From contig NZ_JAUCZH010000004.1 in the NCBI RefSeq assembly GCF_030373185.1, positions 434,001-498,000 on the forward strand: a stretch of 64,000 bases of DNA, in the 5' to 3' direction. The notes beneath the pieces were generated by a model, which was not told where the DNA came from, did not search any database, and saw only the letters and a list, made by a program, of their open reading frames with translations. The DNA comes from Tabrizicola sp. Lineage in GTDB: Bacteria > Pseudomonadota > Alphaproteobacteria > Rhodobacterales > Rhodobacteraceae. Positions 1-64,000 of the stretch are shown here, in pieces. How positions within the stretch are numbered: position 1 is the stretch's first letter; each line of letters starts with the position of its first letter. The position numbers were made by a program, and so were the translations under genes.

Positions 1-1421
1 ATCGCATAAATCCCGGCGGGCATCCCGGCCAAGGCGTCGCCCAAGGGCAGGCGGGTGGTCACGTCCTTGTTGACCTCTTGCCCCACTGTGGCGCTGCCGT
101 CCCAGATGCGTTCACCCACGGTGTCGGTGAACTGGTATTCTGCATAAACCTGAATTGGCGCGCCGAAATAGAAGTCCTGGATCGAGCGCAGGAGGTTGCG
201 GTCGGTAACGCGGTACAGCGTCAGATCCAGCTTTTCGGTGTTCACCGTTTCCACCGGAAGGGCGACATCCACCGTGTTCGGCAGCACATAGCCCCGGCCC
301 GGGAAACGCACACCGGGATTGCGGTCGCGGATGTACTGAGTCACCTCAACCGACTTGGCCATGGTCTGACCATCCGCTGCGGGCAGGCCCTCGCGGAAGG
401 TCACGGCATAGCGCTTGCCATGTTCGACCCCGGTCACGCAAAGCTGACGCCAGCCCCCGGCCTCGACCACCAGTCCGGATTCGGGCATCTGCACGAAGGT
501 GGAATAGTCCACGCCTGCCGCAGCAAGGTCTTCCGAGAAGGTCGCGCAGATCCTTGGCCGCGCAAGGTCTGACTGCACCGCGGTCTCGACGATGCGGAAG
601 CCGTATTTGCCGATGGCCGCTTCCAGCAGGGTCTCGGTATCGGTCCGCGCCTGCAAGGATTGCGCCAACCGCAGCGCCTGCACCGTGTCACGCCCGCGCC
701 CGTTGCGTTCCAGCGCCTCACCAAGGATGACAAGAATCGTGTGGCGCAGCCCAGGGTTTTCGGCCCGCAGATACGCGTTCATCGCCGACTGGAAGGCCTG
801 AAAGTAGAAATAGCCCGACTGGTTCCGGTTGCCATTGCCCGCCTCGATCTGGCGACGGGCGAATTCGGCCCAGGTCGCGGCATCGTCAGTCAGGTTCAGC
901 GCCGCGCCGGTGAAGGCCGCTGCCCCCGCCCAATCACCCCGCGCTTCGGCCTCGGCCGCCGCCTGCAGATGATCTTCGGCCGACCACGGCCCGGTAGTGT
1001 GCTGGCGGCCAAGGCCCGATGCCTGATCGAACGCCGCCTGAAGATCCCAGTCCGGCAGGAAACCGATTTCCCCCCGCCGCGCCTTTGCCACCGCCTGCGC
1101 GCCCGCATCGCCCTCGATCACGAAGGCCGAGAATGCCCCCTGAAAGAACGCCCCCGCACCGGGGCTGTTCTTGACGAAACAAGACCCGTTGCGGCTGTTG
1201 TAGACAAATGCGGTGCAACGCGCGTTGGTCAGGCAGGCGCGTTCGCAAGCCTCTATCGTGGTATCAAAGACCGAGGCGATATCGCCCCCCGGAAGATCCT
1301 GATCCTGTGTCACGACGACCCGGCGTTCAGGTATCAGATCCTGCGCCTGCGCCAGACCCGAAATGCTGCCGGAAAACCCGATCAATAGCGCCGCAATCGC
1401 AGCCCTGCAAAACCCGCGCAT
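1..1421 (-). CDS. PAN-domain alpha-2-macroglobulin family protein, N-terminal part (cut by window edge)
   Basis: The reverse-strand frame is open from an ATG at 1421 to the window edge (473 codons) and is preceded by GGGAGG 8 bases upstream. The protein starts with a signal peptide ending near LAQAQD and continues into a Cys-rich PAN/Apple-like module (CERACLTNARCTAF, then SCFVKN). The visible end reads PLGDALAGMPAGIYA, which fits the repeated MG-type beta domains of bacterial alpha-2-macroglobulins. In this family large periplasmic proteins trap proteases as a colonisation defence, and rhodobacterial members are usually much longer than the 473 residues seen. Whether it carries a thioester cannot be seen. 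It is transcribed divergently from the histidine kinase at 1605. The family call rests on the N-terminal PAN region and general pattern, so it is good but not certain. Confidence 0.7.
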   Translation of the reverse strand, partial: MRGFCRAAIAALLIGFSGSISGLAQAQDLIPERRVVVTQDQDLPGGDIASVFDTTIEACERACLTNARCTAFVYNSRNGSCFVKNSPGAGAFFQGAFSAFVIEGDAGAQAVAKARRGEIGFLPDWDLQAAFDQASGLGRQHTTGPWSAEDHLQAAAEAEARGDWAGAAAFTGAALNLTDDAATWAEFARRQIEAGNGNRNQSGYFYFQAFQSAMNAYLRAENPGLRHTILVILGEALERNGRGRDTVQALRLAQSLQARTDTETLLEAAIGKYGFRIVETAVQSDLARPRICATFSEDLAAAGVDYSTFVQMPESGLVVEAGGWRQLCVTGVEHGKRYAVTFREGLPAADGQTMAKSVEVTQYIRDRNPGVRFPGRGYVLPNTVDVALPVETVNTEKLDLTLYRVTDRNLLRSIQDFYFGAPIQVYAEYQFTDTVGERIWDGSATVGQEVNKDVTTRLPLGDALAGMPAGIYA

Positions 1422-1604
1422 CGAAAAGACCTCCCGAATGAATTGGTTGAAATGTCGCATGGCGACCGCCGGGCTGGCAAGGCTGCTGGCGGTTCATTGG
1501 CGTTAAGCCTTGGTTCACTTCGATCGGGCAGGCTAGTCGTGGAATCCGGACGTGCGGCCTGTCCGCCGGGGCCGGGTGACAGTCAGAATGTCTACAGGGC
1601 GGGT

Positions 1605-4145
1605 ATGGATCTTTCGGAACGTCTGGTCAGGGAACGGCGCGCAAGGCTGGCGGCGGAACGCCTGCTGGAACAGAAAAGCCGTGAACTCTTCGCGGCCAAT
1701 GAAAAGCTGGCAATCCACGCCCGTGGGCTTTCCGACCAGATCGTCGAACAGCGGCAGGTCGTCCGCACCGCCCTTTCCCGGGCAGAACTGTTGAAGGATC
1801 AGAACCTGCGGTTCGTGGAAGATCTTGACCGCGCCCATACTCAGGCCGTGATGGCTGAGCGCAGGCTGTGGGATTCCGTCAACACCATTCAGGACGGGTT
1901 TGCGGTCTTCGACAACTCCATGCGCATGATCACCGCCAACCGTGCCTGGCTGGCCCCGTTTGACGGCACCTCTGTCGCCCCCGGTATTCCCTATGCCGAC
2001 ATGGTCAACCTTATCGCCACCTCTGGTGCGCTTGATCTGGGGGATGAGCCGGCGGCAGATTTTGTCGCCCGCATGCTGGCCCGGATCGAGGCTGACCCGA
2101 TCGATTCCGTCACCCTGAAATTCCTGAACGGCACCTGGATCAAGCTTCAGGACCGCCGCGCGCGGGACGGCGATCTGGTGTGCCTTGCGCTTGATATCAC
2201 TGACCAGATGCGCATCTGGGCCGCCATCGAAGCGATCCCCGATGGCTTTGTCCTTTATGACCGGGAGGAACGGCTCTTGACCTGCAACCAGCGCTACCGC
2301 GACATCTATCCCGCCTCGGCACCTGCCATGCAGCCCGGCACCCGGTTTGAGGACATCCTGCGCCATGGCCTTGCCCACAGCCAGCACGCCGACGCGGTCG
2401 GGCGCGAAGAGGACTGGATCGAGGAACGGCTGAAACGCCACCGTCAGGGCAGCGGCACCTCGGAACAGCAGCTTTCCGATGGCCGCTGGATCCGCGCGCA
2501 TGACCACCCCACGCCTGACGGCGGCCGTGTGGGTCTGCGCGTCGACATCACCCAGTTGAAGGAACATGAGGCCGCGCTCGACGCCGCCCGCAAGGCGGCC
2601 GAGGCCGCGAACCGCGCCAAATCCGCCTTCCTTGCCAACATGAGCCATGAAATCCGCACCCCGATGAACGGCGTGGTCGGGATGGCGGAGCTTCTCTGCG
2701 ATACCGGGCTGACCGAAGAACAGCGCCTGTTTGCCGAAACCATCCGGTCTTCTGGTGAGGCCCTTCTGGTGATCATCAACGACATCCTGGATTACTCCAA
2801 GATCGAAGCGGAACGCCTGACCCTGCGGCCTGAACCTTTTGATCTGGAACGCACGATCCATGAAGTCACCATGCTTCTGCAACCGCGAGCGCGGGAAAAG
2901 GGGATCGATCTGATGATCGACTTCGACATGTTCCTGCCCACCCGCTTCATTGGCGATCCGGGGCGGCTGCGGCAGGTCTTGACCAACCTGATCGGCAATG
3001 CGGTCAAGTTCACCGACGCGGGCCACGTCCTGACCCGTGTCGTCGGGGTGGACGACGAGGATGGCCACCAGACCCTGCATGTCACCGTCGAAGATACCGG
3101 CATCGGCATCGCGCCAGAATATCTTGACCACATCTTCGGTGAATTCAATCAGGTCGAGGATGAGCAGAACCGCAAGTTCGAAGGCACCGGCCTTGGTCTT
3201 GCCATTACCCGTCGGCTGATCGAACACATGGGCGGCGCGGTCTGGGTGGACAGCGAGGCGGGGCAAGGCTCCAGTTTCGGCTTCCGGGTGACCCTGCCCG
3301 TGGCCGAGGATGCGGGGCCGGTGCAGGTGCCGGTCGCGGTGAAACGGGTGCTGGTCGTGGACGACCAGTTCATCAACCGCACCATTCTGGAACGCCAGCT
3401 TGCGCCTTGCGGCATCACCGTGACGCTGTGCCGGTCCGGGGGCGAAGCGCTGGACCGGTTGGCCGCCGACCCGACCTATGATGTGGTCCTTACCGACCAC
3501 GCCATGCCGGAGATGGACGGGGTTACGCTCTTGCAGCATATCCGTGCGGCTGGCCACACCTTGCCGGTTATCCTTCTCAGCTCCAATACCACGGGTATTG
3601 GGCTTGCGGCGGCGGATTTCGCGGCGATCCTGCAAAAGCCGCTGCTGCGGTCTGACCTCTACCGGCACCTTCAGTCCCTGACCGCGCCAGCGGCAAGCGC
3701 GGTCCCTGCCGTTCCACCGGCTCCGGCCGACCTGCGGCAGATGCGCGTTCTGGCGGCGGAAGACAACCGCACCAACCAACTGGTCTTTCAGAAGATGGTC
3801 CGCGCGCTGGATATCGACCTTGTGTTCGCCGACAATGGCCGCATCGCGGTCGAAATGTATCAAAGCTACCAGCCCGATCTGATCTTCATGGATATCTCCA
3901 TGCCAGAGATGGACGGCAAGGACGCCGCCCGCGCCATCCGCGCGCTGGAAGGGCTGGCTGGGCATGTGCCGATCGTGGCCCTGACGGCCCATGCGATGGA
4001 CGGCGATGCCGAAGGTATTCTTGCTGCCGGAATTGATCGATACCTGACCAAGCCTCTGCGCAAGACCGCGATAGAGGCCGCGCTGGCAGAATTCCGCCCC
4101 TCTGACGCGCGCCCGCCCTTGGTCGACGCTGTTGATGCAGCTTGA
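1605..4145 (+). CDS. Hybrid sensor histidine kinase with two PAS-like and two receiver domains
   Basis: An 846-residue cytoplasmic-looking kinase with no obvious transmembrane segment. In order it has an N-terminal coiled coil (about 1-90), two PAS-like domains (DGFAVFDNS near 100, DGFVLYDREE near 215), HisKA with MSHEIRTPMNG (phospho-His 348), HATPase_c (NLIGNAVKFT near 460, DTGIGIAP, GTGLGLAI), then two receiver domains. Their phospho-acceptors are D631 in LTDHAMPEMDG and D763 in MDISMPEMDG, each with a conserved Lys further on (QKP, TKP). This is a phosphorelay architecture; an external Hpt protein or intramolecular transfer would be the next step, and no output regulator lies nearby. The ATG at 1605 was chosen because the coiled coil begins there. 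The frame is open back to 1443, but that stretch has no domain. Confidence 0.88.
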   Translation: MDLSERLVRERRARLAAERLLEQKSRELFAANEKLAIHARGLSDQIVEQRQVVRTALSRAELLKDQNLRFVEDLDRAHTQAVMAERRLWDSVNTIQDGFAVFDNSMRMITANRAWLAPFDGTSVAPGIPYADMVNLIATSGALDLGDEPAADFVARMLARIEADPIDSVTLKFLNGTWIKLQDRRARDGDLVCLALDITDQMRIWAAIEAIPDGFVLYDREERLLTCNQRYRDIYPASAPAMQPGTRFEDILRHGLAHSQHADAVGREEDWIEERLKRHRQGSGTSEQQLSDGRWIRAHDHPTPDGGRVGLRVDITQLKEHEAALDAARKAAEAANRAKSAFLANMSHEIRTPMNGVVGMAELLCDTGLTEEQRLFAETIRSSGEALLVIINDILDYSKIEAERLTLRPEPFDLERTIHEVTMLLQPRAREKGIDLMIDFDMFLPTRFIGDPGRLRQVLTNLIGNAVKFTDAGHVLTRVVGVDDEDGHQTLHVTVEDTGIGIAPEYLDHIFGEFNQVEDEQNRKFEGTGLGLAITRRLIEHMGGAVWVDSEAGQGSSFGFRVTLPVAEDAGPVQVPVAVKRVLVVDDQFINRTILERQLAPCGITVTLCRSGGEALDRLAADPTYDVVLTDHAMPEMDGVTLLQHIRAAGHTLPVILLSSNTTGIGLAAADFAAILQKPLLRSDLYRHLQSLTAPAASAVPAVPPAPADLRQMRVLAAEDNRTNQLVFQKMVRALDIDLVFADNGRIAVEMYQSYQPDLIFMDISMPEMDGKDAARAIRALEGLAGHVPIVALTAHAMDGDAEGILAAGIDRYLTKPLRKTAIEAALAEFRPSDARPPLVDAVDAA

Positions 4146-4216
4146 CCTGCGCCTCAATCGACACGCACCGGAATCTCAGCCTGCGCCTGGACATGCTCTT
4201 TTACGAAATATTCCCT

Positions 4217-4239
4217 GGGGTTCGGGGGGTGGGAACCCC
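4217..4239. terminator. Hairpin between convergent kinase and recQ genes
   Basis: A perfect 7-bp stem (GGGGTTC / GAACCCC) around a G-rich loop sits in the 148-bp gap between the two converging stop codons. There is no T-run on either side, so a Rho-independent role is uncertain. Confidence 0.3.
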
Positions 4240-4293
4240 CGGTGGCTGGCCGTTGCGCGCAGCAGCCTTTGTACCGGCAGGGGACAGCGCCCG

Positions 4294-6342
4294 TCACCCG
4301 TCGCGCAGCACTTCCAGAAACGCTTCGCCGAACCGTTCCACCTTCAGCGCGCCCATGCCCTGAACGGCCTGAAGCTCTCCAAGGGTTGACGGTCTGCGCT
4401 CGACGATCTGGCGCAGGGTGGAATGGGTGCAGGACAGGTATTTCCCCGTGCCATCCTTGCCGTGGGACAGTTGCAGTTGCACCTCTGCCAGACGGTCGAA
4501 AACCGCGCCTTCAGGTTTGCCCGCCAGTCGCATCCGCGCAGGGTGCAGGGTTTCGCCCGCCCCGGTGATCACTTCCAGAAACGCCGAGCCATAGCTTTCC
4601 AGCTTCTTCGCCCCGACCCCGGTGATCCCGGCCATCTGGTCCAGTGTGAGGGGTTTCTTCTCGGCCATTTCGATCAGGGTCTTGTCGGGAAAGACCACAT
4701 AGGCCGGCACGTTCTGCGCCTCGGCCAGCGCGCGGCGGCGGGCCTTCAGCAATGACAAAAGCCCCGCATCTTCGTCCGCCACCTGACTGCGCGCGGCGAC
4801 CCGGTCTTCGGCAGAGGCCGAGGCCACGGTGTCGCGGCGCAAGGTGACCCGCGCTTCGCCGCGCAGGATCGGGCGGGCGGCATCGGTCATCCGCAAGGCA
4901 CCGTGGCGGTCGGTGTCGGGTCGGATCAGGTCTTGCCCCATCATCTGCCGGAACACCGCACCCCATGCCGCTTTCGACAGATCGCGCCCTACGGCATAGG
5001 TCGGAAGCTGGTCATGCCCGCGCTCACGCACCTTGGGTGTGGCGGTTCCGGTCAGGATGTCGATCAGATGCCCCGCGCCGAACCATTCGCCGGTCCGCAG
5101 GATGGCCGACAAGGCCTTCCTAACCGCCTCGGTCGCGTCAAAAAGCTGTGCCGGGCGGTCGCAAAGGTCGCAGTTGCCGCAAGGCTCTGCCGCTTCGCCG
5201 AAATAGCCCAGAAGCACCTGACGGCGGCATTTCAACGCTTCGGCCAGCCCCAGCAGCGCGTTCAGCCGGGCGTGATCGGCGGCCTTGCGGTCGGGCGGGG
5301 CCGCACCTTCGTCGATCTGGCTGCGGCGCAGGCGGATGTCGTCGGGACCATAAAGCGTCAGCGTCTCGGCCGGGCTGCCATCGCGCCCGGCACGGCCGAT
5401 TTCCTGATAATAGCCTTCGATCGACTTTGGCAGATCGGCATGGGCGACCCAGCGGATATCGGGCTTGTCGATCCCCATCCCGAAGGCCACGGTGGCCACC
5501 ACGATCAGCCCGTCTTCGCGCTGAAAGCGGATTTCCACCTGACGCCGCGCCTCGGCCTCCATCCCGCCGTGATAGGCGACCGACGGATGCCCCGCCTCGC
5601 GCAGCGCCTGGGCCAGCACCTCGGTCTTGGCTCGCGTGCCGCAATAGACGATGCCGGATTGGCCTTTGCGAGCAGCGGCAAAGCGCAGGATCTGTTCGCG
5701 CGGGGTGGATTTCACCGCGAAGGCAAGGTGGATGTTCGGCCGGTCAAAGCCGCGCAGGAAGGTTGCGGGCGCTTCGCCGTCAAACAGGCGGGTGACAATC
5801 TCGGCCCGGGTTTCCTCATCCGCCGTGGCGGTGAAGGCGGCCAGCGGCACCCGCAGCGCGCGGCGGAGTTCCCCGATCCGCAAGTAGTCGGGGCGGAAGT
5901 CATGGCCCCACTGGCTGACGCAATGCGCCTCATCCACCGCGATCAGACTGCACCCGACGCGGCGAAGAAGTGTCGCCGTGGCGGTCGAGGCAAGCCGTTC
6001 GGGCGCCATGTACAAAAGCTTCAGCCGCCCCTCGTCCAGCGCGGCGAACACCTCTTCCGTCTCTTCGTCGGTGTTGCCCGAGGTCAGCGCCCCCGCCTCG
6101 ACCCCCGCCGCCTTCAGCGCGCGCACCTGATCGCGCATCAAGGCGATCAGCGGAGAAATCACCACTGTCACCCCGTCACGGCAGAGCGCAGGCAGTTGAA
6201 AACACAAGGATTTTCCGCCGCCCGTGGGCATGATGGCAAGGGTGTTGCGCCCCTCCAGCACGGCTTGCACGATTTCCGCCTGACCGGGGCGGAAATCGGG
6301 AAACCCGAATACAGAGTGCAGAAGCGATGCCGCCTGATCCAA
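4294..6342 (-). CDS. recQ: ATP-dependent DNA helicase RecQ
   Basis: A 682-residue 3'-5' superfamily 2 helicase for recombination and fork repair. Walker A is PTGGGKS (K44), Walker B is DEAH (137-140), followed by the aromatic-rich loop HCVSQWGHDFRPDY and motif VI YYQEIGRAGRDG (311-322). The RecQ zinc site has C372, C388, C391 and C394. Two HRDC-like modules follow: one near 525-600 (ITGVGAKKLESYG) and one at the extreme C-terminus (VQGMGALKVERFG), which makes it longer than the 609-residue E. coli enzyme. The start is a TTG at 6342, 15 bases after the yggT stop, with no clear ribosome site, so translation may be coupled to yggT. An in-frame CTG lies slightly upstream. Confidence 0.93.
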   Translation of the reverse strand: MDQAASLLHSVFGFPDFRPGQAEIVQAVLEGRNTLAIMPTGGGKSLCFQLPALCRDGVTVVISPLIALMRDQVRALKAAGVEAGALTSGNTDEETEEVFAALDEGRLKLLYMAPERLASTATATLLRRVGCSLIAVDEAHCVSQWGHDFRPDYLRIGELRRALRVPLAAFTATADEETRAEIVTRLFDGEAPATFLRGFDRPNIHLAFAVKSTPREQILRFAAARKGQSGIVYCGTRAKTEVLAQALREAGHPSVAYHGGMEAEARRQVEIRFQREDGLIVVATVAFGMGIDKPDIRWVAHADLPKSIEGYYQEIGRAGRDGSPAETLTLYGPDDIRLRRSQIDEGAAPPDRKAADHARLNALLGLAEALKCRRQVLLGYFGEAAEPCGNCDLCDRPAQLFDATEAVRKALSAILRTGEWFGAGHLIDILTGTATPKVRERGHDQLPTYAVGRDLSKAAWGAVFRQMMGQDLIRPDTDRHGALRMTDAARPILRGEARVTLRRDTVASASAEDRVAARSQVADEDAGLLSLLKARRRALAEAQNVPAYVVFPDKTLIEMAEKKPLTLDQMAGITGVGAKKLESYGSAFLEVITGAGETLHPARMRLAGKPEGAVFDRLAEVQLQLSHGKDGTGKYLSCTHSTLRQIVERRPSTLGELQAVQGMGALKVERFGEAFLEVLRDG

Positions 6343-6356
6343 CGTGGAAATGGGCG

Positions 6357-6644
6357 TCAGACGAAGGCAGAGGCGTTGTTGATCAGCACGATCCGCAGCG
6401 CATAGACGCCGATCAGCACCACCAGCGGCGCCAGATCAAGCCCGCCCATGTTGGGCAAGATGTTGCGCACCCGGGAATAGACCGGCTCCAACAGCCGGTT
6501 CAGCCCGTCCCAGATCGAGGCGACAAGCGGCTGTCGCAGGTTCAACACTTGAAAATTGATCAGCCAGCTCATGATGATATGCGCGATGATGATGAATTGC
6601 GCGATATCAAGGATCAGCATCAGGATCTGAAAGATCGAGGTCAT
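6357..6644 (-). CDS. YggT family membrane protein
   Basis: A 95-residue integral membrane protein of the YggT family, with two hydrophobic segments (about 5-25 and 68-90) on either side of the conserved loop NRLLEPVYSRVRNILP. Family members are linked to membrane or osmotic functions and division, but no reaction is known. The ATG at 6644 has GGAGAG nine bases upstream; the longer open frame to 6926 lacks any family sequence. It is first in a probable two-gene unit with recQ and divergent from the thioesterase at 6784. Confidence 0.85.
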   Translation of the reverse strand: MTSIFQILMLILDIAQFIIIAHIIMSWLINFQVLNLRQPLVASIWDGLNRLLEPVYSRVRNILPNMGGLDLAPLVVLIGVYALRIVLINNASAFV

Positions 6645-6783
6645 CTGGCTCTCCGCTATGGCTTGGCGCAGAGGTAGCGGTCCGGACGCGGAAGGGCAAT
6701 GCCTTCCGCAGGGACTTTCCGCAGGGTTCCGCTTGACGCGGCCAGCCAGTCGGGCCACCCAAGCGGCGCAACCGGGGGTTTTG

Positions 6784-7314
6784 ATGTATCCGTTCATCCG
6801 CATGGTCACTGAAATGGCGCGTGTGCGCCGGATGCCGAAGCTGGGCTTCTTTGACACCCATGTCAGCCGGGTGACATGCTGGCCTTGGGATCTTGACCCA
6901 TGGGTTGAACTGAACAACGGCCGCACACTGACGCTTTATGATCTGGGCAGGCTACCCCTGTCGCGGCGGAACGGGCTGGAACAGATCTTGCGCTCAAGGG
7001 GCTGGGGGTTGACGGTGGCGGGGTCCACCACGCGCTACCGCCGCCGCGTGACGGTCTTTGCGCGCCTGGACATGCACACCCGCTGTCTGGGCTGGGACCG
7101 GCGGTTTCTTTATACGGACCAATCCATGTGGCGCGGCGATGAATGCACCTCGCATGTGCTGATCCGGTCAGCCATCGTGTCAAAGGCCGGGATGGTTCCG
7201 CCCAGCGAAATGGCCAAGGCGATGGGCGTGGCCCCTGAAAGCCCGCCCTTGCCGCAATGGGTTCAGGCCTGGACCGAGGCGGATGCCTTGCGTCCGTGGC
7301 CCCCCGCCCGCTAA
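6784..7314 (+). CDS. Acyl-CoA thioesterase-like protein (4HBT/THEM6 type)
   Basis: A 176-residue protein with the hotdog-fold signature of 4HBT/THEM6-like thioesterases: DTHVSRVTCWPWDLDPW, then VELNNGRTLTLYDLGR, where the ELNNGRT stretch occupies the catalytic loop-helix position. Later segments (TRYRRRVTVFARLDMH, GWDRRFLYTDQSMW, CTSHVLIRSAIV) match the successive beta strands. The expected role is hydrolysis of an acyl-CoA or acyl-ACP thioester; the substrate cannot be read. The ATG at 6784 follows a G-rich GGGGG site. It is followed after 62 bases by the UMF1 transporter gene on the same strand. Confidence 0.72.
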   Translation: MYPFIRMVTEMARVRRMPKLGFFDTHVSRVTCWPWDLDPWVELNNGRTLTLYDLGRLPLSRRNGLEQILRSRGWGLTVAGSTTRYRRRVTVFARLDMHTRCLGWDRRFLYTDQSMWRGDECTSHVLIRSAIVSKAGMVPPSEMAKAMGVAPESPPLPQWVQAWTEADALRPWPPAR

Positions 7315-7376
7315 GCCGTGGGTTGCGCCCCGGGCCGTTTGCGGGTTCACTCGGCCCCCAAACCACGGGAGCAGGC

Positions 7377-8747
7377 ATGGCAAGCGCGCGCAAGCGGATC
7401 TGGGGCTGGTATTTCTTTGATTGGGCCAGCCAGCCCTACAACACCCTGCTTCTGACCTTCATCTTCGGCCCGTATTTTGCGGAAATCGCCCGGGGCTACT
7501 ACATGGGCGAGGGGCTGGAACCCGAGGCCGCCAAGGCCGCTGCACAGGCCTATTGGGGCTGGGGTCTGGCCATCGCCTCGCTGTCCATCGCCGTGCTGGC
7601 CCCGATCCTTGGGGCGATTGCCGATGGGACCGGGCGGCGGCTGATCTGGGTCTGGGTGTTTTCAGCCTTTTACGTCATCGGGTCCATGGGGCTGTGGTGG
7701 GTGGCGCCGGGGGGCGATGCGGGCATGCTGTTCTGGGCGGTCTGCCTGTTCGGGATCGGCTTCATCGGGATGGAGTTTGCCACCATCTTCACCAACGCCC
7801 TGATGCCATCGCTGACGCAGGCCGACGATCTGGGGGCGGTCTCTGGTTCAGGCTTTGCCTTTGGCTATCTGGGCGGTCTTCTGGCGCTGATCCTGATGCT
7901 TCTGTTCTTTGCCGAAGGCGCTGACAGCGGCAAGACCCTTCTGGGAACCGAACCTTTGTTCGGCCTTGATCCTGAAGCGCGTGAGGGAACGCGTGCGGTC
8001 GGCCCCTTCGCTGCGATCTGGTATGTGGTCTTCATGATTCCGTTCTTTCTGTGGGTGAAGGAACCCAGGACAGATGCCCGCCCGCTGCATGTGGGCCGGG
8101 CCTTTGCCAGCTTGAGGGACTTGCTGCGGTCCTTGCGGTTTCGCACCAGCCTTGCGGCTTATCTGGCATCGTCCCTGTTCTACCGCGACGCGCTGAACGC
8201 GCTTTACGGGTTTGGCGGGGTCTATGCATCGGGCGTGCTGGGCTGGTCGATCATCCAGATCGGGATTTTCGGCATCGTGGGCGCGGTGACGGCGATGGTC
8301 GCGGCCTTCATCGGCGGGCGGGCCGACAAGGCTTTCGGGCCAAAGCCGGTGATCATCACCTCGATCATCGTGCTGATCTGCGTCTGTGGCGTCATCGTCG
8401 GCATGACTCGCGAAAGCCTCTGGGGCTTTGCGATGGACCCGGCCTCTGGCCTGCCGGACCAGATATTCTTTGCCTGCGGGGCGCTGATCGGGGCTGCGGG
8501 AGGTTCGCTTCAGGCCGCCAGCCGCACGATGATGGCCCGCCACACCAGCCCCGACCGCGCGACCGAGGCGTTCGGGCTTTATGCGCTGTCGGGCAAGGTA
8601 GCCAGTTTCATGGCGCCGGCGCTGATCGCGCTTGCCACCATGGCCAGCGGGTCGCAGCGCATCGGGATCGCCCCCCTGATCCTGCTGTTCCTGATCGGCC
8701 TTGTTCTGCTATTCTGGGTGAAACCCAAGGGAGAGATGCCCGCCTGA
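7377..8747 (+). CDS. UMF1/Atg22-type MFS transporter
   Basis: A 456-residue polytopic membrane protein with about twelve hydrophobic helices. It opens with WGWYFFDWASQPYNTLLLTF, the hallmark of the UMF1 (Atg22-like) branch of the major facilitator superfamily. Fungal Atg22 exports amino acids from vacuoles; bacterial substrates are not established. The ATG at 7377 is preceded by GGGAG at good spacing. The stop codon overlaps the mepA start in a TGATG, implying translational coupling with the endopeptidase. Export or recovery of cell-wall-derived compounds would fit that coupling but is only inference. Confidence 0.85.
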   Translation: MASARKRIWGWYFFDWASQPYNTLLLTFIFGPYFAEIARGYYMGEGLEPEAAKAAAQAYWGWGLAIASLSIAVLAPILGAIADGTGRRLIWVWVFSAFYVIGSMGLWWVAPGGDAGMLFWAVCLFGIGFIGMEFATIFTNALMPSLTQADDLGAVSGSGFAFGYLGGLLALILMLLFFAEGADSGKTLLGTEPLFGLDPEAREGTRAVGPFAAIWYVVFMIPFFLWVKEPRTDARPLHVGRAFASLRDLLRSLRFRTSLAAYLASSLFYRDALNALYGFGGVYASGVLGWSIIQIGIFGIVGAVTAMVAAFIGGRADKAFGPKPVIITSIIVLICVCGVIVGMTRESLWGFAMDPASGLPDQIFFACGALIGAAGGSLQAASRTMMARHTSPDRATEAFGLYALSGKVASFMAPALIALATMASGSQRIGIAPLILLFLIGLVLLFWVKPKGEMPA

Positions 8748-9643
8748 TGCTGACCCGCGCCCTGATCCTGTCGCTCCTTCTTGCCGCCGCCCCCGCCCAT
8801 GCCGAAAAGCTGGCGAACAAGCTTTTCGGCGCGAAATCCGCCCCGTCCGCGCAAGAGTCGATGCCAATCGGGTCATATGCCCGCGGATGTGGGGCTGGCT
8901 TGGTCGAACTGCCTGAAACTGGCCCAAGTTGGCAGGCGATGCGCCTGTCACGGAACCGAAACTGGGGCCATCCGGTCATGATTAGCTTTTTAGTGGACCT
9001 GTCCGCCACCGCGCAGGCCATCGGCTTTGGCCAAGGCCTATATGTCGGGGACATCAGCCAGCCGCGAGGCGGGCCGATGACCAGCGGCCACGCCAGCCAC
9101 CAGATCGGGCTGGATGCCGATATCTGGATGCTGCCACCGCGCAGCCTTGGCCTGTCGCGGGCCGAGCGTGAGGATATCAGTTCGATCCCGGTCCGGTCGG
9201 CTGACCAGCGGTCGGTCACCGGCAACTGGACAAAGACCCACCACCGCCTGCTGCAAGAAGCGGCGCTTGATCCGCGGGTTGACCGCATCTTCGTCGCAGC
9301 CGCCGTCAAGATCGAGATGTGCAGGACGGCCAAGGCATCCGACAGGAAGTGGCTGCAAAAGATCCGCCCGGTCGCCGGACATGACACGCATTTCCACGTC
9401 CGGCTGAAATGCCCCAAGGGCGCCCGTTTGTGCGAGACGCAGACGCCGACGGTGGCGGAACTGTCAAAGAACGGCGACGGCTGCGATGAAACGCTGATGT
9501 GGTGGGTGACGGATTACCTTGATCCGCCAAAGCCGACCAAGAAGAAGAAACAGGCCGAAGACGACGCCCCCCGCAAGAAGGGCGCGCGGGAATTCACGAT
9601 GGCTGACCTGCCAAAGCAGTGTCAGACCGTACTGGTCGAATAG
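8747..9643 (+). CDS. mepA: Penicillin-insensitive murein endopeptidase MepA
   Basis: A 298-residue periplasmic LAS-type zinc endopeptidase that cuts D-Ala-meso-DAP cross-links in peptidoglycan. A signal peptide ends near APAHAEK. The metal-site motifs are visible: the first His-Asp pair in TSGHASHQIGLDADIWM and the C-terminal HDTHFHVRL. NWGHP near residue 75 and the Cys residues also match the family. The C-terminus carries a Lys-rich low-complexity tail (PTKKKKQAEDD, then DAPRKKGAREF) not typical of the enterobacterial enzyme. The start overlaps the upstream transporter stop by one base. Confidence 0.92.
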   Translation: MLTRALILSLLLAAAPAHAEKLANKLFGAKSAPSAQESMPIGSYARGCGAGLVELPETGPSWQAMRLSRNRNWGHPVMISFLVDLSATAQAIGFGQGLYVGDISQPRGGPMTSGHASHQIGLDADIWMLPPRSLGLSRAEREDISSIPVRSADQRSVTGNWTKTHHRLLQEAALDPRVDRIFVAAAVKIEMCRTAKASDRKWLQKIRPVAGHDTHFHVRLKCPKGARLCETQTPTVAELSKNGDGCDETLMWWVTDYLDPPKPTKKKKQAEDDAPRKKGAREFTMADLPKQCQTVLVE

Positions 9644-9661
9644 CCACCCATTGCGTCGAAC

Positions 9662-9731
9662 AGGTTGACAGGCGGCAGGCGTGGGTATACGCGGCCTGCG
9701 CCCCGACCATGGGGCCAAGTCTCCGCAACCT
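9662..9731 (+). promoter_or_regulatory. Possible structured leader of yhhQ
   Basis: The 110-bp space before yhhQ can fold into a closing helix AGGTTG (9662-9667) with CAACCT (9726-9731). Inside it are two hairpins, GCAGGC/GCCTGC and CCCC/GGGG. An A-run (9735-9740) follows directly. The layout recalls an RNA switch ahead of a queuosine-precursor transporter, but I cannot match it to a preQ1 consensus. Confidence 0.25.
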
Positions 9732-9753
9732 TGCAAAAAACGGATCATAGCAA

Positions 9754-10374
9754 ATGCGCTCAATTCTGCCCGGCGTCATCGCCATGGCGGTGGTCGTCAC
9801 CGCGTCGAACATCCTTGTCCAGTATCCGCTTGGCGCTTTTCTGACCTGGGGTGCGCTGACCTATCCCTTCGCCTTTCTGGTCACTGACCTGACCAACCGC
9901 CTGCAAGGCCCGGATGCCGCGCGCCGCGTGGTTCTGGTTGGTTTTGGGGTGGGGGTTCTGTGTTCCTTCATCGGCACGCAGATCGTGGGCGAGTTCGGCC
10001 CCCTTGTCACCTTGCGCATCGCGGTTGGTTCGGGCTTTGCCTTCCTGTGCGCGCAGCTTCTGGATATCGCTGTTTTCAACCGGCTGCGGGCTGGGACATG
10101 GTGGCGCGCGCCGCTGGTGTCGACGCTGGCGTCCTCCAGCCTTGATACGGCCTTGTTCTTTTCCATCGCCTTTTCAGCCACGCTGACCCTGCTGGAGCCG
10201 GGCAACGATGTCTCTTGGGCAACCGGCGCGACCCCGCTTCTGGGCTTTGGCACCGAAGCACCGTTCTGGGTTTCGCTGGCCCTTGCCGACTGGGGCGTGA
10301 AGCTTCTGCTTGCTCTTTTGGCACTTTTGCCTTTCCGGCTGGCAGTTGCCCGGGCGATGGCACGGGTTGCGTGA
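9754..10374 (+). CDS. yhhQ: Queuosine precursor transporter, YhhQ/VUT family
   Basis: A 206-residue protein with about six transmembrane helices and the family landmarks ASNILVQYPL, TYPFAFLVTDLTNR and the helix SSSLDTALFFSIAF. YhhQ proteins import preQ0 or preQ1 for queuosine tRNA modification, and the VUT family label is used for the same fold. The start ATG at 9754 has only a weak ribosome site (CGGA), which would suit control by the structured leader upstream. It lies alone between mepA and the small transcription unit at 10.4 kb. Confidence 0.85.
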   Translation: MRSILPGVIAMAVVVTASNILVQYPLGAFLTWGALTYPFAFLVTDLTNRLQGPDAARRVVLVGFGVGVLCSFIGTQIVGEFGPLVTLRIAVGSGFAFLCAQLLDIAVFNRLRAGTWWRAPLVSTLASSSLDTALFFSIAFSATLTLLEPGNDVSWATGATPLLGFGTEAPFWVSLALADWGVKLLLALLALLPFRLAVARAMARVA

Positions 10375-10380
10375 AATGTT

Positions 10381-10402
10381 TTGACAAACACAAAATCTGT
10401 GT
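10381..10402 (+). promoter_or_regulatory. Candidate -35 element and overlapping palindrome
   Basis: TTGACA (10381-10386) is a consensus -35 hexamer. The spacer after it contains a perfect inverted repeat ACACA-AAATC-TGTGT (10388-10402), a likely operator. No good -10 hexamer is seen at 17 bases (ACCTTT), so the promoter may be weak or activated. Confidence 0.45.
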
Positions 10403-10444
10403 CACCTTTCCCTTATCGGCAACCATTTGAAAGGAGGTGATCCA

Positions 10445-10501
10445 GTGTCTAGAGTGATATTGGAGAGACGTGTCGGGACAGTCGGAGGGCGTGTTTTCTG
10501 A
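10445..10501 (+). CDS. 18-residue ORF behind an extreme Shine-Dalgarno sequence
   Basis: GTG start at 10445, seven bases after AAGGAGG, stop TGA at 10499-10501. The peptide reads MSRVILERRVGTVGGRVF, with four Arg and no hydrophobic export signal. The spacing between the Shine-Dalgarno core and the start is ideal, which argues for real translation. No family is recognised and so short an ORF carries little other evidence. Confidence 0.45.
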   Translation: MSRVILERRVGTVGGRVF

Positions 10502-10572
10502 AGGCAGCCCTTCAGATAAACAGACCACCGATTGGAATTGATGCCTAACTGGCTCATCTCCTTGGATCTCGG

Positions 10573-10607
10573 AAAGGGTTGCCGCACTCCGGCAACCCTT
10601 TCTCTTT
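10573..10607 (+). terminator. Strong intrinsic terminator
   Basis: A perfect 12-bp stem (AAAGGGTTGCCG at 10573-10584 with CGGCAACCCTTT at 10590-10601) with a 5-base loop is followed by CTCTTTT. It closes the short unit at 10429 and insulates arfB. Confidence 0.9.
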
Positions 10608-10633
10608 TGGTGCCGCCCGAATAACGTGAAGCC

Positions 10634-11056
10634 ATGCTGTTTGTTACCGAAACCCTTGCCATTGCGGACTGGGAACTGTCCGAAAGCTTCATGCGCGCCT
10701 CGGGGCCGGGGGGGCAGAATGTCAACAAGGTCTCGACTGCCGTTGAACTGCGATTCGAGGCCGACCGGTCGCCGCATCTGACCCCATCGGTCAAGGCACG
10801 GCTGAAAAAGCTGGCCGGGCGGAAATGGACGCTGGAAGGCGCGATCGTGCTGCAAGTCGATGAAACCCGCAGTCAGGCCCGCAACCGCGAGATTGCCCGC
10901 GAACGGCTGGTCGAGATGATCCGCGCCGCGTTGGTGGTGCCGAAACGGCGGATTGCGACCAAACCCACCCTTGGCAGCCAGCGCCGCCGCATCGCCTCGA
11001 AAACCCAGCGGGGCGAGGTGAAATCGCTGCGCGGCCGTGTGCAGGACGAAGAATGA
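10634..11056 (+). CDS. arfB: Alternative ribosome-rescue factor ArfB
   Basis: A 140-residue codon-independent peptidyl-tRNA hydrolase that frees ribosomes stalled on truncated mRNA. The release-factor catalytic motif GPGGQNVNKVST is at 24-35, with GGQ at 26-28. The basic C-terminal tail (RRRIASKTQRGEVKSLRGR), which enters the empty mRNA channel, is present, and the length matches YaeJ. It overlaps the next gene by four bases (ATGA), so the two are co-translated. Confidence 0.93.
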   Translation: MLFVTETLAIADWELSESFMRASGPGGQNVNKVSTAVELRFEADRSPHLTPSVKARLKKLAGRKWTLEGAIVLQVDETRSQARNREIARERLVEMIRAALVVPKRRIATKPTLGSQRRRIASKTQRGEVKSLRGRVQDEE

Positions 11057-11961
11057 CCGATTTCGCCTCCCTTGCCGCAAACCACTGGGGCGGCCGCCTG
11101 ATCCGCCTGCTGCGCGACCGGGAAAACCACGTCTATGAAATGGCGTTGGCAGACGGCACTCGCGCGGCCTTGCGGCTGCACCGGGCAGGCTATCAGTCGC
11201 CCGACGCGATCCGTTCGGAACTTTGGTGGTGCGCCAGTCTGGCGGCCGCTGGCTTGCCGGTGCCAGCGGCGCTGCCCGCGCTGGATGGCGGGCCGCTTGT
11301 CACCCTGCCGGATGGTCGCCACGCCTCGGCAATCGCATGGCTGGAAGGTGAGGCGCTGGGCGAGGCCGGGCAACCCTTTGCCCGGCCCTTGCGCGATACG
11401 CTGGACCTGCACCACGCCCTTGGCGCGCTTCTGGCCCGCCTCCACCAGACCACCGATACGCTGACCCTGCCGAAAGGCTTTGTCCGCCCGCGCTGGGACC
11501 GCGAGGGGTTGGTGGGTGAAGCACCGTTCTGGGGGCGGTTCTGGGACCACCCCGCCGCCAGCCCCGATCAGCGCGCCATCCTGATCCACGCCCGCGACCT
11601 GCTGCGCGAACGCATTTCCGGCGAAACCGGCCTGATTCACGCCGATGTCCTGCGCGAGAACGTGTTGGTGAACGGTCGTTTGCTATCCCTGATCGACTTT
11701 GACGACTCCGGCTTTGGCTACAGGCTCTATGACCTTGGCACGGTGCTGAGCCAGAACCTTTACGAACCCGCCTATCCCCAGATTCGCGATGCGCTGATGG
11801 CGGGCTATGGCACCACGGACCTTGTGATGGTGGAAAGCTTCACCCTGGCCCGCACGCTAGCTTCGGTTGGCTGGACGATGCCGCGTCTTGCTGCGGATGA
11901 CCCGATCCACCGCAGCCATCTTGCGCGCGCGGTCATGTATGCCCGACGCCTGCTGGACTAG
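11053..11961 (+). CDS. Aminoglycoside phosphotransferase-fold kinase
   Basis: A 302-residue protein of the APH/homoserine-kinase fold. The Brenner catalytic loop is HADVLRENVLVN, followed by the metal-binding LIDFDDSGFGYRLYDLG. The N-lobe is seen at ENHVYEMALADGTRAALRLHR. Relatives include stress-response Ser/Thr kinase SrkA and choline/homoserine kinases; the substrate cannot be told, and drug resistance should not be assumed. It starts inside the arfB stop codon and converges with pncB, sharing four bases of stop codon with it. Confidence 0.8.
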   Translation: MTDFASLAANHWGGRLIRLLRDRENHVYEMALADGTRAALRLHRAGYQSPDAIRSELWWCASLAAAGLPVPAALPALDGGPLVTLPDGRHASAIAWLEGEALGEAGQPFARPLRDTLDLHHALGALLARLHQTTDTLTLPKGFVRPRWDREGLVGEAPFWGRFWDHPAASPDQRAILIHARDLLRERISGETGLIHADVLRENVLVNGRLLSLIDFDDSGFGYRLYDLGTVLSQNLYEPAYPQIRDALMAGYGTTDLVMVESFTLARTLASVGWTMPRLAADDPIHRSHLARAVMYARRLLD

Positions 11962-13250
11962 ACAACGACCTCTTGCGCCAACTGCGCCCCGACGCCGAAT
12001 ATCCGTTTGTAGCGCTCGATTTCGTCCTTGGGCCCCATGGCCTTGGCCGGGTTGTCCGAAAGTTTCACCGTTGGCCGCCCATTGGCACTTTGGGCCTTGC
12101 ACACCAGACTGAACGGAGCCAGCGCATCATCTGCCACCAGGCCACGGAAATCATTGGTCAAAAGCGTCCCCCAGCCAAATGAGACCTTCACGCGACCGAC
12201 GAACTTTGCATGCAGTTCCTCGATCTTTTCGACGTCCAGCCCGTCCGAAAAGATCACCAGCTTCTGCCGAGGATCCTCGCCCCGGTCCTTCCACCAGCGG
12301 ATGGCGATTTCGGCTCCGGCAACCGGATCGCCGCTGTCGATGCGAATGCCCGTCCATCCGGCCAGCCAGTCGGGCGCGTTCTTCAGGAAGCCTTCGGTGC
12401 CATAGGTGTCGGGCAGGATGATCCGCAGATTGCCGTCATGTTCCTCTTGCCAGTCGGCCAGCACCTGATACGGGGCCTGCCGCAGGTCATCGTCCGTATC
12501 CGTCAGCGCGGAATAGACCATCGGCAACTCATGCGCGTTGGTGCCGATCGCCTCCAACTCCCGGCGCATGGCGATGGAACAGTTCGAGGTGCCGATGAAT
12601 TTCTCCTCCAGCCCTTCCTGCATCGCCTGAACCGCCCAGTCCTGCCAAAGGTAGGAATGTCGCCGCCGGGTGCCGAAATCTGCGATCCGCAAGCCTTCGG
12701 TGCCGCGCAGGAGCTGGATTTTTTCCCACAGCTTGGTCATCGCCCGGGCATAAAGCACCTGCAATTCAAATCGGCCAAGCCGTTCCAGAACTGCCCGGCT
12801 GCGCAGTTCCATCAAGACGGCAAGCGCCGGAATTTCCCACAGCATGACCTCGGGCCACGCGCCTTCGAAGGTCAGCTCGAACTGGCCATCCCGCTTTTCA
12901 AGGTGGTAGGGCGGCAGGCGCAGGCCCTCGAACCATTCCATGAAATCAGGGCGGAACATCTGGCGCTTGCCGTAAAACGTGTTGCCCCGCAGCCAGGTGC
13001 TTTCCCCCCGGGTCAGCGACAGCGACCGCACATGATCGAGTTGCTCACGCAGTTCGCCTTCGTCGATCAGTTCGGCAAGCCGGATCTTCGAGGATCGGTT
13101 GATCAGGCTGAAAACCACGGTCGTATCCGGCTTGTTGCGGAAAATAGACTGGCACATCAATAGTTTGTAGAAATCGGTATCGATCAGAGACCGCACGATC
13201 GGGTCGATCTTCCACTTGTGGTTCCAGACGCGGGTGGCGATATCGACCAT
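11958..13250 (-). CDS. pncB: Nicotinate phosphoribosyltransferase
   Basis: A 430-residue enzyme joining nicotinate and PRPP to nicotinate mononucleotide in the Preiss-Handler NAD salvage route. Family landmarks are SLIDTDFYKLLMCQ near the start, FGTRRRHSYLWQ holding the His that is phosphorylated by ATP in this family, IRIDSGDP, and FGWGTLLTNDF in the C-terminal half. The ATG at 13250 has AGGAAG upstream; the frame is open to 13493 without family sequence. With pncA 0.9 kb upstream on the same strand it forms a nicotinamide-to-NaMN salvage module. Confidence 0.95.
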   Translation of the reverse strand: MVDIATRVWNHKWKIDPIVRSLIDTDFYKLLMCQSIFRNKPDTTVVFSLINRSSKIRLAELIDEGELREQLDHVRSLSLTRGESTWLRGNTFYGKRQMFRPDFMEWFEGLRLPPYHLEKRDGQFELTFEGAWPEVMLWEIPALAVLMELRSRAVLERLGRFELQVLYARAMTKLWEKIQLLRGTEGLRIADFGTRRRHSYLWQDWAVQAMQEGLEEKFIGTSNCSIAMRRELEAIGTNAHELPMVYSALTDTDDDLRQAPYQVLADWQEEHDGNLRIILPDTYGTEGFLKNAPDWLAGWTGIRIDSGDPVAGAEIAIRWWKDRGEDPRQKLVIFSDGLDVEKIEELHAKFVGRVKVSFGWGTLLTNDFRGLVADDALAPFSLVCKAQSANGRPTVKLSDNPAKAMGPKDEIERYKRIFGVGAQLAQEVVV

Positions 13251-13347
13251 GTCGGCTTCCTGAAAATGCCTGCGGAGGTGCGGGTCTTCTGTTGCTTTTC
13301 CCTTGTGGCAGAGGCCAAGGCAAGCCCCGGCGGGCTTGTCTGCCCGT

Positions 13348-14112
13348 TCAGGGTGGCAGGACGCAATCATAGGGACGCCCGTCGGGCATCCTGCAAAGGC
13401 GCTCTGCAAAGCCGGCCGGAAGGGTTTGCTTGCCGGGCGGCATCTTTTCGCGGTCAAGCGCATCAAGATAGTTTCCGCAGATGGCGTAAGCATAGATTTC
13501 GCGCCGTTTCAGGCTTTCGAACCATTGGGCAAAGGTGGCAGAGGTCGCGGCCACGTCATCGCCGCCTGCCGCGATTTCTTCGGCAAAGTGGGTGACAAGA
13601 TCGCCGTGCGTGGGCCAGGCCAGCAACTGGTTCCAAGGGCCTGGGTTCCCGCTTTCGCGCATCCGCCATGCCACATAGATCCCGATCGCAGATGCATCAG
13701 CCTCCAGCGCCAGACGCGACCGCATGTAGTCTGTCAGGGTGTGCGCCGTCGTCGGGCAGATGCCGCTGCTGAATTGTTCCAGATGCCGCACTTCGTGGAT
13801 CAGGATTGCCAGCGCCAGATCGGGATCCAGCCCCGTGCGGACGACGATCCGGTTGGTCTTGGGCGCGTAATAGGCCTGCTCTTCGACAAGGGAATCGTCA
13901 ATGCACAGGGTCGGGGCCTCTTTGGCCCAGGATTCGGCAAGGGATGGGTAGGGGGCGAGCGCTTCGGTCAACCGCTCTGCCAGCGCCAGAATCTCTTCTG
14001 ATCCTCCGGTATAGGGCGCAGGTTGGCAGACCGCGTTGGCCCGTGCCGCCGGACTGCACAGCAGCAGAGCAACCCCAAGGCCACCGATCAGGCTGAGAAA
14101 CGGCCGCATCAT
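13348..14112 (-). CDS. DUF6782-type putative exported metallopeptidase
   Basis: A 254-residue protein with a signal peptide (LLLCSPAARANA) and a gluzincin-like motif HEVRH (within LIHEVRHLEQF), where Glu could be the general base. A downstream LALEADASAIGIY gives a possible third ligand. Paired Cys residues suggest a periplasmic protein. The family is annotated as putative metallopeptidase without known substrate. The first ATG (14112) overlaps the pncA stop as ATGA, so it is translationally coupled to pncA, an odd partner for a secreted peptidase. Confidence 0.75.
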   Translation of the reverse strand: MMRPFLSLIGGLGVALLLCSPAARANAVCQPAPYTGGSEEILALAERLTEALAPYPSLAESWAKEAPTLCIDDSLVEEQAYYAPKTNRIVVRTGLDPDLALAILIHEVRHLEQFSSGICPTTAHTLTDYMRSRLALEADASAIGIYVAWRMRESGNPGPWNQLLAWPTHGDLVTHFAEEIAAGGDDVAATSATFAQWFESLKRREIYAYAICGNYLDALDREKMPPGKQTLPAGFAERLCRMPDGRPYDCVLPP

Positions 14113-14714
14113 GTCACGTCAATGCCGGCTGCCTGCATCTGGCCAAGCGCCGCCGCCAACGAGCCATCCAGATCAATGGCCCGGCAAAGATCGCGGCGCA
14201 CCGTGACCTTGAAACCCAGCCGCGCGGCATCGAGCGCCGAATAGGCGACGCAGAAATCTGTGGCGAGGCCAACCAGCGTGATCGCCGTCACGCCGCGCGA
14301 TCTGAGATAGCCCTCAAGGCCCGTGGGCGTGCTGCGGTCATTTTCATAGAAGGCCGAATAGCTGTCGATCTCGGGGCGGAACCCCTTGCGTATCACCATC
14401 TGCGCCGCGTCAGTTTTGAGCGCCGGGTGGAAGTCAGCGCCTTTTGTGCCTTGAACGCAATGGCTTGGCCAAAGAACCTGCTTGCCATAGGGCATGTCGG
14501 TCAAGGTAAAGGGGGCGGTGCCGGGGTGGTTGTCGGCAAAGGACAGATGCTGTGCCGGGTGCCAGTCCTGTGTCAGGACGACGGTGGAAAACTCACCCAT
14601 CAAGGCGTTGATTCCGCAGACGATCTCATTCCCCCCGGCCACGGCAAGCGCGCCTCCGGGGCAAAAGTCGTTCTGCACGTCGATCACGATGATCGCGTCT
14701 GTTGCAGGGTACAT
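14109..14714 (-). CDS. pncA: Nicotinamidase
   Basis: A 201-residue cysteine hydrolase converting nicotinamide to nicotinate. The catalytic Asp is in IVIDVQNDFCPGG, the metal-binding region in TQDWHPAQHLSF, the cis-peptide region in WPSHCVQGT, and the nucleophile Cys in GLATDFCVAYSALDA. The ATG at 14714 has GGAGG nine bases upstream. It heads the likely operon pncA-DUF6782-pncB and is divergent from trhO. Confidence 0.94.
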   Translation of the reverse strand: MYPATDAIIVIDVQNDFCPGGALAVAGGNEIVCGINALMGEFSTVVLTQDWHPAQHLSFADNHPGTAPFTLTDMPYGKQVLWPSHCVQGTKGADFHPALKTDAAQMVIRKGFRPEIDSYSAFYENDRSTPTGLEGYLRSRGVTAITLVGLATDFCVAYSALDAARLGFKVTVRRDLCRAIDLDGSLAAALGQMQAAGIDVT

Positions 14715-14822
14715 TGCGTGGTCCTCCGGCATGGTTTTCAATGGGTAAAGCCCGGGACAGCAGTCGGTCAACAGCCACGCTGCCCATTGCGCCAAAACGT
14801 CCGTCGCGCTAACTCGCTGCGC

Positions 14823-15725
14823 ATGATCGTCGTGGCCGCGCTTTATCAGTTCACCCGCTTCTCCGATCCCGCTGCCTTGCGGCCGGGGCTTCTGGAGGTT
14901 TGCCAGGCGAGCGGGGTGAAGGGGTCGCTGTTGCTGGCACCGGAAGGCATCAATGGCACCATTGCCGGATCGCGGGACGGGATCGACCGGGTGCTGGACG
15001 CAATCCGCGCCCTGCCGGGTTGTGCCGGGCTGGAGTGGAAGGAAAGCCAAGCGGAATCAATGCCTTTCGGGCGCATCAAGGTCCGGCTGAAGCGTGAGAT
15101 CGTGACGATGGGTCTGCCAGACGTCGACCCGTTGGCCCGGGTCGGCAACTATGTGCGCCCGCAGGATTGGAACGCCCTGATAGCGGACCCTGACACGGTG
15201 GTGATCGACACCCGCAACGATTACGAGGTGGCGATCGGCACGTTTCAAGGCGCGGTTGACCCGGGAACGCGCGCGTTTGGCGAGTTTCCGGAATGGTGGC
15301 AGGCGAACCGAGAAAAGTTCGTCGGCAAGCGCGTGGCGATGTTCTGCACGGGAGGGATTCGCTGCGAAAAGTCCACGAATTATCTTTTGGGGCAAGGGCT
15401 TAACGAGGTTTACCACCTCAAGGGTGGCATTCTGAAATATCTGGAAGAGGTGCCTGCCGAGCAAAGTCTCTGGCAGGGTGAATGCTTTGTCTTTGATGAC
15501 CGGGTATCGGTCGGACATGGGTTGAAGCCGGGCGGGCTGAAGTCTTGTGGGGCGTGCAGAAGACCGGTCACCGAAGCCGGCCAAAGGCACCAGGACTATG
15601 AAGAAGGTGTCTGCTGTCCCGCTTGTGTGAATGAGTATTCACAATCGGATCGCGCACGGTTCCGCGAACGGCAACACCAGATGACCCTCGCCATCAGGCG
15701 CGGGTCGCAGCATCTGGGGTCTTAG
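14823..15725 (+). CDS. trhO: tRNA uridine(34) hydroxylase TrhO
   Basis: A 300-residue rhodanese-domain protein that makes 5-hydroxyuridine at wobble position 34 of tRNA in an oxygen-dependent reaction. The N-terminal domain carries APEGINGTIAGS, and the rhodanese loop CTGGIRCEKS contains the active Cys175. A C-terminal Cys cluster (SCGACRRPV, CCPACVNEY) is typical of the family. The ATG at 14823 begins exactly at family sequence. Its stop codon overlaps the stop of the converging monooxygenase gene by four bases. Confidence 0.93.
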   Translation: MIVVAALYQFTRFSDPAALRPGLLEVCQASGVKGSLLLAPEGINGTIAGSRDGIDRVLDAIRALPGCAGLEWKESQAESMPFGRIKVRLKREIVTMGLPDVDPLARVGNYVRPQDWNALIADPDTVVIDTRNDYEVAIGTFQGAVDPGTRAFGEFPEWWQANREKFVGKRVAMFCTGGIRCEKSTNYLLGQGLNEVYHLKGGILKYLEEVPAEQSLWQGECFVFDDRVSVGHGLKPGGLKSCGACRRPVTEAGQRHQDYEEGVCCPACVNEYSQSDRARFRERQHQMTLAIRRGSQHLGS

Positions 15726-16759
15726 GCCGCCCTGTCTGACAACATGTCGCGCACCATCGGGATCACCTTTTCCCCATAGAGCCCGATGCAGGTCATCAGG
15801 TCGCCATGCGGCACGGGGCCGGTGGAATACTTCATGTCAAAGCGCTGTAGCCCAAGGGTTTGCACGGTGCGCACGATCTTGCGGGCCACCGTCTCGGGGC
15901 TGCCGACGTAAAGTGCGCCGTGGTGAACCTCGGCCAGATAACGGTCCTTGGTGACCGGGGGCCAGCCGCGTTCTCGCCCGATCCGGCCGAACATGTCGGC
16001 ATAGTGCGGCCAAAGTCTTTCTTGCGCGATTTCATCGGTTTCCGCGACGAAACCGGGCGAATGCACCCCCACGGGCCGGACGGGGCGGCCAAGTTGAGCG
16101 CAGGCGCGTTGGTAGAGGTCGATGTAGGGGGCAAAGCGCGCGGCATCGCCGCCGATGATGGCGAGCATCAGTTGCAGATCCTGCCGGACCACGCGGACGA
16201 CGCTTTCCGGGCTGCCGCCCACGCCGACCCAGACGGTCATCGGCTGGCCGAGCGGCGGGAAAACCTGCTGGTTTTCCAAAGGACTGCGGGTCTGGCCGGA
16301 CCAGCTTATGCGGGGATTGCGCAAGAGCCTTGCAAAGATGTCCAGGCGTTCCTCGAACAATTGTTCATATTCGTTCAGATCATGCCCGAAGAGAGGATAA
16401 CTTTCGGTAAATGACCCGCGCCCGAGGATGGGTTCCGCCCGGCCGTTCGACAGCGCGTTCAGGGTGGAAAAGCGCTGGAAGACGCGCACGGGGTCATCGG
16501 TGGACAGGACCGTGACGGCGGTGCCAAGCTTGATCCGCCGGGTCCGGCCGGCGATGGCGGCAAGCACGATTTCCGGTGCGGAAATGGCGAAATCGCTGCG
16601 GTGATGTTCGCCAAGGCCAATGAAATCGATCCCGATTTCGTCGGCGAGCGTGGCCTGGTCCAGAACCTCGCGCAGAACCTGATCCATGGGGTGCAGCTGG
16701 CCGTCGGGGCCTTGGGTGACGTCGCCAAAAGTGTCGAGGCCGAGGGAAATGGTGGTCAT
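15722..16759 (-). CDS. LLM-class flavin-dependent oxidoreductase
   Basis: A 345-residue luciferase-like TIM-barrel monooxygenase expected to use reduced FMN. Family features are GLGEHHRSDFAISAPEI, LGTAVTVLSTDDPVRVFQRF and GRGSFTESYPLFG. The substrate is unknown; relatives include alkanal, sulfonate and nitrilotriacetate monooxygenases. The ATG at 16759 follows AAGGAG at six bases. It is divergent from the RidA gene across a 262-bp regulatory region, which may co-regulate them. Confidence 0.88.
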   Translation of the reverse strand: MTTISLGLDTFGDVTQGPDGQLHPMDQVLREVLDQATLADEIGIDFIGLGEHHRSDFAISAPEIVLAAIAGRTRRIKLGTAVTVLSTDDPVRVFQRFSTLNALSNGRAEPILGRGSFTESYPLFGHDLNEYEQLFEERLDIFARLLRNPRISWSGQTRSPLENQQVFPPLGQPMTVWVGVGGSPESVVRVVRQDLQLMLAIIGGDAARFAPYIDLYQRACAQLGRPVRPVGVHSPGFVAETDEIAQERLWPHYADMFGRIGRERGWPPVTKDRYLAEVHHGALYVGSPETVARKIVRTVQTLGLQRFDMKYSTGPVPHGDLMTCIGLYGEKVIPMVRDMLSDRAA

Positions 16760-16853
16760 GACGCGCTCCTTTGCGGCCAAAGTAGGGGCTCGCTCACAAC
16801 AAATGAATGTGGATTTCGAGAGAGCCGCAGTTCAAGGCTGCACGGAGGGCGCA

Positions 16854-16874
16854 AACCTTTGCGAACGCAAGGTT
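16854..16874. promoter_or_regulatory. Inverted repeat in the divergent LLM/RidA promoter region
   Basis: AACCTT and GCG on the left mirror CGC and AAGGTT on the right, with one bulged T and a two-base centre. It lies in the middle of the 262-bp region between divergent starts, so it is a candidate operator or a short hairpin. Confidence 0.35.
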
Positions 16875-17021
16875 AATCGGCTTTCCGATTGGTCTTTCAG
16901 CCATCTTGCATCCCTCTTTCCCGCGTCTTCCATCCGTCTCTACGTGCTTTTGGTGCCACGGGGAATTAACCATGGCGGCGAATCGAGGAACGGTTGCAGG
17001 ATGGCCGGAAAGGAGACCGCG

Positions 17022-17504
17022 ATGACATCACCCGAAAAGCTGGCCTTGCAGATGGGCCTCGATATCCCCGACTTCGATGTGATGGGATATTACGGGGCGG
17101 ACTATGGCACGATGAAACCCTTTCACCGGGTGGGAAGCCTCTTGTTCCTCTCTGGTCATGTGGCGCAGATCGGTGCCGAGATTACCCACAAGGGGCGGCT
17201 TGGGGCGGATTTGACGACGGATCAGGGCTATCAGGCCGCGCGGCGGACGGGCCTGAACGTGCTGGGCGGGATCCGGCAGGCGGTGGGGTCGCTGGACCGG
17301 GTGAAGGGGATCGTGCGCAGCCTGAATTTTGTGGTCTGCACGCCGGATTATGAGGATGTCCATAAAGTGTCGTCGGGGCTGTCGGACCTTTTTGTCGAGG
17401 TCTTCGGGCCTGAGCGGGGGCTGGGTGGCCGGGCGACGATTGGCGTGATGGCGCTGGCCGGAGGGGTGTGTTTCGAGACCTGGGTCACGGTGGAGGTTGA
17501 GTAG
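17022..17504 (+). CDS. RidA family protein
   Basis: A 160-residue member of the RidA/YjgF group (imine/enamine deaminases and related proteins). Typical segments are RVGSLLFLSGHVAQ, LNVLGGIRQAVGSLDRV and the C-terminal VMALAGGVCFETWVTVEVE. The canonical substrate-binding Arg in an RxAV context is replaced here by GRATIGVMALAGG, so deaminase activity is not assured. AGGAG six bases before the ATG at 17022 decides the start over the ATG at 17001. Confidence 0.85.
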   Translation: MTSPEKLALQMGLDIPDFDVMGYYGADYGTMKPFHRVGSLLFLSGHVAQIGAEITHKGRLGADLTTDQGYQAARRTGLNVLGGIRQAVGSLDRVKGIVRSLNFVVCTPDYEDVHKVSSGLSDLFVEVFGPERGLGGRATIGVMALAGGVCFETWVTVEVE

Positions 17505-17564
17505 GGGACGGCTCCTCGTGCGTCCTTGATGCCTCGTCGCGGTTGGCGAAGCCATCGACGAGCG

Positions 17565-17783
17565 TCAGGGGCGGGCGACTTGTTCCGCCTTGCGCGGGAT
17601 CGGCTTTGCCCGGAGAGCCGGAAGCAGCGCCAGAACCCGGGCCAGGGCCGCCTGCCAGCGCGCCCGACGGGCGGCGCGCCGGATGACCAGATGTTCAACC
17701 CGGTGCCGGGCATGCGCATCGCGCGGCCGACCATCGGGATGGTGCGGCGTGGTCTTGAGAAGGTCGAGGTTGACGCTGTGCAT
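17565..17783 (-). CDS. Small Arg-rich protein divergent from LysR gene
   Basis: A 72-residue ORF starting MHSVNLDLLKTTPHHPDG and continuing into an Arg/Ala-rich helix (RRAARRARWQAALARVLALL). No domain is recognised; the basic amphipathic helix loosely resembles the small DUF1127-type proteins of alphaproteobacteria, but the diagnostic residues are not there. It is transcribed away from the LysR gene with a palindrome between them, which supports reality. The ribosome site is weak (ACGAAAG). Confidence 0.45.
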   Translation of the reverse strand: MHSVNLDLLKTTPHHPDGRPRDAHARHRVEHLVIRRAARRARWQAALARVLALLPALRAKPIPRKAEQVARP

Positions 17784-17824
17784 GGCTTTCGTCCCGTGCT
17801 GCGATGGCCTGTTTGAAATGCCAT

Positions 17825-17840
17825 GAATCCTGTAGGATTC
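17825..17840. promoter_or_regulatory. Perfect palindrome between small gene and LysR gene
   Basis: GAATCCT-GT-AGGATTC is a perfect inverted repeat 38 bases before the LysR ATG and 41 bases before the divergent small ORF. This is the normal place for a LysR-type activator site that controls both genes. Confidence 0.55.
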
Positions 17841-17878
17841 CGAATCAGGAAAATCCTTGGGACGAAAGTTGAACTTGC

Positions 17879-18733
17879 ATGTCGCGTTGGCGTGATCTTC
17901 CGTCCCTGTCATCGCTGCGGGCTTTTGACGCGACCGCGCAGCACGGCAGCTTTGCCGAGGCCGGGCGGGCGCTGAACGTGACCCATGCGGCCGTGTCGCA
18001 GGCGGTGCGCGGGCTGGAGGCGGATCTGGGCGTCGCGCTGGTGCGACGCAATGGCCGGACGGTCGCGCTGACCGAAGCCGGACAGCGGCTGGCGAAAAGC
18101 CTGAGTGAAGGGTTCGGCACCATCGCCAGCGGGATCGAGGATCTGCGGCGACATGAGGACCGGCGCGTGTTGCGGGTGGCGACAACCGCCTTTATCGCGC
18201 AGGCGCTGATCCTGCCGCGCCTGCCGGAATTCTGGGCCATCCATCCCGGCATCGAAGTTGCGATGACGCCCGGATTCAAGACGGTCGATCTGCTGGCAGA
18301 GGGCTATGACCTGGCCATTCGTGGCTGGCGGACAGAGGGGCCGGGAATCGAGACAGAGCATCTTGCCCAGACGCGCTGGGTGGTGGCGGGGGCGCCGTCG
18401 CTGTTGGGGGACGGGCCGGTCGATGTGCGGAAACTGCCCTGGATCGTGCCGGACGAGGGGCTTCTGGACTGTCTTCGGCAAGCCGGAATCGAACTTGATC
18501 CGTTACTGAATGTGAGTGTCGGGAGCCCGTATCTGGAAATTTCGGCGGCAGTAGCGGGGTTGGGCCTGACCCTTGCCACGGAAGCCATCATCCGGGCCGA
18601 ACTGGTCTCGGGTCGGTTGCGCGAGGTTGACGTGTCCGGTTTTCCCGAGACGCATTATTTTGCCACGATGCCAAGCGGCCCGCGCCGCGCCGCGACCAGG
18701 GCTTTTGTGGACTGGGTCAGAACGCTGTTCTGA
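17879..18733 (+). CDS. GcvA-type LysR transcription regulator
   Basis: A 284-residue regulator. The N-terminal winged helix-turn-helix is LPSLSSLRAFDATAQHGSFA followed by ALNVTHAAVSQAVRGLE, the pattern of the GcvA/AmpR branch. The C-terminal effector domain starts near residue 95 (LRVATTAFIAQALILPRLPEF) and holds GYDLAIR and SPYLEISAAVAGLGL. The effector cannot be deduced. Divergent layout with the small ORF and the palindrome at 17825 suggest that it controls that gene and itself. Confidence 0.88.
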   Translation: MSRWRDLPSLSSLRAFDATAQHGSFAEAGRALNVTHAAVSQAVRGLEADLGVALVRRNGRTVALTEAGQRLAKSLSEGFGTIASGIEDLRRHEDRRVLRVATTAFIAQALILPRLPEFWAIHPGIEVAMTPGFKTVDLLAEGYDLAIRGWRTEGPGIETEHLAQTRWVVAGAPSLLGDGPVDVRKLPWIVPDEGLLDCLRQAGIELDPLLNVSVGSPYLEISAAVAGLGLTLATEAIIRAELVSGRLREVDVSGFPETHYFATMPSGPRRAATRAFVDWVRTLF

Positions 18734-18743
18734 GGCGGTAAGC

Positions 18744-19490
18744 TCAGGCGATGTCGCGCACCATGACCTGATTGCCATCCTTGCGCACCTCGAACCGCTG
18801 GGTCAGTCGCTTGACCAGATCCGAGAGCCTTGCGCTGCCGTAGGTGCGGGCGTCAAAGTCGGGGTCGGCGCGGACCATGTATTGCCCAAGCTGGCCCAGC
18901 GAATACCATTCGCCGTCAGGGTCGATGTTGGTCATTGCCTTGCGGATCAGGGGGATCGCCTCGGTCTCGGGGCGTTTCACGGGGGCGGGCGCGGGGTCTG
19001 CCCTGGCGGCGGCGGGCTTCGGTTCGCGGACAAGCTCGGGGGCTGCATCGCCGATGATATTCTCGATCAGGATGAAGCGGTTGCAGACCTTGCGGAGGCT
19101 CTCGGGGGTCTTGGCCTCGCCGATGCCCACGACTTCCAGCCCTTCCTCGCGGATGCGGCTGGCGAGGCGGGTGAAGTCGCTGTCGGAGGAAACCAGCACG
19201 AAGCCGTCGAACTTGCCCTGATGCAGGATGTCCATCGCGTCGATGACAAGGCCGATGTCAGAGGCGTTCTTGCCCTTGGTGTTGGCCGATTGCTGGTGCA
19301 TCACAAGGCCCAGATCTCGGGCCTGGTTCTTCCAGCCGGCAAGCTGCTGGCTGGACCAGTCGCCATAGACGCGGCGGAGCGCCGGTTCGCCTATGGTGCT
19401 GATTTCCTTCAGGATCGCCTCGGCGTGCTTGGCCAGCACGTTGTCGGCGTCGATCAGGACGGCAAGAAGCTTCGCGCCATCGCGGGCCAT
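18744..19490 (-). CDS. NYN-domain protein with C-terminal LOTUS/OST-HTH domain
   Basis: A 248-residue protein. The NYN (PIN-like nuclease) domain covers about 1-145, with the acidic metal-site residues in LAVLIDADN, ASDIGLVIDAMD and VLVSSDSDF. After a Pro/Ala linker, the C-terminal part (EWYSLGQLGQYM, SARLSDLVKRL, RFEVRKDGNQVMVR) is an OST-HTH/LOTUS-type RNA-binding module. An RNase or RNA-binding role is expected. The ATG at 19490 overlaps the frmA stop (TGATG), so it is co-translated with formaldehyde dehydrogenase. Confidence 0.85.
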   Translation of the reverse strand: MARDGAKLLAVLIDADNVLAKHAEAILKEISTIGEPALRRVYGDWSSQQLAGWKNQARDLGLVMHQQSANTKGKNASDIGLVIDAMDILHQGKFDGFVLVSSDSDFTRLASRIREEGLEVVGIGEAKTPESLRKVCNRFILIENIIGDAAPELVREPKPAAARADPAPAPVKRPETEAIPLIRKAMTNIDPDGEWYSLGQLGQYMVRADPDFDARTYGSARLSDLVKRLTQRFEVRKDGNQVMVRDIA

Positions 19491-20620
19491 CAATAGACCA
19501 CGACGGCGCGGATCGACTTGCCTTCATGCATCAGGTCGAAGCCCTTGTTGATGTCTTCCAGCTTGAGGATATGGGTGATCATCGGGTCGATCTCGATCTT
19601 GCCGTCCATATACCAGTCGACGATCTTCGGCACGTCGGTCCGGCCGCGCGCGCCACCGAAGGCGGTGCCTTTCCAGATGCGGCCGGTGACCAGCTGGAAG
19701 GGGCGGGTCTCGATGACGGCGCCCGCGGGGGCCACGCCGATGATGATCGACTGGCCCCAACCGCGGTGGGTGCATTCCAGCGCGTCGCGCATCACCTTGA
19801 CGTTGCCGGTGCAGTCGAACGAGTAATCCGCGCCGCCGATCTTGTCGAAGGGGGTCTTGGTGAGGTCGACGATATGCTGGACCACGGACCCTTCGATTTC
19901 CTTGGGGTTGACGAAATGGGTCATGCCGAAGCGCATCCCCCATTCCTTCTTGTCGTTGTTGAGGTCAACGCCGATGATCATGTCGGCCCCGGCCATCTTC
20001 AGGCCCTGGATGACGTTGAGCCCGATGCCGCCAAGGCCGAAGACCACGGCCTTGGCCCCGATCTCCACTTGTGCGGTATTCAGCACCGCGCCGATCCCGG
20101 TGGTCACACCGCAGCCGATGTAGCAGATCTTGTCGAAGGGGGCGTCGTCGCGGACCTTGGCCAGCGCGATTTCCGGCATCACGGTGTGCTGGGCAAAGGT
20201 CGAGCAGCCCATGTAGTGATAGATCGGCGTGCCATCGAGCATCGAAAACCGGGTGGTGCCGTCGGGCATCAGGCCCTGGCCTTGCGTCGCGCGGATCGCG
20301 GTGCAGAGGTTGGTCTTGCGCGACAGGCAGGACGGGCATTCGCGACATTCCGGCGTGTAGAGCGGGATGACATGATCGCCCGGTTTCAGCGATTTGACGC
20401 CGGGGCCGCATTTGACCACAACGCCCGCGCCTTCATGGCCAAGGATCGCGGGAAAGATGCCTTCGGGGTCGGCGCCCGACAGGGTGAATTCGTCGGTGTG
20501 GCAGATGCCGGTGGCCTTGATTTCAACCAGAACCTCGCCCTCTTTGGGGTCATCAAGGTTCACTTCCATGATTTCAAGCGGTTTTCCGGCGGCGACGGCG
20601 ACGGCGGCACGGGTGCGCAT
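19490..20620 (-). CDS. frmA: S-(hydroxymethyl)glutathione dehydrogenase (class III ADH)
   Basis: A 376-residue zinc alcohol dehydrogenase that oxidises the glutathione-formaldehyde adduct, or reduces S-nitrosoglutathione. The catalytic zinc site is in ATGICHTDEFTLSG and GHEGAGVV, the structural zinc Cys set in CRECPSCLSRKTNLC, and the NAD fold at VFGLGGIGLNVIQG. Class III markers such as MGCSTFAQHTV and GGARGRTDVP are present. GGAGGA seven bases before the ATG at 20620 supports the start. It is divergent from two I78 lipoprotein genes. Confidence 0.95.
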   Translation of the reverse strand: MRTRAAVAVAAGKPLEIMEVNLDDPKEGEVLVEIKATGICHTDEFTLSGADPEGIFPAILGHEGAGVVVKCGPGVKSLKPGDHVIPLYTPECRECPSCLSRKTNLCTAIRATQGQGLMPDGTTRFSMLDGTPIYHYMGCSTFAQHTVMPEIALAKVRDDAPFDKICYIGCGVTTGIGAVLNTAQVEIGAKAVVFGLGGIGLNVIQGLKMAGADMIIGVDLNNDKKEWGMRFGMTHFVNPKEIEGSVVQHIVDLTKTPFDKIGGADYSFDCTGNVKVMRDALECTHRGWGQSIIIGVAPAGAVIETRPFQLVTGRIWKGTAFGGARGRTDVPKIVDWYMDGKIEIDPMITHILKLEDINKGFDLMHEGKSIRAVVVY

Positions 20621-20692
20621 ATGGTATTCCTCCCTTAGACTTTCGGCCAAGTTGTGCGAAACTTCGTGCAAACGCAACGCAGGAAACGACCG

Positions 20693-20965
20693 ATGAAACA
20701 CACTCTTGCCGCTCTTTTCTGCGCCTCGCTGCTGCTTTCGGCCTGTGTGGAGCCGGGAACCGACCCCGTTGCGAACGATGAATGTGGTGCGGCGGGGTAT
20801 CAGGATCTGGTTGGCAAGCCGGGGGTGATGCTGGACGGCATGCGGTTCAGTCAGGATGTGCGGGTGATCCGGCATGGCATGGCGATGACCATGGATTATC
20901 GCGCTGACCGGCTGAACTTCTGGCTGGACCGCCGCGACGTGATCGAGCGCGTGACCTGCGGATGA
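20693..20965 (+). CDS. I78-family peptidase-inhibitor lipoprotein (first of tandem pair)
   Basis: A 90-residue lipoprotein: lipobox LLLSACVEP, then a short I78-like domain with DECGAAGYQDLVGKPG, RVIRHG and DRLNFWLDRRDVIERVTCG. I78 proteins inhibit serine proteases through an exposed loop, and two Cys can form a disulfide. The ATG at 20693 follows AGGAAA. The stop overlaps the next start (ATGA). Confidence 0.78.
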   Translation: MKHTLAALFCASLLLSACVEPGTDPVANDECGAAGYQDLVGKPGVMLDGMRFSQDVRVIRHGMAMTMDYRADRLNFWLDRRDVIERVTCG

Positions 20966-21219
20966 GGTGGCTGGCGCTGGCCTTTGTGGTGGGTCTTGCG
21001 GGCTGTGTCTCCGGGCCGGTGGTGCCGGATTGCCGTGATCGGGCGCTTCAATCGCTTGTGGGTCAGCCGCTTGCCGCCTTGGAGGCGCGGGTGCCACGGG
21101 ACAGTTTCAAGGTCGACCGGCCCTTGCCTGACGGGACGGTCACGCTGGAAGATTTCCCTGACCGGCTGCGGGTGACCGTGGATGAGGCCGATATCATTCT
21201 TGGTCTGGGCTGCGGATAG
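20962..21219 (+). CDS. I78-family lipoprotein (second of tandem pair)
   Basis: An 85-residue lipoprotein with lipobox GLAGCVSG and an I78-like domain: DCRDRALQSLVGQPLAAL, RVPRDSFKV and DFPDRLRVTVDEADIILGLGCG. It is diverged from its upstream neighbour but shares the Cys pair and the xDRLxxxxD core, consistent with duplication. Overlap with the upstream gene indicates coupled translation. Confidence 0.75.
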   Translation: MRWLALAFVVGLAGCVSGPVVPDCRDRALQSLVGQPLAALEARVPRDSFKVDRPLPDGTVTLEDFPDRLRVTVDEADIILGLGCG

Positions 21220-21220
21220 C

Positions 21221-21250
21221 AAAGGCCCCGGCCGACTGGCCGGGGCCTTT
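21221..21250. terminator. Bidirectional intrinsic terminator
   Basis: A 13-bp perfect stem AAAGGCCCCGGCC / GGCCGGGGCCTTT with a GACT loop lies between converging I78 and cytochrome c' genes. The AAA/TTT ends give short T-runs in both directions. Confidence 0.8.
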
Positions 21251-21270
21251 GTCCCGCTCATGGCAGGGAT

Positions 21271-21711
21271 TTACTTCATTACCCGGAAAGTGGTGTGGCA
21301 GTCCTTGCAGGCACCACCGATGGCCCCCATGCCCGCGCCGATTGTTTCGGCCGAGGCGACGTCGACCGTCCCCGCCGCGTCGCCAAGCGCCTTTGCTTTC
21401 AAGAGAAAATCTTCCCAGTTCGCCCAGATCTCGGCCTTGGATTCGCTGGCCGGGTCGGCGCCGCCCTGTTCCATGAAGGTGGCCTCGATCTTGGCCGAAG
21501 CCTCGATCAGGGCAGCCTTGGCCCCTTCGGCCTTGGCGGCGTCAAAGGCTTCCTTGCCGCTGGCCATGTTGCCAAGAATGCCGGTATTCATGCCGACCAT
21601 CTTCATCAGGTCCGACCGGGCGATCGCGTTCGGATCAGTCGGGTCTTCCTGGGCAAAGGCGGCACCGGCGGCCAGAATGGCCCCGATCGTGAAGGCTTTG
21701 ATCAATTTCAT
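21271..21711 (-). CDS. Cytochrome c'
   Basis: A 146-residue periplasmic haem protein. The signal peptide ends at AAFAQED, the fold is all-helical, and the haem motif CKDCH is near the C-terminus (C135, C138, H139), which is the position that distinguishes cytochrome c' from ordinary cytochrome c. Family roles are binding of NO and protection from nitrosative stress. The ATG at 21711 begins at the signal peptide. It shares a divergent intergenic region with imuB. Proximity to frmA, which can reduce S-nitrosoglutathione, is suggestive. Confidence 0.88.
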   Translation of the reverse strand: MKLIKAFTIGAILAAGAAFAQEDPTDPNAIARSDLMKMVGMNTGILGNMASGKEAFDAAKAEGAKAALIEASAKIEATFMEQGGADPASESKAEIWANWEDFLLKAKALGDAAGTVDVASAETIGAGMGAIGGACKDCHTTFRVMK

Positions 21712-21872
21712 TCTTCTGGCTCCATGTTGGATAATGCGGGCCACTATAGGCGCGGCAATCTGTCCCGGAAGCGGGTTTGTGCAGGTGCGGCGCCGTCTCA
21801 CGCGATTGTCATCCGGGGTATCCTTCGGTGGCCGGGGGGACTCGACTTCGGGCCAGTTGACTGGCATGACGT

Positions 21873-21887
21873 GAACAATTAGTGAAC
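21873..21887 (+). promoter_or_regulatory. LexA (SOS) box, alphaproteobacterial type
   Basis: GAAC-AATTAGT-GAAC exactly matches the GAAC-N7-GAAC direct repeat (GTTC-N7-GTTC on the other strand) recognised by LexA in alphaproteobacteria. It ends 14 bases before the imuB start codon. Confidence 0.85.
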
Positions 21888-21901
21888 ATTTGGGCGGCGG
21901 C

Positions 21902-23602
21902 ATGGCGGCACGACGCATTCTTTCGCTTTGGTTTCCCCGGCTGGCGGTGGAGCGTGTACAGCGCTTGCGGCGCGATGTGCTGCCCTTGCCGCTTGCCGTG
22001 GTGGCCGAGGTTGGCGGGGCGCAGATCCTGACCTCGGTCTCGGTGGAGGCGGCGGCGGCGGGTTTGTCCGAAGGGCAGGGTTTGCGCGATGCGACGGCGA
22101 TCTGCCCGAACCTGCTGACGGTGCCGGCCGACCCGCTGAACGAGGCGCGGTTTCTGGCCAGCTTGCGGCGCTGGGTCGGGCAGTTTTCGCCTTGGGTGGC
22201 CGAAGAAGCCCCGGCCGGGCTTTTGGTGGATCTCAGCGGGACGGCCCATCTTTTCGGCGGCGAAGAGGCGGTTCTGGCGCGGGTGGCCGAAGATTGCGCC
22301 GAACTGGGCCTGACGGTGCGGGCGGGGATCGCCGATACGCCGGGTGCGGCCTGGGCGCTGGCGCGCTATGCTCGGCTGGGGGCGGCACCCTTGACGGCAG
22401 CAAGGCGGTCTGGCGACGCCATCGAACAAGAGGCGCGGGCCACAAGGTCACGCGCGGCCAAGCGGCGGGGCTGGGAACGCGGCGGGGCCGCGCCGCGCCC
22501 GATGGTGGCCAAGGGGGCGGAACTGGCGGTGATCTCGCCCCCCGGTGGCGCGCGCGCGGCGCTGGAAGACCTGCCGCTGGCGGCGCTGCGGCTGGAGGCC
22601 GGGACAGTTGATCGGTTGCTGCGGCTGGGTCTGCGGCAGGTGTCGGATCTGATTGCGCTGCCGCGTGCCGCCCTTGCGCGGCGCTTCGGGCTGGAAACGC
22701 TGCGTCGGCTGGATCAGGCGCTGGGGATGGAGCCGGAACCCGTCAGCCCCGCGCGCCCGCCGATGCATTTTGCGGTGCGGCTGACCTTTCCCGACCCGAT
22801 CGGACTGCGCGCGGATGTGGAGGCGGGGTTGGACCGGCTTTTGCCGCCCCTGTGCGCCAAGCTCAAGGCCCGGGGGCGGGGGGTGCGGCGGCTGGCCTTG
22901 CAGGCGTTCCGGTCCGATGGCGGGGTGGCCTCGGTCGAGGTGGGGCTGGCGCGCGCCGCTGACAGTCCGGACCGGATCCGGCCGCTGTTGCACCTGAAGC
23001 TGGATCAGATCGACGCGGGCTTCGGGATCGATTGTCTGCGGCTGGAGGCGCTGGCGACCGAGGCGATGACGGCGGTGCAGCACCGGGGCCATATCGAGGC
23101 TGCGGCAAGTGCTATGGCGCGGGAAACGTCGGGGGGGGCGTCTGGGTCGGTGGGCAATCCGCATGCGCTGGATGACCTGATCGGGCGGCTTTGCGCGCGG
23201 TTGGGGGATACGGCGGTGACGCGGCTTCATCCGGCGGACAGCCATGTGCCGGCGCGGTCCTCGCAGGTGTTGATGGCCGCGTGGAGCCAGCCACATGACG
23301 GCCCATGGCCCGCACCATCGGCGCCGCGCCCGCTTTTGCTGTTCCGCCCCGAACCGGTAGATGCCCCCGCCCTGCGCGAGCCGCCCGCCCGGTTCCGCTG
23401 GCGGCGACGTGAGTTTGCGCTGCGTATGGCGGTCGGACCCGAGCGACTGCAACCGGAGTGGTGGCTGGAAGACCCCGACTGGCGCGGCGGGATGCGCGAC
23501 TATTGGCGGATCGAGGTCGAGGGCGGCGCGCGGCTGTGGTTGTTCTTCGGTCAGGGCGGGGCGGTGACGGATGGCTGGTATTGCGAGGGCGTCTTTACCT
23601 GA
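21902..23602 (+). CDS. imuB: ImuB, Y-family polymerase-like mutasome protein
   Basis: A 566-residue member of the ImuB branch of Y-family polymerases. It opens with RRILSLWFPRLAVERVQR and shows the catalytic-like segments LTSVSVEAAAAGLSEGQGLRDA and GLLVDLSGTAHLFGGE, then the helix-hairpin-helix DLPLAALRL and the little-finger region. ImuB acts with ImuA and DnaE2 in damage-induced mutagenesis as a beta-clamp-binding adaptor that is usually inactive as a polymerase. Neither imuA nor dnaE2 is adjacent here, unlike the common imuA-imuB-dnaE2 operon. The ATG at 21902 follows GGGCGGCGG, and the LexA box at 21873 explains regulation. Confidence 0.9.
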   Translation: MAARRILSLWFPRLAVERVQRLRRDVLPLPLAVVAEVGGAQILTSVSVEAAAAGLSEGQGLRDATAICPNLLTVPADPLNEARFLASLRRWVGQFSPWVAEEAPAGLLVDLSGTAHLFGGEEAVLARVAEDCAELGLTVRAGIADTPGAAWALARYARLGAAPLTAARRSGDAIEQEARATRSRAAKRRGWERGGAAPRPMVAKGAELAVISPPGGARAALEDLPLAALRLEAGTVDRLLRLGLRQVSDLIALPRAALARRFGLETLRRLDQALGMEPEPVSPARPPMHFAVRLTFPDPIGLRADVEAGLDRLLPPLCAKLKARGRGVRRLALQAFRSDGGVASVEVGLARAADSPDRIRPLLHLKLDQIDAGFGIDCLRLEALATEAMTAVQHRGHIEAAASAMARETSGGASGSVGNPHALDDLIGRLCARLGDTAVTRLHPADSHVPARSSQVLMAAWSQPHDGPWPAPSAPRPLLLFRPEPVDAPALREPPARFRWRRREFALRMAVGPERLQPEWWLEDPDWRGGMRDYWRIEVEGGARLWLFFGQGGAVTDGWYCEGVFT

Positions 23603-23690
23603 ACCGCTGCCCGGTTGCCGGGGCTGCGATGCTGGGCTTGCGATGCCTGTCTGTCCGTGGGAACCATTCGGGGGAACCGAAAAGGCCGCA

Positions 23691-24935
23691 ATGAAGTCCA
23701 GAACCCGCATCTCGATCCAGCAGACCCAGCGGCTGAAGCTGACGATGGGGCTTCAGGCATCGATCCGCATTCTGCGCAGCGATGCGCAGGGGCTTTCGCG
23801 CTATCTGGAGGAACAGGCGGCGGAAAACCCGCAACTGGTGCTGACCCGGCCGCAAGGGCAGGATTGGCTGCCGCGCTGGAAATCGGTGCTGGGGGCGTCG
23901 GGTGATGTGCCAGAGCAGGCGGCGGCGGGTGCAAGCCTGATGGCGCATGTCTTTGGCCTGATCTCTGGCTTGCGTCTGCCCGCCCCAGAGGCGCGCATCG
24001 CCGAGGCGTTGGCCGAGGCGCTGGAGCCTTCGGGCTGGCTTGGCCGTCCGCTGCCTTGGATCGCGACAGAGACCGGCGCGCGGCTGGCCGAGGTAGAGGC
24101 GGTTCTGCACCGCTTGCAGGCAGAAGCCGACCCGCCCGGTCTTTTCGCGCGCAATCTGGCGGACTGTCTGCGCCTGCAGGCGGCGGACGCGGGTGAACTT
24201 GATGCGGCGATGGTCGCCGTTCTGGATCGGCTGGATCTGGTGGCGCGCGGCGAGGCCGACCGGATCGCGCGTGAGGCGGGCCTGCCCGAACCCGATATCC
24301 GCGCCCGGATCCGGGCCTTGCGCGGTTATGATCCGAAGCCCGGCAGCGGGTTCGAGCCCTATGTCGCCCCGATCCGCGAGCCGGATCTGGTGGCTGAAAA
24401 GGGGCCGTCGGGCTGGACGGTGTCGATCAACCGTTCGGCGCTGCCCTCGGTCACGTTGGCTGACAGCAAGGGCAAGGGCCGGGCCGAGGCGCGGGCGATC
24501 ATCCGCATGGTGGAAGGGCGCAACGTGACGCTTCTGTCGGTCGGTCAGGAAATCCTGCGGCGGCAGGTTGCGGCGCTGGACGACGGGATGGCCGGGCTGG
24601 TGCCGATGACGATGGCCGAGGTGGCCGAGGCGGTCGGTCTGCATGAAAGCACCGTCAGCCGGGTGGTCGCGGGAACGGCGGTGGACACCCCACGCGGAAC
24701 GTGGTGGCTGCGCGCGCTGTTCACCCGGTCCGCGCAAGACGGCGGCCCGGCGGCAGGGGCCTTGCGCGAACGGATGGCGCAGATGATTGCCGGCGAAGAC
24801 CCTGTCGCCCCCCTGTCGGATGCAGCACTTGCCGAAGCACTGTCCGATAGCGGCGCGCCGATTGCCCGGCGGACGGTCGCAAAATACCGCGCGATGCTGA
24901 AGCTGCCCCCTGCCGGGCGCAGAAGGCGGCGTTAG
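23691..24935 (+). CDS. rpoN: RNA polymerase sigma-54 factor
   Basis: A 414-residue sigma-54. Region I is the Gln/Leu-rich start (QQTQRLKLTMGLQASIRIL). The core-binding domain follows, then the helix-turn-helix VGLHESTVSRVVAGTAV, and the C-terminal RpoN box RRTVAKYRAML. It is shorter than the 477-residue E. coli protein, mainly because the acidic region II is nearly absent. None of the usual neighbours (lptB upstream, hpf and ptsN downstream) is present, so it is probably one of several rpoN copies, as known in Rhodobacter. It lies 88 bases behind imuB on the same strand. Confidence 0.92.
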   Translation: MKSRTRISIQQTQRLKLTMGLQASIRILRSDAQGLSRYLEEQAAENPQLVLTRPQGQDWLPRWKSVLGASGDVPEQAAAGASLMAHVFGLISGLRLPAPEARIAEALAEALEPSGWLGRPLPWIATETGARLAEVEAVLHRLQAEADPPGLFARNLADCLRLQAADAGELDAAMVAVLDRLDLVARGEADRIAREAGLPEPDIRARIRALRGYDPKPGSGFEPYVAPIREPDLVAEKGPSGWTVSINRSALPSVTLADSKGKGRAEARAIIRMVEGRNVTLLSVGQEILRRQVAALDDGMAGLVPMTMAEVAEAVGLHESTVSRVVAGTAVDTPRGTWWLRALFTRSAQDGGPAAGALRERMAQMIAGEDPVAPLSDAALAEALSDSGAPIARRTVAKYRAMLKLPPAGRRRRR

Positions 24936-25059
24936 GCAGCGACTTGATCGGGCGGGAGATGTCGTTTCCGGGGCTGACAGGGCGGGGCGGCTGCACTAGC
25001 TGGCAGGAAAGAGGCGCAGGACAGCAGGCGCCGGACACTGTGCAGGGACGAAACGCAGC

Positions 25060-27060
25060 ATGGCCTATTTTCTGGGTGTGGATACCGGTGGCACCTATAC
25101 CGATGCGGTGATCCTTGACGAGGCGGCGAACCGCATCCTTGGCAAGGCGAAGGCCCTGACCAGCCGGCAGGATCTGGCGGTTGGGATCGGGCAGGCCGTT
25201 GATGCGGCCATTGCGGCGGCCGGCGTGGCCGTGGGCGATGTGGCGCTGGTGTCGCTGTCGACCACCCTTGCCACCAATGCGCTGGTCGAAGGGCAGGGCG
25301 CGCGGGTGGCGCTGGTCTTCATCGGCTTTGACGCGGGCGATCTGGGCCGGGGCGGGTTGACCGAGGCGCTGAAGGGCGATCCGGTGCTGCAACTTTCCGG
25401 CGGGCATAGCCATGCGGGAACCGAGGCCGCGCCGCTGGACCTTGCCGCGCTGGAAGACGGCGTGCGGGCCTTGGGAGATGAGGTGTCGGGCTTTGCCATT
25501 GCCGCCCGCTTTGCCACGCGCAACCCGGCGCATGAACTGGCCGCGCGTGATCTGATCCGTCGGGTGACGGGGCGGCCGGTGACCTGTAGCCACGAGCTTT
25601 CGGCCAACCTCAACGGCCCGAAGCGGGCGCTGACGGCGGTGCTGAATGCCCGGCTGATCGGGATGATCGACCGGCTGGTCGCGGCTTGTGAACGCCATCT
25701 GGTGCAGGTCGGCATCGACGCTCCCCTGATGGTGGTGCGCGGTGACGGGGCGCTTATTTCGGCGGCCATGGTGCGCGAACGCCCGATCGAGACCATCCTC
25801 TCCGGCCCCGCGGCCAGCATCGTCGGCGCGCGCTGGCTGACGGGGGCCAGTGATGCGTTGGTCAGCGACATCGGCGGCACCACGACGGATGTGGCGCTTT
25901 TGCGCGGTGGTCTGCCCGAGATTGACCCTGAAGGCGCGCGCGTCGGCGGGTTCCGCACCATGGTCGAGGCGGTGGCGATGCGCACCACGGGGCTTGGCGG
26001 TGACAGCGAGGTGCATCTGGTGACCGAAGGTCTGACCGGTGGCCTGCGGCTTGGCCCGCGGCGGCTGTTGCCGGTGTCGCTGCTGGCGGTGGATCATAGC
26101 CCGATGGTGCATGCCGCCCTTGACCGCTGGCTCTCGGCCGACGCGGTGGGCGAGATGGATGGCCGCTTTGTCGTGCCGATGGGGGGCCAGCGCGGCGGGC
26201 TGACCGCGCGCGAACTGGCGGTGCTGGACCGGATCGACAGGCCGATGACGATGGCGGGGGCGCTGACCTCTCGCCTTGAGGTGGCGGCGCTGGAGCGGCT
26301 GGTGGCGCGCGGGCTGGTTATGATTTCCGGCGTCACCCCGTCGGATGCGGCGCATGTGCTGGGCCGGCTGGAGACATGGGACGCCGGTGCGGCGGAAAAG
26401 GCCTTGCGGCTGATCGCGCGGCGCCGGACCGGGGCAGGCGAACGCTTCGCCGCCGGACCCGAGATCTTTGCGCAATCCGTGGTCGATCAGCTGACCCAGC
26501 AGACGGTGGATTGCTTGCTGGAAGCCGCCTTCGGCGAGGATGCGGGCTTTGCTGGGCAAGTGGCCGAAGACCTTGCACGACATCCGCTTGCGGTGGCTGG
26601 GCTTGCGCAGCACCGGGGCGTGGTCGAGGTTTCGCTGCGCCTTGGGGTGCCGGTGATCGGCTTGGGTGCCTCGGCCCCGTCTTGGTATGGCGCGGTAGGC
26701 GATCGGCTGGGCTGCAAGATGATCCTGCCCGAACATGCAGGCGTGGCCAATGCCATCGGCGCGGTCGCAGGCCAGATCAGCCAGCGGGCGCAAGCCGTGG
26801 TGTCATCGCCCGCAGAAGGGCGTTTCGTGGCCCACCTTGCCACCGGGCTGGAGGTCTTCTCCAGCGCCGCGGCAGCACTGGAGGCCGCGGAAGAAGCGCT
26901 GGTCATCGAGGCCTCGGATCGGGCGCGGCAGGCGGGTGCGGTGGATTTGCGGGTCTCGGTGGACCGGGCCGTGAAAGAGGTAGAGATCGAGGGCCGCCGC
27001 ATGTTCATCGAAGCCACGGTGACGGCCACCGCTTCGGGCAGGCCCCGGGTGGCGCGCTGA
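25060..27060 (+). CDS. Hydantoinase/oxoprolinase A-type protein
   Basis: A 666-residue ASKHA-fold protein of the HyuA family. The N-terminal phosphate-binding loop is GVDTGGTYTDAV, SLSTTLATNALVEGQG follows, and the central ATPase motif is SDIGGTTTDVALLRGG. Family members hydrolyse hydantoins, 5-oxoproline or acetone-related substrates with ATP, normally with a HyuB partner. No hyuB or third subunit is adjacent, so this is a stand-alone A-type protein and its substrate is open. GC-rich coding matches its surroundings. Confidence 0.82.
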   Translation: MAYFLGVDTGGTYTDAVILDEAANRILGKAKALTSRQDLAVGIGQAVDAAIAAAGVAVGDVALVSLSTTLATNALVEGQGARVALVFIGFDAGDLGRGGLTEALKGDPVLQLSGGHSHAGTEAAPLDLAALEDGVRALGDEVSGFAIAARFATRNPAHELAARDLIRRVTGRPVTCSHELSANLNGPKRALTAVLNARLIGMIDRLVAACERHLVQVGIDAPLMVVRGDGALISAAMVRERPIETILSGPAASIVGARWLTGASDALVSDIGGTTTDVALLRGGLPEIDPEGARVGGFRTMVEAVAMRTTGLGGDSEVHLVTEGLTGGLRLGPRRLLPVSLLAVDHSPMVHAALDRWLSADAVGEMDGRFVVPMGGQRGGLTARELAVLDRIDRPMTMAGALTSRLEVAALERLVARGLVMISGVTPSDAAHVLGRLETWDAGAAEKALRLIARRRTGAGERFAAGPEIFAQSVVDQLTQQTVDCLLEAAFGEDAGFAGQVAEDLARHPLAVAGLAQHRGVVEVSLRLGVPVIGLGASAPSWYGAVGDRLGCKMILPEHAGVANAIGAVAGQISQRAQAVVSSPAEGRFVAHLATGLEVFSSAAAALEAAEEALVIEASDRARQAGAVDLRVSVDRAVKEVEIEGRRMFIEATVTATASGRPRVAR

Positions 27061-27200
27061 GCGCCGCTTGTCGCTGCCGATGGCGGCCCCGTGCCTGGAT
27101 GGCAACCAGGGGCTCTGGACAACGGCGATGCACCGTCTGGCAACACAGATGCGGATTGGCCCTTGACCTTGGGTGGCCGCCCGCTTAATCCGCCCAGCGT

Positions 27201-27277
27201 GGCTAGGTAGCTCAGCTGGTTAGAGCGTGCGACTCATAATCGCAAGGTCGAGGGTTCGAGTCCCTCCCTCGCCACCA
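27201..27277 (+). tRNA. tRNA-Met (CAT anticodon), elongator-like
   Basis: A 77-nt gene including an encoded CCA. The D arm is GCTC/GAGC, the anticodon stem TGCGA/TCGCA encloses CTCATAA (anticodon CAT at 27235-27237), and the T arm GAGGG/CCCTC holds TTCGAGT. The acceptor GGCTAGG pairs with CCTCGCC except for a T-C mismatch at the fourth pair. The GGCTA acceptor start and the CTCATAA loop resemble elongator Met, and tRNA-Ile2 with a lysidine-modified CAT is less likely. Confidence 0.9.
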
Positions 27278-27313
27278 CTTCCCTCACTTGACTGACGGAT
27301 GTAGTCCGGGACT

Positions 27314-28348
27314 TCAGCGCCGCTTGCCAGGCAGGCTTGTGGTCTTGTTACCGCGTGGACCCCGTGCAACCGGGGTGTTGCTGCGGTTTTCGTCCAGAAG
27401 CTTGCGCCATCTGTCGATCCGGGTCTGGTCCAGCTTGCCTGCGGCCACCGCCGCCTGCACCGCGCAACCGGGTTCATGGGCATGGGTGCAATCCCGAAAG
27501 CGGCAGGCGGGGGCAAGTTCGGCGATTTCGGCAAACAGCACGTCAAGCCCGGTCGACAGGTCGCTGACATGCAGCGTGCGGATGCCGGGCGTATCGATCA
27601 CCCAGCCGCCCCCGGCGATGCCGTGCAGCGAGCGTGAGGTGGTGGTGTGACGCCCTTTGGCATCAGATTCGCGGATGTCGCCGGTAAGCTGGGCCTCATC
27701 CCCGGACTTTTCGGCCAGCGTGTTCAAAAGCGAAGACTTGCCCACCCCGGAAGACCCGACCAGCGCCACCGTCTGCCCCACCCCGCACCATGGGGCGAGC
27801 GCCTGCACGGCCTCGGGCGACTTGGCGTTCAATGTCACGACCGGAAGGCCGCGCTGCAACCCGGTCACCTGATCCAGATAGGGTTGGGGGTCCGGTACCT
27901 GATCGGCCTTGGTCAGTACGACAACCGGATCGGTTCCGGCCTCATTGGCAAGGGCAAGATAGCGTTCAAGCCGGGCCGGATTCAGATCGTCGTTGCAGGA
28001 TGTCACGATAAACAGCGTATCGACATTGGCCGCGATCAGCTGCGGTGCCTGCCCGCCTTCGGTGCGCCGTTGCAAGAGGGTCTTGCGGTCAAGCCTGCGG
28101 ACCGGTTGTTGCGTGGCGGGGTCAACCAGAACCCAGTCGCCCACCGCATACTCCGCCGTATTGGCCAAAGGCGGCAGGCGCAGCCGGACCGGGCCATTGA
28201 TCGCTTGGGCCGTCATCCTTGCGCGGTGGACAGTGGCAATCCGCATCGGCTCCAGGCCTGCATCATCAGGCGCAAGCTGGGTGTCAAAGAACTCCGACCA
28301 GCCAAGGGCCGCCAGGGACTGCGCTGTCTGATCAGATGCGTCGCTCAC
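27314..28348 (-). CDS. rsgA: Ribosome small-subunit-dependent GTPase A
   Basis: A 344-residue circularly permuted GTPase acting in late 30S maturation. The order is an N-terminal OB fold (GDWVLVDPATQQ), then the G4 motif VVLTKAD, then G1 GSSGVGKSSLLNTL, a switch region ending RHTTTSRSL, and G3 DTPG. The C-terminal zinc knuckle is CRFRDCTHAHEPGC. The start is GTG at 28348 with TAGGGG close upstream; the first internal ATG would remove 34 residues before the OB fold. It converges with the tRNA gene. Confidence 0.94.
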   Translation of the reverse strand: MSDASDQTAQSLAALGWSEFFDTQLAPDDAGLEPMRIATVHRARMTAQAINGPVRLRLPPLANTAEYAVGDWVLVDPATQQPVRRLDRKTLLQRRTEGGQAPQLIAANVDTLFIVTSCNDDLNPARLERYLALANEAGTDPVVVLTKADQVPDPQPYLDQVTGLQRGLPVVTLNAKSPEAVQALAPWCGVGQTVALVGSSGVGKSSLLNTLAEKSGDEAQLTGDIRESDAKGRHTTTSRSLHGIAGGGWVIDTPGIRTLHVSDLSTGLDVLFAEIAELAPACRFRDCTHAHEPGCAVQAAVAAGKLDQTRIDRWRKLLDENRSNTPVARGPRGNKTTSLPGKRR

Positions 28349-28532
28349 CCCTACTGATTGCGCGTGCCTGCGGTCTTATGCAAGGCCTGCCGTGCAAAAG
28401 ATGCCGCCGTCTGACGTGGTGTGTCGAGGTCTGGCGCGGGCAGAAAGGTTGCACAGCGGATGGACGCCCATCCCCCACGCCGCTATGACGGCAGGCTTGC
28501 GGCGTCTGCCGCCGTCTATGCAGGGGGCCAAC

Positions 28533-29135
28533 ATGCTGTGGGAAATCCGGGCGCGGATGAAGCCGGCGCTGTCGATCATCGACCTGATCCCGCATGTCCA
28601 CCGCACCCCGGCGCTTGCGGCCTTGCGCCGGGCGGTTCTGGAGGGGCGGCCCGCGACATTTCGTCTGTCGGCTGAAGACAGGGAACTGGCGTTTCATGAC
28701 GCGGCGGTGCAGCTGACCTCGCCCATCGGGGCGCGGGTGTTGAAGACGCTTTACCTCGGTGGGCATCTCAAGGTCAAAAAGCCGGGGCCAAAGCCGCTGC
28801 CAGCGCTGGACGCCTATATCGCAACCGAAGCCGCCTTTCGCGCCGAGGTGGATGTGATCCTTGCTGCCGAAGATGCGCGGCGGACGCGTTTGGCGGCCAT
28901 TGTCGCCGACCCCGGTCTTGCCCGCCCGGACGAGCTTTCGCCCTATCTGATAGACAAGGTGATTGCGGCCCGGCTTGGGCATGATGCCTCGGCAGAGATG
29001 CAGATTGCCGGGGTTCGCTGCTTTCGCGCCTTGATCCACCCGGAAGCGGCGGAAAGCGACCGGCTGCGCGCCGAAGGCCGGGTGGTCTGCTGGTGGCATG
29101 ACGCTGCGGGAAACCGGCAGGGCGACCAGGCCTAG
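28533..29135 (+). CDS. Protein of unknown function
   Basis: A 200-residue soluble protein of no family I recognise. It begins MLWEIRARMKPALSII and is rich in Ala, Arg and Leu helices, with a basic stretch LKVKKPGPKPLPALD near the middle and a WWHD motif near the end. Codon third positions are strongly GC, supporting real coding. An alternative ATG at 28485 would add 16 residues. It has no operon partner: rsgA is divergent and the FMN reductase is convergent. Confidence 0.6.
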   Translation: MLWEIRARMKPALSIIDLIPHVHRTPALAALRRAVLEGRPATFRLSAEDRELAFHDAAVQLTSPIGARVLKTLYLGGHLKVKKPGPKPLPALDAYIATEAAFRAEVDVILAAEDARRTRLAAIVADPGLARPDELSPYLIDKVIAARLGHDASAEMQIAGVRCFRALIHPEAAESDRLRAEGRVVCWWHDAAGNRQGDQA

Positions 29136-29267
29136 GCCAGGTGGCGCCCGTCCAAGCATCAGCTGTCAGGAACCCATCCGCGTTTGAACGGCCGGGATCA
29201 GGGCCAGGATAAAGGTGCGGAGGTCGCGGTTTCCGGGCCGGGGCATCCTGACCGGAAATCTGTTTTC

Positions 29268-29339
29268 ATGGCGATTGTGGAATTCATATTATCAATCTTT
29301 ATCAAGCCTCTATACGGCTATCCTACTGCAATACCTTAA
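29268..29339 (+). CDS. Possible 23-residue hydrophobic microprotein in an AT-rich patch
   Basis: ATG at 29268 to TAA at 29337 encodes MAIVEFILSIFIKPLYGYP plus four more residues, a short hydrophobic segment. It uses codons rare in this genome (ATA, TTA, CTA) and lies in the most AT-rich stretch seen between converging genes. The ribosome site (GGAAA, 12 bases upstream) is poor, so it may be chance or a remnant of transferred DNA. Confidence 0.2.
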   Translation: MAIVEFILSIFIKPLYGYPTAIP

Positions 29340-29395
29340 CTGGCTTGGGGAACGCTCGGGCGATCGCGACGATGGCCCCCACGGTCTGATCCGGG

Positions 29396-29929
29396 TCAGG
29401 CCCTTGGCAAGGATTGCAGAAAGGCCGTCACCCCGGTTATCGCGAAATCCAGCACCTCGGTATCGGTGAAGACGCCATCGGTCATCCGCTTCGGGGCGGT
29501 GGTGACGATGATCTCTTGCCAGGCAAAGACCTCGGCCAGCATCCCGTTCAGGATGTATTTCAGGTGGCCTTGTGCGCGCACCCCGCCCATCGCCCCGCCC
29601 GAGACCGAGATGCAGAAGCAGCGCTTGCCGCGAAAGCCGGACTGGTAGGCCGGGCGCGAGGCCCAGTCGATCGCGTTCTTCAACACGCCGGGGACCGAAT
29701 AGTTATACTCGGGCGTCACGAACAAGACGCCATCCGCCGCCGCAAGTTGCGCCACAAGCCGGGCCACCGCCGCGCCGCCGTCATGGTCGGCGTTGTAATG
29801 GGGCAGGGCTGCGATATCGGCCAGCTCCACCTCTGCCTCCGTACCGATCCGGGCGACCAGCGCCTTCAGAAGGGCGGTCGAGGAAGAGGCGGCGCGCAGC
29901 GAACCGGGAAAGCACAGAAGGCGGGGCAT
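29396..29929 (-). CDS. NAD(P)H-dependent FMN reductase
   Basis: A 177-residue flavodoxin-fold reductase of the NADPH-FMN reductase (SsuE/ChrR-like) family. FMN binding is by PGSLRAASSSTALLKAL near the start, with the signature TPEYNYSVPGVLKNAIDW and SVSGGAMGGVRAQ. It would supply reduced flavin or reduce quinones. It is the last gene of the minus-strand group headed by the citryl-CoA-lyase-like gene, 11 bases after dctM, so it may serve the aromatic pathway of this island. Confidence 0.88.
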   Translation of the reverse strand: MPRLLCFPGSLRAASSSTALLKALVARIGTEAEVELADIAALPHYNADHDGGAAVARLVAQLAAADGVLFVTPEYNYSVPGVLKNAIDWASRPAYQSGFRGKRCFCISVSGGAMGGVRAQGHLKYILNGMLAEVFAWQEIIVTTAPKRMTDGVFTDTEVLDFAITGVTAFLQSLPRA

Positions 29930-29940
29930 GGAGTGGTCCT

Positions 29941-31251
29941 TCACAGACGGGCAAGCCAAGTGGCGATGCCGGGAAACAGGGTCAGGATGGCAAGGCAGGC
30001 AATCATCGCCAGCACAAAGGGAAAGGTGCCGCGGAAGATGTCGCCCAGGGCGAGGGTCGGGTCATTCAGCGCGGATTTGATGGTAAAGACCGACAGCCCG
30101 AACGGCGGGGTCAGAAGGCCGATCTCGACCGCGATCACGGTCATCACGCCAAACCAGATCATGTCGAACCCCGCCGCCTGTGCCACCGGCACGGCAATCG
30201 GCAGCAAGATCAGCATGATCGAGATGGAATCGATGATGCAGCCAAGTGCTACCACAACCATCAGGTAAAGCACCAAGAACCCCCAAGGGCCGATGGGGCC
30301 GGACAGAAGCGCATCGCCAAGGGCGGCGGGCAGGCCCGACATGGCCAGCATCCGGCTGAAGAACGATGCGGCCATGACCAGAAACAGCACCGAAACCGTG
30401 ATCTGCCCGGTTTCCACGAGAAGCCTCCATAGGGTGCCACCCCCCAGCGACCGGCGCAGCGTGGCGATGATAAGCGCGCCAAGGGCGCCGATGGCCCCGG
30501 CCTCGGTCGGGTTGAGAAAGCCGCCATACAGGCCGCCCAGCACCAGTCCCATCAGCGCAAGGATCGGCAAGCCCTTGCCCGCCATCTGCGGGATCGTCAG
30601 GGCGGCGGCGTCATGCTGCTCGGTCCGGTCGTAGACAAAGCCGGGGCGGAAGGTTGCCAGACCGATGATGACCAGCGAAAAGAGCGCGGCCAGCAAGAGA
30701 CTTGGCCCGATGCCGGCCAGAAACATCCGGCCCACGGATTCTTCGGCCAGCACGGCGTAGACGATCATCAGAAGCGACGGCGGGATGAGCATGCCCAGCA
30801 CGGATGATCCGGCGACCACTCCGGTGGCGAATTTGCGGCTGTAGCCGTGGCGGACCATTTCCGGGACGGCGACCCGGGAAAACACCGAAGCCGAGGCGAT
30901 GGAGATCCCGGTGATCGAGGCAAAGACCGCATTGGCAAAGACAGTCGCCACGCCGAGGCCCGCCCGCACCCGGCGCAGCGCGGATTGGAACACGTCGAAG
31001 GTGTCCTTGCCGACGCCCGAGACGGTGACCAAAAGGCCCATCAGCACGAACAGCGGCACGACGGCGAAAAGATAGTCCTTAAGGCTGTCGCGGGCGACCG
31101 ATCCTGCCATGCGGAAGGCGACGCCCTCGCCCCGGATCAGGGCCACGCCGCCAAGCGAGACAAGCAGCATGGCAACCCCGATCGGCATGCCAAGATAGAT
31201 CAGCACGATAAGCAGGATGATCGCGGCGATGCCGATTTCCAGCCCGGTCAT
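29941..31251 (-). CDS. dctM: TRAP transporter large permease (DctM type)
   Basis: A 436-residue inner-membrane protein with about twelve hydrophobic helices. DctM features include the start GIAAIILLIVLIYLGMPIG, FANAVFASITGISIASAS, VLGMLIPPSLLMIVYAVL and LNPTEAGAIGALGALI. It forms the Na+-coupled transport channel. The ATG at 31251 overlaps the dctQ stop by four bases. Together with dctQ and dctP it makes a complete tripartite importer attached to the aromatic catabolic genes. Confidence 0.93.
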   Translation of the reverse strand: MTGLEIGIAAIILLIVLIYLGMPIGVAMLLVSLGGVALIRGEGVAFRMAGSVARDSLKDYLFAVVPLFVLMGLLVTVSGVGKDTFDVFQSALRRVRAGLGVATVFANAVFASITGISIASASVFSRVAVPEMVRHGYSRKFATGVVAGSSVLGMLIPPSLLMIVYAVLAEESVGRMFLAGIGPSLLLAALFSLVIIGLATFRPGFVYDRTEQHDAAALTIPQMAGKGLPILALMGLVLGGLYGGFLNPTEAGAIGALGALIIATLRRSLGGGTLWRLLVETGQITVSVLFLVMAASFFSRMLAMSGLPAALGDALLSGPIGPWGFLVLYLMVVVALGCIIDSISIMLILLPIAVPVAQAAGFDMIWFGVMTVIAVEIGLLTPPFGLSVFTIKSALNDPTLALGDIFRGTFPFVLAMIACLAILTLFPGIATWLARL

Positions 31252-31805
31252 TCCAGCCCCCCGCCGGTTTGCGCTGCCCCGCCACGCAGGGCGTGCTGGG
31301 CTTGCAGCAGGCATTGCACCGCAGCCACCAGAAGGCCGATCACGAAGGCCGCGCCAAAGGGCCAGAGTGGAAAGGTCAGAACGCCCTGAATGCCAAGGTA
31401 TTTGCCCCCGGCAAAATCGCGCGCCAGCGTCAGCATCCCGGCCCAACCGATCAACGCCAGCAGAAACGCCCCGATCAGGTCATAGACCGCCGACAGGACA
31501 GCCGCCGCACGCGGGCTTTTCCGCGCGAGCCAGCCGAGGAACACATCCGTGCGGGCAAGGCGGTTGTGGCGGATGGTGGTGGCCAGCGCCAGATAGACGA
31601 TGACCACCAGAAGTGCCGCCCCAAGTTCCGATACCAGCGGCAACGACCCGCCAAGGATGTTGCGCGCAAAGGCATCGGCACAGATAAGAAGCATCAGCAC
31701 CCCGATCAGCAGGGTCGAGATGGCGGCCAGGCCGTCGCCCAGCCGCGCCCAGCCCCGCATCACGGGGCCGGGTCTGCGACCCCTGGAAAGGTCCGCTTCG
31801 GTCAC
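31248..31805 (-). CDS. dctQ: TRAP transporter small permease (DctQ type)
   Basis: A 185-residue four-helix membrane protein, with segments near 30-48, 62-80, 103-125 and 142-165, and the DctQ signature CADAFARNILGGSLPLVSELG. GTG start at 31805 overlaps the dctP stop as GTGA, and its own stop overlaps dctM, so all three are translationally coupled. Confidence 0.88.
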   Translation of the reverse strand: MTEADLSRGRRPGPVMRGWARLGDGLAAISTLLIGVLMLLICADAFARNILGGSLPLVSELGAALLVVIVYLALATTIRHNRLARTDVFLGWLARKSPRAAAVLSAVYDLIGAFLLALIGWAGMLTLARDFAGGKYLGIQGVLTFPLWPFGAAFVIGLLVAAVQCLLQAQHALRGGAAQTGGGLE

Positions 31806-32881
31806 TGGCCCGACGCCGACCAGTCACGCACCGGGGTTTCGCCGCGTGCCTTGAGCCCTGCCATATAGGCAGTCAGCACTGCGGTTCCGGGCATGCCCTT
31901 GGCGTCCATGTCGCGCGCCCAGTTGCCAGCAAGGTCCGGCAGGACGTTCACCCAGGCCGTGCGCTGGTCTTGCGCCATTTCGGTCACGGTGACGGGCGGG
32001 TTCTGGGTTGCCCCGGCCTCGACGATCTTGTCCATCACGATGACAGGACGTTCCAGAAGATCCTTGCCATGAGCTTCGGTGTAATAGGCCCCGGCCTTGA
32101 TCATGGCGTCCTGCACTTCAGCGGGCAGGGCATCCCAGCTGTCCTTGTTTGCGGCGATGGCACCGGAAAACGCGGTCCCCATCTGCACCTTGGTCACATA
32201 GGGCGCGACCTCATAGACTTTGGACGGGAACACGCCCAGTGCCAGCGACAGCACCCCATCGGAAACGCCGGTCTGGATGTCGGTGTAGTAGGTGGTGAGC
32301 GACCCGTCGACAGGGTTCGCCCCCGTTCCAGAAAGCCAGGTTCCCAGAACGCCTGGGGCCGAGATCTTCATGCCGTTCAGATCGGCCAGCGATGTGATCG
32401 GCTTCTTGGTGTAAAGGTCATAGCTGTCGGTGCCGGTCAGGCCCAGCACCACCACGTTGTGATCATCCCATTCCGCCTTCAGCTCGGGGATGGTGTTGAT
32501 CATCTCCTGCATCGTGGCCAGCTGCACGGGTGGGTTGTTGGTGGCAAAGGGCGCGTAGCTTGATACCTGCGAAAGCGGCAGTTCCGCCCCTTCCAGAAGC
32601 GAGAACACCCAGCCGATATCCGTCACGCCCTGTTCAACCGAGGACAGCGTGGCATTGGCCTTGTAAAGCGCGCCGCCGAAGGCTTCGTTCCAGGTGATCT
32701 GGTAATTGCCGGTCTCGGCCAGAAGCCGATCTGTTTCGGCCATGAAATGCGTCTGCATCATGCCGACCCACGGAATCGCGGTCGGATGGCTGGCGGCGAT
32801 GGTAAGGTCGATGTTTTCCTGCGCGAGCAATGCGGATGGTGCTGCGATGGTGCCGGCCAGAAGCAGGGTTGTCAGTTTCAT
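31802..32881 (-). CDS. dctP: TRAP transporter substrate-binding protein (DctP type)
   Basis: A 359-residue periplasmic solute-binding protein with a signal peptide ending SALLAQEN. DctP-family segments are WNEAFGGALYKANATLSSVEQGVTDIGWV and the ligand-loop region GMKISAPGVLGTW, then TDIQTGVSDGVLSLA. The usual arginine that clamps a carboxylate is not obvious in the expected loop, so the ligand may not be a simple dicarboxylate. A strong GGGGAGGAG site precedes the ATG at 32881. Confidence 0.9.
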   Translation of the reverse strand: MKLTTLLLAGTIAAPSALLAQENIDLTIAASHPTAIPWVGMMQTHFMAETDRLLAETGNYQITWNEAFGGALYKANATLSSVEQGVTDIGWVFSLLEGAELPLSQVSSYAPFATNNPPVQLATMQEMINTIPELKAEWDDHNVVVLGLTGTDSYDLYTKKPITSLADLNGMKISAPGVLGTWLSGTGANPVDGSLTTYYTDIQTGVSDGVLSLALGVFPSKVYEVAPYVTKVQMGTAFSGAIAANKDSWDALPAEVQDAMIKAGAYYTEAHGKDLLERPVIVMDKIVEAGATQNPPVTVTEMAQDQRTAWVNVLPDLAGNWARDMDAKGMPGTAVLTAYMAGLKARGETPVRDWSASGQ

Positions 32882-32913
32882 GGTTTCTCCTCCCCAGGAT
32901 GTGAATTTGCGGA

Positions 32914-34056
32914 TCAGCCCGCCTTCTTTCGCTGCAACTCGTCACGGATCTGCGTGCCATGCTCGTCCAGCATCGGCGGCGGTAGCACGGTCGCGTCTGC
33001 TGCCCCGTCAAAGCTGTAGGGTGCGCGCACGGTGGTGAAGCGGCCCATCTGGGCGTGATCGGCGCTGACCTTGATGCCAAGGTGCTGCGCCTGTGGGTCT
33101 TCCAGCGCCTCGTCACTGTCATAGGCGGGGGAATATGGCACCTCTGCCGCCTCCAGCGCAGCGCACCAGTGGTCGCGGGGCTGGCTTCGGAAGATCGGGG
33201 TCATGATCTCGATCAGGTCATCCTGATGCTTGATCCGCTCCAGCCGTTCGGCAAAGCGCGGGTCGGTGGCAAGCTGGGTCTGGCCCGTCGCCTCAAGGAA
33301 ACCCGTCCAGAACTTCGGCGGGCTGGACATGTGGATCGCCACCCATTTTCCGTCCGCACATTCAAAGGTGTAGGATTGGCTGACGACAGGGCGCGACAAT
33401 GGCCCCATCACCTCGCCCGCGCTGTAGAAATGGGTAAAGCTGTCAAGGTTGAAGTGGCACATCGCCTCCAGCATCGAGATATCGAGCCTGCTGCCCGTGC
33501 CGGTCTGGCCCCGCTCGACCAGTGCCGCAAGGATGCCGGTGGCGGCGTAATGGCCGGTTACGGCGTCGGCGATGGCGGGGCCGATCACCCGGGGGGCGGT
33601 GGGCGGCGTCATCAGCCGCAGAAAGCCGCTGGCAGCCTGCGCCACCGTGTCATAGGTCGGCCGGTCGCGGGCCGGGCCGGTGGTGCCAAAGCCCGAGATG
33701 GCGCAGTAGATGATGCGCGGGTTGATCCGGCGCAGGTCATCTTCACCCGCGCCCAGCTTTTCTGCCACGCCGGGGCGGAAGTTCTGGATGAACACATCCG
33801 CACCCGCGATCAGGTCATTGAACACCGCCAGATCGTCGGGCTCTTTCGTATCCAGCGCGATGGAGCGTTTGTTGCGGTTGTAGGTCTGGAAATGCGGGGA
33901 ATAGAGCCCGCCCTTGAAGGCGCGGAACGGGTCACCTTCGCCGGGGCGTTCGACCTTGATCACGTCAGCGCCAAGGTCGGCCAGTTGCATCGCGGCTGCA
34001 GGACCGGTGATGTAGGTTCCCATCTCGATGACGCGGATGTTCTTCAGCGGCCTCAT
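32914..34056 (-). CDS. CaiB/BaiF-type (class III) CoA-transferase
   Basis: A 380-residue family III CoA-transferase. It starts with RVIEMGTYITGPAAAMQLADLGADVIKVE, carries the FQTYNRNKRSIALD segment, GFGTTGPARDRPTYD, and a conserved catalytic Asp in GSRLDISMLEAM. Enzymes of this family move CoA between organic acids. It overlaps the citryl-CoA-lyase-like gene by four bases, implying that the acid it activates is the substrate of that lyase. Confidence 0.9.
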   Translation of the reverse strand: MRPLKNIRVIEMGTYITGPAAAMQLADLGADVIKVERPGEGDPFRAFKGGLYSPHFQTYNRNKRSIALDTKEPDDLAVFNDLIAGADVFIQNFRPGVAEKLGAGEDDLRRINPRIIYCAISGFGTTGPARDRPTYDTVAQAASGFLRLMTPPTAPRVIGPAIADAVTGHYAATGILAALVERGQTGTGSRLDISMLEAMCHFNLDSFTHFYSAGEVMGPLSRPVVSQSYTFECADGKWVAIHMSSPPKFWTGFLEATGQTQLATDPRFAERLERIKHQDDLIEIMTPIFRSQPRDHWCAALEAAEVPYSPAYDSDEALEDPQAQHLGIKVSADHAQMGRFTTVRAPYSFDGAADATVLPPPMLDEHGTQIRDELQRKKAG

Positions 34057-34829
34057 TTGGCGGGTTTCCCGTCATAGCAGATCGCAAGATCGGCGTTGTG
34101 CGACAGGATGAAGCCGATGGGGCGCTGAGATTCCTCATAAAGATGCGCGGCAAGACCCCCGGCGCGCGCCAGAAGCGGCACCGCCTTCATCGCCTCGATC
34201 GGCCAACCAGCATCAAGGATAACCGCCGGGATCGCGCCCGAGACGTTGATTGGCAGGGGACGGTTCATGATGCGCGGGGCATGGGTGCCAAGATGGCGCA
34301 GGGCCGCGACATGCGGGCCGGACACGCCCAGCCGGTCGGCGATTTCCAACAGCTTGTCGGCGCGCGGGTCGCCCGCCGTGTGCTGCGGATGGCCAAGCCC
34401 GGGCACCTTGCGCCGCGCCGCCTTCAATCCTTCCAGCGAGGCAATCGCGGCGGCCTCATCCCCACCAGCCGCCACCACTTCAACCAGATAGCGCCCCGCC
34501 GTTTCCGACGACCCGGCCACGACCGACCCCATCCCCAGAAGGCCTGCCGCCATCGCGCCCTGCCACGCCTCGGGGGCGGCGGCCAGCGTCATCCGGGCGG
34601 CCTGCACCGAAGGCACCAGCCCGTGTTCGGCAATGGCGACAAGGCAGGCGTTCATCATTGCCTTTTGCGTATCGCTCGGGCGCAGCCCGCAGACCAGAAG
34701 CCAGAAGTAATCGGTAAAGTCGATCTGGCCGATCAGGTCCGACACCAGATCATGCCCCCGGACGGTGATCGAATGTTCATCCGAAGTGGCAATGGCCGTG
34801 ACGGCATTGTCCTGCTTGCCGATTCTCAT
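34053..34829 (-). CDS. Citryl-CoA lyase-like protein (citrate synthase superfamily)
   Basis: A 258-residue short citrate-synthase-fold protein. Recognisable parts are DLIGQIDFTDYFWLLVCGLRP, the central VPGLGHPQH with an active-site-type His, and the C-terminal GGLAAHLYEESQRPIGF. Short members of this superfamily are annotated as citryl-CoA lyases, cleaving an acyl-CoA to acetyl-CoA and a keto acid. Joined to a CoA-transferase it would split a CoA ester made from a ring-cleavage product. The ATG at 34829 is behind GGAAGG, and the palindrome at 34844 lies just upstream. Confidence 0.75.
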   Translation of the reverse strand: MRIGKQDNAVTAIATSDEHSITVRGHDLVSDLIGQIDFTDYFWLLVCGLRPSDTQKAMMNACLVAIAEHGLVPSVQAARMTLAAAPEAWQGAMAAGLLGMGSVVAGSSETAGRYLVEVVAAGGDEAAAIASLEGLKAARRKVPGLGHPQHTAGDPRADKLLEIADRLGVSGPHVAALRHLGTHAPRIMNRPLPINVSGAIPAVILDAGWPIEAMKAVPLLARAGGLAAHLYEESQRPIGFILSHNADLAICYDGKPAK

Positions 34830-34843
34830 GACGCCTTCCTTTT

Positions 34844-34856
34844 TTCGCATAGCGAA
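34844..34856. promoter_or_regulatory. IclR operator candidate, copy 1
   Basis: TTCGC-ATA-GCGAA is a perfect inverted repeat located 15 bases before the lyase start and 76 bases before the divergent dioxygenase start. An identical 13-mer sits before the amidohydrolase gene at 36673. The IclR-family gene between them is the obvious candidate binder. Confidence 0.65.
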
Positions 34857-34931
34857 GAAAAATTCTCTTGCCGAACATTATGGGACGTTCTAGCTTTCCG
34901 TCAACCCGCGATTTCAGGGAGGGAATGCGCC

Positions 34932-35792
34932 GTGAAAGACATCAACCAGTTCACGCTGACCGAGGCCGTCAAAGCCTCGTTCAAGACCGAGGAAGGCAGC
35001 CGCTTCAAGTTCCTGCTGGAAGGCTTCATCGACCATCTGCACGACTACACCCGCGAAGTGAACATGACCCATGAGGAATGGATGGGTATTCTCATGTTCC
35101 TCTATGATTGCGGGCAGATATCGACGCCCGAGCGGCATGAGTTCATTCTTTTGTCCGACGTGCTGGGCCTGTCGGCGCTGGTGGACATGATCAACTCACG
35201 CGGGGGGGCGACCGAGGGGTCGAACCTTGGGCCGTTCTACCTCGACAACGCGCCGAAGCTGGAGCTTGGCGGCGATCTGGCCAAGGACCGGGATGGCGCA
35301 ACGATCCTGGTCCATGGGGTCGTGCGCGATTCTCTGGGTAACCCCCTTGCGGGCGCGCTGGTCGATACATGGCAGGCCGATGGCGCTGGCACCTATCCGA
35401 TTCAGGAACAGGCATCCGGCCAGGACAAGTATGACCTGCGCGGGCTGATCACCACGAATGATAACGGCGAATACTGGTATACGACGGTTCTGCCCAAGTC
35501 TTACACCGTGCCTTACGATGGCCCCGTTGGCCGTCTGTTGCGCGCCGGTGACCGGCATGCGTGGCGGGCGGCGCATCTGCATTACATCGTGCGCGCCAAG
35601 GGCTACCGCGCCATCACCACCGAGCTTTTCTTCGAAAACACCGAATACATCGACAATGACGCGGTTTTCGGTGTGCGAAAATCGTTGATCGCCAAGCTGG
35701 AACCGGTCAAGAAGACCGACACCTTGCCCGCCACCGAAAAGAAGCCGGACGCCAAGTGCCGCTTCGACTTCATTCTGGCACCGGAGGGTTGA
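34932..35792 (+). CDS. Intradiol ring-cleavage dioxygenase, hydroxyquinol 1,2-dioxygenase type
   Basis: A 286-residue non-haem Fe(III) dioxygenase cutting a catechol-type ring between the hydroxyls. The N-terminal helical dimerisation part (1-95) ends with FILLSDVLGLSALVDMIN, then TEGSNLGPFY opens the catalytic domain. All four iron ligands are visible: Tyr in GTYPIQEQ, Tyr in SYTVPYDGPVG, and the two His of AAHLHYIV. The pattern is closest to hydroxyquinol enzymes, giving maleylacetate from 1,2,4-trihydroxybenzene. The start is GTG at 34932 behind GGGAGGG. No maleylacetate reductase is nearby, which is unusual. Confidence 0.88.
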   Translation: MKDINQFTLTEAVKASFKTEEGSRFKFLLEGFIDHLHDYTREVNMTHEEWMGILMFLYDCGQISTPERHEFILLSDVLGLSALVDMINSRGGATEGSNLGPFYLDNAPKLELGGDLAKDRDGATILVHGVVRDSLGNPLAGALVDTWQADGAGTYPIQEQASGQDKYDLRGLITTNDNGEYWYTTVLPKSYTVPYDGPVGRLLRAGDRHAWRAAHLHYIVRAKGYRAITTELFFENTEYIDNDAVFGVRKSLIAKLEPVKKTDTLPATEKKPDAKCRFDFILAPEG

Positions 35793-35813
35793 ACCTTGGA
35801 TGGGGGCGGCGTG

Positions 35814-36617
35814 ATGGACGATTTGGAACGGCCGGCGGAATTTGTCGAGGCCCTGGCCAAGGGCCTTGCCGTGCTGGAATGTTTTGACGCCGCACATCCC
35901 GACATGACCCTGTCCGAAATTGCCCGCCGCGTGGGCCTGTCGCCCGCCGCCGCCCGGCGCAGCCTGATCACGCTTGGGGCGCTGGGCTATGTCGGGCGGA
36001 ACGGCAAGCGTTTCCATCTGCGCCCCAAGGTGATGAGCCTTGGGTCGGGCTTCTACTTCGCCGCCCGGATTGACGAGCTTTTGCTGCCCGAACTGCGCCA
36101 GATCGTCGAAGCGCATGGCGATGCCGCATCCGTCGCCATGCTGGACGGGGCCGATGTGATCTACATCGCCCACCATTCCACCCAGCGCGCGCGGCGGGCA
36201 ACGGCGGTTGTCGGTGCGCGCTATCCGGCGCATGCCACCAGCCTTGGCCGGGTGCTGCTGGCTGGCCTGACGGATGAGGATCTGGACCGCACCCTTGCCG
36301 CGATGGTGCCGGTCGCGCTGACCTCGCGCACGCTGACCGACAAGGCGGCGCTGCGCCATGTGGTGCTGGAGGCGCGGGCGGCGGGCTTTGCCACCACGGT
36401 CGATCAACTGGATTACGGGATCACCGCGCTGGCCGTGCCGATCCGGGGGGCGAATGGCCGGGTGGTCGCGGCGCTGAACTCGTCTGGCTATTCGGGGATG
36501 GTCACGCCGGGGCAGATGGTCGAAAGCCGCCTTGCTGACCTGCGCGCCGCCGCCAGCCGGATCGGGGCCGCCGCTGCGAGGGTTCCCGCCTTGTCTGCCG
36601 TCTTCGACGCAAGTTAA
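35814..36617 (+). CDS. IclR-family regulator (PcaR/PobR-like)
   Basis: A 267-residue regulator. The N-terminal winged helix is FVEALAKGLAVLECFD, then MTLSEIARRVGLSPAAARR, the form seen in PcaR/PobR regulators of aromatic degradation. The IclR effector domain follows, with VGARYPAHATSLGRVLLAGL and LDYGITALAVPIRGANGRVVAALN. A TTG at 35796 with GAGGG upstream is an alternative start. It follows the dioxygenase by about 21 bases and is probably co-transcribed. The two 13-bp palindromes flanking it are its likely operators. Confidence 0.88.
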   Translation: MDDLERPAEFVEALAKGLAVLECFDAAHPDMTLSEIARRVGLSPAAARRSLITLGALGYVGRNGKRFHLRPKVMSLGSGFYFAARIDELLLPELRQIVEAHGDAASVAMLDGADVIYIAHHSTQRARRATAVVGARYPAHATSLGRVLLAGLTDEDLDRTLAAMVPVALTSRTLTDKAALRHVVLEARAAGFATTVDQLDYGITALAVPIRGANGRVVAALNSSGYSGMVTPGQMVESRLADLRAAASRIGAAAARVPALSAVFDAS

Positions 36618-36672
36618 ACCGCGCTTCCCCAGCAAAGGGGGGCGCTCGTCTTGAATTCTTTGCGAATAAAAC

Positions 36673-36685
36673 TTCGCATAGCGAA
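36673..36685. promoter_or_regulatory. IclR operator candidate, copy 2
   Basis: The same TTCGC-ATA-GCGAA lies 18 bases before the amidohydrolase ATG. Its left half also pairs with an upstream TGCGAA (36661-36666), giving a second inverted repeat, so two dimers could bind side by side. Confidence 0.65.
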
Positions 36686-36703
36686 ATATGGGAGGAGGAA
36701 CCG

Positions 36704-38149
36704 ATGTGCAAATTCTGTGATACCCGCGTGAAGGCCCCGGCCGATACCGGTGGGACGGCTGCGCCGCGCGTGTCGGCGGGCTTGATGCCTGCGGGCATTG
36801 GCCAGCCGGGGCGCAAGACGCTGATCCGGGGCGGGCATGTCCTGTCGATGGACGCCGATGTCGGAAATTTTGCCAAGGGCGATGTACTGATCGAAGGGTC
36901 CAAGATCCTTGCGGTTGGCGCGCAGATCGACGCGGGCGATGCGGCGGTGATTGACGCCACCGGTCATGTCGTGATGCCGGGTTTCATCGACACCCATCAC
37001 CACCAGTTCGAAACCGCGCTGCGCAGCCTGTTGTCCGACGCGATTCTGGTGAACGATGGCCGACCGGAAAGCACGGCCAACTACTACGAATGGATGCTGC
37101 AGAAGTTCTCGGTTCTTTACCGCCCGCAGGATGTGTATATCTCGGAACTGTTCGGCGGCATCGCCCAGATCGACGCGGGCGTGACCACGGTGATGGACGT
37201 CAGCCAGATCCACCACAGCCCCGAACACACCGACGCCGCGATCAGCGCCTTGCGCGATACCGGCCGCCGCGCCGTGCTGGGTTATTTCGAGGGTTGGGGC
37301 GACGCGGCCAAATACCCCGGCGATGCGCGCCGGGTGAAGGCAGAACACTTCGCCAGCGACGACCAGCTTCTGACCATGATCATGGGCGGCGAGATCTACC
37401 TGCCGTTCCACGAAGAAGCCTGGGCCATCGGGCGCGAGCTGAACATCCCGATCGCGCTCCACGTCGTCGGCACCTTCGGCATGCAGCCAACCTTTGACGG
37501 GCTGGCGGCGGCGGGCAAGTTCGGCCCCGACAACATCTTCATCCACATGACCGGCATGTCCGAAATGGCATGGCAGGCGGCGGCGGATGCGGGGTCGCAT
37601 ATCTCGCTTTCCGTCCCGATCGAGATGCAGATGCGTCACGGCGAGCCGCCCCTGCAAAAGGCGCTGGATATGGGGATGCAGCCGTCGCTGTCCACCGATG
37701 TGGAATGCACCATGACCGCCGACATGTTCACCCAGATGCGGTCCACCGTCACGCTGCAACGGATGATCGCCAACGAAAAGGCGCTGCGGGGCGAGGATTA
37801 CCCGAAGCTTCTGTCGGCGCTGGACGTGATCCGCTTTGCCACCGTCGAGGGCGCCAAGGGGCTGAAGCTGGACCACAAGACCGGCACCCTGACCCCGGGC
37901 AAAGAGGCGGACGTGATCCTGCTGGACGCCACCGCGCTGAACGTGGCCCCCCTGAACCATGTGCCGGGGGCGGTGGTGACGCTGATGGAGCGGTCAAACG
38001 TGTCCACCGTGATCTGCGCGGGCGTGGTGCGCAAATGGCAAGGCGCGGTGCTGGGTCACGACATCGCCAAGCTGCGCGCCGAGCTGGAGGCCAGCCGCGA
38101 CTATCTGTTCGAGGCCGCGAATGTGGAACAGGATCTGTTTCGCGCCTGA
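36704..38149 (+). CDS. Amidohydrolase (ATZ/TRZ-like)
   Basis: A 481-residue metal-dependent hydrolase of the amidohydrolase superfamily. After an N-terminal extension starting MCKFCDTRVK, the beta sandwich (TLIRGGHVLSMD) leads to the metal motif GFIDTHHHQFET (H98-H100). Later ligands are the His of IALHVVGTF, the His of IFIHMTGMS and the Asp of SLSTDVECT. The class deaminates or dechlorinates N-heterocycles or hydrolyses ring amides. The CxxC start is unusual and could bind metal. The ATG follows GGAGGAGGAA. It probably converts the imported compound towards the dioxygenase substrate; this is inference. Confidence 0.85.
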   Translation: MCKFCDTRVKAPADTGGTAAPRVSAGLMPAGIGQPGRKTLIRGGHVLSMDADVGNFAKGDVLIEGSKILAVGAQIDAGDAAVIDATGHVVMPGFIDTHHHQFETALRSLLSDAILVNDGRPESTANYYEWMLQKFSVLYRPQDVYISELFGGIAQIDAGVTTVMDVSQIHHSPEHTDAAISALRDTGRRAVLGYFEGWGDAAKYPGDARRVKAEHFASDDQLLTMIMGGEIYLPFHEEAWAIGRELNIPIALHVVGTFGMQPTFDGLAAAGKFGPDNIFIHMTGMSEMAWQAAADAGSHISLSVPIEMQMRHGEPPLQKALDMGMQPSLSTDVECTMTADMFTQMRSTVTLQRMIANEKALRGEDYPKLLSALDVIRFATVEGAKGLKLDHKTGTLTPGKEADVILLDATALNVAPLNHVPGAVVTLMERSNVSTVICAGVVRKWQGAVLGHDIAKLRAELEASRDYLFEAANVEQDLFRA

Positions 38150-38160
38150 CGCAAAGACCT

Positions 38161-38179
38161 CGGCAGGGCTGGCCTGCCG
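38161..38179. terminator. Hairpin between amidohydrolase and ugpC
   Basis: CGGCAGG-GCTGG-CCTGCCG is a perfect 7-bp stem in the 52-bp gap between converging genes. It lacks a T-run. Confidence 0.4.
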
Positions 38180-38201
38180 GGGTGCCATTGCGGCCGGCTG
38201 G

Positions 38202-39308
38202 TCAGACCAGCTCGGCAACCCGTTCGGCAACGCCGGGCCGGTCCAGACTTCGCCCGCTTGGCCCGTCAAAGACATGCAGCGCCGAGGTCGGGAAGCCGAT
38301 GCCGACCGTCTCGCCTTCGGTCAGCGACAGTTTGTGTTCCGACACGACGCCAAGCGGTATGTCCTCGATCAGCAGATGATAGATGCGGGCCGATCCAAGC
38401 TCTTCAAAGAACTGGAAGGTCGCGGATAGCTGACCGTGGCCCTTTGGCAGGATCGACAGCTTTTCAGGCCGAAGACCGATCTGCACCAACTGGCCAGCCC
38501 GCGCCTTGAACGAGGACGGGATATCCAGACCTTGCCCATCGGCCAGCAGCACGGAAAGGCCGGTTGCATCCAGGCTGCCTGGCAGGATGTTCATCGCCGG
38601 GCTGCCCACGAAGCCTGCAACGTAAAGCGAGGCGGGGTGTTCGTAGATGTCTTCCGGGGTGCCGATCTGTTCGATGGTGCCTTTGTTCATGATCACCAGC
38701 CGGTCGGCCAAGGTCATGCCTTCGTGCTGGTCATGGGTCACAAAGACGCTGGTTGCCCCCACCGCGTTGTGGATCCGGCGAATCTCGTGGCGCATCTGGA
38801 CGCGCAGCTTGGCGTCGAGGTTCGACAGCGGTTCGTCGAACAGAAACACCTTCGGTTCGCGGATGATGGCGCGGGCCATGGCGACGCGCTGGCGCTGACC
38901 GCCGGACAACTGGCCGGGCTTGCGGTCCAGAAAATCGGCAAGGCCCACGGCCTTGGCTGTTGCCTCGATCCGGGCCAGCCGCTCGGCCTTTGCCACGCCT
39001 GCGACCTTCAGCGCGTAACCGATGTTTTCGGCCACCGTCATATGCGGATAGAGCGCGTAGTTCTGAAACACCATCGCGCAGCCGCGTTCGCGCGGTTCAA
39101 GCTGATTGACGATCTGGCCGCCAATCTCGATTTCGCCGTCGGTGATGTCTTCCAGCCCCGCGATCAGGCGCAGAAGGGTGGACTTTCCGCAGCCCGAGGG
39201 ACCGAGGATCACGACAAACTCGCCGTTGCGGATCGTCAGGTTGACGCCGTCCATGATCGTGGTTTTGCCGTAGGTCTTGGCGACGTTGCGGATGATGATT
39301 TCGGCCAT
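38202..39308 (-). CDS. ugpC: Glycerol-3-phosphate-type ABC transporter ATPase
   Basis: A 368-residue ABC ATPase. Walker A is GPSGCGKST, the Q-loop FQNYALYPHM, the signature LSGGQRQRVAMARA, Walker B VFLFDEPLSNLD and the H-loop FVTHDQ. The C-terminal third is the TOBE/MOI-type regulatory domain (GLRPEKLSIL) of the MalK/UgpC group. It is last in ugpBAEC order, seven bases after ugpE, with GAGG before the ATG. Confidence 0.92.
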   Translation of the reverse strand: MAEIIIRNVAKTYGKTTIMDGVNLTIRNGEFVVILGPSGCGKSTLLRLIAGLEDITDGEIEIGGQIVNQLEPRERGCAMVFQNYALYPHMTVAENIGYALKVAGVAKAERLARIEATAKAVGLADFLDRKPGQLSGGQRQRVAMARAIIREPKVFLFDEPLSNLDAKLRVQMRHEIRRIHNAVGATSVFVTHDQHEGMTLADRLVIMNKGTIEQIGTPEDIYEHPASLYVAGFVGSPAMNILPGSLDATGLSVLLADGQGLDIPSSFKARAGQLVQIGLRPEKLSILPKGHGQLSATFQFFEELGSARIYHLLIEDIPLGVVSEHKLSLTEGETVGIGFPTSALHVFDGPSGRSLDRPGVAERVAELV

Positions 39309-39315
39309 GGGTGCC

Positions 39316-40245
39316 TCATTTGTCGGTGTTGATCAGGCCGCGCACGAACCAGCGCTGCATGAGGATGACGATGGCGATGGGCGGCAGCATGACAACCAGT
39401 GTCGCAGCCATCGCAAGGTGCCATGTGGGTGTGCCGCCGCCGGTGGTCAGTTGGTCTGGCACAAGGTCGGAAAGCTGCACGACCACCATCCCGTAATTCG
39501 CCCGGTCGGTGATCACCAGAAGCGGCCAGAGATACTGGTTCCAGGCGTAGACGAACATGATCGTGGCCAAGGCCGCGATGTTGGTCTTGGACAGGGGGAT
39601 CAGCACGTCCCACAGAAAGCGCAGCGGGCCGGCGCCATCCATCCGCGCGGCCTCGACCAGTTCATCGGGGATGGTCAGGAAGAATTGCCGGTAAAGGAAG
39701 GTGCCGGTGGCCGTGGCAACCAATGGCAGGATGAGGCCGGTGTAGGAGTTGAGGAGGTTCCATTCCAGCTTCACCTCTACCCCCGACAGGGTGGCGATCA
39801 GCCAGTTGATCCCGGTCCAGTCCATGATCGTCTGGAACGGTGTCAGCGCGTTGGCGGCCACGGCATAGGTTGGCACGATCCGCACCTCCAATGGCAGCAT
39901 CAGGGTGATGAAGATCATCCAGAAGATCAGCATCCGACCGCGAAAGTTGAAGAAAACCAGCGCGAAGGCGGTGATGCAGGCCAGCGTGATCTTGCCCACC
40001 ACCACGCCGATGGACACGATCAGCGTGTTGACGAATTTCGGCCCGAAGTCCGATTGCGCCCAGGCCTGTTGCAGGTTCACCCAAAGCTGGTCGCCCGGCC
40101 AGAACTCGACCGGGGCCGAGTTGACGGCTTGCAGCGTATGGGTAGCGGCGACAAAGGCCAGCCAGATCGGCACCAGAATGACGATCAGGCCGAAGGCCAG
40201 AATCACATGGGTCGCGATGTTCAGGATGGGCGTGCGTTCGATCAT
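39316..40245 (-). CDS. ugpE: ABC transporter permease UgpE
   Basis: A 309-residue membrane protein with six hydrophobic segments and the EAA coupling loop DELVEAARMDGAGPLRFLWD. The C-terminal RWFVRGL is typical of MalG/UgpE permeases. ATG 40245 follows GAGAGGG, a few bases after the ugpA stop. Confidence 0.9.
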   Translation of the reverse strand: MIERTPILNIATHVILAFGLIVILVPIWLAFVAATHTLQAVNSAPVEFWPGDQLWVNLQQAWAQSDFGPKFVNTLIVSIGVVVGKITLACITAFALVFFNFRGRMLIFWMIFITLMLPLEVRIVPTYAVAANALTPFQTIMDWTGINWLIATLSGVEVKLEWNLLNSYTGLILPLVATATGTFLYRQFFLTIPDELVEAARMDGAGPLRFLWDVLIPLSKTNIAALATIMFVYAWNQYLWPLLVITDRANYGMVVVQLSDLVPDQLTTGGGTPTWHLAMAATLVVMLPPIAIVILMQRWFVRGLINTDK

Positions 40246-40255
40246 TGCGGCCCTC

Positions 40256-41137
40256 TCAGGTGTAATGCACGCGCCGCTCGACATAGCGGAACTGAACGAA
40301 GGTCAGCGCCATGACAAGAAGCATGAGGATGATGGATTGGGCGGCGGCACCGGAATAATCAAAGCCCCGGAAGCCGTCGGTGTAGATCTTGTAGACCATC
40401 AGGTCCGTGGCCCGGAACGGCCCGCCGCCGGTCAGCGTGTCGACGATGCCGAAGCTGTCGGTGAAGCTGTCGGTGATGTTGATCACCAGCAGGAAGAAAA
40501 AGGTGGGCGTCAGCAAGGGCAGTTGCAGATCGACCATCCGGCGCAGGGGGCGCGCGCCATCCATCGCGGCGGCCTCGGTCAGGCTGCGGGGAATGGATTG
40601 CAGGGCGGCCAGGAAGAAGATGAAGCTGTAGGCCACCTGCTTCCACGCGCCCGCGATGACGATGGCGGTGACGGCTTGCCATGGGTATTTCGACAGATCC
40701 CACCAGCCCGGGGCAATGGTGTTGATATAGCTGAAGATCCCCGCGCCGGGGTTGAAGACGAACTGGAACGCCAGCCCCACGGCGGGGGCGGCCACCGCAT
40801 AGGGCCAGATGATCCCGACCCGCCAGACCCGGTAGCCGGCCAGTTGCCGGTCCACGAAGATCGCCAGCGTCAGCGCCATGGTCATCGCCAGCACCGTAGT
40901 GGCCAGCGCATAGATCACCGACACCCGGACCGATCCCCAGTAATAGGGGTCTGACAATACCTTGGTGAAGTTGTCAAAGCCCACCCAGGTATTGCCGCCG
41001 CCCCATGGCTGTTCCAGCGTGAAGGCCCAGTAAAGCGCCTGCATCGACGGCCAGTAGAAGAAGACGAAGATGATGAGTAGCTGCGGCGCCAAGAGGGCGG
41101 CGGCAATCCAGCTGAACTTGAAATAGGCGCGGCGCAT
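40256..41137 (-). CDS. ugpA: ABC transporter permease UgpA
   Basis: A 293-residue membrane protein with six hydrophobic segments, the EAA loop SLTEAAAMDGARPLRRMVD and the early WVGFDNFTKVLSDP typical of MalF/UgpA permeases. ATG 41137 follows GGAGGT. It lies between ugpB and ugpE in the usual order. Confidence 0.9.
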   Translation of the reverse strand: MRRAYFKFSWIAAALLAPQLLIIFVFFYWPSMQALYWAFTLEQPWGGGNTWVGFDNFTKVLSDPYYWGSVRVSVIYALATTVLAMTMALTLAIFVDRQLAGYRVWRVGIIWPYAVAAPAVGLAFQFVFNPGAGIFSYINTIAPGWWDLSKYPWQAVTAIVIAGAWKQVAYSFIFFLAALQSIPRSLTEAAAMDGARPLRRMVDLQLPLLTPTFFFLLVINITDSFTDSFGIVDTLTGGGPFRATDLMVYKIYTDGFRGFDYSGAAAQSIILMLLVMALTFVQFRYVERRVHYT

Positions 41138-41207
41138 CGGACCTCCGGCAGGAAAAGGGCAGGGCGCGGCCCCGGCAATTGGGGGCCGCGCCCGTCATGT
41201 TCTGATG

Positions 41208-42533
41208 TCAGGGAAAAGATTTGCCGGCATAGGTCTGGGCAAAGCGCTTCAACTGGTCATTGCCACGCTGCACGGCGGTATCCAGCGCCTGTTGCATCGT
41301 TTTCTGTCCGGCAATGGCGGCTTCCACCTCTGCCAGCCATTCGGCGCGGATCTGGATGAAGCTGCCCAGACGGATGCCGCGGGTCAGAGGGCCTGGCTCG
41401 GTGAAGGTCAGCGATGTCAGGGCAATGTCGCGGTTCACATAGGGCTGGTTGGCGTAAAAGCCCTTGGCCAGCAGCGCGTCATAGCCTGTCTTCGTCACCG
41501 GGATATAGCCGGTGTTGGACACGAAGAACTCTTCCGATTCCGGCGTGGCAAGGAAGGCGAGGTACGCCGCCGCAGCCTTGTATTCCTCATCTGCCTTGCC
41601 CGACAGCACCCAAAGCGATGCGCCGCCCACAACGGTATTGTGACGATCGGACCCTTCATAGGTCGGGATCATCTGCACATCCCAGGCGAAGGCGGGCGTC
41701 AGTTTGTGGACAGTGGCGTGGTCGGCAATCGACGAGAAGAAGACCGAGCATTCGCCTTCGACAAAGCTGTCGCGCGCCGACTTGCCCGCCGCCGGCGTGC
41801 GCAGCATCGCATGGCCTTCATTCATCCAGCGCTGGAGGTTTTCCATATGGGTGACATGCAGCGTGGTGTTGAACAGCAACTCGCTGTCCAGCCCGTCATA
41901 CCCATTGTTGTTCGACGCGACCGGCACGTTATGCGCCATCGAGAACTGTTCCAGGTCGATCCAGGTCGAAGGCGCATAGGCAAGGCCGCAAGTCTGGCCA
42001 CTGGCGTTCAACGCCTTGAAGGCGACTTCCATGCCTTCCCAGGTCAGTGGTGCTTCGGCAATGCCCGCTTTGTCGAAATGGTCCTTGTTGTAATAGTAGA
42101 CCGGGGTCGACGAGTTGAACGGCATCGAGAAGAAATCGCCATTTGTTGCCGAATAATAGTTTGCGATGCCGGGGAAGTAGTTGGCCCAGTCGATGTCGTA
42201 GCCCGCATCTTCCATCAACTTCTTCACCGGGTAGAACTCGCCCGACAGCATCAGATCGGCGGTTCCTGCGTCAAAGCTTTGCACCAGCGTCGGGTGCTTG
42301 CCCGCGCGGAAGGCAGCGATGGTGTTCTGCACCGCCTTTTCATAGCCGTCCTGACCCACGCAGACGGCCTCATACATGTCCTGCGCCGCGTTGAAGCGGT
42401 TGCAGGTCTCGGCCACGACGGCCCCAAGATCGCCGGTCAGGCCATACCAGTATTCGAACTTCACCTTTTCCGCCGAGGCGGCTCCGGCGGCGGCGCAAAG
42501 CGCCATGGCAGTGGTCGCTAGCTTGAGTTTCAT
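41208..42533 (-). CDS. ugpB: Glycerol-3-phosphate-type ABC binding protein UgpB
   Basis: A 441-residue periplasmic binding protein with signal peptide ending GAASAEK. It follows E. coli UgpB along its length: MPFNSSTPVYYYNKDHF, the WIDLEQFSMAHNVPVASNNN ligand-site region, VVGGASLWVLSGK, TGYIPVTKTGYD, RLGSFIQIRAE and QALDTAVQRGNDQLKRF. This supports sn-glycerol-3-phosphate or glycerophosphodiester as ligand. AGGGAA precedes the ATG. Two palindromes lie in the region upstream. Confidence 0.9.
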   Translation of the reverse strand: MKLKLATTAMALCAAAGAASAEKVKFEYWYGLTGDLGAVVAETCNRFNAAQDMYEAVCVGQDGYEKAVQNTIAAFRAGKHPTLVQSFDAGTADLMLSGEFYPVKKLMEDAGYDIDWANYFPGIANYYSATNGDFFSMPFNSSTPVYYYNKDHFDKAGIAEAPLTWEGMEVAFKALNASGQTCGLAYAPSTWIDLEQFSMAHNVPVASNNNGYDGLDSELLFNTTLHVTHMENLQRWMNEGHAMLRTPAAGKSARDSFVEGECSVFFSSIADHATVHKLTPAFAWDVQMIPTYEGSDRHNTVVGGASLWVLSGKADEEYKAAAAYLAFLATPESEEFFVSNTGYIPVTKTGYDALLAKGFYANQPYVNRDIALTSLTFTEPGPLTRGIRLGSFIQIRAEWLAEVEAAIAGQKTMQQALDTAVQRGNDQLKRFAQTYAGKSFP

Positions 42534-42653
42534 TTTCCCTGTCTCCGTCAAAAGGGCCACAAATGGGGGTCGCAGTCGGGGGCCGCAGTTCGGCTGCGGC
42601 GTGGGTGACGGAATGGGGGGGGAAGGTGACAGGTTCTTGATGGCTGTGTGAAG

Positions 42654-42691
42654 TTTTATCTAATGATAAAAATGACTTGCATGTTTCATGC
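42654..42691. promoter_or_regulatory. Two palindromes upstream of ugpB
   Basis: TTTTATC-TAAT-GATAAAA (42654-42671) and GCATG-TTT-CATGC (42679-42691) are both perfect inverted repeats in the 211-bp gap before ugpB, in an AT-rich setting. They are likely operator or promoter elements. No clear Pho box is seen. Confidence 0.45.
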
Positions 42692-42744
42692 CAGCAGGAG
42701 CACCAGGTTTTCCCGGTGCGCCAGGCTGACTGAAATGCGGCGCC

Positions 42745-43545
42745 TCAGTCTTGCGCAAACAGGCCCGAGGCAAGTTCGACATGGCGCGGCAGATAGTGCT
42801 GGAAATGCACCGTCACGCCGTCGGCATCGGCCAGCACCACGGCAATTTCCGCCGGGCCTTCCAGCCGCAGCTGGCTGCCCGCCATCCCCGGCAGATGCGC
42901 GTTGACCGAATAGTGGCTGCCCGCAAGCGTGGTCATCGCCACCCCGTGCCAAAGGCCGGAGGTGGTCAGATGCACATGGCCCGAGATCACCATCCGCACA
43001 TCCGGGTGGCGCTGCAAAAGCCGCGCGAACCCCGCGCCATCGGCAAGGGGAATTGCATCCACCGGCAGGGACAGCCGATTGGCATGGTGATGCATGACCA
43101 CGATGACAGGGCGGTCCGCCGCTTCGTCCAGCCGCGCGGCCAGCCAGTCACGCCGCCCCGCGCAAAGGGCGCCGCCATGGGTGCCGGGGGTGGTCGTGTC
43201 CAGCAGGATCACCCGGTAGCCGTCGAGATCCAGCGCCTTGGATACCCGCCCCTCGGGATGGGACAGGTCTTGCCCGAAGACCGACAGGAAGGCCGCCGGG
43301 TCGTCGTGATTGCCAAGGGTGATGTGGCAGGGCATCGGCAGCGGGGCCAGCAGGTCGTGCAGCAGCTCATAGGCGGCGACCTCGCCAAGGTCGGCCAGAT
43401 CCCCGGCGATAGCCACGAATTCGGCGTCGGCATGGTCACGCATGATCGCCTGAACCGCTGCCGCCAGCCGCGCGGCAGGGTCCAGACCGTTGACCGCCGC
43501 TCCGGGTGGGCCAAGGTGCAGGTCTGAAAGGACGACGAATTTCAT
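42745..43545 (-). CDS. GpdQ-like metallophosphodiesterase
   Basis: A 266-residue calcineurin-like phosphoesterase of class III. All metal motifs are present: SDLHLG, AGDLAD, GNHDD, VMHHHAN and SGHVH. The close relatives are glycerophosphodiesterase GpdQ and cAMP phosphodiesterase CpdA; beside ugpBAEC, cleavage of imported glycerophosphodiesters is the better guess. The start overlaps the stop of the isomerase gene (ATGA). Confidence 0.85.
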   Translation of the reverse strand: MKFVVLSDLHLGPPGAAVNGLDPAARLAAAVQAIMRDHADAEFVAIAGDLADLGEVAAYELLHDLLAPLPMPCHITLGNHDDPAAFLSVFGQDLSHPEGRVSKALDLDGYRVILLDTTTPGTHGGALCAGRRDWLAARLDEAADRPVIVVMHHHANRLSLPVDAIPLADGAGFARLLQRHPDVRMVISGHVHLTTSGLWHGVAMTTLAGSHYSVNAHLPGMAGSQLRLEGPAEIAVVLADADGVTVHFQHYLPRHVELASGLFAQD

Positions 43546-44360
43546 TGCGCCAGCCCCAGAGCTGTCAGATGGCGGGCCGAGGGGATCACCCCGGACTTGT
43601 CGCGCAGTTCAAGGATCAGGCGCGGGTTTGCCCCGGTTTCGGCAATTGCCTTGAAGACCGAAGGCCAAAGGATCGTGCCATGCCCGATCTGCCAATGTCG
43701 GTCGGCAAAACCATCGGCGTCCTGCAAATGCACATGGCCAAGCCGCGCGCCTGCCGCGCGCAGGTAGAAATCAACCGGCGGTGCGCCGGTCGAGACATGG
43801 GCATAATGCGCATGTCCGGTATCGACCGACAGCTCCAGCGCCTGCCAGCCCAGTTCGGCGCAAAGGGCCGCGCGGTCGGCGGGTTCCACATCCTCGATGT
43901 TTTCCAGCATGAAGGTCACGCCCATGTCGGAAGCCCGGGTCAGAACCGGGGCCAGCGTATCGCGGGCCGCCTCGATCAGACGGGCGCCGTCGCCGGGATA
44001 AAGCCCGCGATGGTTGTAGCCCCATGTGGTGAAAGGCGAATGGATCACCACATGCGTCCCTCGGACGGCAGCGCAGACATCCAGCGCCTGATGCAGGCGC
44101 CGGGTCACGATCTTGCGGACCTCTGGCTCGTAAGAGGCGATGGTGAAACCCCAGAATGGCCCGTGAATCCCAAGGCGGCCAGCGTGTCCGTCCAGCAGCT
44201 TGACCGTTTCGGCGGCAAGGCCGGACCAGTCGCCGTCCAGCACCCGCGCCTCGACAAAGGTCTGAAGTTCCAGATCGCGGGGGGCCTCGAGCAGCCAGTC
44301 GCGGTGGGCTGCAAGATCGTCATGGCCAAGGGCGGCACCAAGAATCGGGAGCGTTGTCAT
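43542..44360 (-). CDS. Sugar-phosphate isomerase/epimerase-like TIM-barrel protein
   Basis: A 272-residue member of the xylose-isomerase-like TIM barrel (AP endonuclease 2) superfamily. Metal-site residues appear in VVIHSPFTTWG, MLENIEDVEP, ELSVDTGHAHYAH and GHVHLQDADGFADRHW. The last contains the His/Asp pair characteristic of the fold. The substrate is unknown. It is coupled to the phosphodiesterase and may process its product or a related sugar phosphate. Confidence 0.78.
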   Translation of the reverse strand: MTTLPILGAALGHDDLAAHRDWLLEAPRDLELQTFVEARVLDGDWSGLAAETVKLLDGHAGRLGIHGPFWGFTIASYEPEVRKIVTRRLHQALDVCAAVRGTHVVIHSPFTTWGYNHRGLYPGDGARLIEAARDTLAPVLTRASDMGVTFMLENIEDVEPADRAALCAELGWQALELSVDTGHAHYAHVSTGAPPVDFYLRAAGARLGHVHLQDADGFADRHWQIGHGTILWPSVFKAIAETGANPRLILELRDKSGVIPSARHLTALGLAQ

Positions 44361-44694
44361 TGTCTGTCTTCCAAGGTTGCGATGGCGCGAACCATGCCGC
44401 CGGATTGTAACGCCGCCACAATCGAACCCTGTCCGTTCCGTGACAGCCGGGACGTGGAGTCTGCCAACAACCGCAGGCCCTTCGCGTATCCGCCTTGCCT
44501 GCCCCGGCCCGTATCGTCTGCGGTGCTTTTCGCCCATTGGCCCGAAGACGGGCGCGGCTTTCGCAGGTTCGGTTTCTGCCGAAAGGCAGGGCAAGCTTGA
44601 ACCGGGGCCGCATGACCTTGGGCAAAAGGGTTGTGCGGCGCGGGGGGTTGTGGTGAGGTTCGCGTCAGTCTGACGTAACCGACGAGGCAAGACG
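44361..44694. other. 334-bp divergent intergenic region
   Basis: No gene is recognised here. Close to the right end is a perfect inverted repeat CGTCAG-T-CTGACG (44663-44675), 20 bases before the coiled-coil gene. The region must supply promoters for the isomerase on the minus strand and the coiled-coil gene on the plus strand. Confidence 0.5.
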
Positions 44695-45216
44695 ATGCGG
44701 AACCTGATCCTTGGCATTCTGGTGGCAGCCGTCGCCATTCTGGGCTTCTTCAGCTATCAAAGCAGTCAGCAGGGCAATACGCTTCAGGCCGAGAAGGCCG
44801 CGCTGACCGCCGAAGTGGCCAGATTGCAGGGCTTGTTGGACCAGCGGACGCAGGAAGTGGACTCCGAGGTTTCGGCCTTGGGGGCGCTGGCTGATAAGGC
44901 GTCCGACCTGGAAGCCGCGCTTGCCGGCTCTGCCGCGCAGGTCTTGTCGCTTGAGGCTGAGGTGGAAGCCCTTGCCGGGCAAGTCAGCGCGCTGGAGGCG
45001 GACAAGGCCGCGCTGGCTGCGCAGGCTGCCGGGCTTGAGGCCGAAAAGGCCAGTCTGGCGGAAGCGGCCGCAGCCTTGCAGGCAGAACTGGACGCGCTGG
45101 CTGCCGAGACCCCAGCAGCCGAAACCCCAGCAGCCGAAACCCCAGCCGCCGAGACCCCAGCCGCCGAAACCCCAGCCGCCGATGATCCGGCAGGCGAAGC
45201 TGCGACCAACCCTTGA
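44695..45216 (+). CDS. Membrane-anchored coiled-coil protein with ETPAA repeats
   Basis: A 173-residue protein. One N-terminal transmembrane helix (LILGILVAAVAILGFF) is followed by an Ala/Glu-rich coiled coil (about 25-137) made of leucine heptads such as LEAEVEALAGQVSALEADK. A tail holds five ETPAA pentapeptides (138-162). No enzyme domain is seen. The likely topology is a periplasmic rod ending in a flexible Pro/Ala/Glu segment. It lies antisense in the middle of a minus-strand catabolic operon, unlike anything around it in function. Confidence 0.7.
   Translation: MRNLILGILVAAVAILGFFSYQSSQQGNTLQAEKAALTAEVARLQGLLDQRTQEVDSEVSALGALADKASDLEAALAGSAAQVLSLEAEVEALAGQVSALEADKAALAAQAAGLEAEKASLAEAAAALQAELDALAAETPAAETPAAETPAAETPAAETPAADDPAGEAATNP
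45106..45180 (+). repeat. Five 15-bp tandem repeats encoding ETPAA
   Basis: Five in-frame copies of a 15-base unit (GARACCCCAGCMGCC) with only third-position differences. Copy number could change by slippage without breaking the frame. Confidence 0.85.
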
Positions 45217-45223
45217 CCCGCGA

Positions 45224-46639
45224 TCAGGCCCCCTTGGCGTAGCTTTCCACTGCACGGCGCGCGGTGGCAAAGCGGGTTGTCCGGTCATGGCGCTGCACCG
45301 TCGGGTTGGTGGTCAAGACCCGGCCCGGATGGACCTGCGGCACCTGCACGCCGGCCGCCATTGCGGCCATTTGGGCGAGGCCGGCCGCAGTCAGTTCGGC
45401 TTCATCGGACAGGAAAAGGTCGCGCCCCAGCGTGTCGGCCAGAAAGCCGGTGAAATAGGCGTTTTGCGACAGGCCGCCGTCGATGGACACCTGTCCGGTC
45501 ACGGGCTGCACGGTCGCCATCGCCGCCAGAACTTCAGCTGTGCGCAGCGCGATCCCTTCCAGAAGCGCCTGCATCAGGTCGGCCTTCCCGTCGGCCAGAC
45601 CAAGGCCAAGCCACGCCCCGCGCGCCTGACGGTTCCAATGCGGGCAACCTAGCCCGACTAGGGCTGGCACGAAGGCGAGGCCCCGGTCTATGGCGGTGCC
45701 GTTGAAGGTGGAAATCTGGGCGTAATCGGCGAAAAGCCCCAATCCCCGCGCCCAGTTCACCGCGCTGGCCGCCGCATAGACGCCCCCGTCCAGCGCATAG
45801 GTCACGGGCTCGCCAGCCGCCTGCCATGCGACTGTGGGCAGAACGCCCGAGGCACCGGGTACCACCAGCCCGCCAGTCACGCATTGCGCAAAGGCCCCGG
45901 TGCCGAAGGTCACCTTGGTCTGGCCCGGTTCCCGGCAACCATGCCCGAAAAGCGCTGCCTGTTGATCCACGATCGAGGCCGCCAGCCGTGCGCCACCGGG
46001 CAGGGTGCCAAGATCGCCAGAAGTCGGGCCGATCTCTGGCAGGGCCGTCATCGGCACGCCGAAAAGCTGGCACAGCTCCGCGTCCCATCGCCCGGTCGCA
46101 AGGTCCATCAGGGATGTCCGCGAGGCGGTGGCCACGTCGGTTTCAAACCGCCCGGTCAGCCGGTCTCGGAAAAAGGCGTCGGTGGTGCCAAGACGCAGGT
46201 AGCCTTGCCGCGCGGCGTCAGCCACGCGGGGCAGGTGGCGGACCATCCAGCCCAGTTTCGAGGCCGAGAAATAGGGGTCAAGCGGCAGCCCGGCGCGGGT
46301 CATAACCATCGGCCCGGCGCCGTCCCGCTCCAGCCCTTCGGTCACATCGGCGGTGCGGTCGTCCTGCCATGTGATCACCGGGCCAAGTGGTTGGCCATCG
46401 CGCGCGTCCCATGCGAGGCAGCTTTCGCCCTGATTGGACAGCCCGACGATATCGGCATCGGAGGCATCAAGGCAGCGCAGGACATTGGTCAGCAGTTCCT
46501 GCGCGTCCTGTTCCACATGGCCGGGGGCGGGGGTGGTTTGCGCGTGGGGCAGCGACAGGATGGGTTGCAGGCGACCGTCAGGATCAAGCGCAAGGGCGCG
46601 GGTGCTGGTGGTGCCTTGGTCGATTGCGACAATCCTCAC
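45224..46639 (-). CDS. FGGY kinase, glycerol-kinase-like
   Basis: A 471-residue FGGY carbohydrate kinase. The start IDQGTTSTRALALD and TWQDDRT match the glycerol kinase pattern, and VTFGTGAFAQCVTG and ALDGGVYAAASAVNW follow. The C-terminal signature is VSIDGGLSQNAYFTGFLAD. The substrate may be glycerol or a related polyol. GTG start overlaps the stop of the upstream FAD oxidoreductase (GTGA). Confidence 0.85.
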   Translation of the reverse strand: MRIVAIDQGTTSTRALALDPDGRLQPILSLPHAQTTPAPGHVEQDAQELLTNVLRCLDASDADIVGLSNQGESCLAWDARDGQPLGPVITWQDDRTADVTEGLERDGAGPMVMTRAGLPLDPYFSASKLGWMVRHLPRVADAARQGYLRLGTTDAFFRDRLTGRFETDVATASRTSLMDLATGRWDAELCQLFGVPMTALPEIGPTSGDLGTLPGGARLAASIVDQQAALFGHGCREPGQTKVTFGTGAFAQCVTGGLVVPGASGVLPTVAWQAAGEPVTYALDGGVYAAASAVNWARGLGLFADYAQISTFNGTAIDRGLAFVPALVGLGCPHWNRQARGAWLGLGLADGKADLMQALLEGIALRTAEVLAAMATVQPVTGQVSIDGGLSQNAYFTGFLADTLGRDLFLSDEAELTAAGLAQMAAMAAGVQVPQVHPGRVLTTNPTVQRHDRTTRFATARRAVESYAKGA

Positions 46640-47868
46640 CGGGCTTCCTCAAGCGTCAGGGAGATATCCGAGCCGCTGTGCAAGGCGGGCAGGGGCAGGG
46701 TGATCCGGCGTTCGGGCAGGCTGTCGATCTTGCGTTCAATGAGACACCGCCCGTCCTGCATCAGGCGCAAGCGGCCCTTGGCGGGGCGGGCAAGGCGCAA
46801 TTGGAGGCGGTTTGCCACGCCAGAATCCTGCCCGGTGGTCATCGGCAGGACATGTGGCAATGCCAGCCGCACCGCGTCCGAGGCCAAGCGCAGCCGCGCC
46901 CCGCCCGGATCAGGCAGCTTGCCCTGCAAGGCGGCGTGGATGGCGCGGGCCACACGGCGGCCTTCGGCCCAGCACCAGCCGGCGGTTTCCACCCCGCGCA
47001 GAAGGTTGCCAGCGGCGAAATAGGTGGGGTCGGAAAGTCTGCCCCAGACGTCGATCACGGGTCCGCCGCTGCCTGCGTCCACCTCCAGATGGCTGGTGCG
47101 CAACAGTGCCGCCTCGGGCCGGAACCCGCCCGAGACGATGACGCCATCGGTCGCAATGTCCTGCATCTGCCCGCGACGGTCGACCCGCACGGCTTCCACC
47201 CGGGTGCGACCGTGGATCGCGTCGAGGGTGCTTTGCAGCAGGACTGGCACCCGCATGAGGCGCGCCAACCAGATCGCGGGGCTGCGCGCGGAGATGCGGC
47301 GCGCAGGTTCGATCATCGCGACCGGGGTGATCCCGGCATGGCGGCAGGTGAGGAGGGCCGAGAAGGCGACAAGTTCGGTCCCAAGGATCACGGGGCGCTG
47401 AAACGGGCGCTGGCCGTTCAGGTGGACGATCCCCTGCAAGGCGCCGGTGGAGAGGATGCCCCCCGGCTTTTCGCCGCCGATAAGACGCGCGGCACGACTG
47501 GTCTCACGCACGCCGGTGGCGATGAGGACCACACGGGCGGCCAGGGTCTGAAGGCCCTCGGGGCTGGACACGTCAATGCTGCCGCCGGGGTGGAGCGCGG
47601 TGACGGTTGTCCGGGTGCGGATGGTGACGCCTGCGGCCAGCGCCTTGGCCACAAGGCGGCGGGCATAGGCTGGCCCGCGCATCAGGCGGTGGAATTCGCG
47701 CAAGCCGTAGGGCGGGTGGTTGCAGTGGCGCGGGATGCCTCCAGCCTCAGCCTCGCGGTCAAGGACGGTGACCGAAACCCCAAGCCGGGCGAGTTCGGTG
47801 GCCGCCGACAGGCCCGCTGGACCCGCGCCGATGACGATGACGTCAGTCTGGGCCTCAATCTGCGCCAT
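46636..47868 (-). CDS. FAD/NAD-dependent oxidoreductase, HcnB/GlpB-like partner
   Basis: A 410-residue flavoprotein. The N-terminal dinucleotide fold is VIVIGAGPAGLSAATELA, with GGIPRHCNHPPYGLREFHR next, VVLIATGVRETSRAARL in the middle and a third motif near AAGNLLRGVETAG. The C-terminal 65 residues are of an unrecognised type. The same arrangement (kinase, GlpA-like protein, this protein) is known in other bacteria, often followed by a small DUF1667 protein that is absent here. The ATG at 47868 overlaps the upstream gene by 14 bases and has a G-rich site. Confidence 0.8.
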   Translation of the reverse strand: MAQIEAQTDVIVIGAGPAGLSAATELARLGVSVTVLDREAEAGGIPRHCNHPPYGLREFHRLMRGPAYARRLVAKALAAGVTIRTRTTVTALHPGGSIDVSSPEGLQTLAARVVLIATGVRETSRAARLIGGEKPGGILSTGALQGIVHLNGQRPFQRPVILGTELVAFSALLTCRHAGITPVAMIEPARRISARSPAIWLARLMRVPVLLQSTLDAIHGRTRVEAVRVDRRGQMQDIATDGVIVSGGFRPEAALLRTSHLEVDAGSGGPVIDVWGRLSDPTYFAAGNLLRGVETAGWCWAEGRRVARAIHAALQGKLPDPGGARLRLASDAVRLALPHVLPMTTGQDSGVANRLQLRLARPAKGRLRLMQDGRCLIERKIDSLPERRITLPLPALHSGSDISLTLEEAR

Positions 47869-49261
47869 CGCCGCCCCCCAGCATCGGTTGCGCAAGGCGG
47901 CCCTCGGTGATCCGCGCCAGTTCGGCCGAACAGTAGAACCCCTGACAGCGCCCCATCGTGACCCGCGTGCGGCGCTTCAGGCCCCCCATGCTGCCAGCGG
48001 CCATGGGGCCGGTCAGCGCTGCCTCAACCTCGCGGCGGGTCACAAGTTCGCAATGGCAAAGGATGCCGCCATGGCCGGGCTTTTGCCAGTCGCGCGCGGC
48101 TTCATCGGTCAGGGACGGCATCTGCCGCCAGACCGGGTTTTCCAAGGCAGAATAGCTGCGGTCGGCAAGCCGCAGGACATGCGCGGCAATCCCCAAGGCC
48201 GCCGACAGGCCGGTAGAGCGGATGCCGCCGACGCAGATGTACTCCTCGGCCAGATCGGTGCGGATGCGGTATTCCTTTTCCTCGGTCGCGGGGCGAAGGC
48301 CCGCATAGACCGCTGTAACCTCATGCCCCGCGAGGGCTGGCAGAATTTCCTCGCCGCGGCGCATCAGGGCTTGCAGGGTCGGGCGGTCAAGGATGGCGTG
48401 TTCGCGGTCGTCCTGTTCTTCCGCCGTTGGACCGACCAGAAGGTTGCCATAGGCGGTGCGGCAAACGACGATGCCCTTGGTGATCTTCGTCGGCACCGGC
48501 AACAGGATATGGCCCAACAGGCTTGCGGCGGACTTGTCGTAGACCACGAACTGGCCCTTCCTGGGCTTGATGGTGAACCAGCTTTCCCCGGTCACGCGCA
48601 AGTCAACCTCATCGCCCCAAAGGCCAGCGGCGTTGATCACAAGATCCGCCTGCACCGCGCCCGCCGTGGTGGCCAGATGCCAGACGCCATGCGACCGCCT
48701 GCCGGTCAGAACCTCGGCCTGCCGCATCAGTGTGGCGCCGTTTTCCAGCGCTTGCAGCAGGTAACCATGCGCCGCCGACCATGGGTCGATCAGGTGTTCG
48801 CCCGGCACGCGAAATCCGCCCATCACATTGGCGGACAGGTGGGGTTCAAGACGCAGGGCTTCAGCTGCCGTCACCGCCTGAACATCCGTCACGCCATTGG
48901 CGCGCGCCTGCGCCATCAGGGCGGGAAGTTCGGCCACCTCGGCCTCGGACCAGGCCAGCACCATGGCACCAGAGCGCATCACCGGCAGGCCCAGCCTTTC
49001 GCGAATCTGGTGGTAAAGCGCATAGCCTTCACGCACGCAGGCCAGTTCCAGCGACCCTTCAGGCGCGTCAAACCCGGTGTGCAGGATCGCCGAGTTGCCC
49101 TTGGACGCGCCATCCAGCACATCCGCCGCCTTTTCAAGCACGACCACCCGCGCACCCGCCAGCGTGAAGGCCCGCGCAAGCGCGCAGCCCACAACCCCGG
49201 CCCCGATGACCGCGACGTCATATCCTTGGGCATTGGCCGCCAGGTCAGCGCTGTCCATCAT
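47855..49261 (-). CDS. GlpA-like FAD oxidoreductase with C-terminal BFD/[2Fe-2S] domain
   Basis: A 468-residue protein. The FAD fold is DVAVIGAGVVGCALARAFTL, with SKGNSAILHTGFDAPEGSLE and VNAAGLWGDEVD as in glycerol-3-phosphate dehydrogenases. The C-terminus carries the BFD-like Cys set: CHCELVTRREVEAAL and TRVTMGRCQGFYC, four Cys able to hold a [2Fe-2S] cluster. Expected reaction: oxidation of glycerol-3-phosphate or an analogue, passing electrons through the partner flavoprotein. It is first in the minus-strand operon. Two adjacent ATGs (49261, 49258) are possible starts. Confidence 0.82.
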   Translation of the reverse strand: MMDSADLAANAQGYDVAVIGAGVVGCALARAFTLAGARVVVLEKAADVLDGASKGNSAILHTGFDAPEGSLELACVREGYALYHQIRERLGLPVMRSGAMVLAWSEAEVAELPALMAQARANGVTDVQAVTAAEALRLEPHLSANVMGGFRVPGEHLIDPWSAAHGYLLQALENGATLMRQAEVLTGRRSHGVWHLATTAGAVQADLVINAAGLWGDEVDLRVTGESWFTIKPRKGQFVVYDKSAASLLGHILLPVPTKITKGIVVCRTAYGNLLVGPTAEEQDDREHAILDRPTLQALMRRGEEILPALAGHEVTAVYAGLRPATEEKEYRIRTDLAEEYICVGGIRSTGLSAALGIAAHVLRLADRSYSALENPVWRQMPSLTDEAARDWQKPGHGGILCHCELVTRREVEAALTGPMAAGSMGGLKRRTRVTMGRCQGFYCSAELARITEGRLAQPMLGGGDGAD

Positions 49262-49295
49262 CCACAAGCCTTGTGGTTTTCATCATGAATTGACT

Positions 49296-49373
49296 ATTCG
49301 GGCATTCGTGTCAAGCTGAGCCCAAAGTCGCCGGGCCTGCTTTTTCACCGTCCGGTCAAAAAAACTGTTGACC
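49296..49373. promoter_or_regulatory. DeoR/GlpR operator candidates in the divergent region
   Basis: A direct repeat ATTCG-GGC-ATTCG (49296-49308) and an inverted repeat GGTCAA-N8-TTGACC (49354-49373) lie between the GlpA-like gene and the DeoR gene. TTCG-containing repeats are typical targets of DeoR/GlpR regulators. Confidence 0.45.
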
Positions 49374-49405
49374 TTGGCCGCCTTCAACGGTCGGCTGGGG
49401 CGGGG

Positions 49406-50170
49406 ATGACAATGAAGCCGCACGAACGACAGCCTCAGATCGAGGCGATCATCCGGCGCGAAGGGGAAGTGTCGGTCGAAATGCTTGCAGCACGCTTCGA
49501 CGTTTCGTCCGAGACGATCCGCCGCGATCTGGGAACGCTGGCCGAACGTGGCCGGGTGCAGAAGGTGCATGGCGGGGCGCGGCGACCGTTTCTTGTCGCC
49601 GAGCCAAGTTTTGGCGAACGGCAGGGCAGGGCGGCCGCAGCCAAGGCCGAGATCGGCCGCAGGCTGGGCCGCATCATCACCCCCGGTGAAACGCTGTTCA
49701 TCGACACCGGATCGACCACCCTTGCCGCCGCTGATGCGTTGGCCGCCATTCCGGGCCTGACGATCGTCACCAATTCCTGCCGGCTTGCGGACCGGCTGGC
49801 GCAGGCCGGATCAGAGGCAACGATACATCTTCTGGGTGGCCGCTATGGGGCTGACAACGCACAGACCATCGGCAGCGCGGTTATCGAACAGTTGCAGGGG
49901 TTCCGGGCCGACCGTGCGATCCTGACCGTTGCGGCCATCGACCCTGCCATCGGCGCAATGGACGCAAGCCTTGATGAGGCCCAGATCGCCCGCGCGATGA
50001 TCCGCAACGCCCGCAGCCTGACCGTGCTGGCCGATGCCTCGAAGTTCGGGCGGCAGGCGGCCTATGCGGTCTGCGCGACTGAAGACATCGACCTTCTGAT
50101 CAGTGATGGACAACTGGACAAGGCACAGGCCGAAGCACTGGCCGACAGGGGGGTGGAGCTATGGACCTGA
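49406..50170 (+). CDS. DeoR/GlpR-family repressor
   Basis: A 254-residue regulator. The helix-turn-helix ERQPQIEAIIRREGEVSVEM, then LAARFDVSSETIRRDL, is the DeoR signature, followed by VQKVHGGARRP. The sensor domain holds GETLFIDTGSTTLAAADAL and LADASKFGRQAAYAVC, which bind sugar phosphates in the family. Divergence from the glycerol-phosphate genes suggests repression relieved by a phosphorylated intermediate. A second ATG at 49412 is possible. Confidence 0.9.
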   Translation: MTMKPHERQPQIEAIIRREGEVSVEMLAARFDVSSETIRRDLGTLAERGRVQKVHGGARRPFLVAEPSFGERQGRAAAAKAEIGRRLGRIITPGETLFIDTGSTTLAAADALAAIPGLTIVTNSCRLADRLAQAGSEATIHLLGGRYGADNAQTIGSAVIEQLQGFRADRAILTVAAIDPAIGAMDASLDEAQIARAMIRNARSLTVLADASKFGRQAAYAVCATEDIDLLISDGQLDKAQAEALADRGVELWT

Positions 50171-50201
50171 GGCCGCAAACGCGAGGGCAGGCGGGGGTGA
50201 C

Positions 50202-50711
50202 ATGCCGCAGATAATCCGGGCCTATGTGCGCCTGATCGACAGGATTTCCGACCTTGTCGGCTATTTCGCCGCGTCGCTGATATTCGTGATGGTGGCAACG
50301 CTGCTGTTCGATGCTGTTACCCGCAACGTGCTGAACATCCCGGTCCACTGGGCCATCGAGTTCACGCAGTTCACGCTGGCGGCCTATTACTTCATGGGCG
50401 GGCCGATCACCCTGAAGAACAACAGCCATGTGCGGATGGATCTTTGGTACGCGAACCTGTCAGACAAGGGCAAGGCGCGGCTTGATCTTCTGACCGTGGG
50501 CTGCCTGATCTTCTATCTTTCGGTGATGCTGGTCGGCAGCATTTCCAGCCTGCAATACGCGATCGATACCAATGAGAAGCGGTTTTCCATGTGGAACCCC
50601 TCGGTCATTCCGATCAAGGCGCTGTTGACGGTCTGTCTGGTGCTGATGCTGATGCAGGCGGTGTCGCTGGTGTTCAAGCATATCGCCACGCTGCGCGGGG
50701 AAACTCTCTGA
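50202..50711 (+). CDS. dctQ: TRAP transporter small permease (DctQ type)
   Basis: A 169-residue four-helix membrane protein with MVATLLFDAVTRNVLNIPVH and HVRMDLWYANLSDKGKARLDL, typical of DctQ. The ATG at 50202 has GGGGG upstream. It begins 31 bases behind the DeoR gene, so co-transcription is likely, and its stop overlaps dctM by one base (TGATG). Confidence 0.88.
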   Translation: MPQIIRAYVRLIDRISDLVGYFAASLIFVMVATLLFDAVTRNVLNIPVHWAIEFTQFTLAAYYFMGGPITLKNNSHVRMDLWYANLSDKGKARLDLLTVGCLIFYLSVMLVGSISSLQYAIDTNEKRFSMWNPSVIPIKALLTVCLVLMLMQAVSLVFKHIATLRGETL

Positions 50712-52048
50712 TGTCTTACGAGATGATCGCGCTTCTCATGTTCGCCTCGATGGCGCTTTTGCTGGTCAGCGGCCAGCGGGTGTTTGCCGCCATCGGCTTT
50801 GTCGCGTCCGGCGCGGCGCTTCTGCTTTACGGCAACGGGGCGATCGAGCTGCCCTACAATCAGGTCTTCAAGCTCTTTAACTGGTACGCGATGCTGACGC
50901 TGCCGATGTTCATCTACATGGGCTATATCCTTGCGGAATCAGGGATCGCCGAAGACCTTTACAAGATGCTGCATGTCTGGTTCGGGCGCATCCCCGGTGG
51001 GCTGGCCATCGGGACGATCCTGTTGATGGTCATCATCTCGGCGATGAACGGGCTTTCGGTCGCGGGCATGGCGATTGGTGCCACGATAGCCCTGCCCGAG
51101 ATGTTGCGGCGCGGGTATGACAAGGTGCTGATTTCCGGCGTGGTACAGGGCGGATCGTCGCTGGGCATTCTGATCCCGCCTTCGGTGGTGCTGGTGCTTT
51201 ACGGCATGATTGCGCGCCAGCCGGTGTCAAAGCTGTGGTTTGCCGGGCTGGTGCCGGGGCTGATGATGGCGGCCATGTTCATCATCTACATCGTGATCCG
51301 CGCCCGGCTGAACCCCAAGCTGGCCCCGCCGGTTCCGGCTGAAGAGCTGAACATGTCTTTCGGCGAAAAGCTGGCGCTGGCGAGGGCTGGGATCATTCCC
51401 TTTGCGATCTTCTTCTTCATGACCGGCCTTTTCGTGACCGGCTATACCAGCCTTGTCGAAAGCTCTGCCGTGGGGGCGACCTGCGCCACGCTGGCGGCGG
51501 TGGTCAAGGGGCGGTTCAGCTGGCGGATGATCCGCGAGACCTCGATGAAGACCCTTGCGGTGTCCTGCATGTTCCTGTGGCTGATTCTGGCAGCCCTTGC
51601 CTTCGGGTCGGTCTTCGATGGGCTGGGCGCGGTCAAGGCGATTGAATCGCTGTTCATCACCCAGTGGGATCTTTCTCCATGGACCATCATCATCATGATG
51701 CAGCTCAGCTTTCTTTTGCTGGGCATGTTCCTTGACGATACCGCGATGCTGGTGATCGTGGCGCCGCTTTACATCCCGCTGGTGGGGATGCTGGACCTTG
51801 GCTTTGAAAATCAGCTGATCTGGTACGGAATCCTTTATACGATCACCTGCCAGATTGCCTATATAACGCCGCCGTTTGGCTATAACCTGTTTCTCATGCG
51901 GTCGCTGGCGCCAAGGGAAATCTCGCTTGCCGACATCTACCGTTCGATCTGGCCCTTCGCGGCGATGATGATGCTGACAATCGTGCTTTTGATGCTGTTC
52001 CCGCAAATTGCTCTTTGGTTGCCCGAGCAGATCAACGTCCGAGGCTGA
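50711..52048 (+). CDS. dctM: TRAP transporter large permease (DctM type)
   Basis: A 445-residue polytopic permease. DctM landmarks are LPMFIYMGYILAESGIAEDL, ISAMNGLSVAGMAIGATIAL, SSLGILIPPSVVLVLYG and TPPFGYNLFLMRSLAP. It is translationally coupled to dctQ. Sequence blocks differ from the DctM at 29941, so the two TRAP systems are not recent duplicates. Confidence 0.93.
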   Translation: MSYEMIALLMFASMALLLVSGQRVFAAIGFVASGAALLLYGNGAIELPYNQVFKLFNWYAMLTLPMFIYMGYILAESGIAEDLYKMLHVWFGRIPGGLAIGTILLMVIISAMNGLSVAGMAIGATIALPEMLRRGYDKVLISGVVQGGSSLGILIPPSVVLVLYGMIARQPVSKLWFAGLVPGLMMAAMFIIYIVIRARLNPKLAPPVPAEELNMSFGEKLALARAGIIPFAIFFFMTGLFVTGYTSLVESSAVGATCATLAAVVKGRFSWRMIRETSMKTLAVSCMFLWLILAALAFGSVFDGLGAVKAIESLFITQWDLSPWTIIIMMQLSFLLLGMFLDDTAMLVIVAPLYIPLVGMLDLGFENQLIWYGILYTITCQIAYITPPFGYNLFLMRSLAPREISLADIYRSIWPFAAMMMLTIVLLMLFPQIALWLPEQINVRG

Positions 52049-52108
52049 TTGACCAAACCAACCACCACCCAGGGCCAAAGAAGCCCGCAACCACGACAGG
52101 AGATGGAC

Positions 52109-53200
52109 ATGACAGACCCGAAAAAACCGCAAAGCCCGTCCGACGCGATCCTTGCCTCGCGCCGGAACTTCCTGCGCCAGTCGGTCGTAGGGGCGGGGGC
52201 CGTGGCTGGTGCCACGCTGGCCGCACCTTACGTCAACGCGCAAAGCGGTCCGATCAAGTGGCGGCTCCAGACCTATTCCGGCGCGCCGCTTGGCGCCCAT
52301 GTGATCAAGCCGCAGATCGACGCCTTCAACGCCGCCGCGAATGGCGAGATGGAGATCGAGCTATACTACGCCGACCAGCTAGTTCCCACCGCAGACCTGT
52401 TCCGCGCCCTGCAAAACGGTACGCTGGACGCGGTGCAGTCGGACGAGGCAACGATGGCCTCGCCCGTCGATATCAATGTCTTCGGCGGCTACTTCCCCTT
52501 TGCGACCCGCTACAGCCTCGATGTGCCGGCGCTGTTTCAGTATTACGGGCTGAAGGAAATCTGGGAAGAGGCCTATTCCGAGGTTGAGGGCGTTACATGG
52601 CTTTCTGCCGGGGCATGGGATCCCTTGCACATCTTCACCGTAGACAAGCCGATCCGCAGCCTTGCCGACATGGCGGGCCTGCGCGTGTTCGGGGTGCCGA
52701 CGGCGGGCAAGTTCCTGTCGAAATACGGATTGATCCCGGTGACAATCCCGTGGGACAACGTCGAAGTCGCGATGCAGACCGGCGAGATCGACGGGGTGGC
52801 ATGGTGCGGCTTCACCGAGGCCTATGAGGTGGGCTGGGCGGACGTTTGCAAATACGCGCTCAGCAACTCGGTGACCGGGGCGTGGTTCGGCAGCTATTTT
52901 GCCAATACCGCAAGCTGGCAGAAAGTGCCGCCGCATCTGCAGGAACTGTTCAAGATCACCATCGACCAGTCGCACTACTACCGGCAGGTCTGGTATTGGG
53001 GCGGCGAGGCCAAGCTGCGCGTCGAGGGTGAGAAGATGGAACTGACCTCGCTTCCTGATGAAGAGTGGGCGCAGGTCGTGTCTGATTCCAACGGCTTCTG
53101 GGACGAAGTTGCGGCATCCTCGCCGCGCTCGGCCCGGGTGGTCGAGGCGTTCAAGAAATACGCCGACACCATGGAAAAGGCGGGCTACCCCTACCGCTGA
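52109..53200 (+). CDS. dctP: TRAP transporter substrate-binding protein with Tat-type signal
   Basis: A 363-residue binding protein. The N-terminus has SRRNFLRQSVVGAGAVAG, a twin-arginine signal, so it is probably exported folded. Family segments are LFRALQNGTLDAVQSDEATM, ADMAGLRVFGVPTAGKFLSK and VEVAMQTGEIDGVAWCGF. AGGAG seven bases before the ATG at 52109 decides the start over 52103. Its ligand may be a sugar acid for the arabinonate pathway next door or a substrate of the DeoR-controlled cluster; gene order does not settle which. Confidence 0.9.
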   Translation: MTDPKKPQSPSDAILASRRNFLRQSVVGAGAVAGATLAAPYVNAQSGPIKWRLQTYSGAPLGAHVIKPQIDAFNAAANGEMEIELYYADQLVPTADLFRALQNGTLDAVQSDEATMASPVDINVFGGYFPFATRYSLDVPALFQYYGLKEIWEEAYSEVEGVTWLSAGAWDPLHIFTVDKPIRSLADMAGLRVFGVPTAGKFLSKYGLIPVTIPWDNVEVAMQTGEIDGVAWCGFTEAYEVGWADVCKYALSNSVTGAWFGSYFANTASWQKVPPHLQELFKITIDQSHYYRQVWYWGGEAKLRVEGEKMELTSLPDEEWAQVVSDSNGFWDEVAASSPRSARVVEAFKKYADTMEKAGYPYR

Positions 53201-53220
53201 TATCGAAGCAAGGACCATTG

Positions 53221-53250
53221 GCCGCGCCCCACCCGGGGCGCGGTCTTTTC
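53221..53250. terminator. Intrinsic terminator after dctP
   Basis: A 10-bp stem (GCCGCGCCCC / GGGGCGCGGT, last pair G-U) with an ACCC loop followed by CTTTTC, between dctP and the converging galM. Confidence 0.82.
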
Positions 53251-53256
53251 ATGTGG

Positions 53257-54294
53257 TCAGCCTGCGTCTGGTGAGAAATCGCACAGCATCAGGTGCCGGT
53301 AACTATGGCCGGGGTCCAGCCGGGCGGACGGAAACTGCGGGTGGTTCGGGCTGTCAGGGAAGCCTTGGGTTTCCAGCGCGACACCGCCAAAGCTGTGATA
53401 GCGCGCGCCCGCCTTGCCCGCTGATCCGTCAAAATGCACCCCGGTATAGACTTGCAGCCCGATCTCGTTCGTCCAGATCCGCAACTGGCGGCCCGAGGCT
53501 GGATCGCGCAGCGTGGCGCAGGGGCGCAGCAAGTGGCCCTCCATGGCGCGCAAGGGGGCCGCAAGGCAGAAGCAATGGTCAAACCCCGCTGGCCCCGGCA
53601 TCGCCTGCCCGATGGGGCGGGGTTGGGTGAAATCAAAGGGCGTTCCTGCCACCGGCAGCACCGCGCCGGTCGGAATGTTGGCGGTATCGACGGGCAGATA
53701 GTGCTGCCCCGCGATCTGGAAGACCTGTTCCAGCACATCGCCTGACCCTTGCCCGGCCATGTTGAAATAGGTGTGATGCGCAAGGTTCACCATGGTTGGT
53801 GTGTCGCAGGTTGCCGACATCTCGATCAGCAGGCGTTGCCCGTCCAGCCGGTAGGTGCAGCGGGCCTGAACCGTGCCGGGATAGCCCATGTCGCCAGCCT
53901 GTGACGTGAGCGAAAAGCTGACATGGCTGTCAGAACTGTCGGCCAGATCCCAGTTCAGGTTGTCAAAGCCCAGAGGACCGCCATGAAGCTGGTTTGGCCC
54001 TTCATTCCGGTCAAGCTGCACATCGGCCCCGTCCAGCACGAAGCGCCCGCCGGCGATGCGGTTGGCAAAGCGGCCGCAAGTCGCGCCCATATAGGCGCCG
54101 TGGCTGACATAATCTTCCAGCCGGTCCAGCCCCAGCACCACGTCGGCGGGAACCCCGGCGCGGTCTGGCACCCAAAGTTCGGTCAGGCGCGCGCCAAAGG
54201 ACATCAGCCGCAGCCGCAGCCCGACTTGGCTGGTCAGGGTGGCGGCATGGACGGGCTTGCCGCCGACAGTGCCGATGGTTTCGATCTGGGCCAA
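53257..54294 (-). CDS. galM: Aldose 1-epimerase
   Basis: A 345-residue mutarotase interconverting alpha and beta aldoses such as arabinose or galactose. Landmarks are CGRFANRIAGGRF, NEGPNQLHGGPLGFD, and the catalytic His in VNLAHHTYFNMAG with Asp in GFDHCFCL. The C-terminal part has VALETQGFPDSPNHP with the catalytic Glu. It starts with TTG at 54294 behind GGGAG; the next ATG would cut 30 residues of the fold. It is last in the minus-strand group with the dehydrogenase and dehydratase. Confidence 0.9.
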   Translation of the reverse strand: MAQIETIGTVGGKPVHAATLTSQVGLRLRLMSFGARLTELWVPDRAGVPADVVLGLDRLEDYVSHGAYMGATCGRFANRIAGGRFVLDGADVQLDRNEGPNQLHGGPLGFDNLNWDLADSSDSHVSFSLTSQAGDMGYPGTVQARCTYRLDGQRLLIEMSATCDTPTMVNLAHHTYFNMAGQGSGDVLEQVFQIAGQHYLPVDTANIPTGAVLPVAGTPFDFTQPRPIGQAMPGPAGFDHCFCLAAPLRAMEGHLLRPCATLRDPASGRQLRIWTNEIGLQVYTGVHFDGSAGKAGARYHSFGGVALETQGFPDSPNHPQFPSARLDPGHSYRHLMLCDFSPDAG

Positions 54295-54357
54295 GTTTCT
54301 TCTCCCGGAGTTTGGGCCGCAAACTGACCGCCAGGCTGCGGGCTGCCAGAAATGCGG

Positions 54358-55287
54358 CTAGAAGTGGAAGGCTTCGGTCACCTCGCGCCGCCCCAGCGTC
54401 ATAGCGTCGGCCACATGGACCATGGGGGCCAGATCAACCTCGCCGGTCCTGCTGCGGACCAGATCGGCCATCCGGGCATAAAGCGCAGGATATTCTCCCA
54501 TGATCGAGTTTTCGCCCTGCACGGGCGTGCCGTCGATTTCCAGCACGTTGCCGCCCATGCGCAGGGCAAGGAGTCCGTCGGGGGTTTCAACTTCGATATC
54601 CCAAGTTTGCGGGCCGGTTTGGCGCCAGTCGAAATCGGCGGTCACGTTGTTGCTGAAGGCAAGGGCAGCGGCGATCGGGGTCTGGCGGTTTTCCGGAAAG
54701 GTCAGGGTGGCAGCGGTCAGATGGACCGGCATCGGCAGGATTTCCGTCAGGATCGAGAGCGCGTTGATCCCGGGATCAAACACGCCCATGCCGCCCGGTT
54801 CAAAGACCCAGTCCTGACCGGGGTGCCATTTGCGCACGTCTTCACGCCAGGTGATATGGGCGCGGGTGATGGTCTTGGCGGCAAGCCATGCCTTTGCCGG
54901 GGCCACGGCATGGGCCATCCGGCTGTGCCATGTGGCGTAAAGGGTCAGACCCTTTTGCGCCGCAAGGGCATGAAGCGCATGGATTTCCGCCAGTGTCGCG
55001 CCGGGGGGCTTTTCCAGCATCACGTGGCGGCCGGCATCAAGTGCGGCCTTGGCATAGGCAAAGCGCGGGACGGGCGGCAGGGCAAGCGAGACCACGGATA
55101 TGTCCGGCCGTGCGGCCAGCATGTCTTCCATCGTGGTGAAGCTTGGGCTGCCGGGGACGGACCCCTTGCGGCTGACCGTGGCGGCAAGGGTCCAGTCCGG
55201 TGAGCCGGCAATCGCGGGGACATGCTGGTCCACCGCGATCTTGCCGATGCCGACAAGAGCTATCTGCATCGGTGGGGCTACCTGCAT
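54358..55287 (-). CDS. L-arabinose/D-galactose 1-dehydrogenase (Gfo/Idh/MocA family)
   Basis: A 309-residue NAD(P)-dependent dehydrogenase oxidising the sugar C1 to the lactone. The Rossmann start is IALVGIGKIAVDQHVPAI, then MLEKPPGATLAEIHAL with the catalytic Lys, and EDVRKWHPGQDWVFEPGG followed by GVFDPGINALSILTEILP, which match the Azospirillum L-arabinose 1-dehydrogenase closely. The start at 55287 overlaps the dehydratase stop (TGATG); an ATG at 55269 is the alternative. Confidence 0.88.
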   Translation of the reverse strand: MQVAPPMQIALVGIGKIAVDQHVPAIAGSPDWTLAATVSRKGSVPGSPSFTTMEDMLAARPDISVVSLALPPVPRFAYAKAALDAGRHVMLEKPPGATLAEIHALHALAAQKGLTLYATWHSRMAHAVAPAKAWLAAKTITRAHITWREDVRKWHPGQDWVFEPGGMGVFDPGINALSILTEILPMPVHLTAATLTFPENRQTPIAAALAFSNNVTADFDWRQTGPQTWDIEVETPDGLLALRMGGNVLEIDGTPVQGENSIMGEYPALYARMADLVRSRTGEVDLAPMVHVADAMTLGRREVTEAFHF

Positions 55288-57029
55288 CAGTGGCTTTCCC
55301 GCGCCACGGCGTTGCCCCGGCAGCCGATCAGGAAATCCATGTCCGCACCTTTGTCCGCACCCTCGACATGGTCATGGTAAAGCTTTGCATAGCCAGAGGC
55401 AGGCGGTTCCACCGGGGGCGTCCATGCCGCAAGGCGGGCCTGAAGTTCTGCCTCGGGGATATCCAGATGCAGGCGGCGGTTTTCCACGTCCAGTTCGATC
55501 ATGTCGCCGCTTTGCACCACGGCAAGGGGGCCGCCCCGCGCCGCCTCGGGCGAGGTATGGAGGACCACGGTGCCGTAGGCGGTGCCAGACATCCGCGCGT
55601 CGGAGATGCGGACCATGTCGGTGATCCCCTTGCGCAGCACCTTGGGCGGCAGGCCCATGTTTCCGACCTCGGCCATGCCAGGATAGCCGCGCGGACCACA
55701 GTTCTTGAGGACCATCACGCAGGTCTCGTCGATATCGAGGCCCTCGTCCTCGATCCGGGCCTTGTAGTCGTCGATATCCTCGAAGACGACGGCGCGGCCC
55801 CGGTGGTTCATCAGATGCGGCGAGGCGGCCGAGGGTTTCAGAACCGCGCCATCCGGGGCCAGATTGCCCTTCACGACCACGATGCCGCCCGATTGTGTCA
55901 GCGCCTTTTCGGCAGGCAGGATGACGTCGTCATTGTCAATGCGGGCGTCTTTAACCTCGTTCCAGATCGGGCCGCCACTGACGGTCAGCGCCTCACGCGC
56001 CAAGAGCCCGGCTTCGCCAAGCCGTTTGATCACGGCGGGCAGGCCCCCGGCGTAGAAGAATTCCTCCATCAGGTATTTGCCCGAAGGCATCAGGTTGACG
56101 ATGGTGGGGACATTGCGGCCCCATTCGTCCCAGTCATTCAGCGTCAGCGGGATGCCGACGCGGCCCGCGATGGCCAGAAGGTGAATGACCGCGTTGGTGG
56201 AACCACCGATGGCCGCATTGGTGCGGATAGCGTTCATGAAAGCGTCGCGGGTCAGGATGTCGGAGGGCTTCAGGTCATCCTTCACCATCTGCACGATACG
56301 CCGCCCGGTCAGATGCGCCATCACGCGGCGGCGGCTGTCCACGGCGGGGATGGCGGCATTGCCCGAAAGGGTCATCCCCAAGGCCTCGACCATGCTTGCC
56401 ATCGTACTGGCCGTTCCCATCGTGTTGCACGACCCCGGGGACCGCGACATCGAGGCCTCTGCCTCGACAAATTCTTCGGCGGTCATCTCTCCGGCCTTCA
56501 CGGCCTCGGAGAATTTCCACAGGTGGGTGCCGGACCCGACCCTTTCGCCCCGGAAATAGCCGTTCAGCATCGGCCCGCCCGAGACCATGATGGTGGGCAG
56601 ATCGCAGCTTGCCGCCCCCATCAGAAGCGAGGGCGTGGTCTTGTCGCAGCCGACAAGGCAGACGACGCCATCCATCTGCTGGCCCCGGATGGATTCCTCG
56701 ACCGCCATGGCGGCAAGGTTGCGAAACATCATCGCCGTGGGGCGGAACGCGGATTCGCTTACCGAAAAGACCGGAACGATCACCGGAAACCCGCCCGCCT
56801 CGTAGACGCCGTGCTTCACCCTCTCGGCAAGGTCGTTCAGGTGGGCGTTGCAAGGGTTCAGCTCGCTGAAGGTGTTCAGGATGCCGATCACCGGACGGCC
56901 ATCGAAAAGGTCGGCTGGCAGGCCCTGATTCTTCATCCAGGACCGGTGATAGATCGCGTCCTTCGAAGTGCCGGCGAACCATTCCTGCGAACGCAGTTTG
57001 CGGGGCCATTTGGCGGGTTTGAAGGTCAT
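55287..57029 (-). CDS. L-arabinonate dehydratase (IlvD/Edd family)
   Basis: A 580-residue [2Fe-2S] dehydratase converting L-arabinonate to 2-keto-3-deoxy-L-arabinonate, and often acting on D-galactonate or D-fuconate too. The start PRKLRSQEWFAGTSKDAIYH matches the Rhizobium enzyme. Cluster cysteines lie in ELNPCNAHL, LVGCDKTTPS and SRSPGSCNTMGTAST. The C-terminal part holds SDARMSGTAYGTVVLH and ends GCRGNAVARESH like its relatives. It is first in the dehydratase-dehydrogenase-galM unit and divergent from the LysR gene. Confidence 0.92.
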   Translation of the reverse strand: MTFKPAKWPRKLRSQEWFAGTSKDAIYHRSWMKNQGLPADLFDGRPVIGILNTFSELNPCNAHLNDLAERVKHGVYEAGGFPVIVPVFSVSESAFRPTAMMFRNLAAMAVEESIRGQQMDGVVCLVGCDKTTPSLLMGAASCDLPTIMVSGGPMLNGYFRGERVGSGTHLWKFSEAVKAGEMTAEEFVEAEASMSRSPGSCNTMGTASTMASMVEALGMTLSGNAAIPAVDSRRRVMAHLTGRRIVQMVKDDLKPSDILTRDAFMNAIRTNAAIGGSTNAVIHLLAIAGRVGIPLTLNDWDEWGRNVPTIVNLMPSGKYLMEEFFYAGGLPAVIKRLGEAGLLAREALTVSGGPIWNEVKDARIDNDDVILPAEKALTQSGGIVVVKGNLAPDGAVLKPSAASPHLMNHRGRAVVFEDIDDYKARIEDEGLDIDETCVMVLKNCGPRGYPGMAEVGNMGLPPKVLRKGITDMVRISDARMSGTAYGTVVLHTSPEAARGGPLAVVQSGDMIELDVENRRLHLDIPEAELQARLAAWTPPVEPPASGYAKLYHDHVEGADKGADMDFLIGCRGNAVARESH

Positions 57030-57058
57030 CGGTTCCTCATCGGGTTCTGGGCTTTGGT

Positions 57059-57151
57059 GCCGTCGCCTGCGACGGCGCAGGCGTGGTTGACCTTTGCTGT
57101 TTGCAACGCGGGGCCATATCCGTCAAATCATGTTTATGGATCATGTCATAA
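57059..57151. promoter_or_regulatory. Divergent control region of arabinonate genes and LysR
   Basis: Two symmetric sites are present. GCCGTCGC-CT-GCGACGGC (57059-57076) is a perfect 8-bp palindrome 30 bases upstream of the dehydratase start. TTATG-N8-CATAA (57134-57151) ends 11 bases before the LysR ATG and fits a T-N11-A LysR box. Confidence 0.5.
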
Positions 57152-57161
57152 CGGAACAGCC

Positions 57162-58160
57162 ATGAATCTGCCGCAGTCCCTTCTGAGCCGGGGCATCAAG
57201 CTCAGCCATCTGCAGATATTGGCCGCCTTTGCCGAAACGGGTCAGATCGGCGCCGCAGCGGTGCAGGTGGGTATTGCACAGCCCGCCGCCTCGCGGCTGC
57301 TGTCGGAAGTCGAGGTGATGCTGGGCTTGCCGGTCCGGCAAAGGTCGGGCCGTGGGGTGATCCTGACCGAGGCCGGGCGCAGCCTTGCCGATCGGGCCGC
57401 GCGGGTGTTGCAGGAACTGGCCGAGGCCGCGCGCGAGGTGGCCGAGATCGCGGGAGGCGGCGTCGGGCGGGTGAAGATCGGGGCGGTAACTGCCCCTGCG
57501 CTGGACATCGTGTTGCCGACCCTGCGGCAGGCCCGCACGTCGCACCCCGCCATCGCCTGCGACGTGGTCGTCGCCGGGTCTGATGTTCTTTGTGGGCAGC
57601 TTGCCTCGGGCGCGCTGGACATGGCGATCGGGCGGGTGCCGCCAACTGTGGATCCTGCCCTGTTCGAGGCGGTGGTCATTGCGCCCGAACCGGTGGCGCT
57701 GGTGGTGCGGCGTGGGCATCCGCTTGCCGAAGCGCCGCCACGCGATGCGATGGCCCTTTTCGCGCATGACTGGGTGATGCCGGGCGAAGACAGCCCGCTG
57801 GCGCAGGCGGTTCTGGCGCGGCTGGCAGAGCTTGGCCTGCCACGACCGGTCCAGCATCTGTCAACCTCGTCCTTCCTGCTGACGCTGGCCGCGCTGCAAC
57901 AGGCCGATGCGGTTGCCCCGATGGCCAAGGCAGTTGCTGACGAGTTTGCCAGTGGTCCAGCGGCCCCCTTTGTACAGATCGCGCTTGACCTGTCGATTGC
58001 CGTGGCCCCTTTCAGCCTGTTGACCCGCAAGGCCGCGCGTCTGACAGCGGCAGCGGAAACGGTGCTGTCGTTGATCCGGTTGCGTCTGGGCGGCTTTGGT
58101 GCCGATTGGGAACAAGTTTCGGACAAACTCCTGCCGCAATCCGGTCGGACAAACTGTTGA
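57162..58160 (+). CDS. LysR-family regulator (GbpR-like)
   Basis: A 332-residue regulator. The helix-turn-helix is LSHLQILAAFAETGQIGAAA then VGIAQPAASRLLSEVEVMLG. The effector domain begins near residue 95 (GRVKIGAVTAPALDIVLPTL). In sequence style and context it resembles GbpR-type regulators of arabinose and galactose use. The ATG at 57162 has a weak ribosome site (GGAAC). The frame is open far upstream only because it is antisense to the dehydratase. It should control the divergent dehydratase operon. Confidence 0.88.
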   Translation: MNLPQSLLSRGIKLSHLQILAAFAETGQIGAAAVQVGIAQPAASRLLSEVEVMLGLPVRQRSGRGVILTEAGRSLADRAARVLQELAEAAREVAEIAGGGVGRVKIGAVTAPALDIVLPTLRQARTSHPAIACDVVVAGSDVLCGQLASGALDMAIGRVPPTVDPALFEAVVIAPEPVALVVRRGHPLAEAPPRDAMALFAHDWVMPGEDSPLAQAVLARLAELGLPRPVQHLSTSSFLLTLAALQQADAVAPMAKAVADEFASGPAAPFVQIALDLSIAVAPFSLLTRKAARLTAAAETVLSLIRLRLGGFGADWEQVSDKLLPQSGRTNC

Positions 58161-58305
58161 TACAACTTTAGCGGGCGGACGCGAACATATCACCCGGCCT
58201 GCGGGAACCAAGACCAGGGGTCGAATGTTTCCGTGACTTTTGCCGGTGCCGCCCTTGTCTTGGCAATCTGATCATGGGGAAGCCATGCGACGCAGAGGAG
58301 ACGTG
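58161..58305. other. Intergenic space after LysR gene
   Basis: No gene or clear terminator is seen. GTTG-ATA-CAAC (58156-58166) overlaps the LysR stop codon. The end of the stretch carries GAGGAG (58295-58300), a ribosome site for the small ORF that follows. Confidence 0.4.
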
Positions 58306-58494
58306 ATGTCCGTCCGGGAAGCAACCCTCGCCGCATTGCAGGCACCGGGGACCGGCGCTGCGACATCGGCAGCCCGAGCAGCGCGTGACTGGCCGTCCGT
58401 GTTTCGCGTCATTGGCATGCGACCCACTTCTGCCTGCGGGCAACCGATGCTTTGGCATATTGCAACTCGAAAGGGGACTGCATGTCACTCCTAG
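58306..58494 (+). CDS. Possible 62-residue protein coupled to the next gene
   Basis: ATG at 58306 with GAGGAG five bases upstream starts MSVREATLAALQAPGTGAA, an Ala-rich helix, and ends ATRKGTACHS. The stop lies 13 bases inside the next gene, so the two would be translationally coupled. No family is recognised. The good ribosome site is the main support; the second half looks less protein-like. Confidence 0.35.
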   Translation: MSVREATLAALQAPGTGAATSAARAARDWPSVFRVIGMRPTSACGQPMLWHIATRKGTACHS

Positions 58495-59315
58495 CCCTGT
58501 TCTTTGGCCGCAAGGGCCAGCGCGGCGTCGTGGACCTGTCTGGTCTTCCCGTTGAAAAGGTGGAGGCCGAGGCCGGCACCAAGGCCATTTCCGGCCGGGT
58601 GCCGGATCTGGACCGGACCGATGGCATCGCAAAGGTTGTTAGCGCCGAGGATGCAGCCAAGGTTCTCGGGGACATCCCGTCCGACCACGCGCCGGATGAT
58701 GATCAAACTGGGATTTCAGCAGTTGTCGTTGGCCGGTTTTCCACATTGATGCTCAGCGGTGAAGCGCCGGTCGGGGAACGGCAGGCCATTGTCCTGCGCC
58801 GACTGGGGGTTGTGCATGACCCGAACGAGGTGACGCTGTCCGGCATGGACCGCTCGGCGCGGCTGGTTGTGGCGAACCGGCGTCTTTTGTCGGCGCGGTT
58901 CAATCTTCCCGATTGCGATGAGCAGGTCTTTGACTTCCGCCATGATAGCGCATCGGTTGATCCGGCAATTGGCTGCATGCGCGCCCTGTCAGCGCTTTTC
59001 GAGGCCCCCGTTGATCTGTTGATCGCGGAAAAGCCGTTCTCGGGCGTGTTCTCCGGGGCAGGCGGATTTGCAATCGAGGACGCGTCGTTTGACGAAGAAG
59101 CCTGCCGGGAAGCTTTCGAGGCGGCGATGCAACTGCCTGACGATTTCGACACGCCGGATTTGCTGCTCGATTTTCTTCAATCGTCAGAGTCTGGGCTTCC
59201 AGCGATTGAGCCTGAGCAGGTGCTGTTCGAGACATCGGAAACCGTCGCCGAACCGGCATTTGCCGAAACCGCCGCCGTCTTTGCCGCGGAATCACACGAG
59301 CCTGCGAAGGCCTGA
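58482..59315 (+). CDS. Acidic protein of unknown function
   Basis: A 277-residue soluble acidic protein starting MSLLALFFGRKGQRG, behind AAGGGGA. No domain is recognised. The middle (GVVHDPNEVTLSGMDRSARLVVANRRLLSARF) looks folded, and the C-terminal third is Glu/Ala/Phe-rich (SSESGLPAIEPEQVLFETSE) and probably disordered. No signal peptide or membrane segment is clear. It converges with the flavin reductase. Confidence 0.6.
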   Translation: MSLLALFFGRKGQRGVVDLSGLPVEKVEAEAGTKAISGRVPDLDRTDGIAKVVSAEDAAKVLGDIPSDHAPDDDQTGISAVVVGRFSTLMLSGEAPVGERQAIVLRRLGVVHDPNEVTLSGMDRSARLVVANRRLLSARFNLPDCDEQVFDFRHDSASVDPAIGCMRALSALFEAPVDLLIAEKPFSGVFSGAGGFAIEDASFDEEACREAFEAAMQLPDDFDTPDLLLDFLQSSESGLPAIEPEQVLFETSETVAEPAFAETAAVFAAESHEPAKA

Positions 59316-59332
59316 ACCGCCTGGCGTGGGTC

Positions 59333-59902
59333 TCAGGGACGGCGGAGCGCCGTGACTTCTCGCACGAAGGTGTAGTCGTGATAGCCAAGGCGCGCTGCCG
59401 GATTGTAGCGGGTCACGTCAAAACGGCCGTCAATCAGGCAATCGTCGCGAATGTGGATGCCCACCACCTCGCCCACGAGCATCCGTTCGTCGCCCAGAAG
59501 GTCCACCAGTTTCACGACCCGGCATTCCAGCGTGGCCGGCGCATCGGCAACGCGGGGGCAGTCGATGGCCACACATTCCGCCTTGGCGACGTCCGCGGCC
59601 ACAAACTCATCGGTGCCGCGCGGAAACCGGGCCGAGGTGGCGTTCATATTGTGCAGCGCCGAAGCCTGCACGACATTGACCGCGAAAACCCCGCTTTCCA
59701 GTGCGTTTTCCATGCTGTCACGGACATCGCCGGAGAACATGATCTGCGGCGGATGATAGGCCACGGCGTTGAAGAAGGAATAGGGGGCAAGGTTGTCGCC
59801 CATGCCGGACCGGGTGGAAATCCAGCCGATCGGCCGGGGCGAGACGATTGCGGCAAAGGGGCTGTGGGGCAGGCCGTGGCCTTCGGCGGGGCGGTAGAAC
59901 AT
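59333..59902 (-). CDS. Flavin reductase family protein
   Basis: A 189-residue split-barrel FMN-binding protein of the flavin reductase family. Landmarks are SPFAAIVSPRPIGWISTRS, NLAPYSFFNAVAYHPPQIMF and FAVNVVQASALHNMN, the FMN-contact regions. Members supply reduced flavin to two-component monooxygenases or reduce ferric and other substrates. No partner monooxygenase is adjacent. Divergent from the GNAT gene. Confidence 0.85.
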   Translation of the reverse strand: MFYRPAEGHGLPHSPFAAIVSPRPIGWISTRSGMGDNLAPYSFFNAVAYHPPQIMFSGDVRDSMENALESGVFAVNVVQASALHNMNATSARFPRGTDEFVAADVAKAECVAIDCPRVADAPATLECRVVKLVDLLGDERMLVGEVVGIHIRDDCLIDGRFDVTRYNPAARLGYHDYTFVREVTALRRP

Positions 59903-59979
59903 GGATCAGCCTTTCACGATTTGATCCTGACATGGGCGCATGTTACGGCCCGCTTCAAGCAGATTCGGCTTCAGGCGGA

Positions 59980-60480
59980 ATGGGGGCGGGCGGCGTGTAT
60001 CGGCTTGAAGAAGAAACCGAGGCCGACTGGTGGGAAGTGGAGGCGCTTTACGACCTCTGCTTTGCGCCCGGTCGCACGGCGCTTTCGTCTTACCGCCTGC
60101 GCGACGGGGTGCCGACGGTGGCGTCTCTGTGCCTGACCTTGCGCGACGATGACGGCACCCTTGCCGCCGTGATCCGGTATTGGCCCGCGCTGATTGGCGA
60201 ACAGGATGTCTTGCTGCTTGGCCCCATCGCCGTTCACCCGACCCGTCAGGGCGAAGGACTGGGCGGACTTTTGATCAATGAAAGCCTTGCCGAGGCGCGG
60301 CGGCTGGGTTGGGAACGGGTGCTTCTGGTCGGGGACGCGCCCTATTACGGCCGCTTCGGGTTTCGCAAGCTTGAGGGCGTGGAAATGCCGCCTCCCACCA
60401 ACCCTGACCGCGTGCTGGGACTGGAACTCAAGGCAGGGGCGTGGAAGGGTGTCACGGGCCTTGTGACGAAAGCCACCTGA
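59980..60480 (+). CDS. GNAT-family N-acetyltransferase (YhbS-like)
   Basis: A 166-residue acetyltransferase. The acetyl-CoA loop is in LLGPIAVHPTRQGEGLGGLLI (Q/R-x-x-G-x-G/A pattern RQGEGLGG), and the last strands include VLLVGDAPYYGRFGF, typical of YhbS. The acceptor is unknown. Start choice is open: ATG 59980, ATG 59932 or a GTG at 59995 all lack a convincing ribosome site. Confidence 0.85.
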   Translation: MGAGGVYRLEEETEADWWEVEALYDLCFAPGRTALSSYRLRDGVPTVASLCLTLRDDDGTLAAVIRYWPALIGEQDVLLLGPIAVHPTRQGEGLGGLLINESLAEARRLGWERVLLVGDAPYYGRFGFRKLEGVEMPPPTNPDRVLGLELKAGAWKGVTGLVTKAT

Positions 60481-60519
60481 CGCCATTGCACCCGGGCCGG
60501 CAGGGGCCATATTCGGGGA

Positions 60520-61275
60520 ATGGATCAGATCATGCACCCGGTAATCCGGCAAGACGACCCTGAAGACCAGATCGCCGCACTCGCCTTGCGGTATCGGCGG
60601 GCCAATGGCCCGGTGATGGGGCTGGTCAACCGGTTGGGGGGCAAGCTGGAAAGCCAGATGGCGCTGGTGCCTGACCCGGTGCGCCAACAGATCGAGCGCA
60701 TCGTGGCCCGGGCGCTTGAAACCTCTTACGGGCTTGCCGGGCGTGCGCCTGACATGGGCGCGCGTGGGCCGATGGTGGCGGTGCTTGCCTCGGGCGCGGC
60801 AGGGGGGGCGGGGGGAATTGCGACCTCACTTGCCGAACTCCCGGTGACGGTCACGGTGATCCTGAATGCCATCCGCGCGGCTGCGGCTGAAGCGGGATTT
60901 GACCCCGATGAGCCATGGGTGCAGGCGGAATGTCTGCGCGTGTTTGGCGCGGGCAGCCCCTTGGCGGCGGATGACGGGGTGAACACCTCGTTCGTGACCG
61001 CGCGGCTGACAATGACCGGGACTGCGGTGCAGAATCTGATCGCGGCGGTCGCCCCGAAACTGGCGGCGGTGCTGGGCCAGAAGCTGGCCGCGCAGGCGGT
61101 GCCGGTTCTGGGGGCCTTGACCGGGGCGGCGCTGAACGCGGCCTTCCTGAACTATTACCGCGAGGTGGCGCGCATCCGTTTTGCGCTTCTGAAGCTGGCC
61201 GAGGTTCATGGCGCGGAACCGGTGCTGGCGGCCTTTGCCGCTGCGGTCGCACCGCCACGGATCGTCCGGGCCTGA
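60520..61275 (+). CDS. EcsC family protein
   Basis: A 251-residue protein matching the EcsC family by its long hydrophobic helical core: MVAVLASGAAGGAGGIATSL, AELPVTVTVILNAIRA and VPVLGALTGAALNAAFLNYY. EcsC was named from a Bacillus ABC transporter operon; the biochemical role is unknown, and membrane association is likely. ATG at 60520 follows GGGGA; a second ATG lies at 60532. Confidence 0.8.
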   Translation: MDQIMHPVIRQDDPEDQIAALALRYRRANGPVMGLVNRLGGKLESQMALVPDPVRQQIERIVARALETSYGLAGRAPDMGARGPMVAVLASGAAGGAGGIATSLAELPVTVTVILNAIRAAAAEAGFDPDEPWVQAECLRVFGAGSPLAADDGVNTSFVTARLTMTGTAVQNLIAAVAPKLAAVLGQKLAAQAVPVLGALTGAALNAAFLNYYREVARIRFALLKLAEVHGAEPVLAAFAAAVAPPRIVRA

Positions 61276-61378
61276 GGCCGGCACAATCGGCTGACCACAA
61301 GATTCCTCGACGAAAAATCTTGGGTTCGGCGGCGGGCGGCGGTAGATCGGCGGCAGGCTGGACGGACAGGGGGACAGG

Positions 61379-62857
61379 ATGAGCGTCGATGTGATTGACC
61401 GGTTGCAGGCGATGGCCGCAACGCCCGGACGGGTCTGGATGCGTGGCGGCCATCCCGTGACCTATGGCGACCTTCTGGCCGAAACCGGGCGCATGGCCAA
61501 TGCGCTGGCCGGGCTTGGACTTGCCAAGGGTGACCGGCTTCTGGTGCAGCTCGACAAATCCGAGGCAGTCTTGTCGCTTTACCTTGCCTGCCTGCGACTG
61601 GGCGTGGTTTTTCTGCCGGTGAACCCCGGTTACACGATTGCCGAAACCGCGCATTTCCTGACCGATGCCGAACCGGCGCTGGCCTTGGTGGAAGACAGGC
61701 GGCAGCAGGCGATTGCCGAACGGGGCGCGAAAGCCATTGGCCTGGGTGCGTTTCTTGATCTTGTCGCAGCCGGTCAGGCGGACTTCGCCGATCCTGCCCA
61801 CGCGCCGGAGGATCTGGCCGCGATCCTTTACACCTCTGGCACGACGGGGCGGTCGAAGGGCGTCTGCCTCAGCCGCGAAAACCTTGCCTCGAACGCCGAA
61901 GCTCTGGTGGAATTGTGGCAGTTCACCGAACACGACGTCCTTCTGCATGTCTTGCCGGTGTTTCATACGCATGGGTTGTTCGTGGCGACAAACTGCGTGC
62001 TTTTCGCGGGGGCGTCGATGATCTTCCAGCGCGCCTTTTCCCCTGATGCGGTGCTGGCGGCGCTGCCAGAGGTCACTGTGATGATGGGGGTGCCGACGTT
62101 CTATTCCCGCCTGCTGGCTGATGCGCGTCTGACCCCGGCAGTCTGCGCCCGGGTGCGGCTGTTCATCAGCGGGTCCGCCCCGCTGTCACCGGCGACCCAT
62201 GCCGAATGGCGGGTGCGCACCGGTCACACCATCCTTGAACGCTACGGGATGACGGAAACCAACATGATCACCTCCAACCCCTATGACGGGGACCGGCGGG
62301 CTGGCACCGTGGGGATGCCCTTGCCGGGGGTGAAGGTGCGGATCACCGGGCCGGATGGGGCCGTCCTGCCCGCGGGCGAAGCCGGGTCGATCGAGGTGAT
62401 GGGGCCGAATGTCTTTGTCGGCTACTGGCGGATGCCCGAACAGACAGCGCGGGAATTTCGGGATGGTTGGTTCGTCACTGGCGACCTGGGGGCAATTGAC
62501 GCCGAAGGCTATCTTTCGATTCTGGGCCGGGCGAAGGATCTGGTGATCACTGGTGGGCTCAATGTTTATCCGGCCGAGGTTGAGGCAGCGCTGGATGATC
62601 TGCCGGGGGTCGCGGCATCGGCCGTGATCGGCGTGGCGCATCCGGACTTTGGTGAGGCGGTGGTGGCCTGCCTGATTCGCTCGGCTGGTGCTGAGTTGGA
62701 CGAAGCAGAGGTTCGCCACACCCTTCGCGACCGGTTGGCGGGCTTCAAGATACCCAAACGGGTGCTGGTGATGGCAGAGTTTCCGCGAAACGCGATGGGC
62801 AAGGTCCAGAAGGCAGAGTTGAGAAAAGCCCTTGCAGGGCTGTTCGGCGCCAACTGA
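61379..62857 (+). CDS. matB: Malonyl-CoA synthetase-like acyl-CoA ligase
   Basis: A 492-residue adenylate-forming ligase. The P-loop is ILYTSGTTGRSKGVCLS, then LPVFHTHGLFVATNC, ERYGMTETNMITSNPYDG and GTVGMPLPGV, the pattern specific to MatB malonate-CoA ligases. The hinge is GYLSILGRAKDLVITGG and the catalytic Lys lies in NAMGKVQK. It would make malonyl-CoA from malonate. The ATG is preceded by GGGGGACAGG. No malonate transporter or decarboxylase is visible beside it. Confidence 0.88.
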   Translation: MSVDVIDRLQAMAATPGRVWMRGGHPVTYGDLLAETGRMANALAGLGLAKGDRLLVQLDKSEAVLSLYLACLRLGVVFLPVNPGYTIAETAHFLTDAEPALALVEDRRQQAIAERGAKAIGLGAFLDLVAAGQADFADPAHAPEDLAAILYTSGTTGRSKGVCLSRENLASNAEALVELWQFTEHDVLLHVLPVFHTHGLFVATNCVLFAGASMIFQRAFSPDAVLAALPEVTVMMGVPTFYSRLLADARLTPAVCARVRLFISGSAPLSPATHAEWRVRTGHTILERYGMTETNMITSNPYDGDRRAGTVGMPLPGVKVRITGPDGAVLPAGEAGSIEVMGPNVFVGYWRMPEQTAREFRDGWFVTGDLGAIDAEGYLSILGRAKDLVITGGLNVYPAEVEAALDDLPGVAASAVIGVAHPDFGEAVVACLIRSAGAELDEAEVRHTLRDRLAGFKIPKRVLVMAEFPRNAMGKVQKAELRKALAGLFGAN

Positions 62858-62921
62858 CGCCCGAAACGGGGACTGTTCACGCGGCTTGTGGCGAACCCTT
62901 GCCAATCGGCCCTATACCTTG

Positions 62922-62944
62922 GGTTTATACGGCCCAAATAAACC
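62922..62944. promoter_or_regulatory. Operator-like inverted repeat before the Ser-rich gene
   Basis: GGTTTAT-N9-ATAAACC is a perfect 7-bp inverted repeat in the 203-bp gap. An alternative pairing TTGGG/CCCAA (62919-62923 with 62933-62937) shares the region. It lies about 117 bases before the start codon. Confidence 0.45.
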
Positions 62945-63060
62945 ATTGTTCGGTAGATTTTCGGTTTTGATCCAGCAATCAAGAATGCACTGGCGGGCAA
63001 TGATGGCTTTGCGCTGTCGCAACCCGCACTGGAAACCGCACTGAAAATGAGGAGATCGAA

Positions 63061-63384
63061 ATGAGTGCTTCGGACGAAAACACCCTCTCGCGCCGCAAGG
63101 CGTTTACCAAGATCGCAGGCCTGGCTCTTGCCGTCTACGCTGCACCCGCGATGACCACGTTGAGTGTAGCCCGTGCCAGCGGCGCCAGCAGTTCAAGCGG
63201 GTCCAGTGGCTCCAGCGGGTCCAGCGGCTCCAGCGGCGCAAGTGGCTCAAGTGGCTCCAGCGGCTCAAGTGACGCCTCCAAGGCCAGCGCAGCGTCGGAG
63301 GCCAGCAAGGCATCCTCGTCAAGCTCGTCCAGCGGGCCAAGCGTCTGCTCGGGACCGTCTGACTCCGGCTGTGTGCAGCCCTGA
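63061..63384 (+). CDS. Exported Ser/Gly-repeat protein
   Basis: A 107-residue protein behind GAGGAG. The N-terminus (SRRKAFTKIAG, then LALAVYAAP) is a Tat-like signal, with a likely cleavage near VARA at about 39. From residue 40 to the end, 35 of 68 residues are Ser, first as GSS triplets (42-70), then SK/SE-containing repeats (KASAASEASKAS) and a run of seven Ser (85-91). The tail has two Cys (96, 104). No family function is known to me. The gene just downstream encodes an HprK-like Ser-kinase fold, making a substrate-modifier pair possible. Confidence 0.75.
   Translation: MSASDENTLSRRKAFTKIAGLALAVYAAPAMTTLSVARASGASSSSGSSGSSGSSGSSGASGSSGSSGSSDASKASAASEASKASSSSSSSGPSVCSGPSDSGCVQP
63180..63330 (+). 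repeat. Degenerate 9-bp tandem repeats encoding GSS
   Basis: In-frame units of the type GGCTCCAGC vary at third positions (TCC, TCA, AGC, AGT), so the protein repeat is kept while the DNA repeat is degenerate. That indicates selection on the peptide. Confidence 0.7.
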
Positions 63385-63397
63385 TTGCGTGAAAGCT

Positions 63398-63429
63398 CCC
63401 CGTTGACGCGGCAGGCCGGGTCAACGGGG
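63398..63429 (+). promoter_or_regulatory. Strong intercistronic stem-loop
   Basis: CCCCGTTGAC (63398-63407) pairs perfectly with GTCAACGGGG (63420-63429) around a 12-base loop, 13 bases after the Ser-rich stop and just before the ribosome site of the next gene. No T-run follows. It could cap the upstream mRNA and lower expression of the kinase. Confidence 0.65.
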
Positions 63430-63446
63430 ATCAAGGGGCGGTACGG

Positions 63447-64000
63447 GTGGCACAGGATATCGTCTTTCGGGGGCTGACTTCGCCGCTTCGCCTGCATGGG
63501 GCCGAGGCTGTGCTGCCGCTGCTGGCAAGGATCGTGGTCGGCTGGCCCTATGACATCCGCGCGGAAAACCCGGGCATCGCGCCGTTCTTTTCGATCAGCG
63601 GAACCCCTGACGCCGGTCTGTTCCTGTGCCAAAGCCATGTGGAGCCAAAGCCTGCGCTTCGGCTTGATCCGGTGAATGCCCTTTGTGACGCGATGGCGGC
63701 GCTTGCGCTGGCCCTGCCGGCGGAAGATCCGGGATTGATCTGCCTGCACGCAGCCGCTGTTGCAATGGCAGGTCGGCTTGTGGTCTTTCCAAGCGTTCGG
63801 CGAGCGGGGAAAAGCACACTTGCCGTTGCCTTGGCCCAAGCCGGACATGGGCTTTACAGCGACGACGTGCTGCCCCTTTCCGTCACGGTGGACCACGTTG
63901 CCCATGGTCATGCGATGGGGACCGCGCCGCGCCTTCGGCTCCCGTTGCCGGAGACGCTTCCTGCGGATTTTCGGGATTGGGCAGAAGCGAGGGCCACGAT
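63447..64000 (+). CDS. HprK-like kinase (incomplete at window edge)
   Basis: GTG start at 63447 behind AAGGGGCGG, open for 184 codons to the edge. The second half matches the HPr kinase/phosphorylase-like P-loop fold: ICLHAAAVAMAGRLVVFPS, then the nucleotide loop SVRRAGKSTLAVALAQAG (K122), SDDVLPL and a basic RLRLPLP segment. The first Gly of the classical G-x4-G-K-S loop is replaced (PSVRRAGKS). HprK relatives phosphorylate Ser on proteins or small molecules and occur in peptide-modification clusters. No HPr gene is near. It is 62 bases after the Ser-rich gene. Confidence 0.75.
   Translation, partial: MAQDIVFRGLTSPLRLHGAEAVLPLLARIVVGWPYDIRAENPGIAPFFSISGTPDAGLFLCQSHVEPKPALRLDPVNALCDAMAALALALPAEDPGLICLHAAAVAMAGRLVVFPSVRRAGKSTLAVALAQAGHGLYSDDVLPLSVTVDHVAHGHAMGTAPRLRLPLPETLPADFRDWAEARAT

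Follow-up and report, generated by a model that had tools for sequence, protein, structure and literature searches.

Two adjoining genes at the downstream end of a 64,000-nucleotide stretch of Tabrizicola sp. DNA (the window; G000:C4:434001-498000, read on downstream as L002) very probably form an enzyme-substrate unit, in which a small exported protein built of Ser repeats is served by an HprK-like kinase that carries its own RRE (PqqD) domain. The preliminary description of the window had suggested a substrate-kinase pair, possibly with a RiPP-like precursor, and this reading is now supported by the fusion of the RRE to the kinase, by a YxxP-hydrophobic leader on the small protein, by the pairing of the two genes in every family locus examined and by their joint absence from congeners. 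The features of the unit, and of related genes elsewhere, are collected in Table 1.

Table 1. Features of the Ser-repeat/kinase pair (window positions) and of leader-tagged genes in other loci (positions within each locus)
Feature	Position	Strand	Basis or remark
Ser/Gly-repeat exported protein, proposed substrate	63061..63384	+	ORF of 107 aa
Leader, predicted twin-arginine signal peptide, residues 1-39, predicted AxA cut at its end	63061..63177	+	leader profile E 4.4e-16 (the window leader is itself one row of this profile)
Twin-arginine pair R11 R12	63091..63096	+	R-R in 61/61 aligned leaders (selecting pattern required R/K-R)
YxxP-x-hydrophobic motif YAAPAM, proposed RRE docking site	63136..63153	+	61-leader alignment
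Ser/Gly-repeat core with C-terminal Cys pair (CSGPSDSGC)	63178..63381	+	composition, lag-3 excess
RNA hairpin between substrate and enzyme genes	63397..63430	+	folding of spacer
Putative kinase-RRE fusion gene	63447..64000 (cut by window edge; whole gene 63447-64664)	+	405 aa, GTG start
Predicted catalytic His, H101	63747..63749	+	invariant in 32/32 aligned kinases
P-loop G-K-S, G121-K122-S123	63807..63815	+	invariant in 32/32
Asp-Asp pair D139-D140	63861..63866	+	invariant in 32/32
Leader-tagged PepSY-like genes	L100 6502-7038, L101 8064-8597, L102 5916-6416, L103 8246-8665
Leader-tagged PepSY-like genes, continued	L105 7635-8165, L115 7268-7900, L174 3900-4430; also L011, L043
Leader-tagged S8 subtilases	L109, L116, L118, L169, L170, L172, L187, L188 (Shinella)

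The Ser-repeat precursor and the adjoining enzyme

The small protein runs from a short N-terminus through SRR and a hydrophobic stretch holding the YAAPAM motif to an ARA-SG cut site, after which the Ser/Gly core begins and continues to the C-terminus, CSGPSDSGCVQP, whose Cys pair recurs in close relatives. The earlier statement that more than half of the mature protein is Ser, in patterned repeats, holds on both counts: once the predicted signal peptide is removed, 35 of the 68 core residues are Ser (51%) and 12 are Gly, and S/T pairs at lag 3, the one spacing tested, number 28, against an expectation of 17.2 when the core residues are shuffled (p 0.002). Among 62 cores tested in the same manner, a set that includes one mis-picked ORF (L024), an excess at lag 3, again the one spacing tested, was found in 49 at an uncorrected p<=0.05 and was lacking at that level in 13. 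The repeats themselves are diverse (for instance GSS, SEP, SAA, SGG, SRP and SNKSGK), with a Ser/Thr period of three recurring and with the residues beside the repeated Ser/Thr ranging from acidic to basic. In a quick kinase tree of 51 rows, with SH-aLRT support only, the 32-row group that includes the window's enzyme (support 99) has cores low in K/R, and a 15-row group (support 100) has at least 12% K/R in 14 of its 15 cores. Some cores outside the family are poor in Ser/Thr (4% in L079, 9% in L089). We note that a long ORF (63135-63911) lies on the minus strand opposite the Ser repeat; we read it as no gene because its EPL repeats mirror the Ser codons.

It is the leader, rather than the core, that is the conserved part of these precursors. 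Across 61 aligned leaders, Y is found in 60, P in all 61 and one of L/M/F/V/I at P+2 in all 61, with the proviso that the pattern used to select them required R/K-R, P, and Y/F/W/H at the Y place; Ala occupies the two AxA columns in 56 and 55 leaders of this same pattern-selected set. A search free of this pattern, which asked only that a basic residue be followed by a hydrophobic stretch, gave 38 precursors, and every one of them has Y/F-x-x-P. In the window precursor the Y lies at -14 and the P at -11 before the predicted cut. The NCBIfam Tat model TIGR01409 did not report the window protein at E<=1.

A hairpin between the two genes had also been proposed, and it is real: the spacer (63385-63446) folds with an MFE of -31.1 kcal/mol (z -3.46), and strong hairpins recur at the same place in relatives (z < -2 in 27 of the 60 spacers tested). 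Such a structure would hold the substrate message above the enzyme message.

The second gene extends beyond the window edge, and the contig, read further, gives it whole (L002 2448-3665). Its product divides into an HprK-like part (about residues 1-290) and a PqqD/RRE part at residues 335-399, the latter matched by Pfam PqqD above cut-off. The H-K-D-D set (H101, K122, D139, D140) is intact in the window enzyme and throughout the 32 kinases of alignment A1; the window P-loop, SVRRAGKST, is without what we take to be the first Gly of the Walker-A consensus. The preliminary description had called this an HprK-like gene, which profile and fold both uphold. The best NCBIfam match is HprK_rel_A (TIGR04352; 9e-13), yet at 47.9 bits (60.4 bits for the relative L029) it falls far under that model's cut-off of 200 bits, the companion PqqD model TIGR04353 matches weakly, and Pfam Hpr_kinase_C scores 12.9 bits, under its cut-off of 33.3. 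The HPr-rel-A system that these two NCBIfam models describe is among the closest known systems, and the model titles consulted name no substrate; canonical HprK/P resembles the window kinase in fold and active-site layout, but not at the level of the Pfam score.

When the A1 profile was compared with the PDB, it matched the lasso RRE TbiB1 at 4.8e-7 (profile positions 319-396), together with other lasso PqqD proteins, and HPr(Ser) kinases at 4.1e-5 at best (positions 97-149). An AlphaFold2 model of L029, built with 10 further relatives (pLDDT 88.8, pTM 0.87), was matched by Foldseek to HprK/P and ATP-PEPCK, the HprK matches being loose over the L029 fold (TM by target about 0.5, rmsd >7 A), and its C-terminal part to the TbiB1-leader complex 5v1v (1.8 A over 84 columns, TM by target 0.83). 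From profile and modelled structure, the best reading of the 405-aa protein is therefore a kinase of the HprK/PEPCK fold with an RRE of its own.

Downstream of the fusion lies ptsP on the opposite strand, convergent with the pair; the genes after it are aspartokinase, purD and xseA, and the pair is preceded by an acyl-CoA synthetase gene. Because convergent ptsP comes next, the operon ends after two genes and the earlier guess that further cluster genes lie beyond the window edge fails: the unit in the window genome consists of two genes only. Of the partners that had been suggested for the downstream region, PqqD is present, fused to the kinase, but an asparagine-synthase-like (PF00733) cyclase gene is not beside the pair, the window genome having two weak partial matches on other contigs.

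The proximity of ptsP, together with the HprK-like fold, raises the alternative that the enzyme regulates PTS proteins (HPr, NPr or PtsP) and that the Ser-rich protein is an unrelated passenger. We consider this very unlikely. The genome has a separate Hpr_kinase_C gene above the Pfam cut-off (C2:13109-13330), the ORFs beside which we read as rapZ and a mannose-type EIIA. Moreover, among the clustered neighbourhoods only those of L002 and nine close relatives have the ptsP-type ORF family (about 748 aa), as compared to a leader ORF accompanying the kinase in all family loci, and the fused RRE suggests a peptide substrate.

Presence and absence of the pair across genomes

Relatives of the kinase were found in 24 of 295 genomes of the family and, among genome_contigs, at 12 loci belonging to Tabrizicola, Rhodobacter and Rhodobacteraceae MAGs. 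In the order, 31 of 292 genomes have a relative at E<=1e-10, 23 of them with whole fusions (kinase part E<=8.1e-66) and eight with HprK-like matches that are weaker or partial (no better than 4.4e-25). Each of the 50 distinct family loci examined has a leader-bearing ORF directly before the kinase; these ORFs are about 90-140 aa long, and from 45 to 235 nt separate their ends from the start of the kinase match. This set was obtained after dropping duplicates (L004, L040, L041, L042, L044-L046, L051), weak matches (L063-L069) and L039, which begins inside the kinase; in two of the 50 loci the kinase is incomplete (L026 at a contig end, L022/L027 in two frames), in L024 the automatic ORF pick was wrong and the right leader ORF was identified separately, and in L012 the core is masked.

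The preliminary description would have been undermined by a Ser-rich gene occurring in relatives without the kinase, and this was searched for with a profile of the 61 leaders (A2), run on the same listing of 292 order genomes as the kinase search. The profile matches 23 genomes (best E<=1.9e-11), which are exactly the 23 with a whole fusion. This agreement is partly by construction because the profile includes leaders from those genomes, and the informative part is the 269 genomes that lack the whole fusion: in these the leader was not found, save for four weak matches (2.3e-4 to 7.4e-4), all ordinary Tat signals that belong to larger proteins and lack both YxxP and a Ser repeat, and the eight genomes with only weak HprK-like matches gave no leader match. 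The search scored at most 26 candidates per genome, so that a poorer leader could escape. Fisher's test for co-occurrence of leader and fusion gives 1e-34, a value that overstates independence because all 23 genomes belong to one family. Outside the training set, two of six kinase-matching plasmid records were opened, from Paracoccus marcusii and Shinella, and leader-bearing genes are present on both. On the P. marcusii plasmid pCP157_02 (L187 3318-4058) the precursor lies in a stretch where no gene is listed and seems to be out of frame after the leader.

At finer scale, the acyl-CoA synthetase/ptsP junction is syntenic in five congeners. The module is present in three, namely the window genome G000, G409 and G464, and in the other two the sequence between the flanking matches (73 nt in G191, 410 nt in G406) matches neither gene significantly. 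Where one gene is present so is the other, and the two behave as one unit. In G409 (L185) the kinase gene and ptsP are separated by about 1.5 kb of extra sequence.

Low-complexity Ser/Gly proteins are common, and their very commonness would favour the view that an ordinary exported protein of this kind lies by chance beside an orphan HprK-like gene. With the pairing unbroken in the family loci examined, the joint absence in congeners and no leader beyond weak, ordinary-Tat matches in the fusion-free genomes, we find this scarcely credible.

Among farther relatives, in other orders, the kinase and PqqD are often separate, adjoining genes, and at class level, where wider neighbourhoods were fetched for 20 of 29 loci, some of them ending at contig ends, a leader ORF was found in 12 and none in 8. 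Five split kinase-PqqD pairs (L128, L129, L135, L137, L138) have genes for a two-component-type regulator, RegA/ActR-like in our reading, and an ABC transporter nearby, and no leader ORF was found with them.

Relation to lasso-peptide kinases and the proposed modification

The closest functional precedents come from lasso peptides, as described in two reports (PMC9266682, PMC10368454). The lasso kinases PadeK, ThcoK, SyanK, PsmK and BsfK are likewise HprK-like with H-K-D-D, a motif shown there to be essential in lasso kinases. The nearest case with experimental data is BsfK, for which Ser3 of the precursor is the phosphorylated residue and the reaction is strongly accelerated by the RRE BsfB1; Bradymonadales lasso leaders have YxxPxL at -17 to -12 before the cut (both PMC10368454). 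The window pair shares with these systems the RRE partner (B1, in the case of BsfK), the YxxPxL-type leader and, presumably, a Ser target. It differs in that its RRE is fused to the kinase, in that its leader is also a predicted twin-Arg signal peptide and its core a Ser repeat, and in that the lasso protease PF13471 is absent from 22 of the 23 fused-kinase genomes (the remaining one has it 0.64 Mb from the kinase), a search of the window genome at E<=0.001 finding none. By analogy, then, the pair would work like a lasso-peptide kinase; it is not a lasso cluster. One genome, G184, has a possible true lasso cluster (G184:C1:3162355-3165226, with PF13471 and NTP_transf_5 within 3 kb) and a fused-kinase pair elsewhere. 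No description of such a pair was found in the open-licence literature, where RRE-assisted HprK-like kinases were found solely as lasso-peptide tailoring enzymes; here the same logic stands alone.

On balance we think it probable that, ahead of export, the RRE guides the kinase to phosphorylate Ser/Thr residues of the precursor. The small gene would yield a precursor whose twin-arginine signal peptide doubles as a recognition leader (YxxP-x-hydrophobic) ahead of the Ser-repeat core. In the cytoplasm, the RRE domain of the kinase might dock on the YxxP segment and the kinase would phosphorylate Ser (or Thr) of the repeat with ATP. The modified precursor would then be exported by Tat and its leader cut by signal peptidase, the end product being a phosphorylated Ser-rich peptide outside the cell. 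YxxP need not be the docking site, because the Y/P/L-to-Ala changes tested in BsfA did not affect phosphorylation (PMC10368454).

Alternatively, the phosphate might be an intermediate, with phospho-Ser subsequently glycosylated, or converted by elimination into dehydroalanine, which the C-terminal Cys residues would then trap. A precedent exists in PsmN, an annotated nucleotidyltransferase that adds hexoses to the phospho-Ser of a lasso peptide, giving pseudomycoidin (PMC9266682). PsmN resembles, we would guess, NTP_transf_5, and of nine kinase genomes tested from outside the order, eight have an NTP_transf_5 gene, which in four (G564, G643, G720, G618) is no more than about 2 kb away from the kinase; the Cys pair of the window protein and its close relatives would also suit such a route. 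However, only 3 of the 23 fused-kinase genomes of the family have NTP_transf_5, far from the kinase in each, the window genome has none, and no lyase or cyclase gene was found adjoining the pair. We regard this route as unlikely.

The same leader on other exported proteins

In the window genome the leader profile found the Ser-rich protein as the sole tagged protein, but among relatives the leader is not restricted to Ser-repeat precursors. At nine loci a PepSY-like protein bearing this leader is encoded downstream of the kinase gene. Seven were tested against Pfam PepSY, two scoring above the cut-off, four below and one (L103) not being reported; the Tat model TIGR01409 gives the L100 protein 13.4 against a cut-off of 16.7. 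Response-regulator and histidine-kinase genes lie downstream in six of the nine neighbourhoods (L100, L101, L102, L103, L105, L115), with one of each confirmed by Pfam. S8 proteases bear the same leader in six family genomes (Peptidase_S8 above cut-off in 6/6) and on both plasmids, seven of the eight ending in SGE, with Shinella L188 the exception. A sigma-70-family gene is nearby in all three family neighbourhoods checked (L109, L116, L118) and on both plasmids. Two more tagged genes lie on contigs other than that of the kinase (G361:C9, G333:C35). In these tagged proteins the segment after the leader is Ser-rich or of low complexity, but in the G329 protease it is mainly Asp/Gly/Arg.

The conservation of the leader rather than the core, and its occurrence on proteins with unrelated mature domains, might be explained if the RRE binds the leader and the enzyme acts as a Tat-export chaperone or gatekeeper, with the nucleotide site serving for timing and not for Ser modification. 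We hold this to be quite unlikely, as a Ser-rich stretch follows the leader in most tagged proteins, the G329 protease excepted, and the H-K-D-D catalytic set is invariant. Under the preferred reading, RRE-guided phosphorylation, one might speculate that in Alphaproteobacteria a single RRE-kinase recognises a signal-peptide tag shared by several unrelated exported proteins and modifies the Ser tracts that they carry, a tentative extension that we think possible, though less likely than not. Outside the cell the modified protein could perhaps serve as a metal-binding or surface polyanion or as an envelope signal, and the two-component and sigma-factor genes beside relatives are a hint of envelope signalling.

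If phosphorylation before export is the correct reading, the pair would represent a dedicated bacterial route to secreted phosphoproteins, one in which the recognition leader doubles as the export signal and is common to proteases and PepSY-like proteins. The leader would offer a substrate signature usable for searches, and the pair is small enough for direct testing in E. coli. Should the common tag also prove true, the set of tagged Ser-repeat proteins, PepSY-like proteins and S8 proteases would mean that RiPP logic is employed in these bacteria for general protein modification, and not for a natural product.
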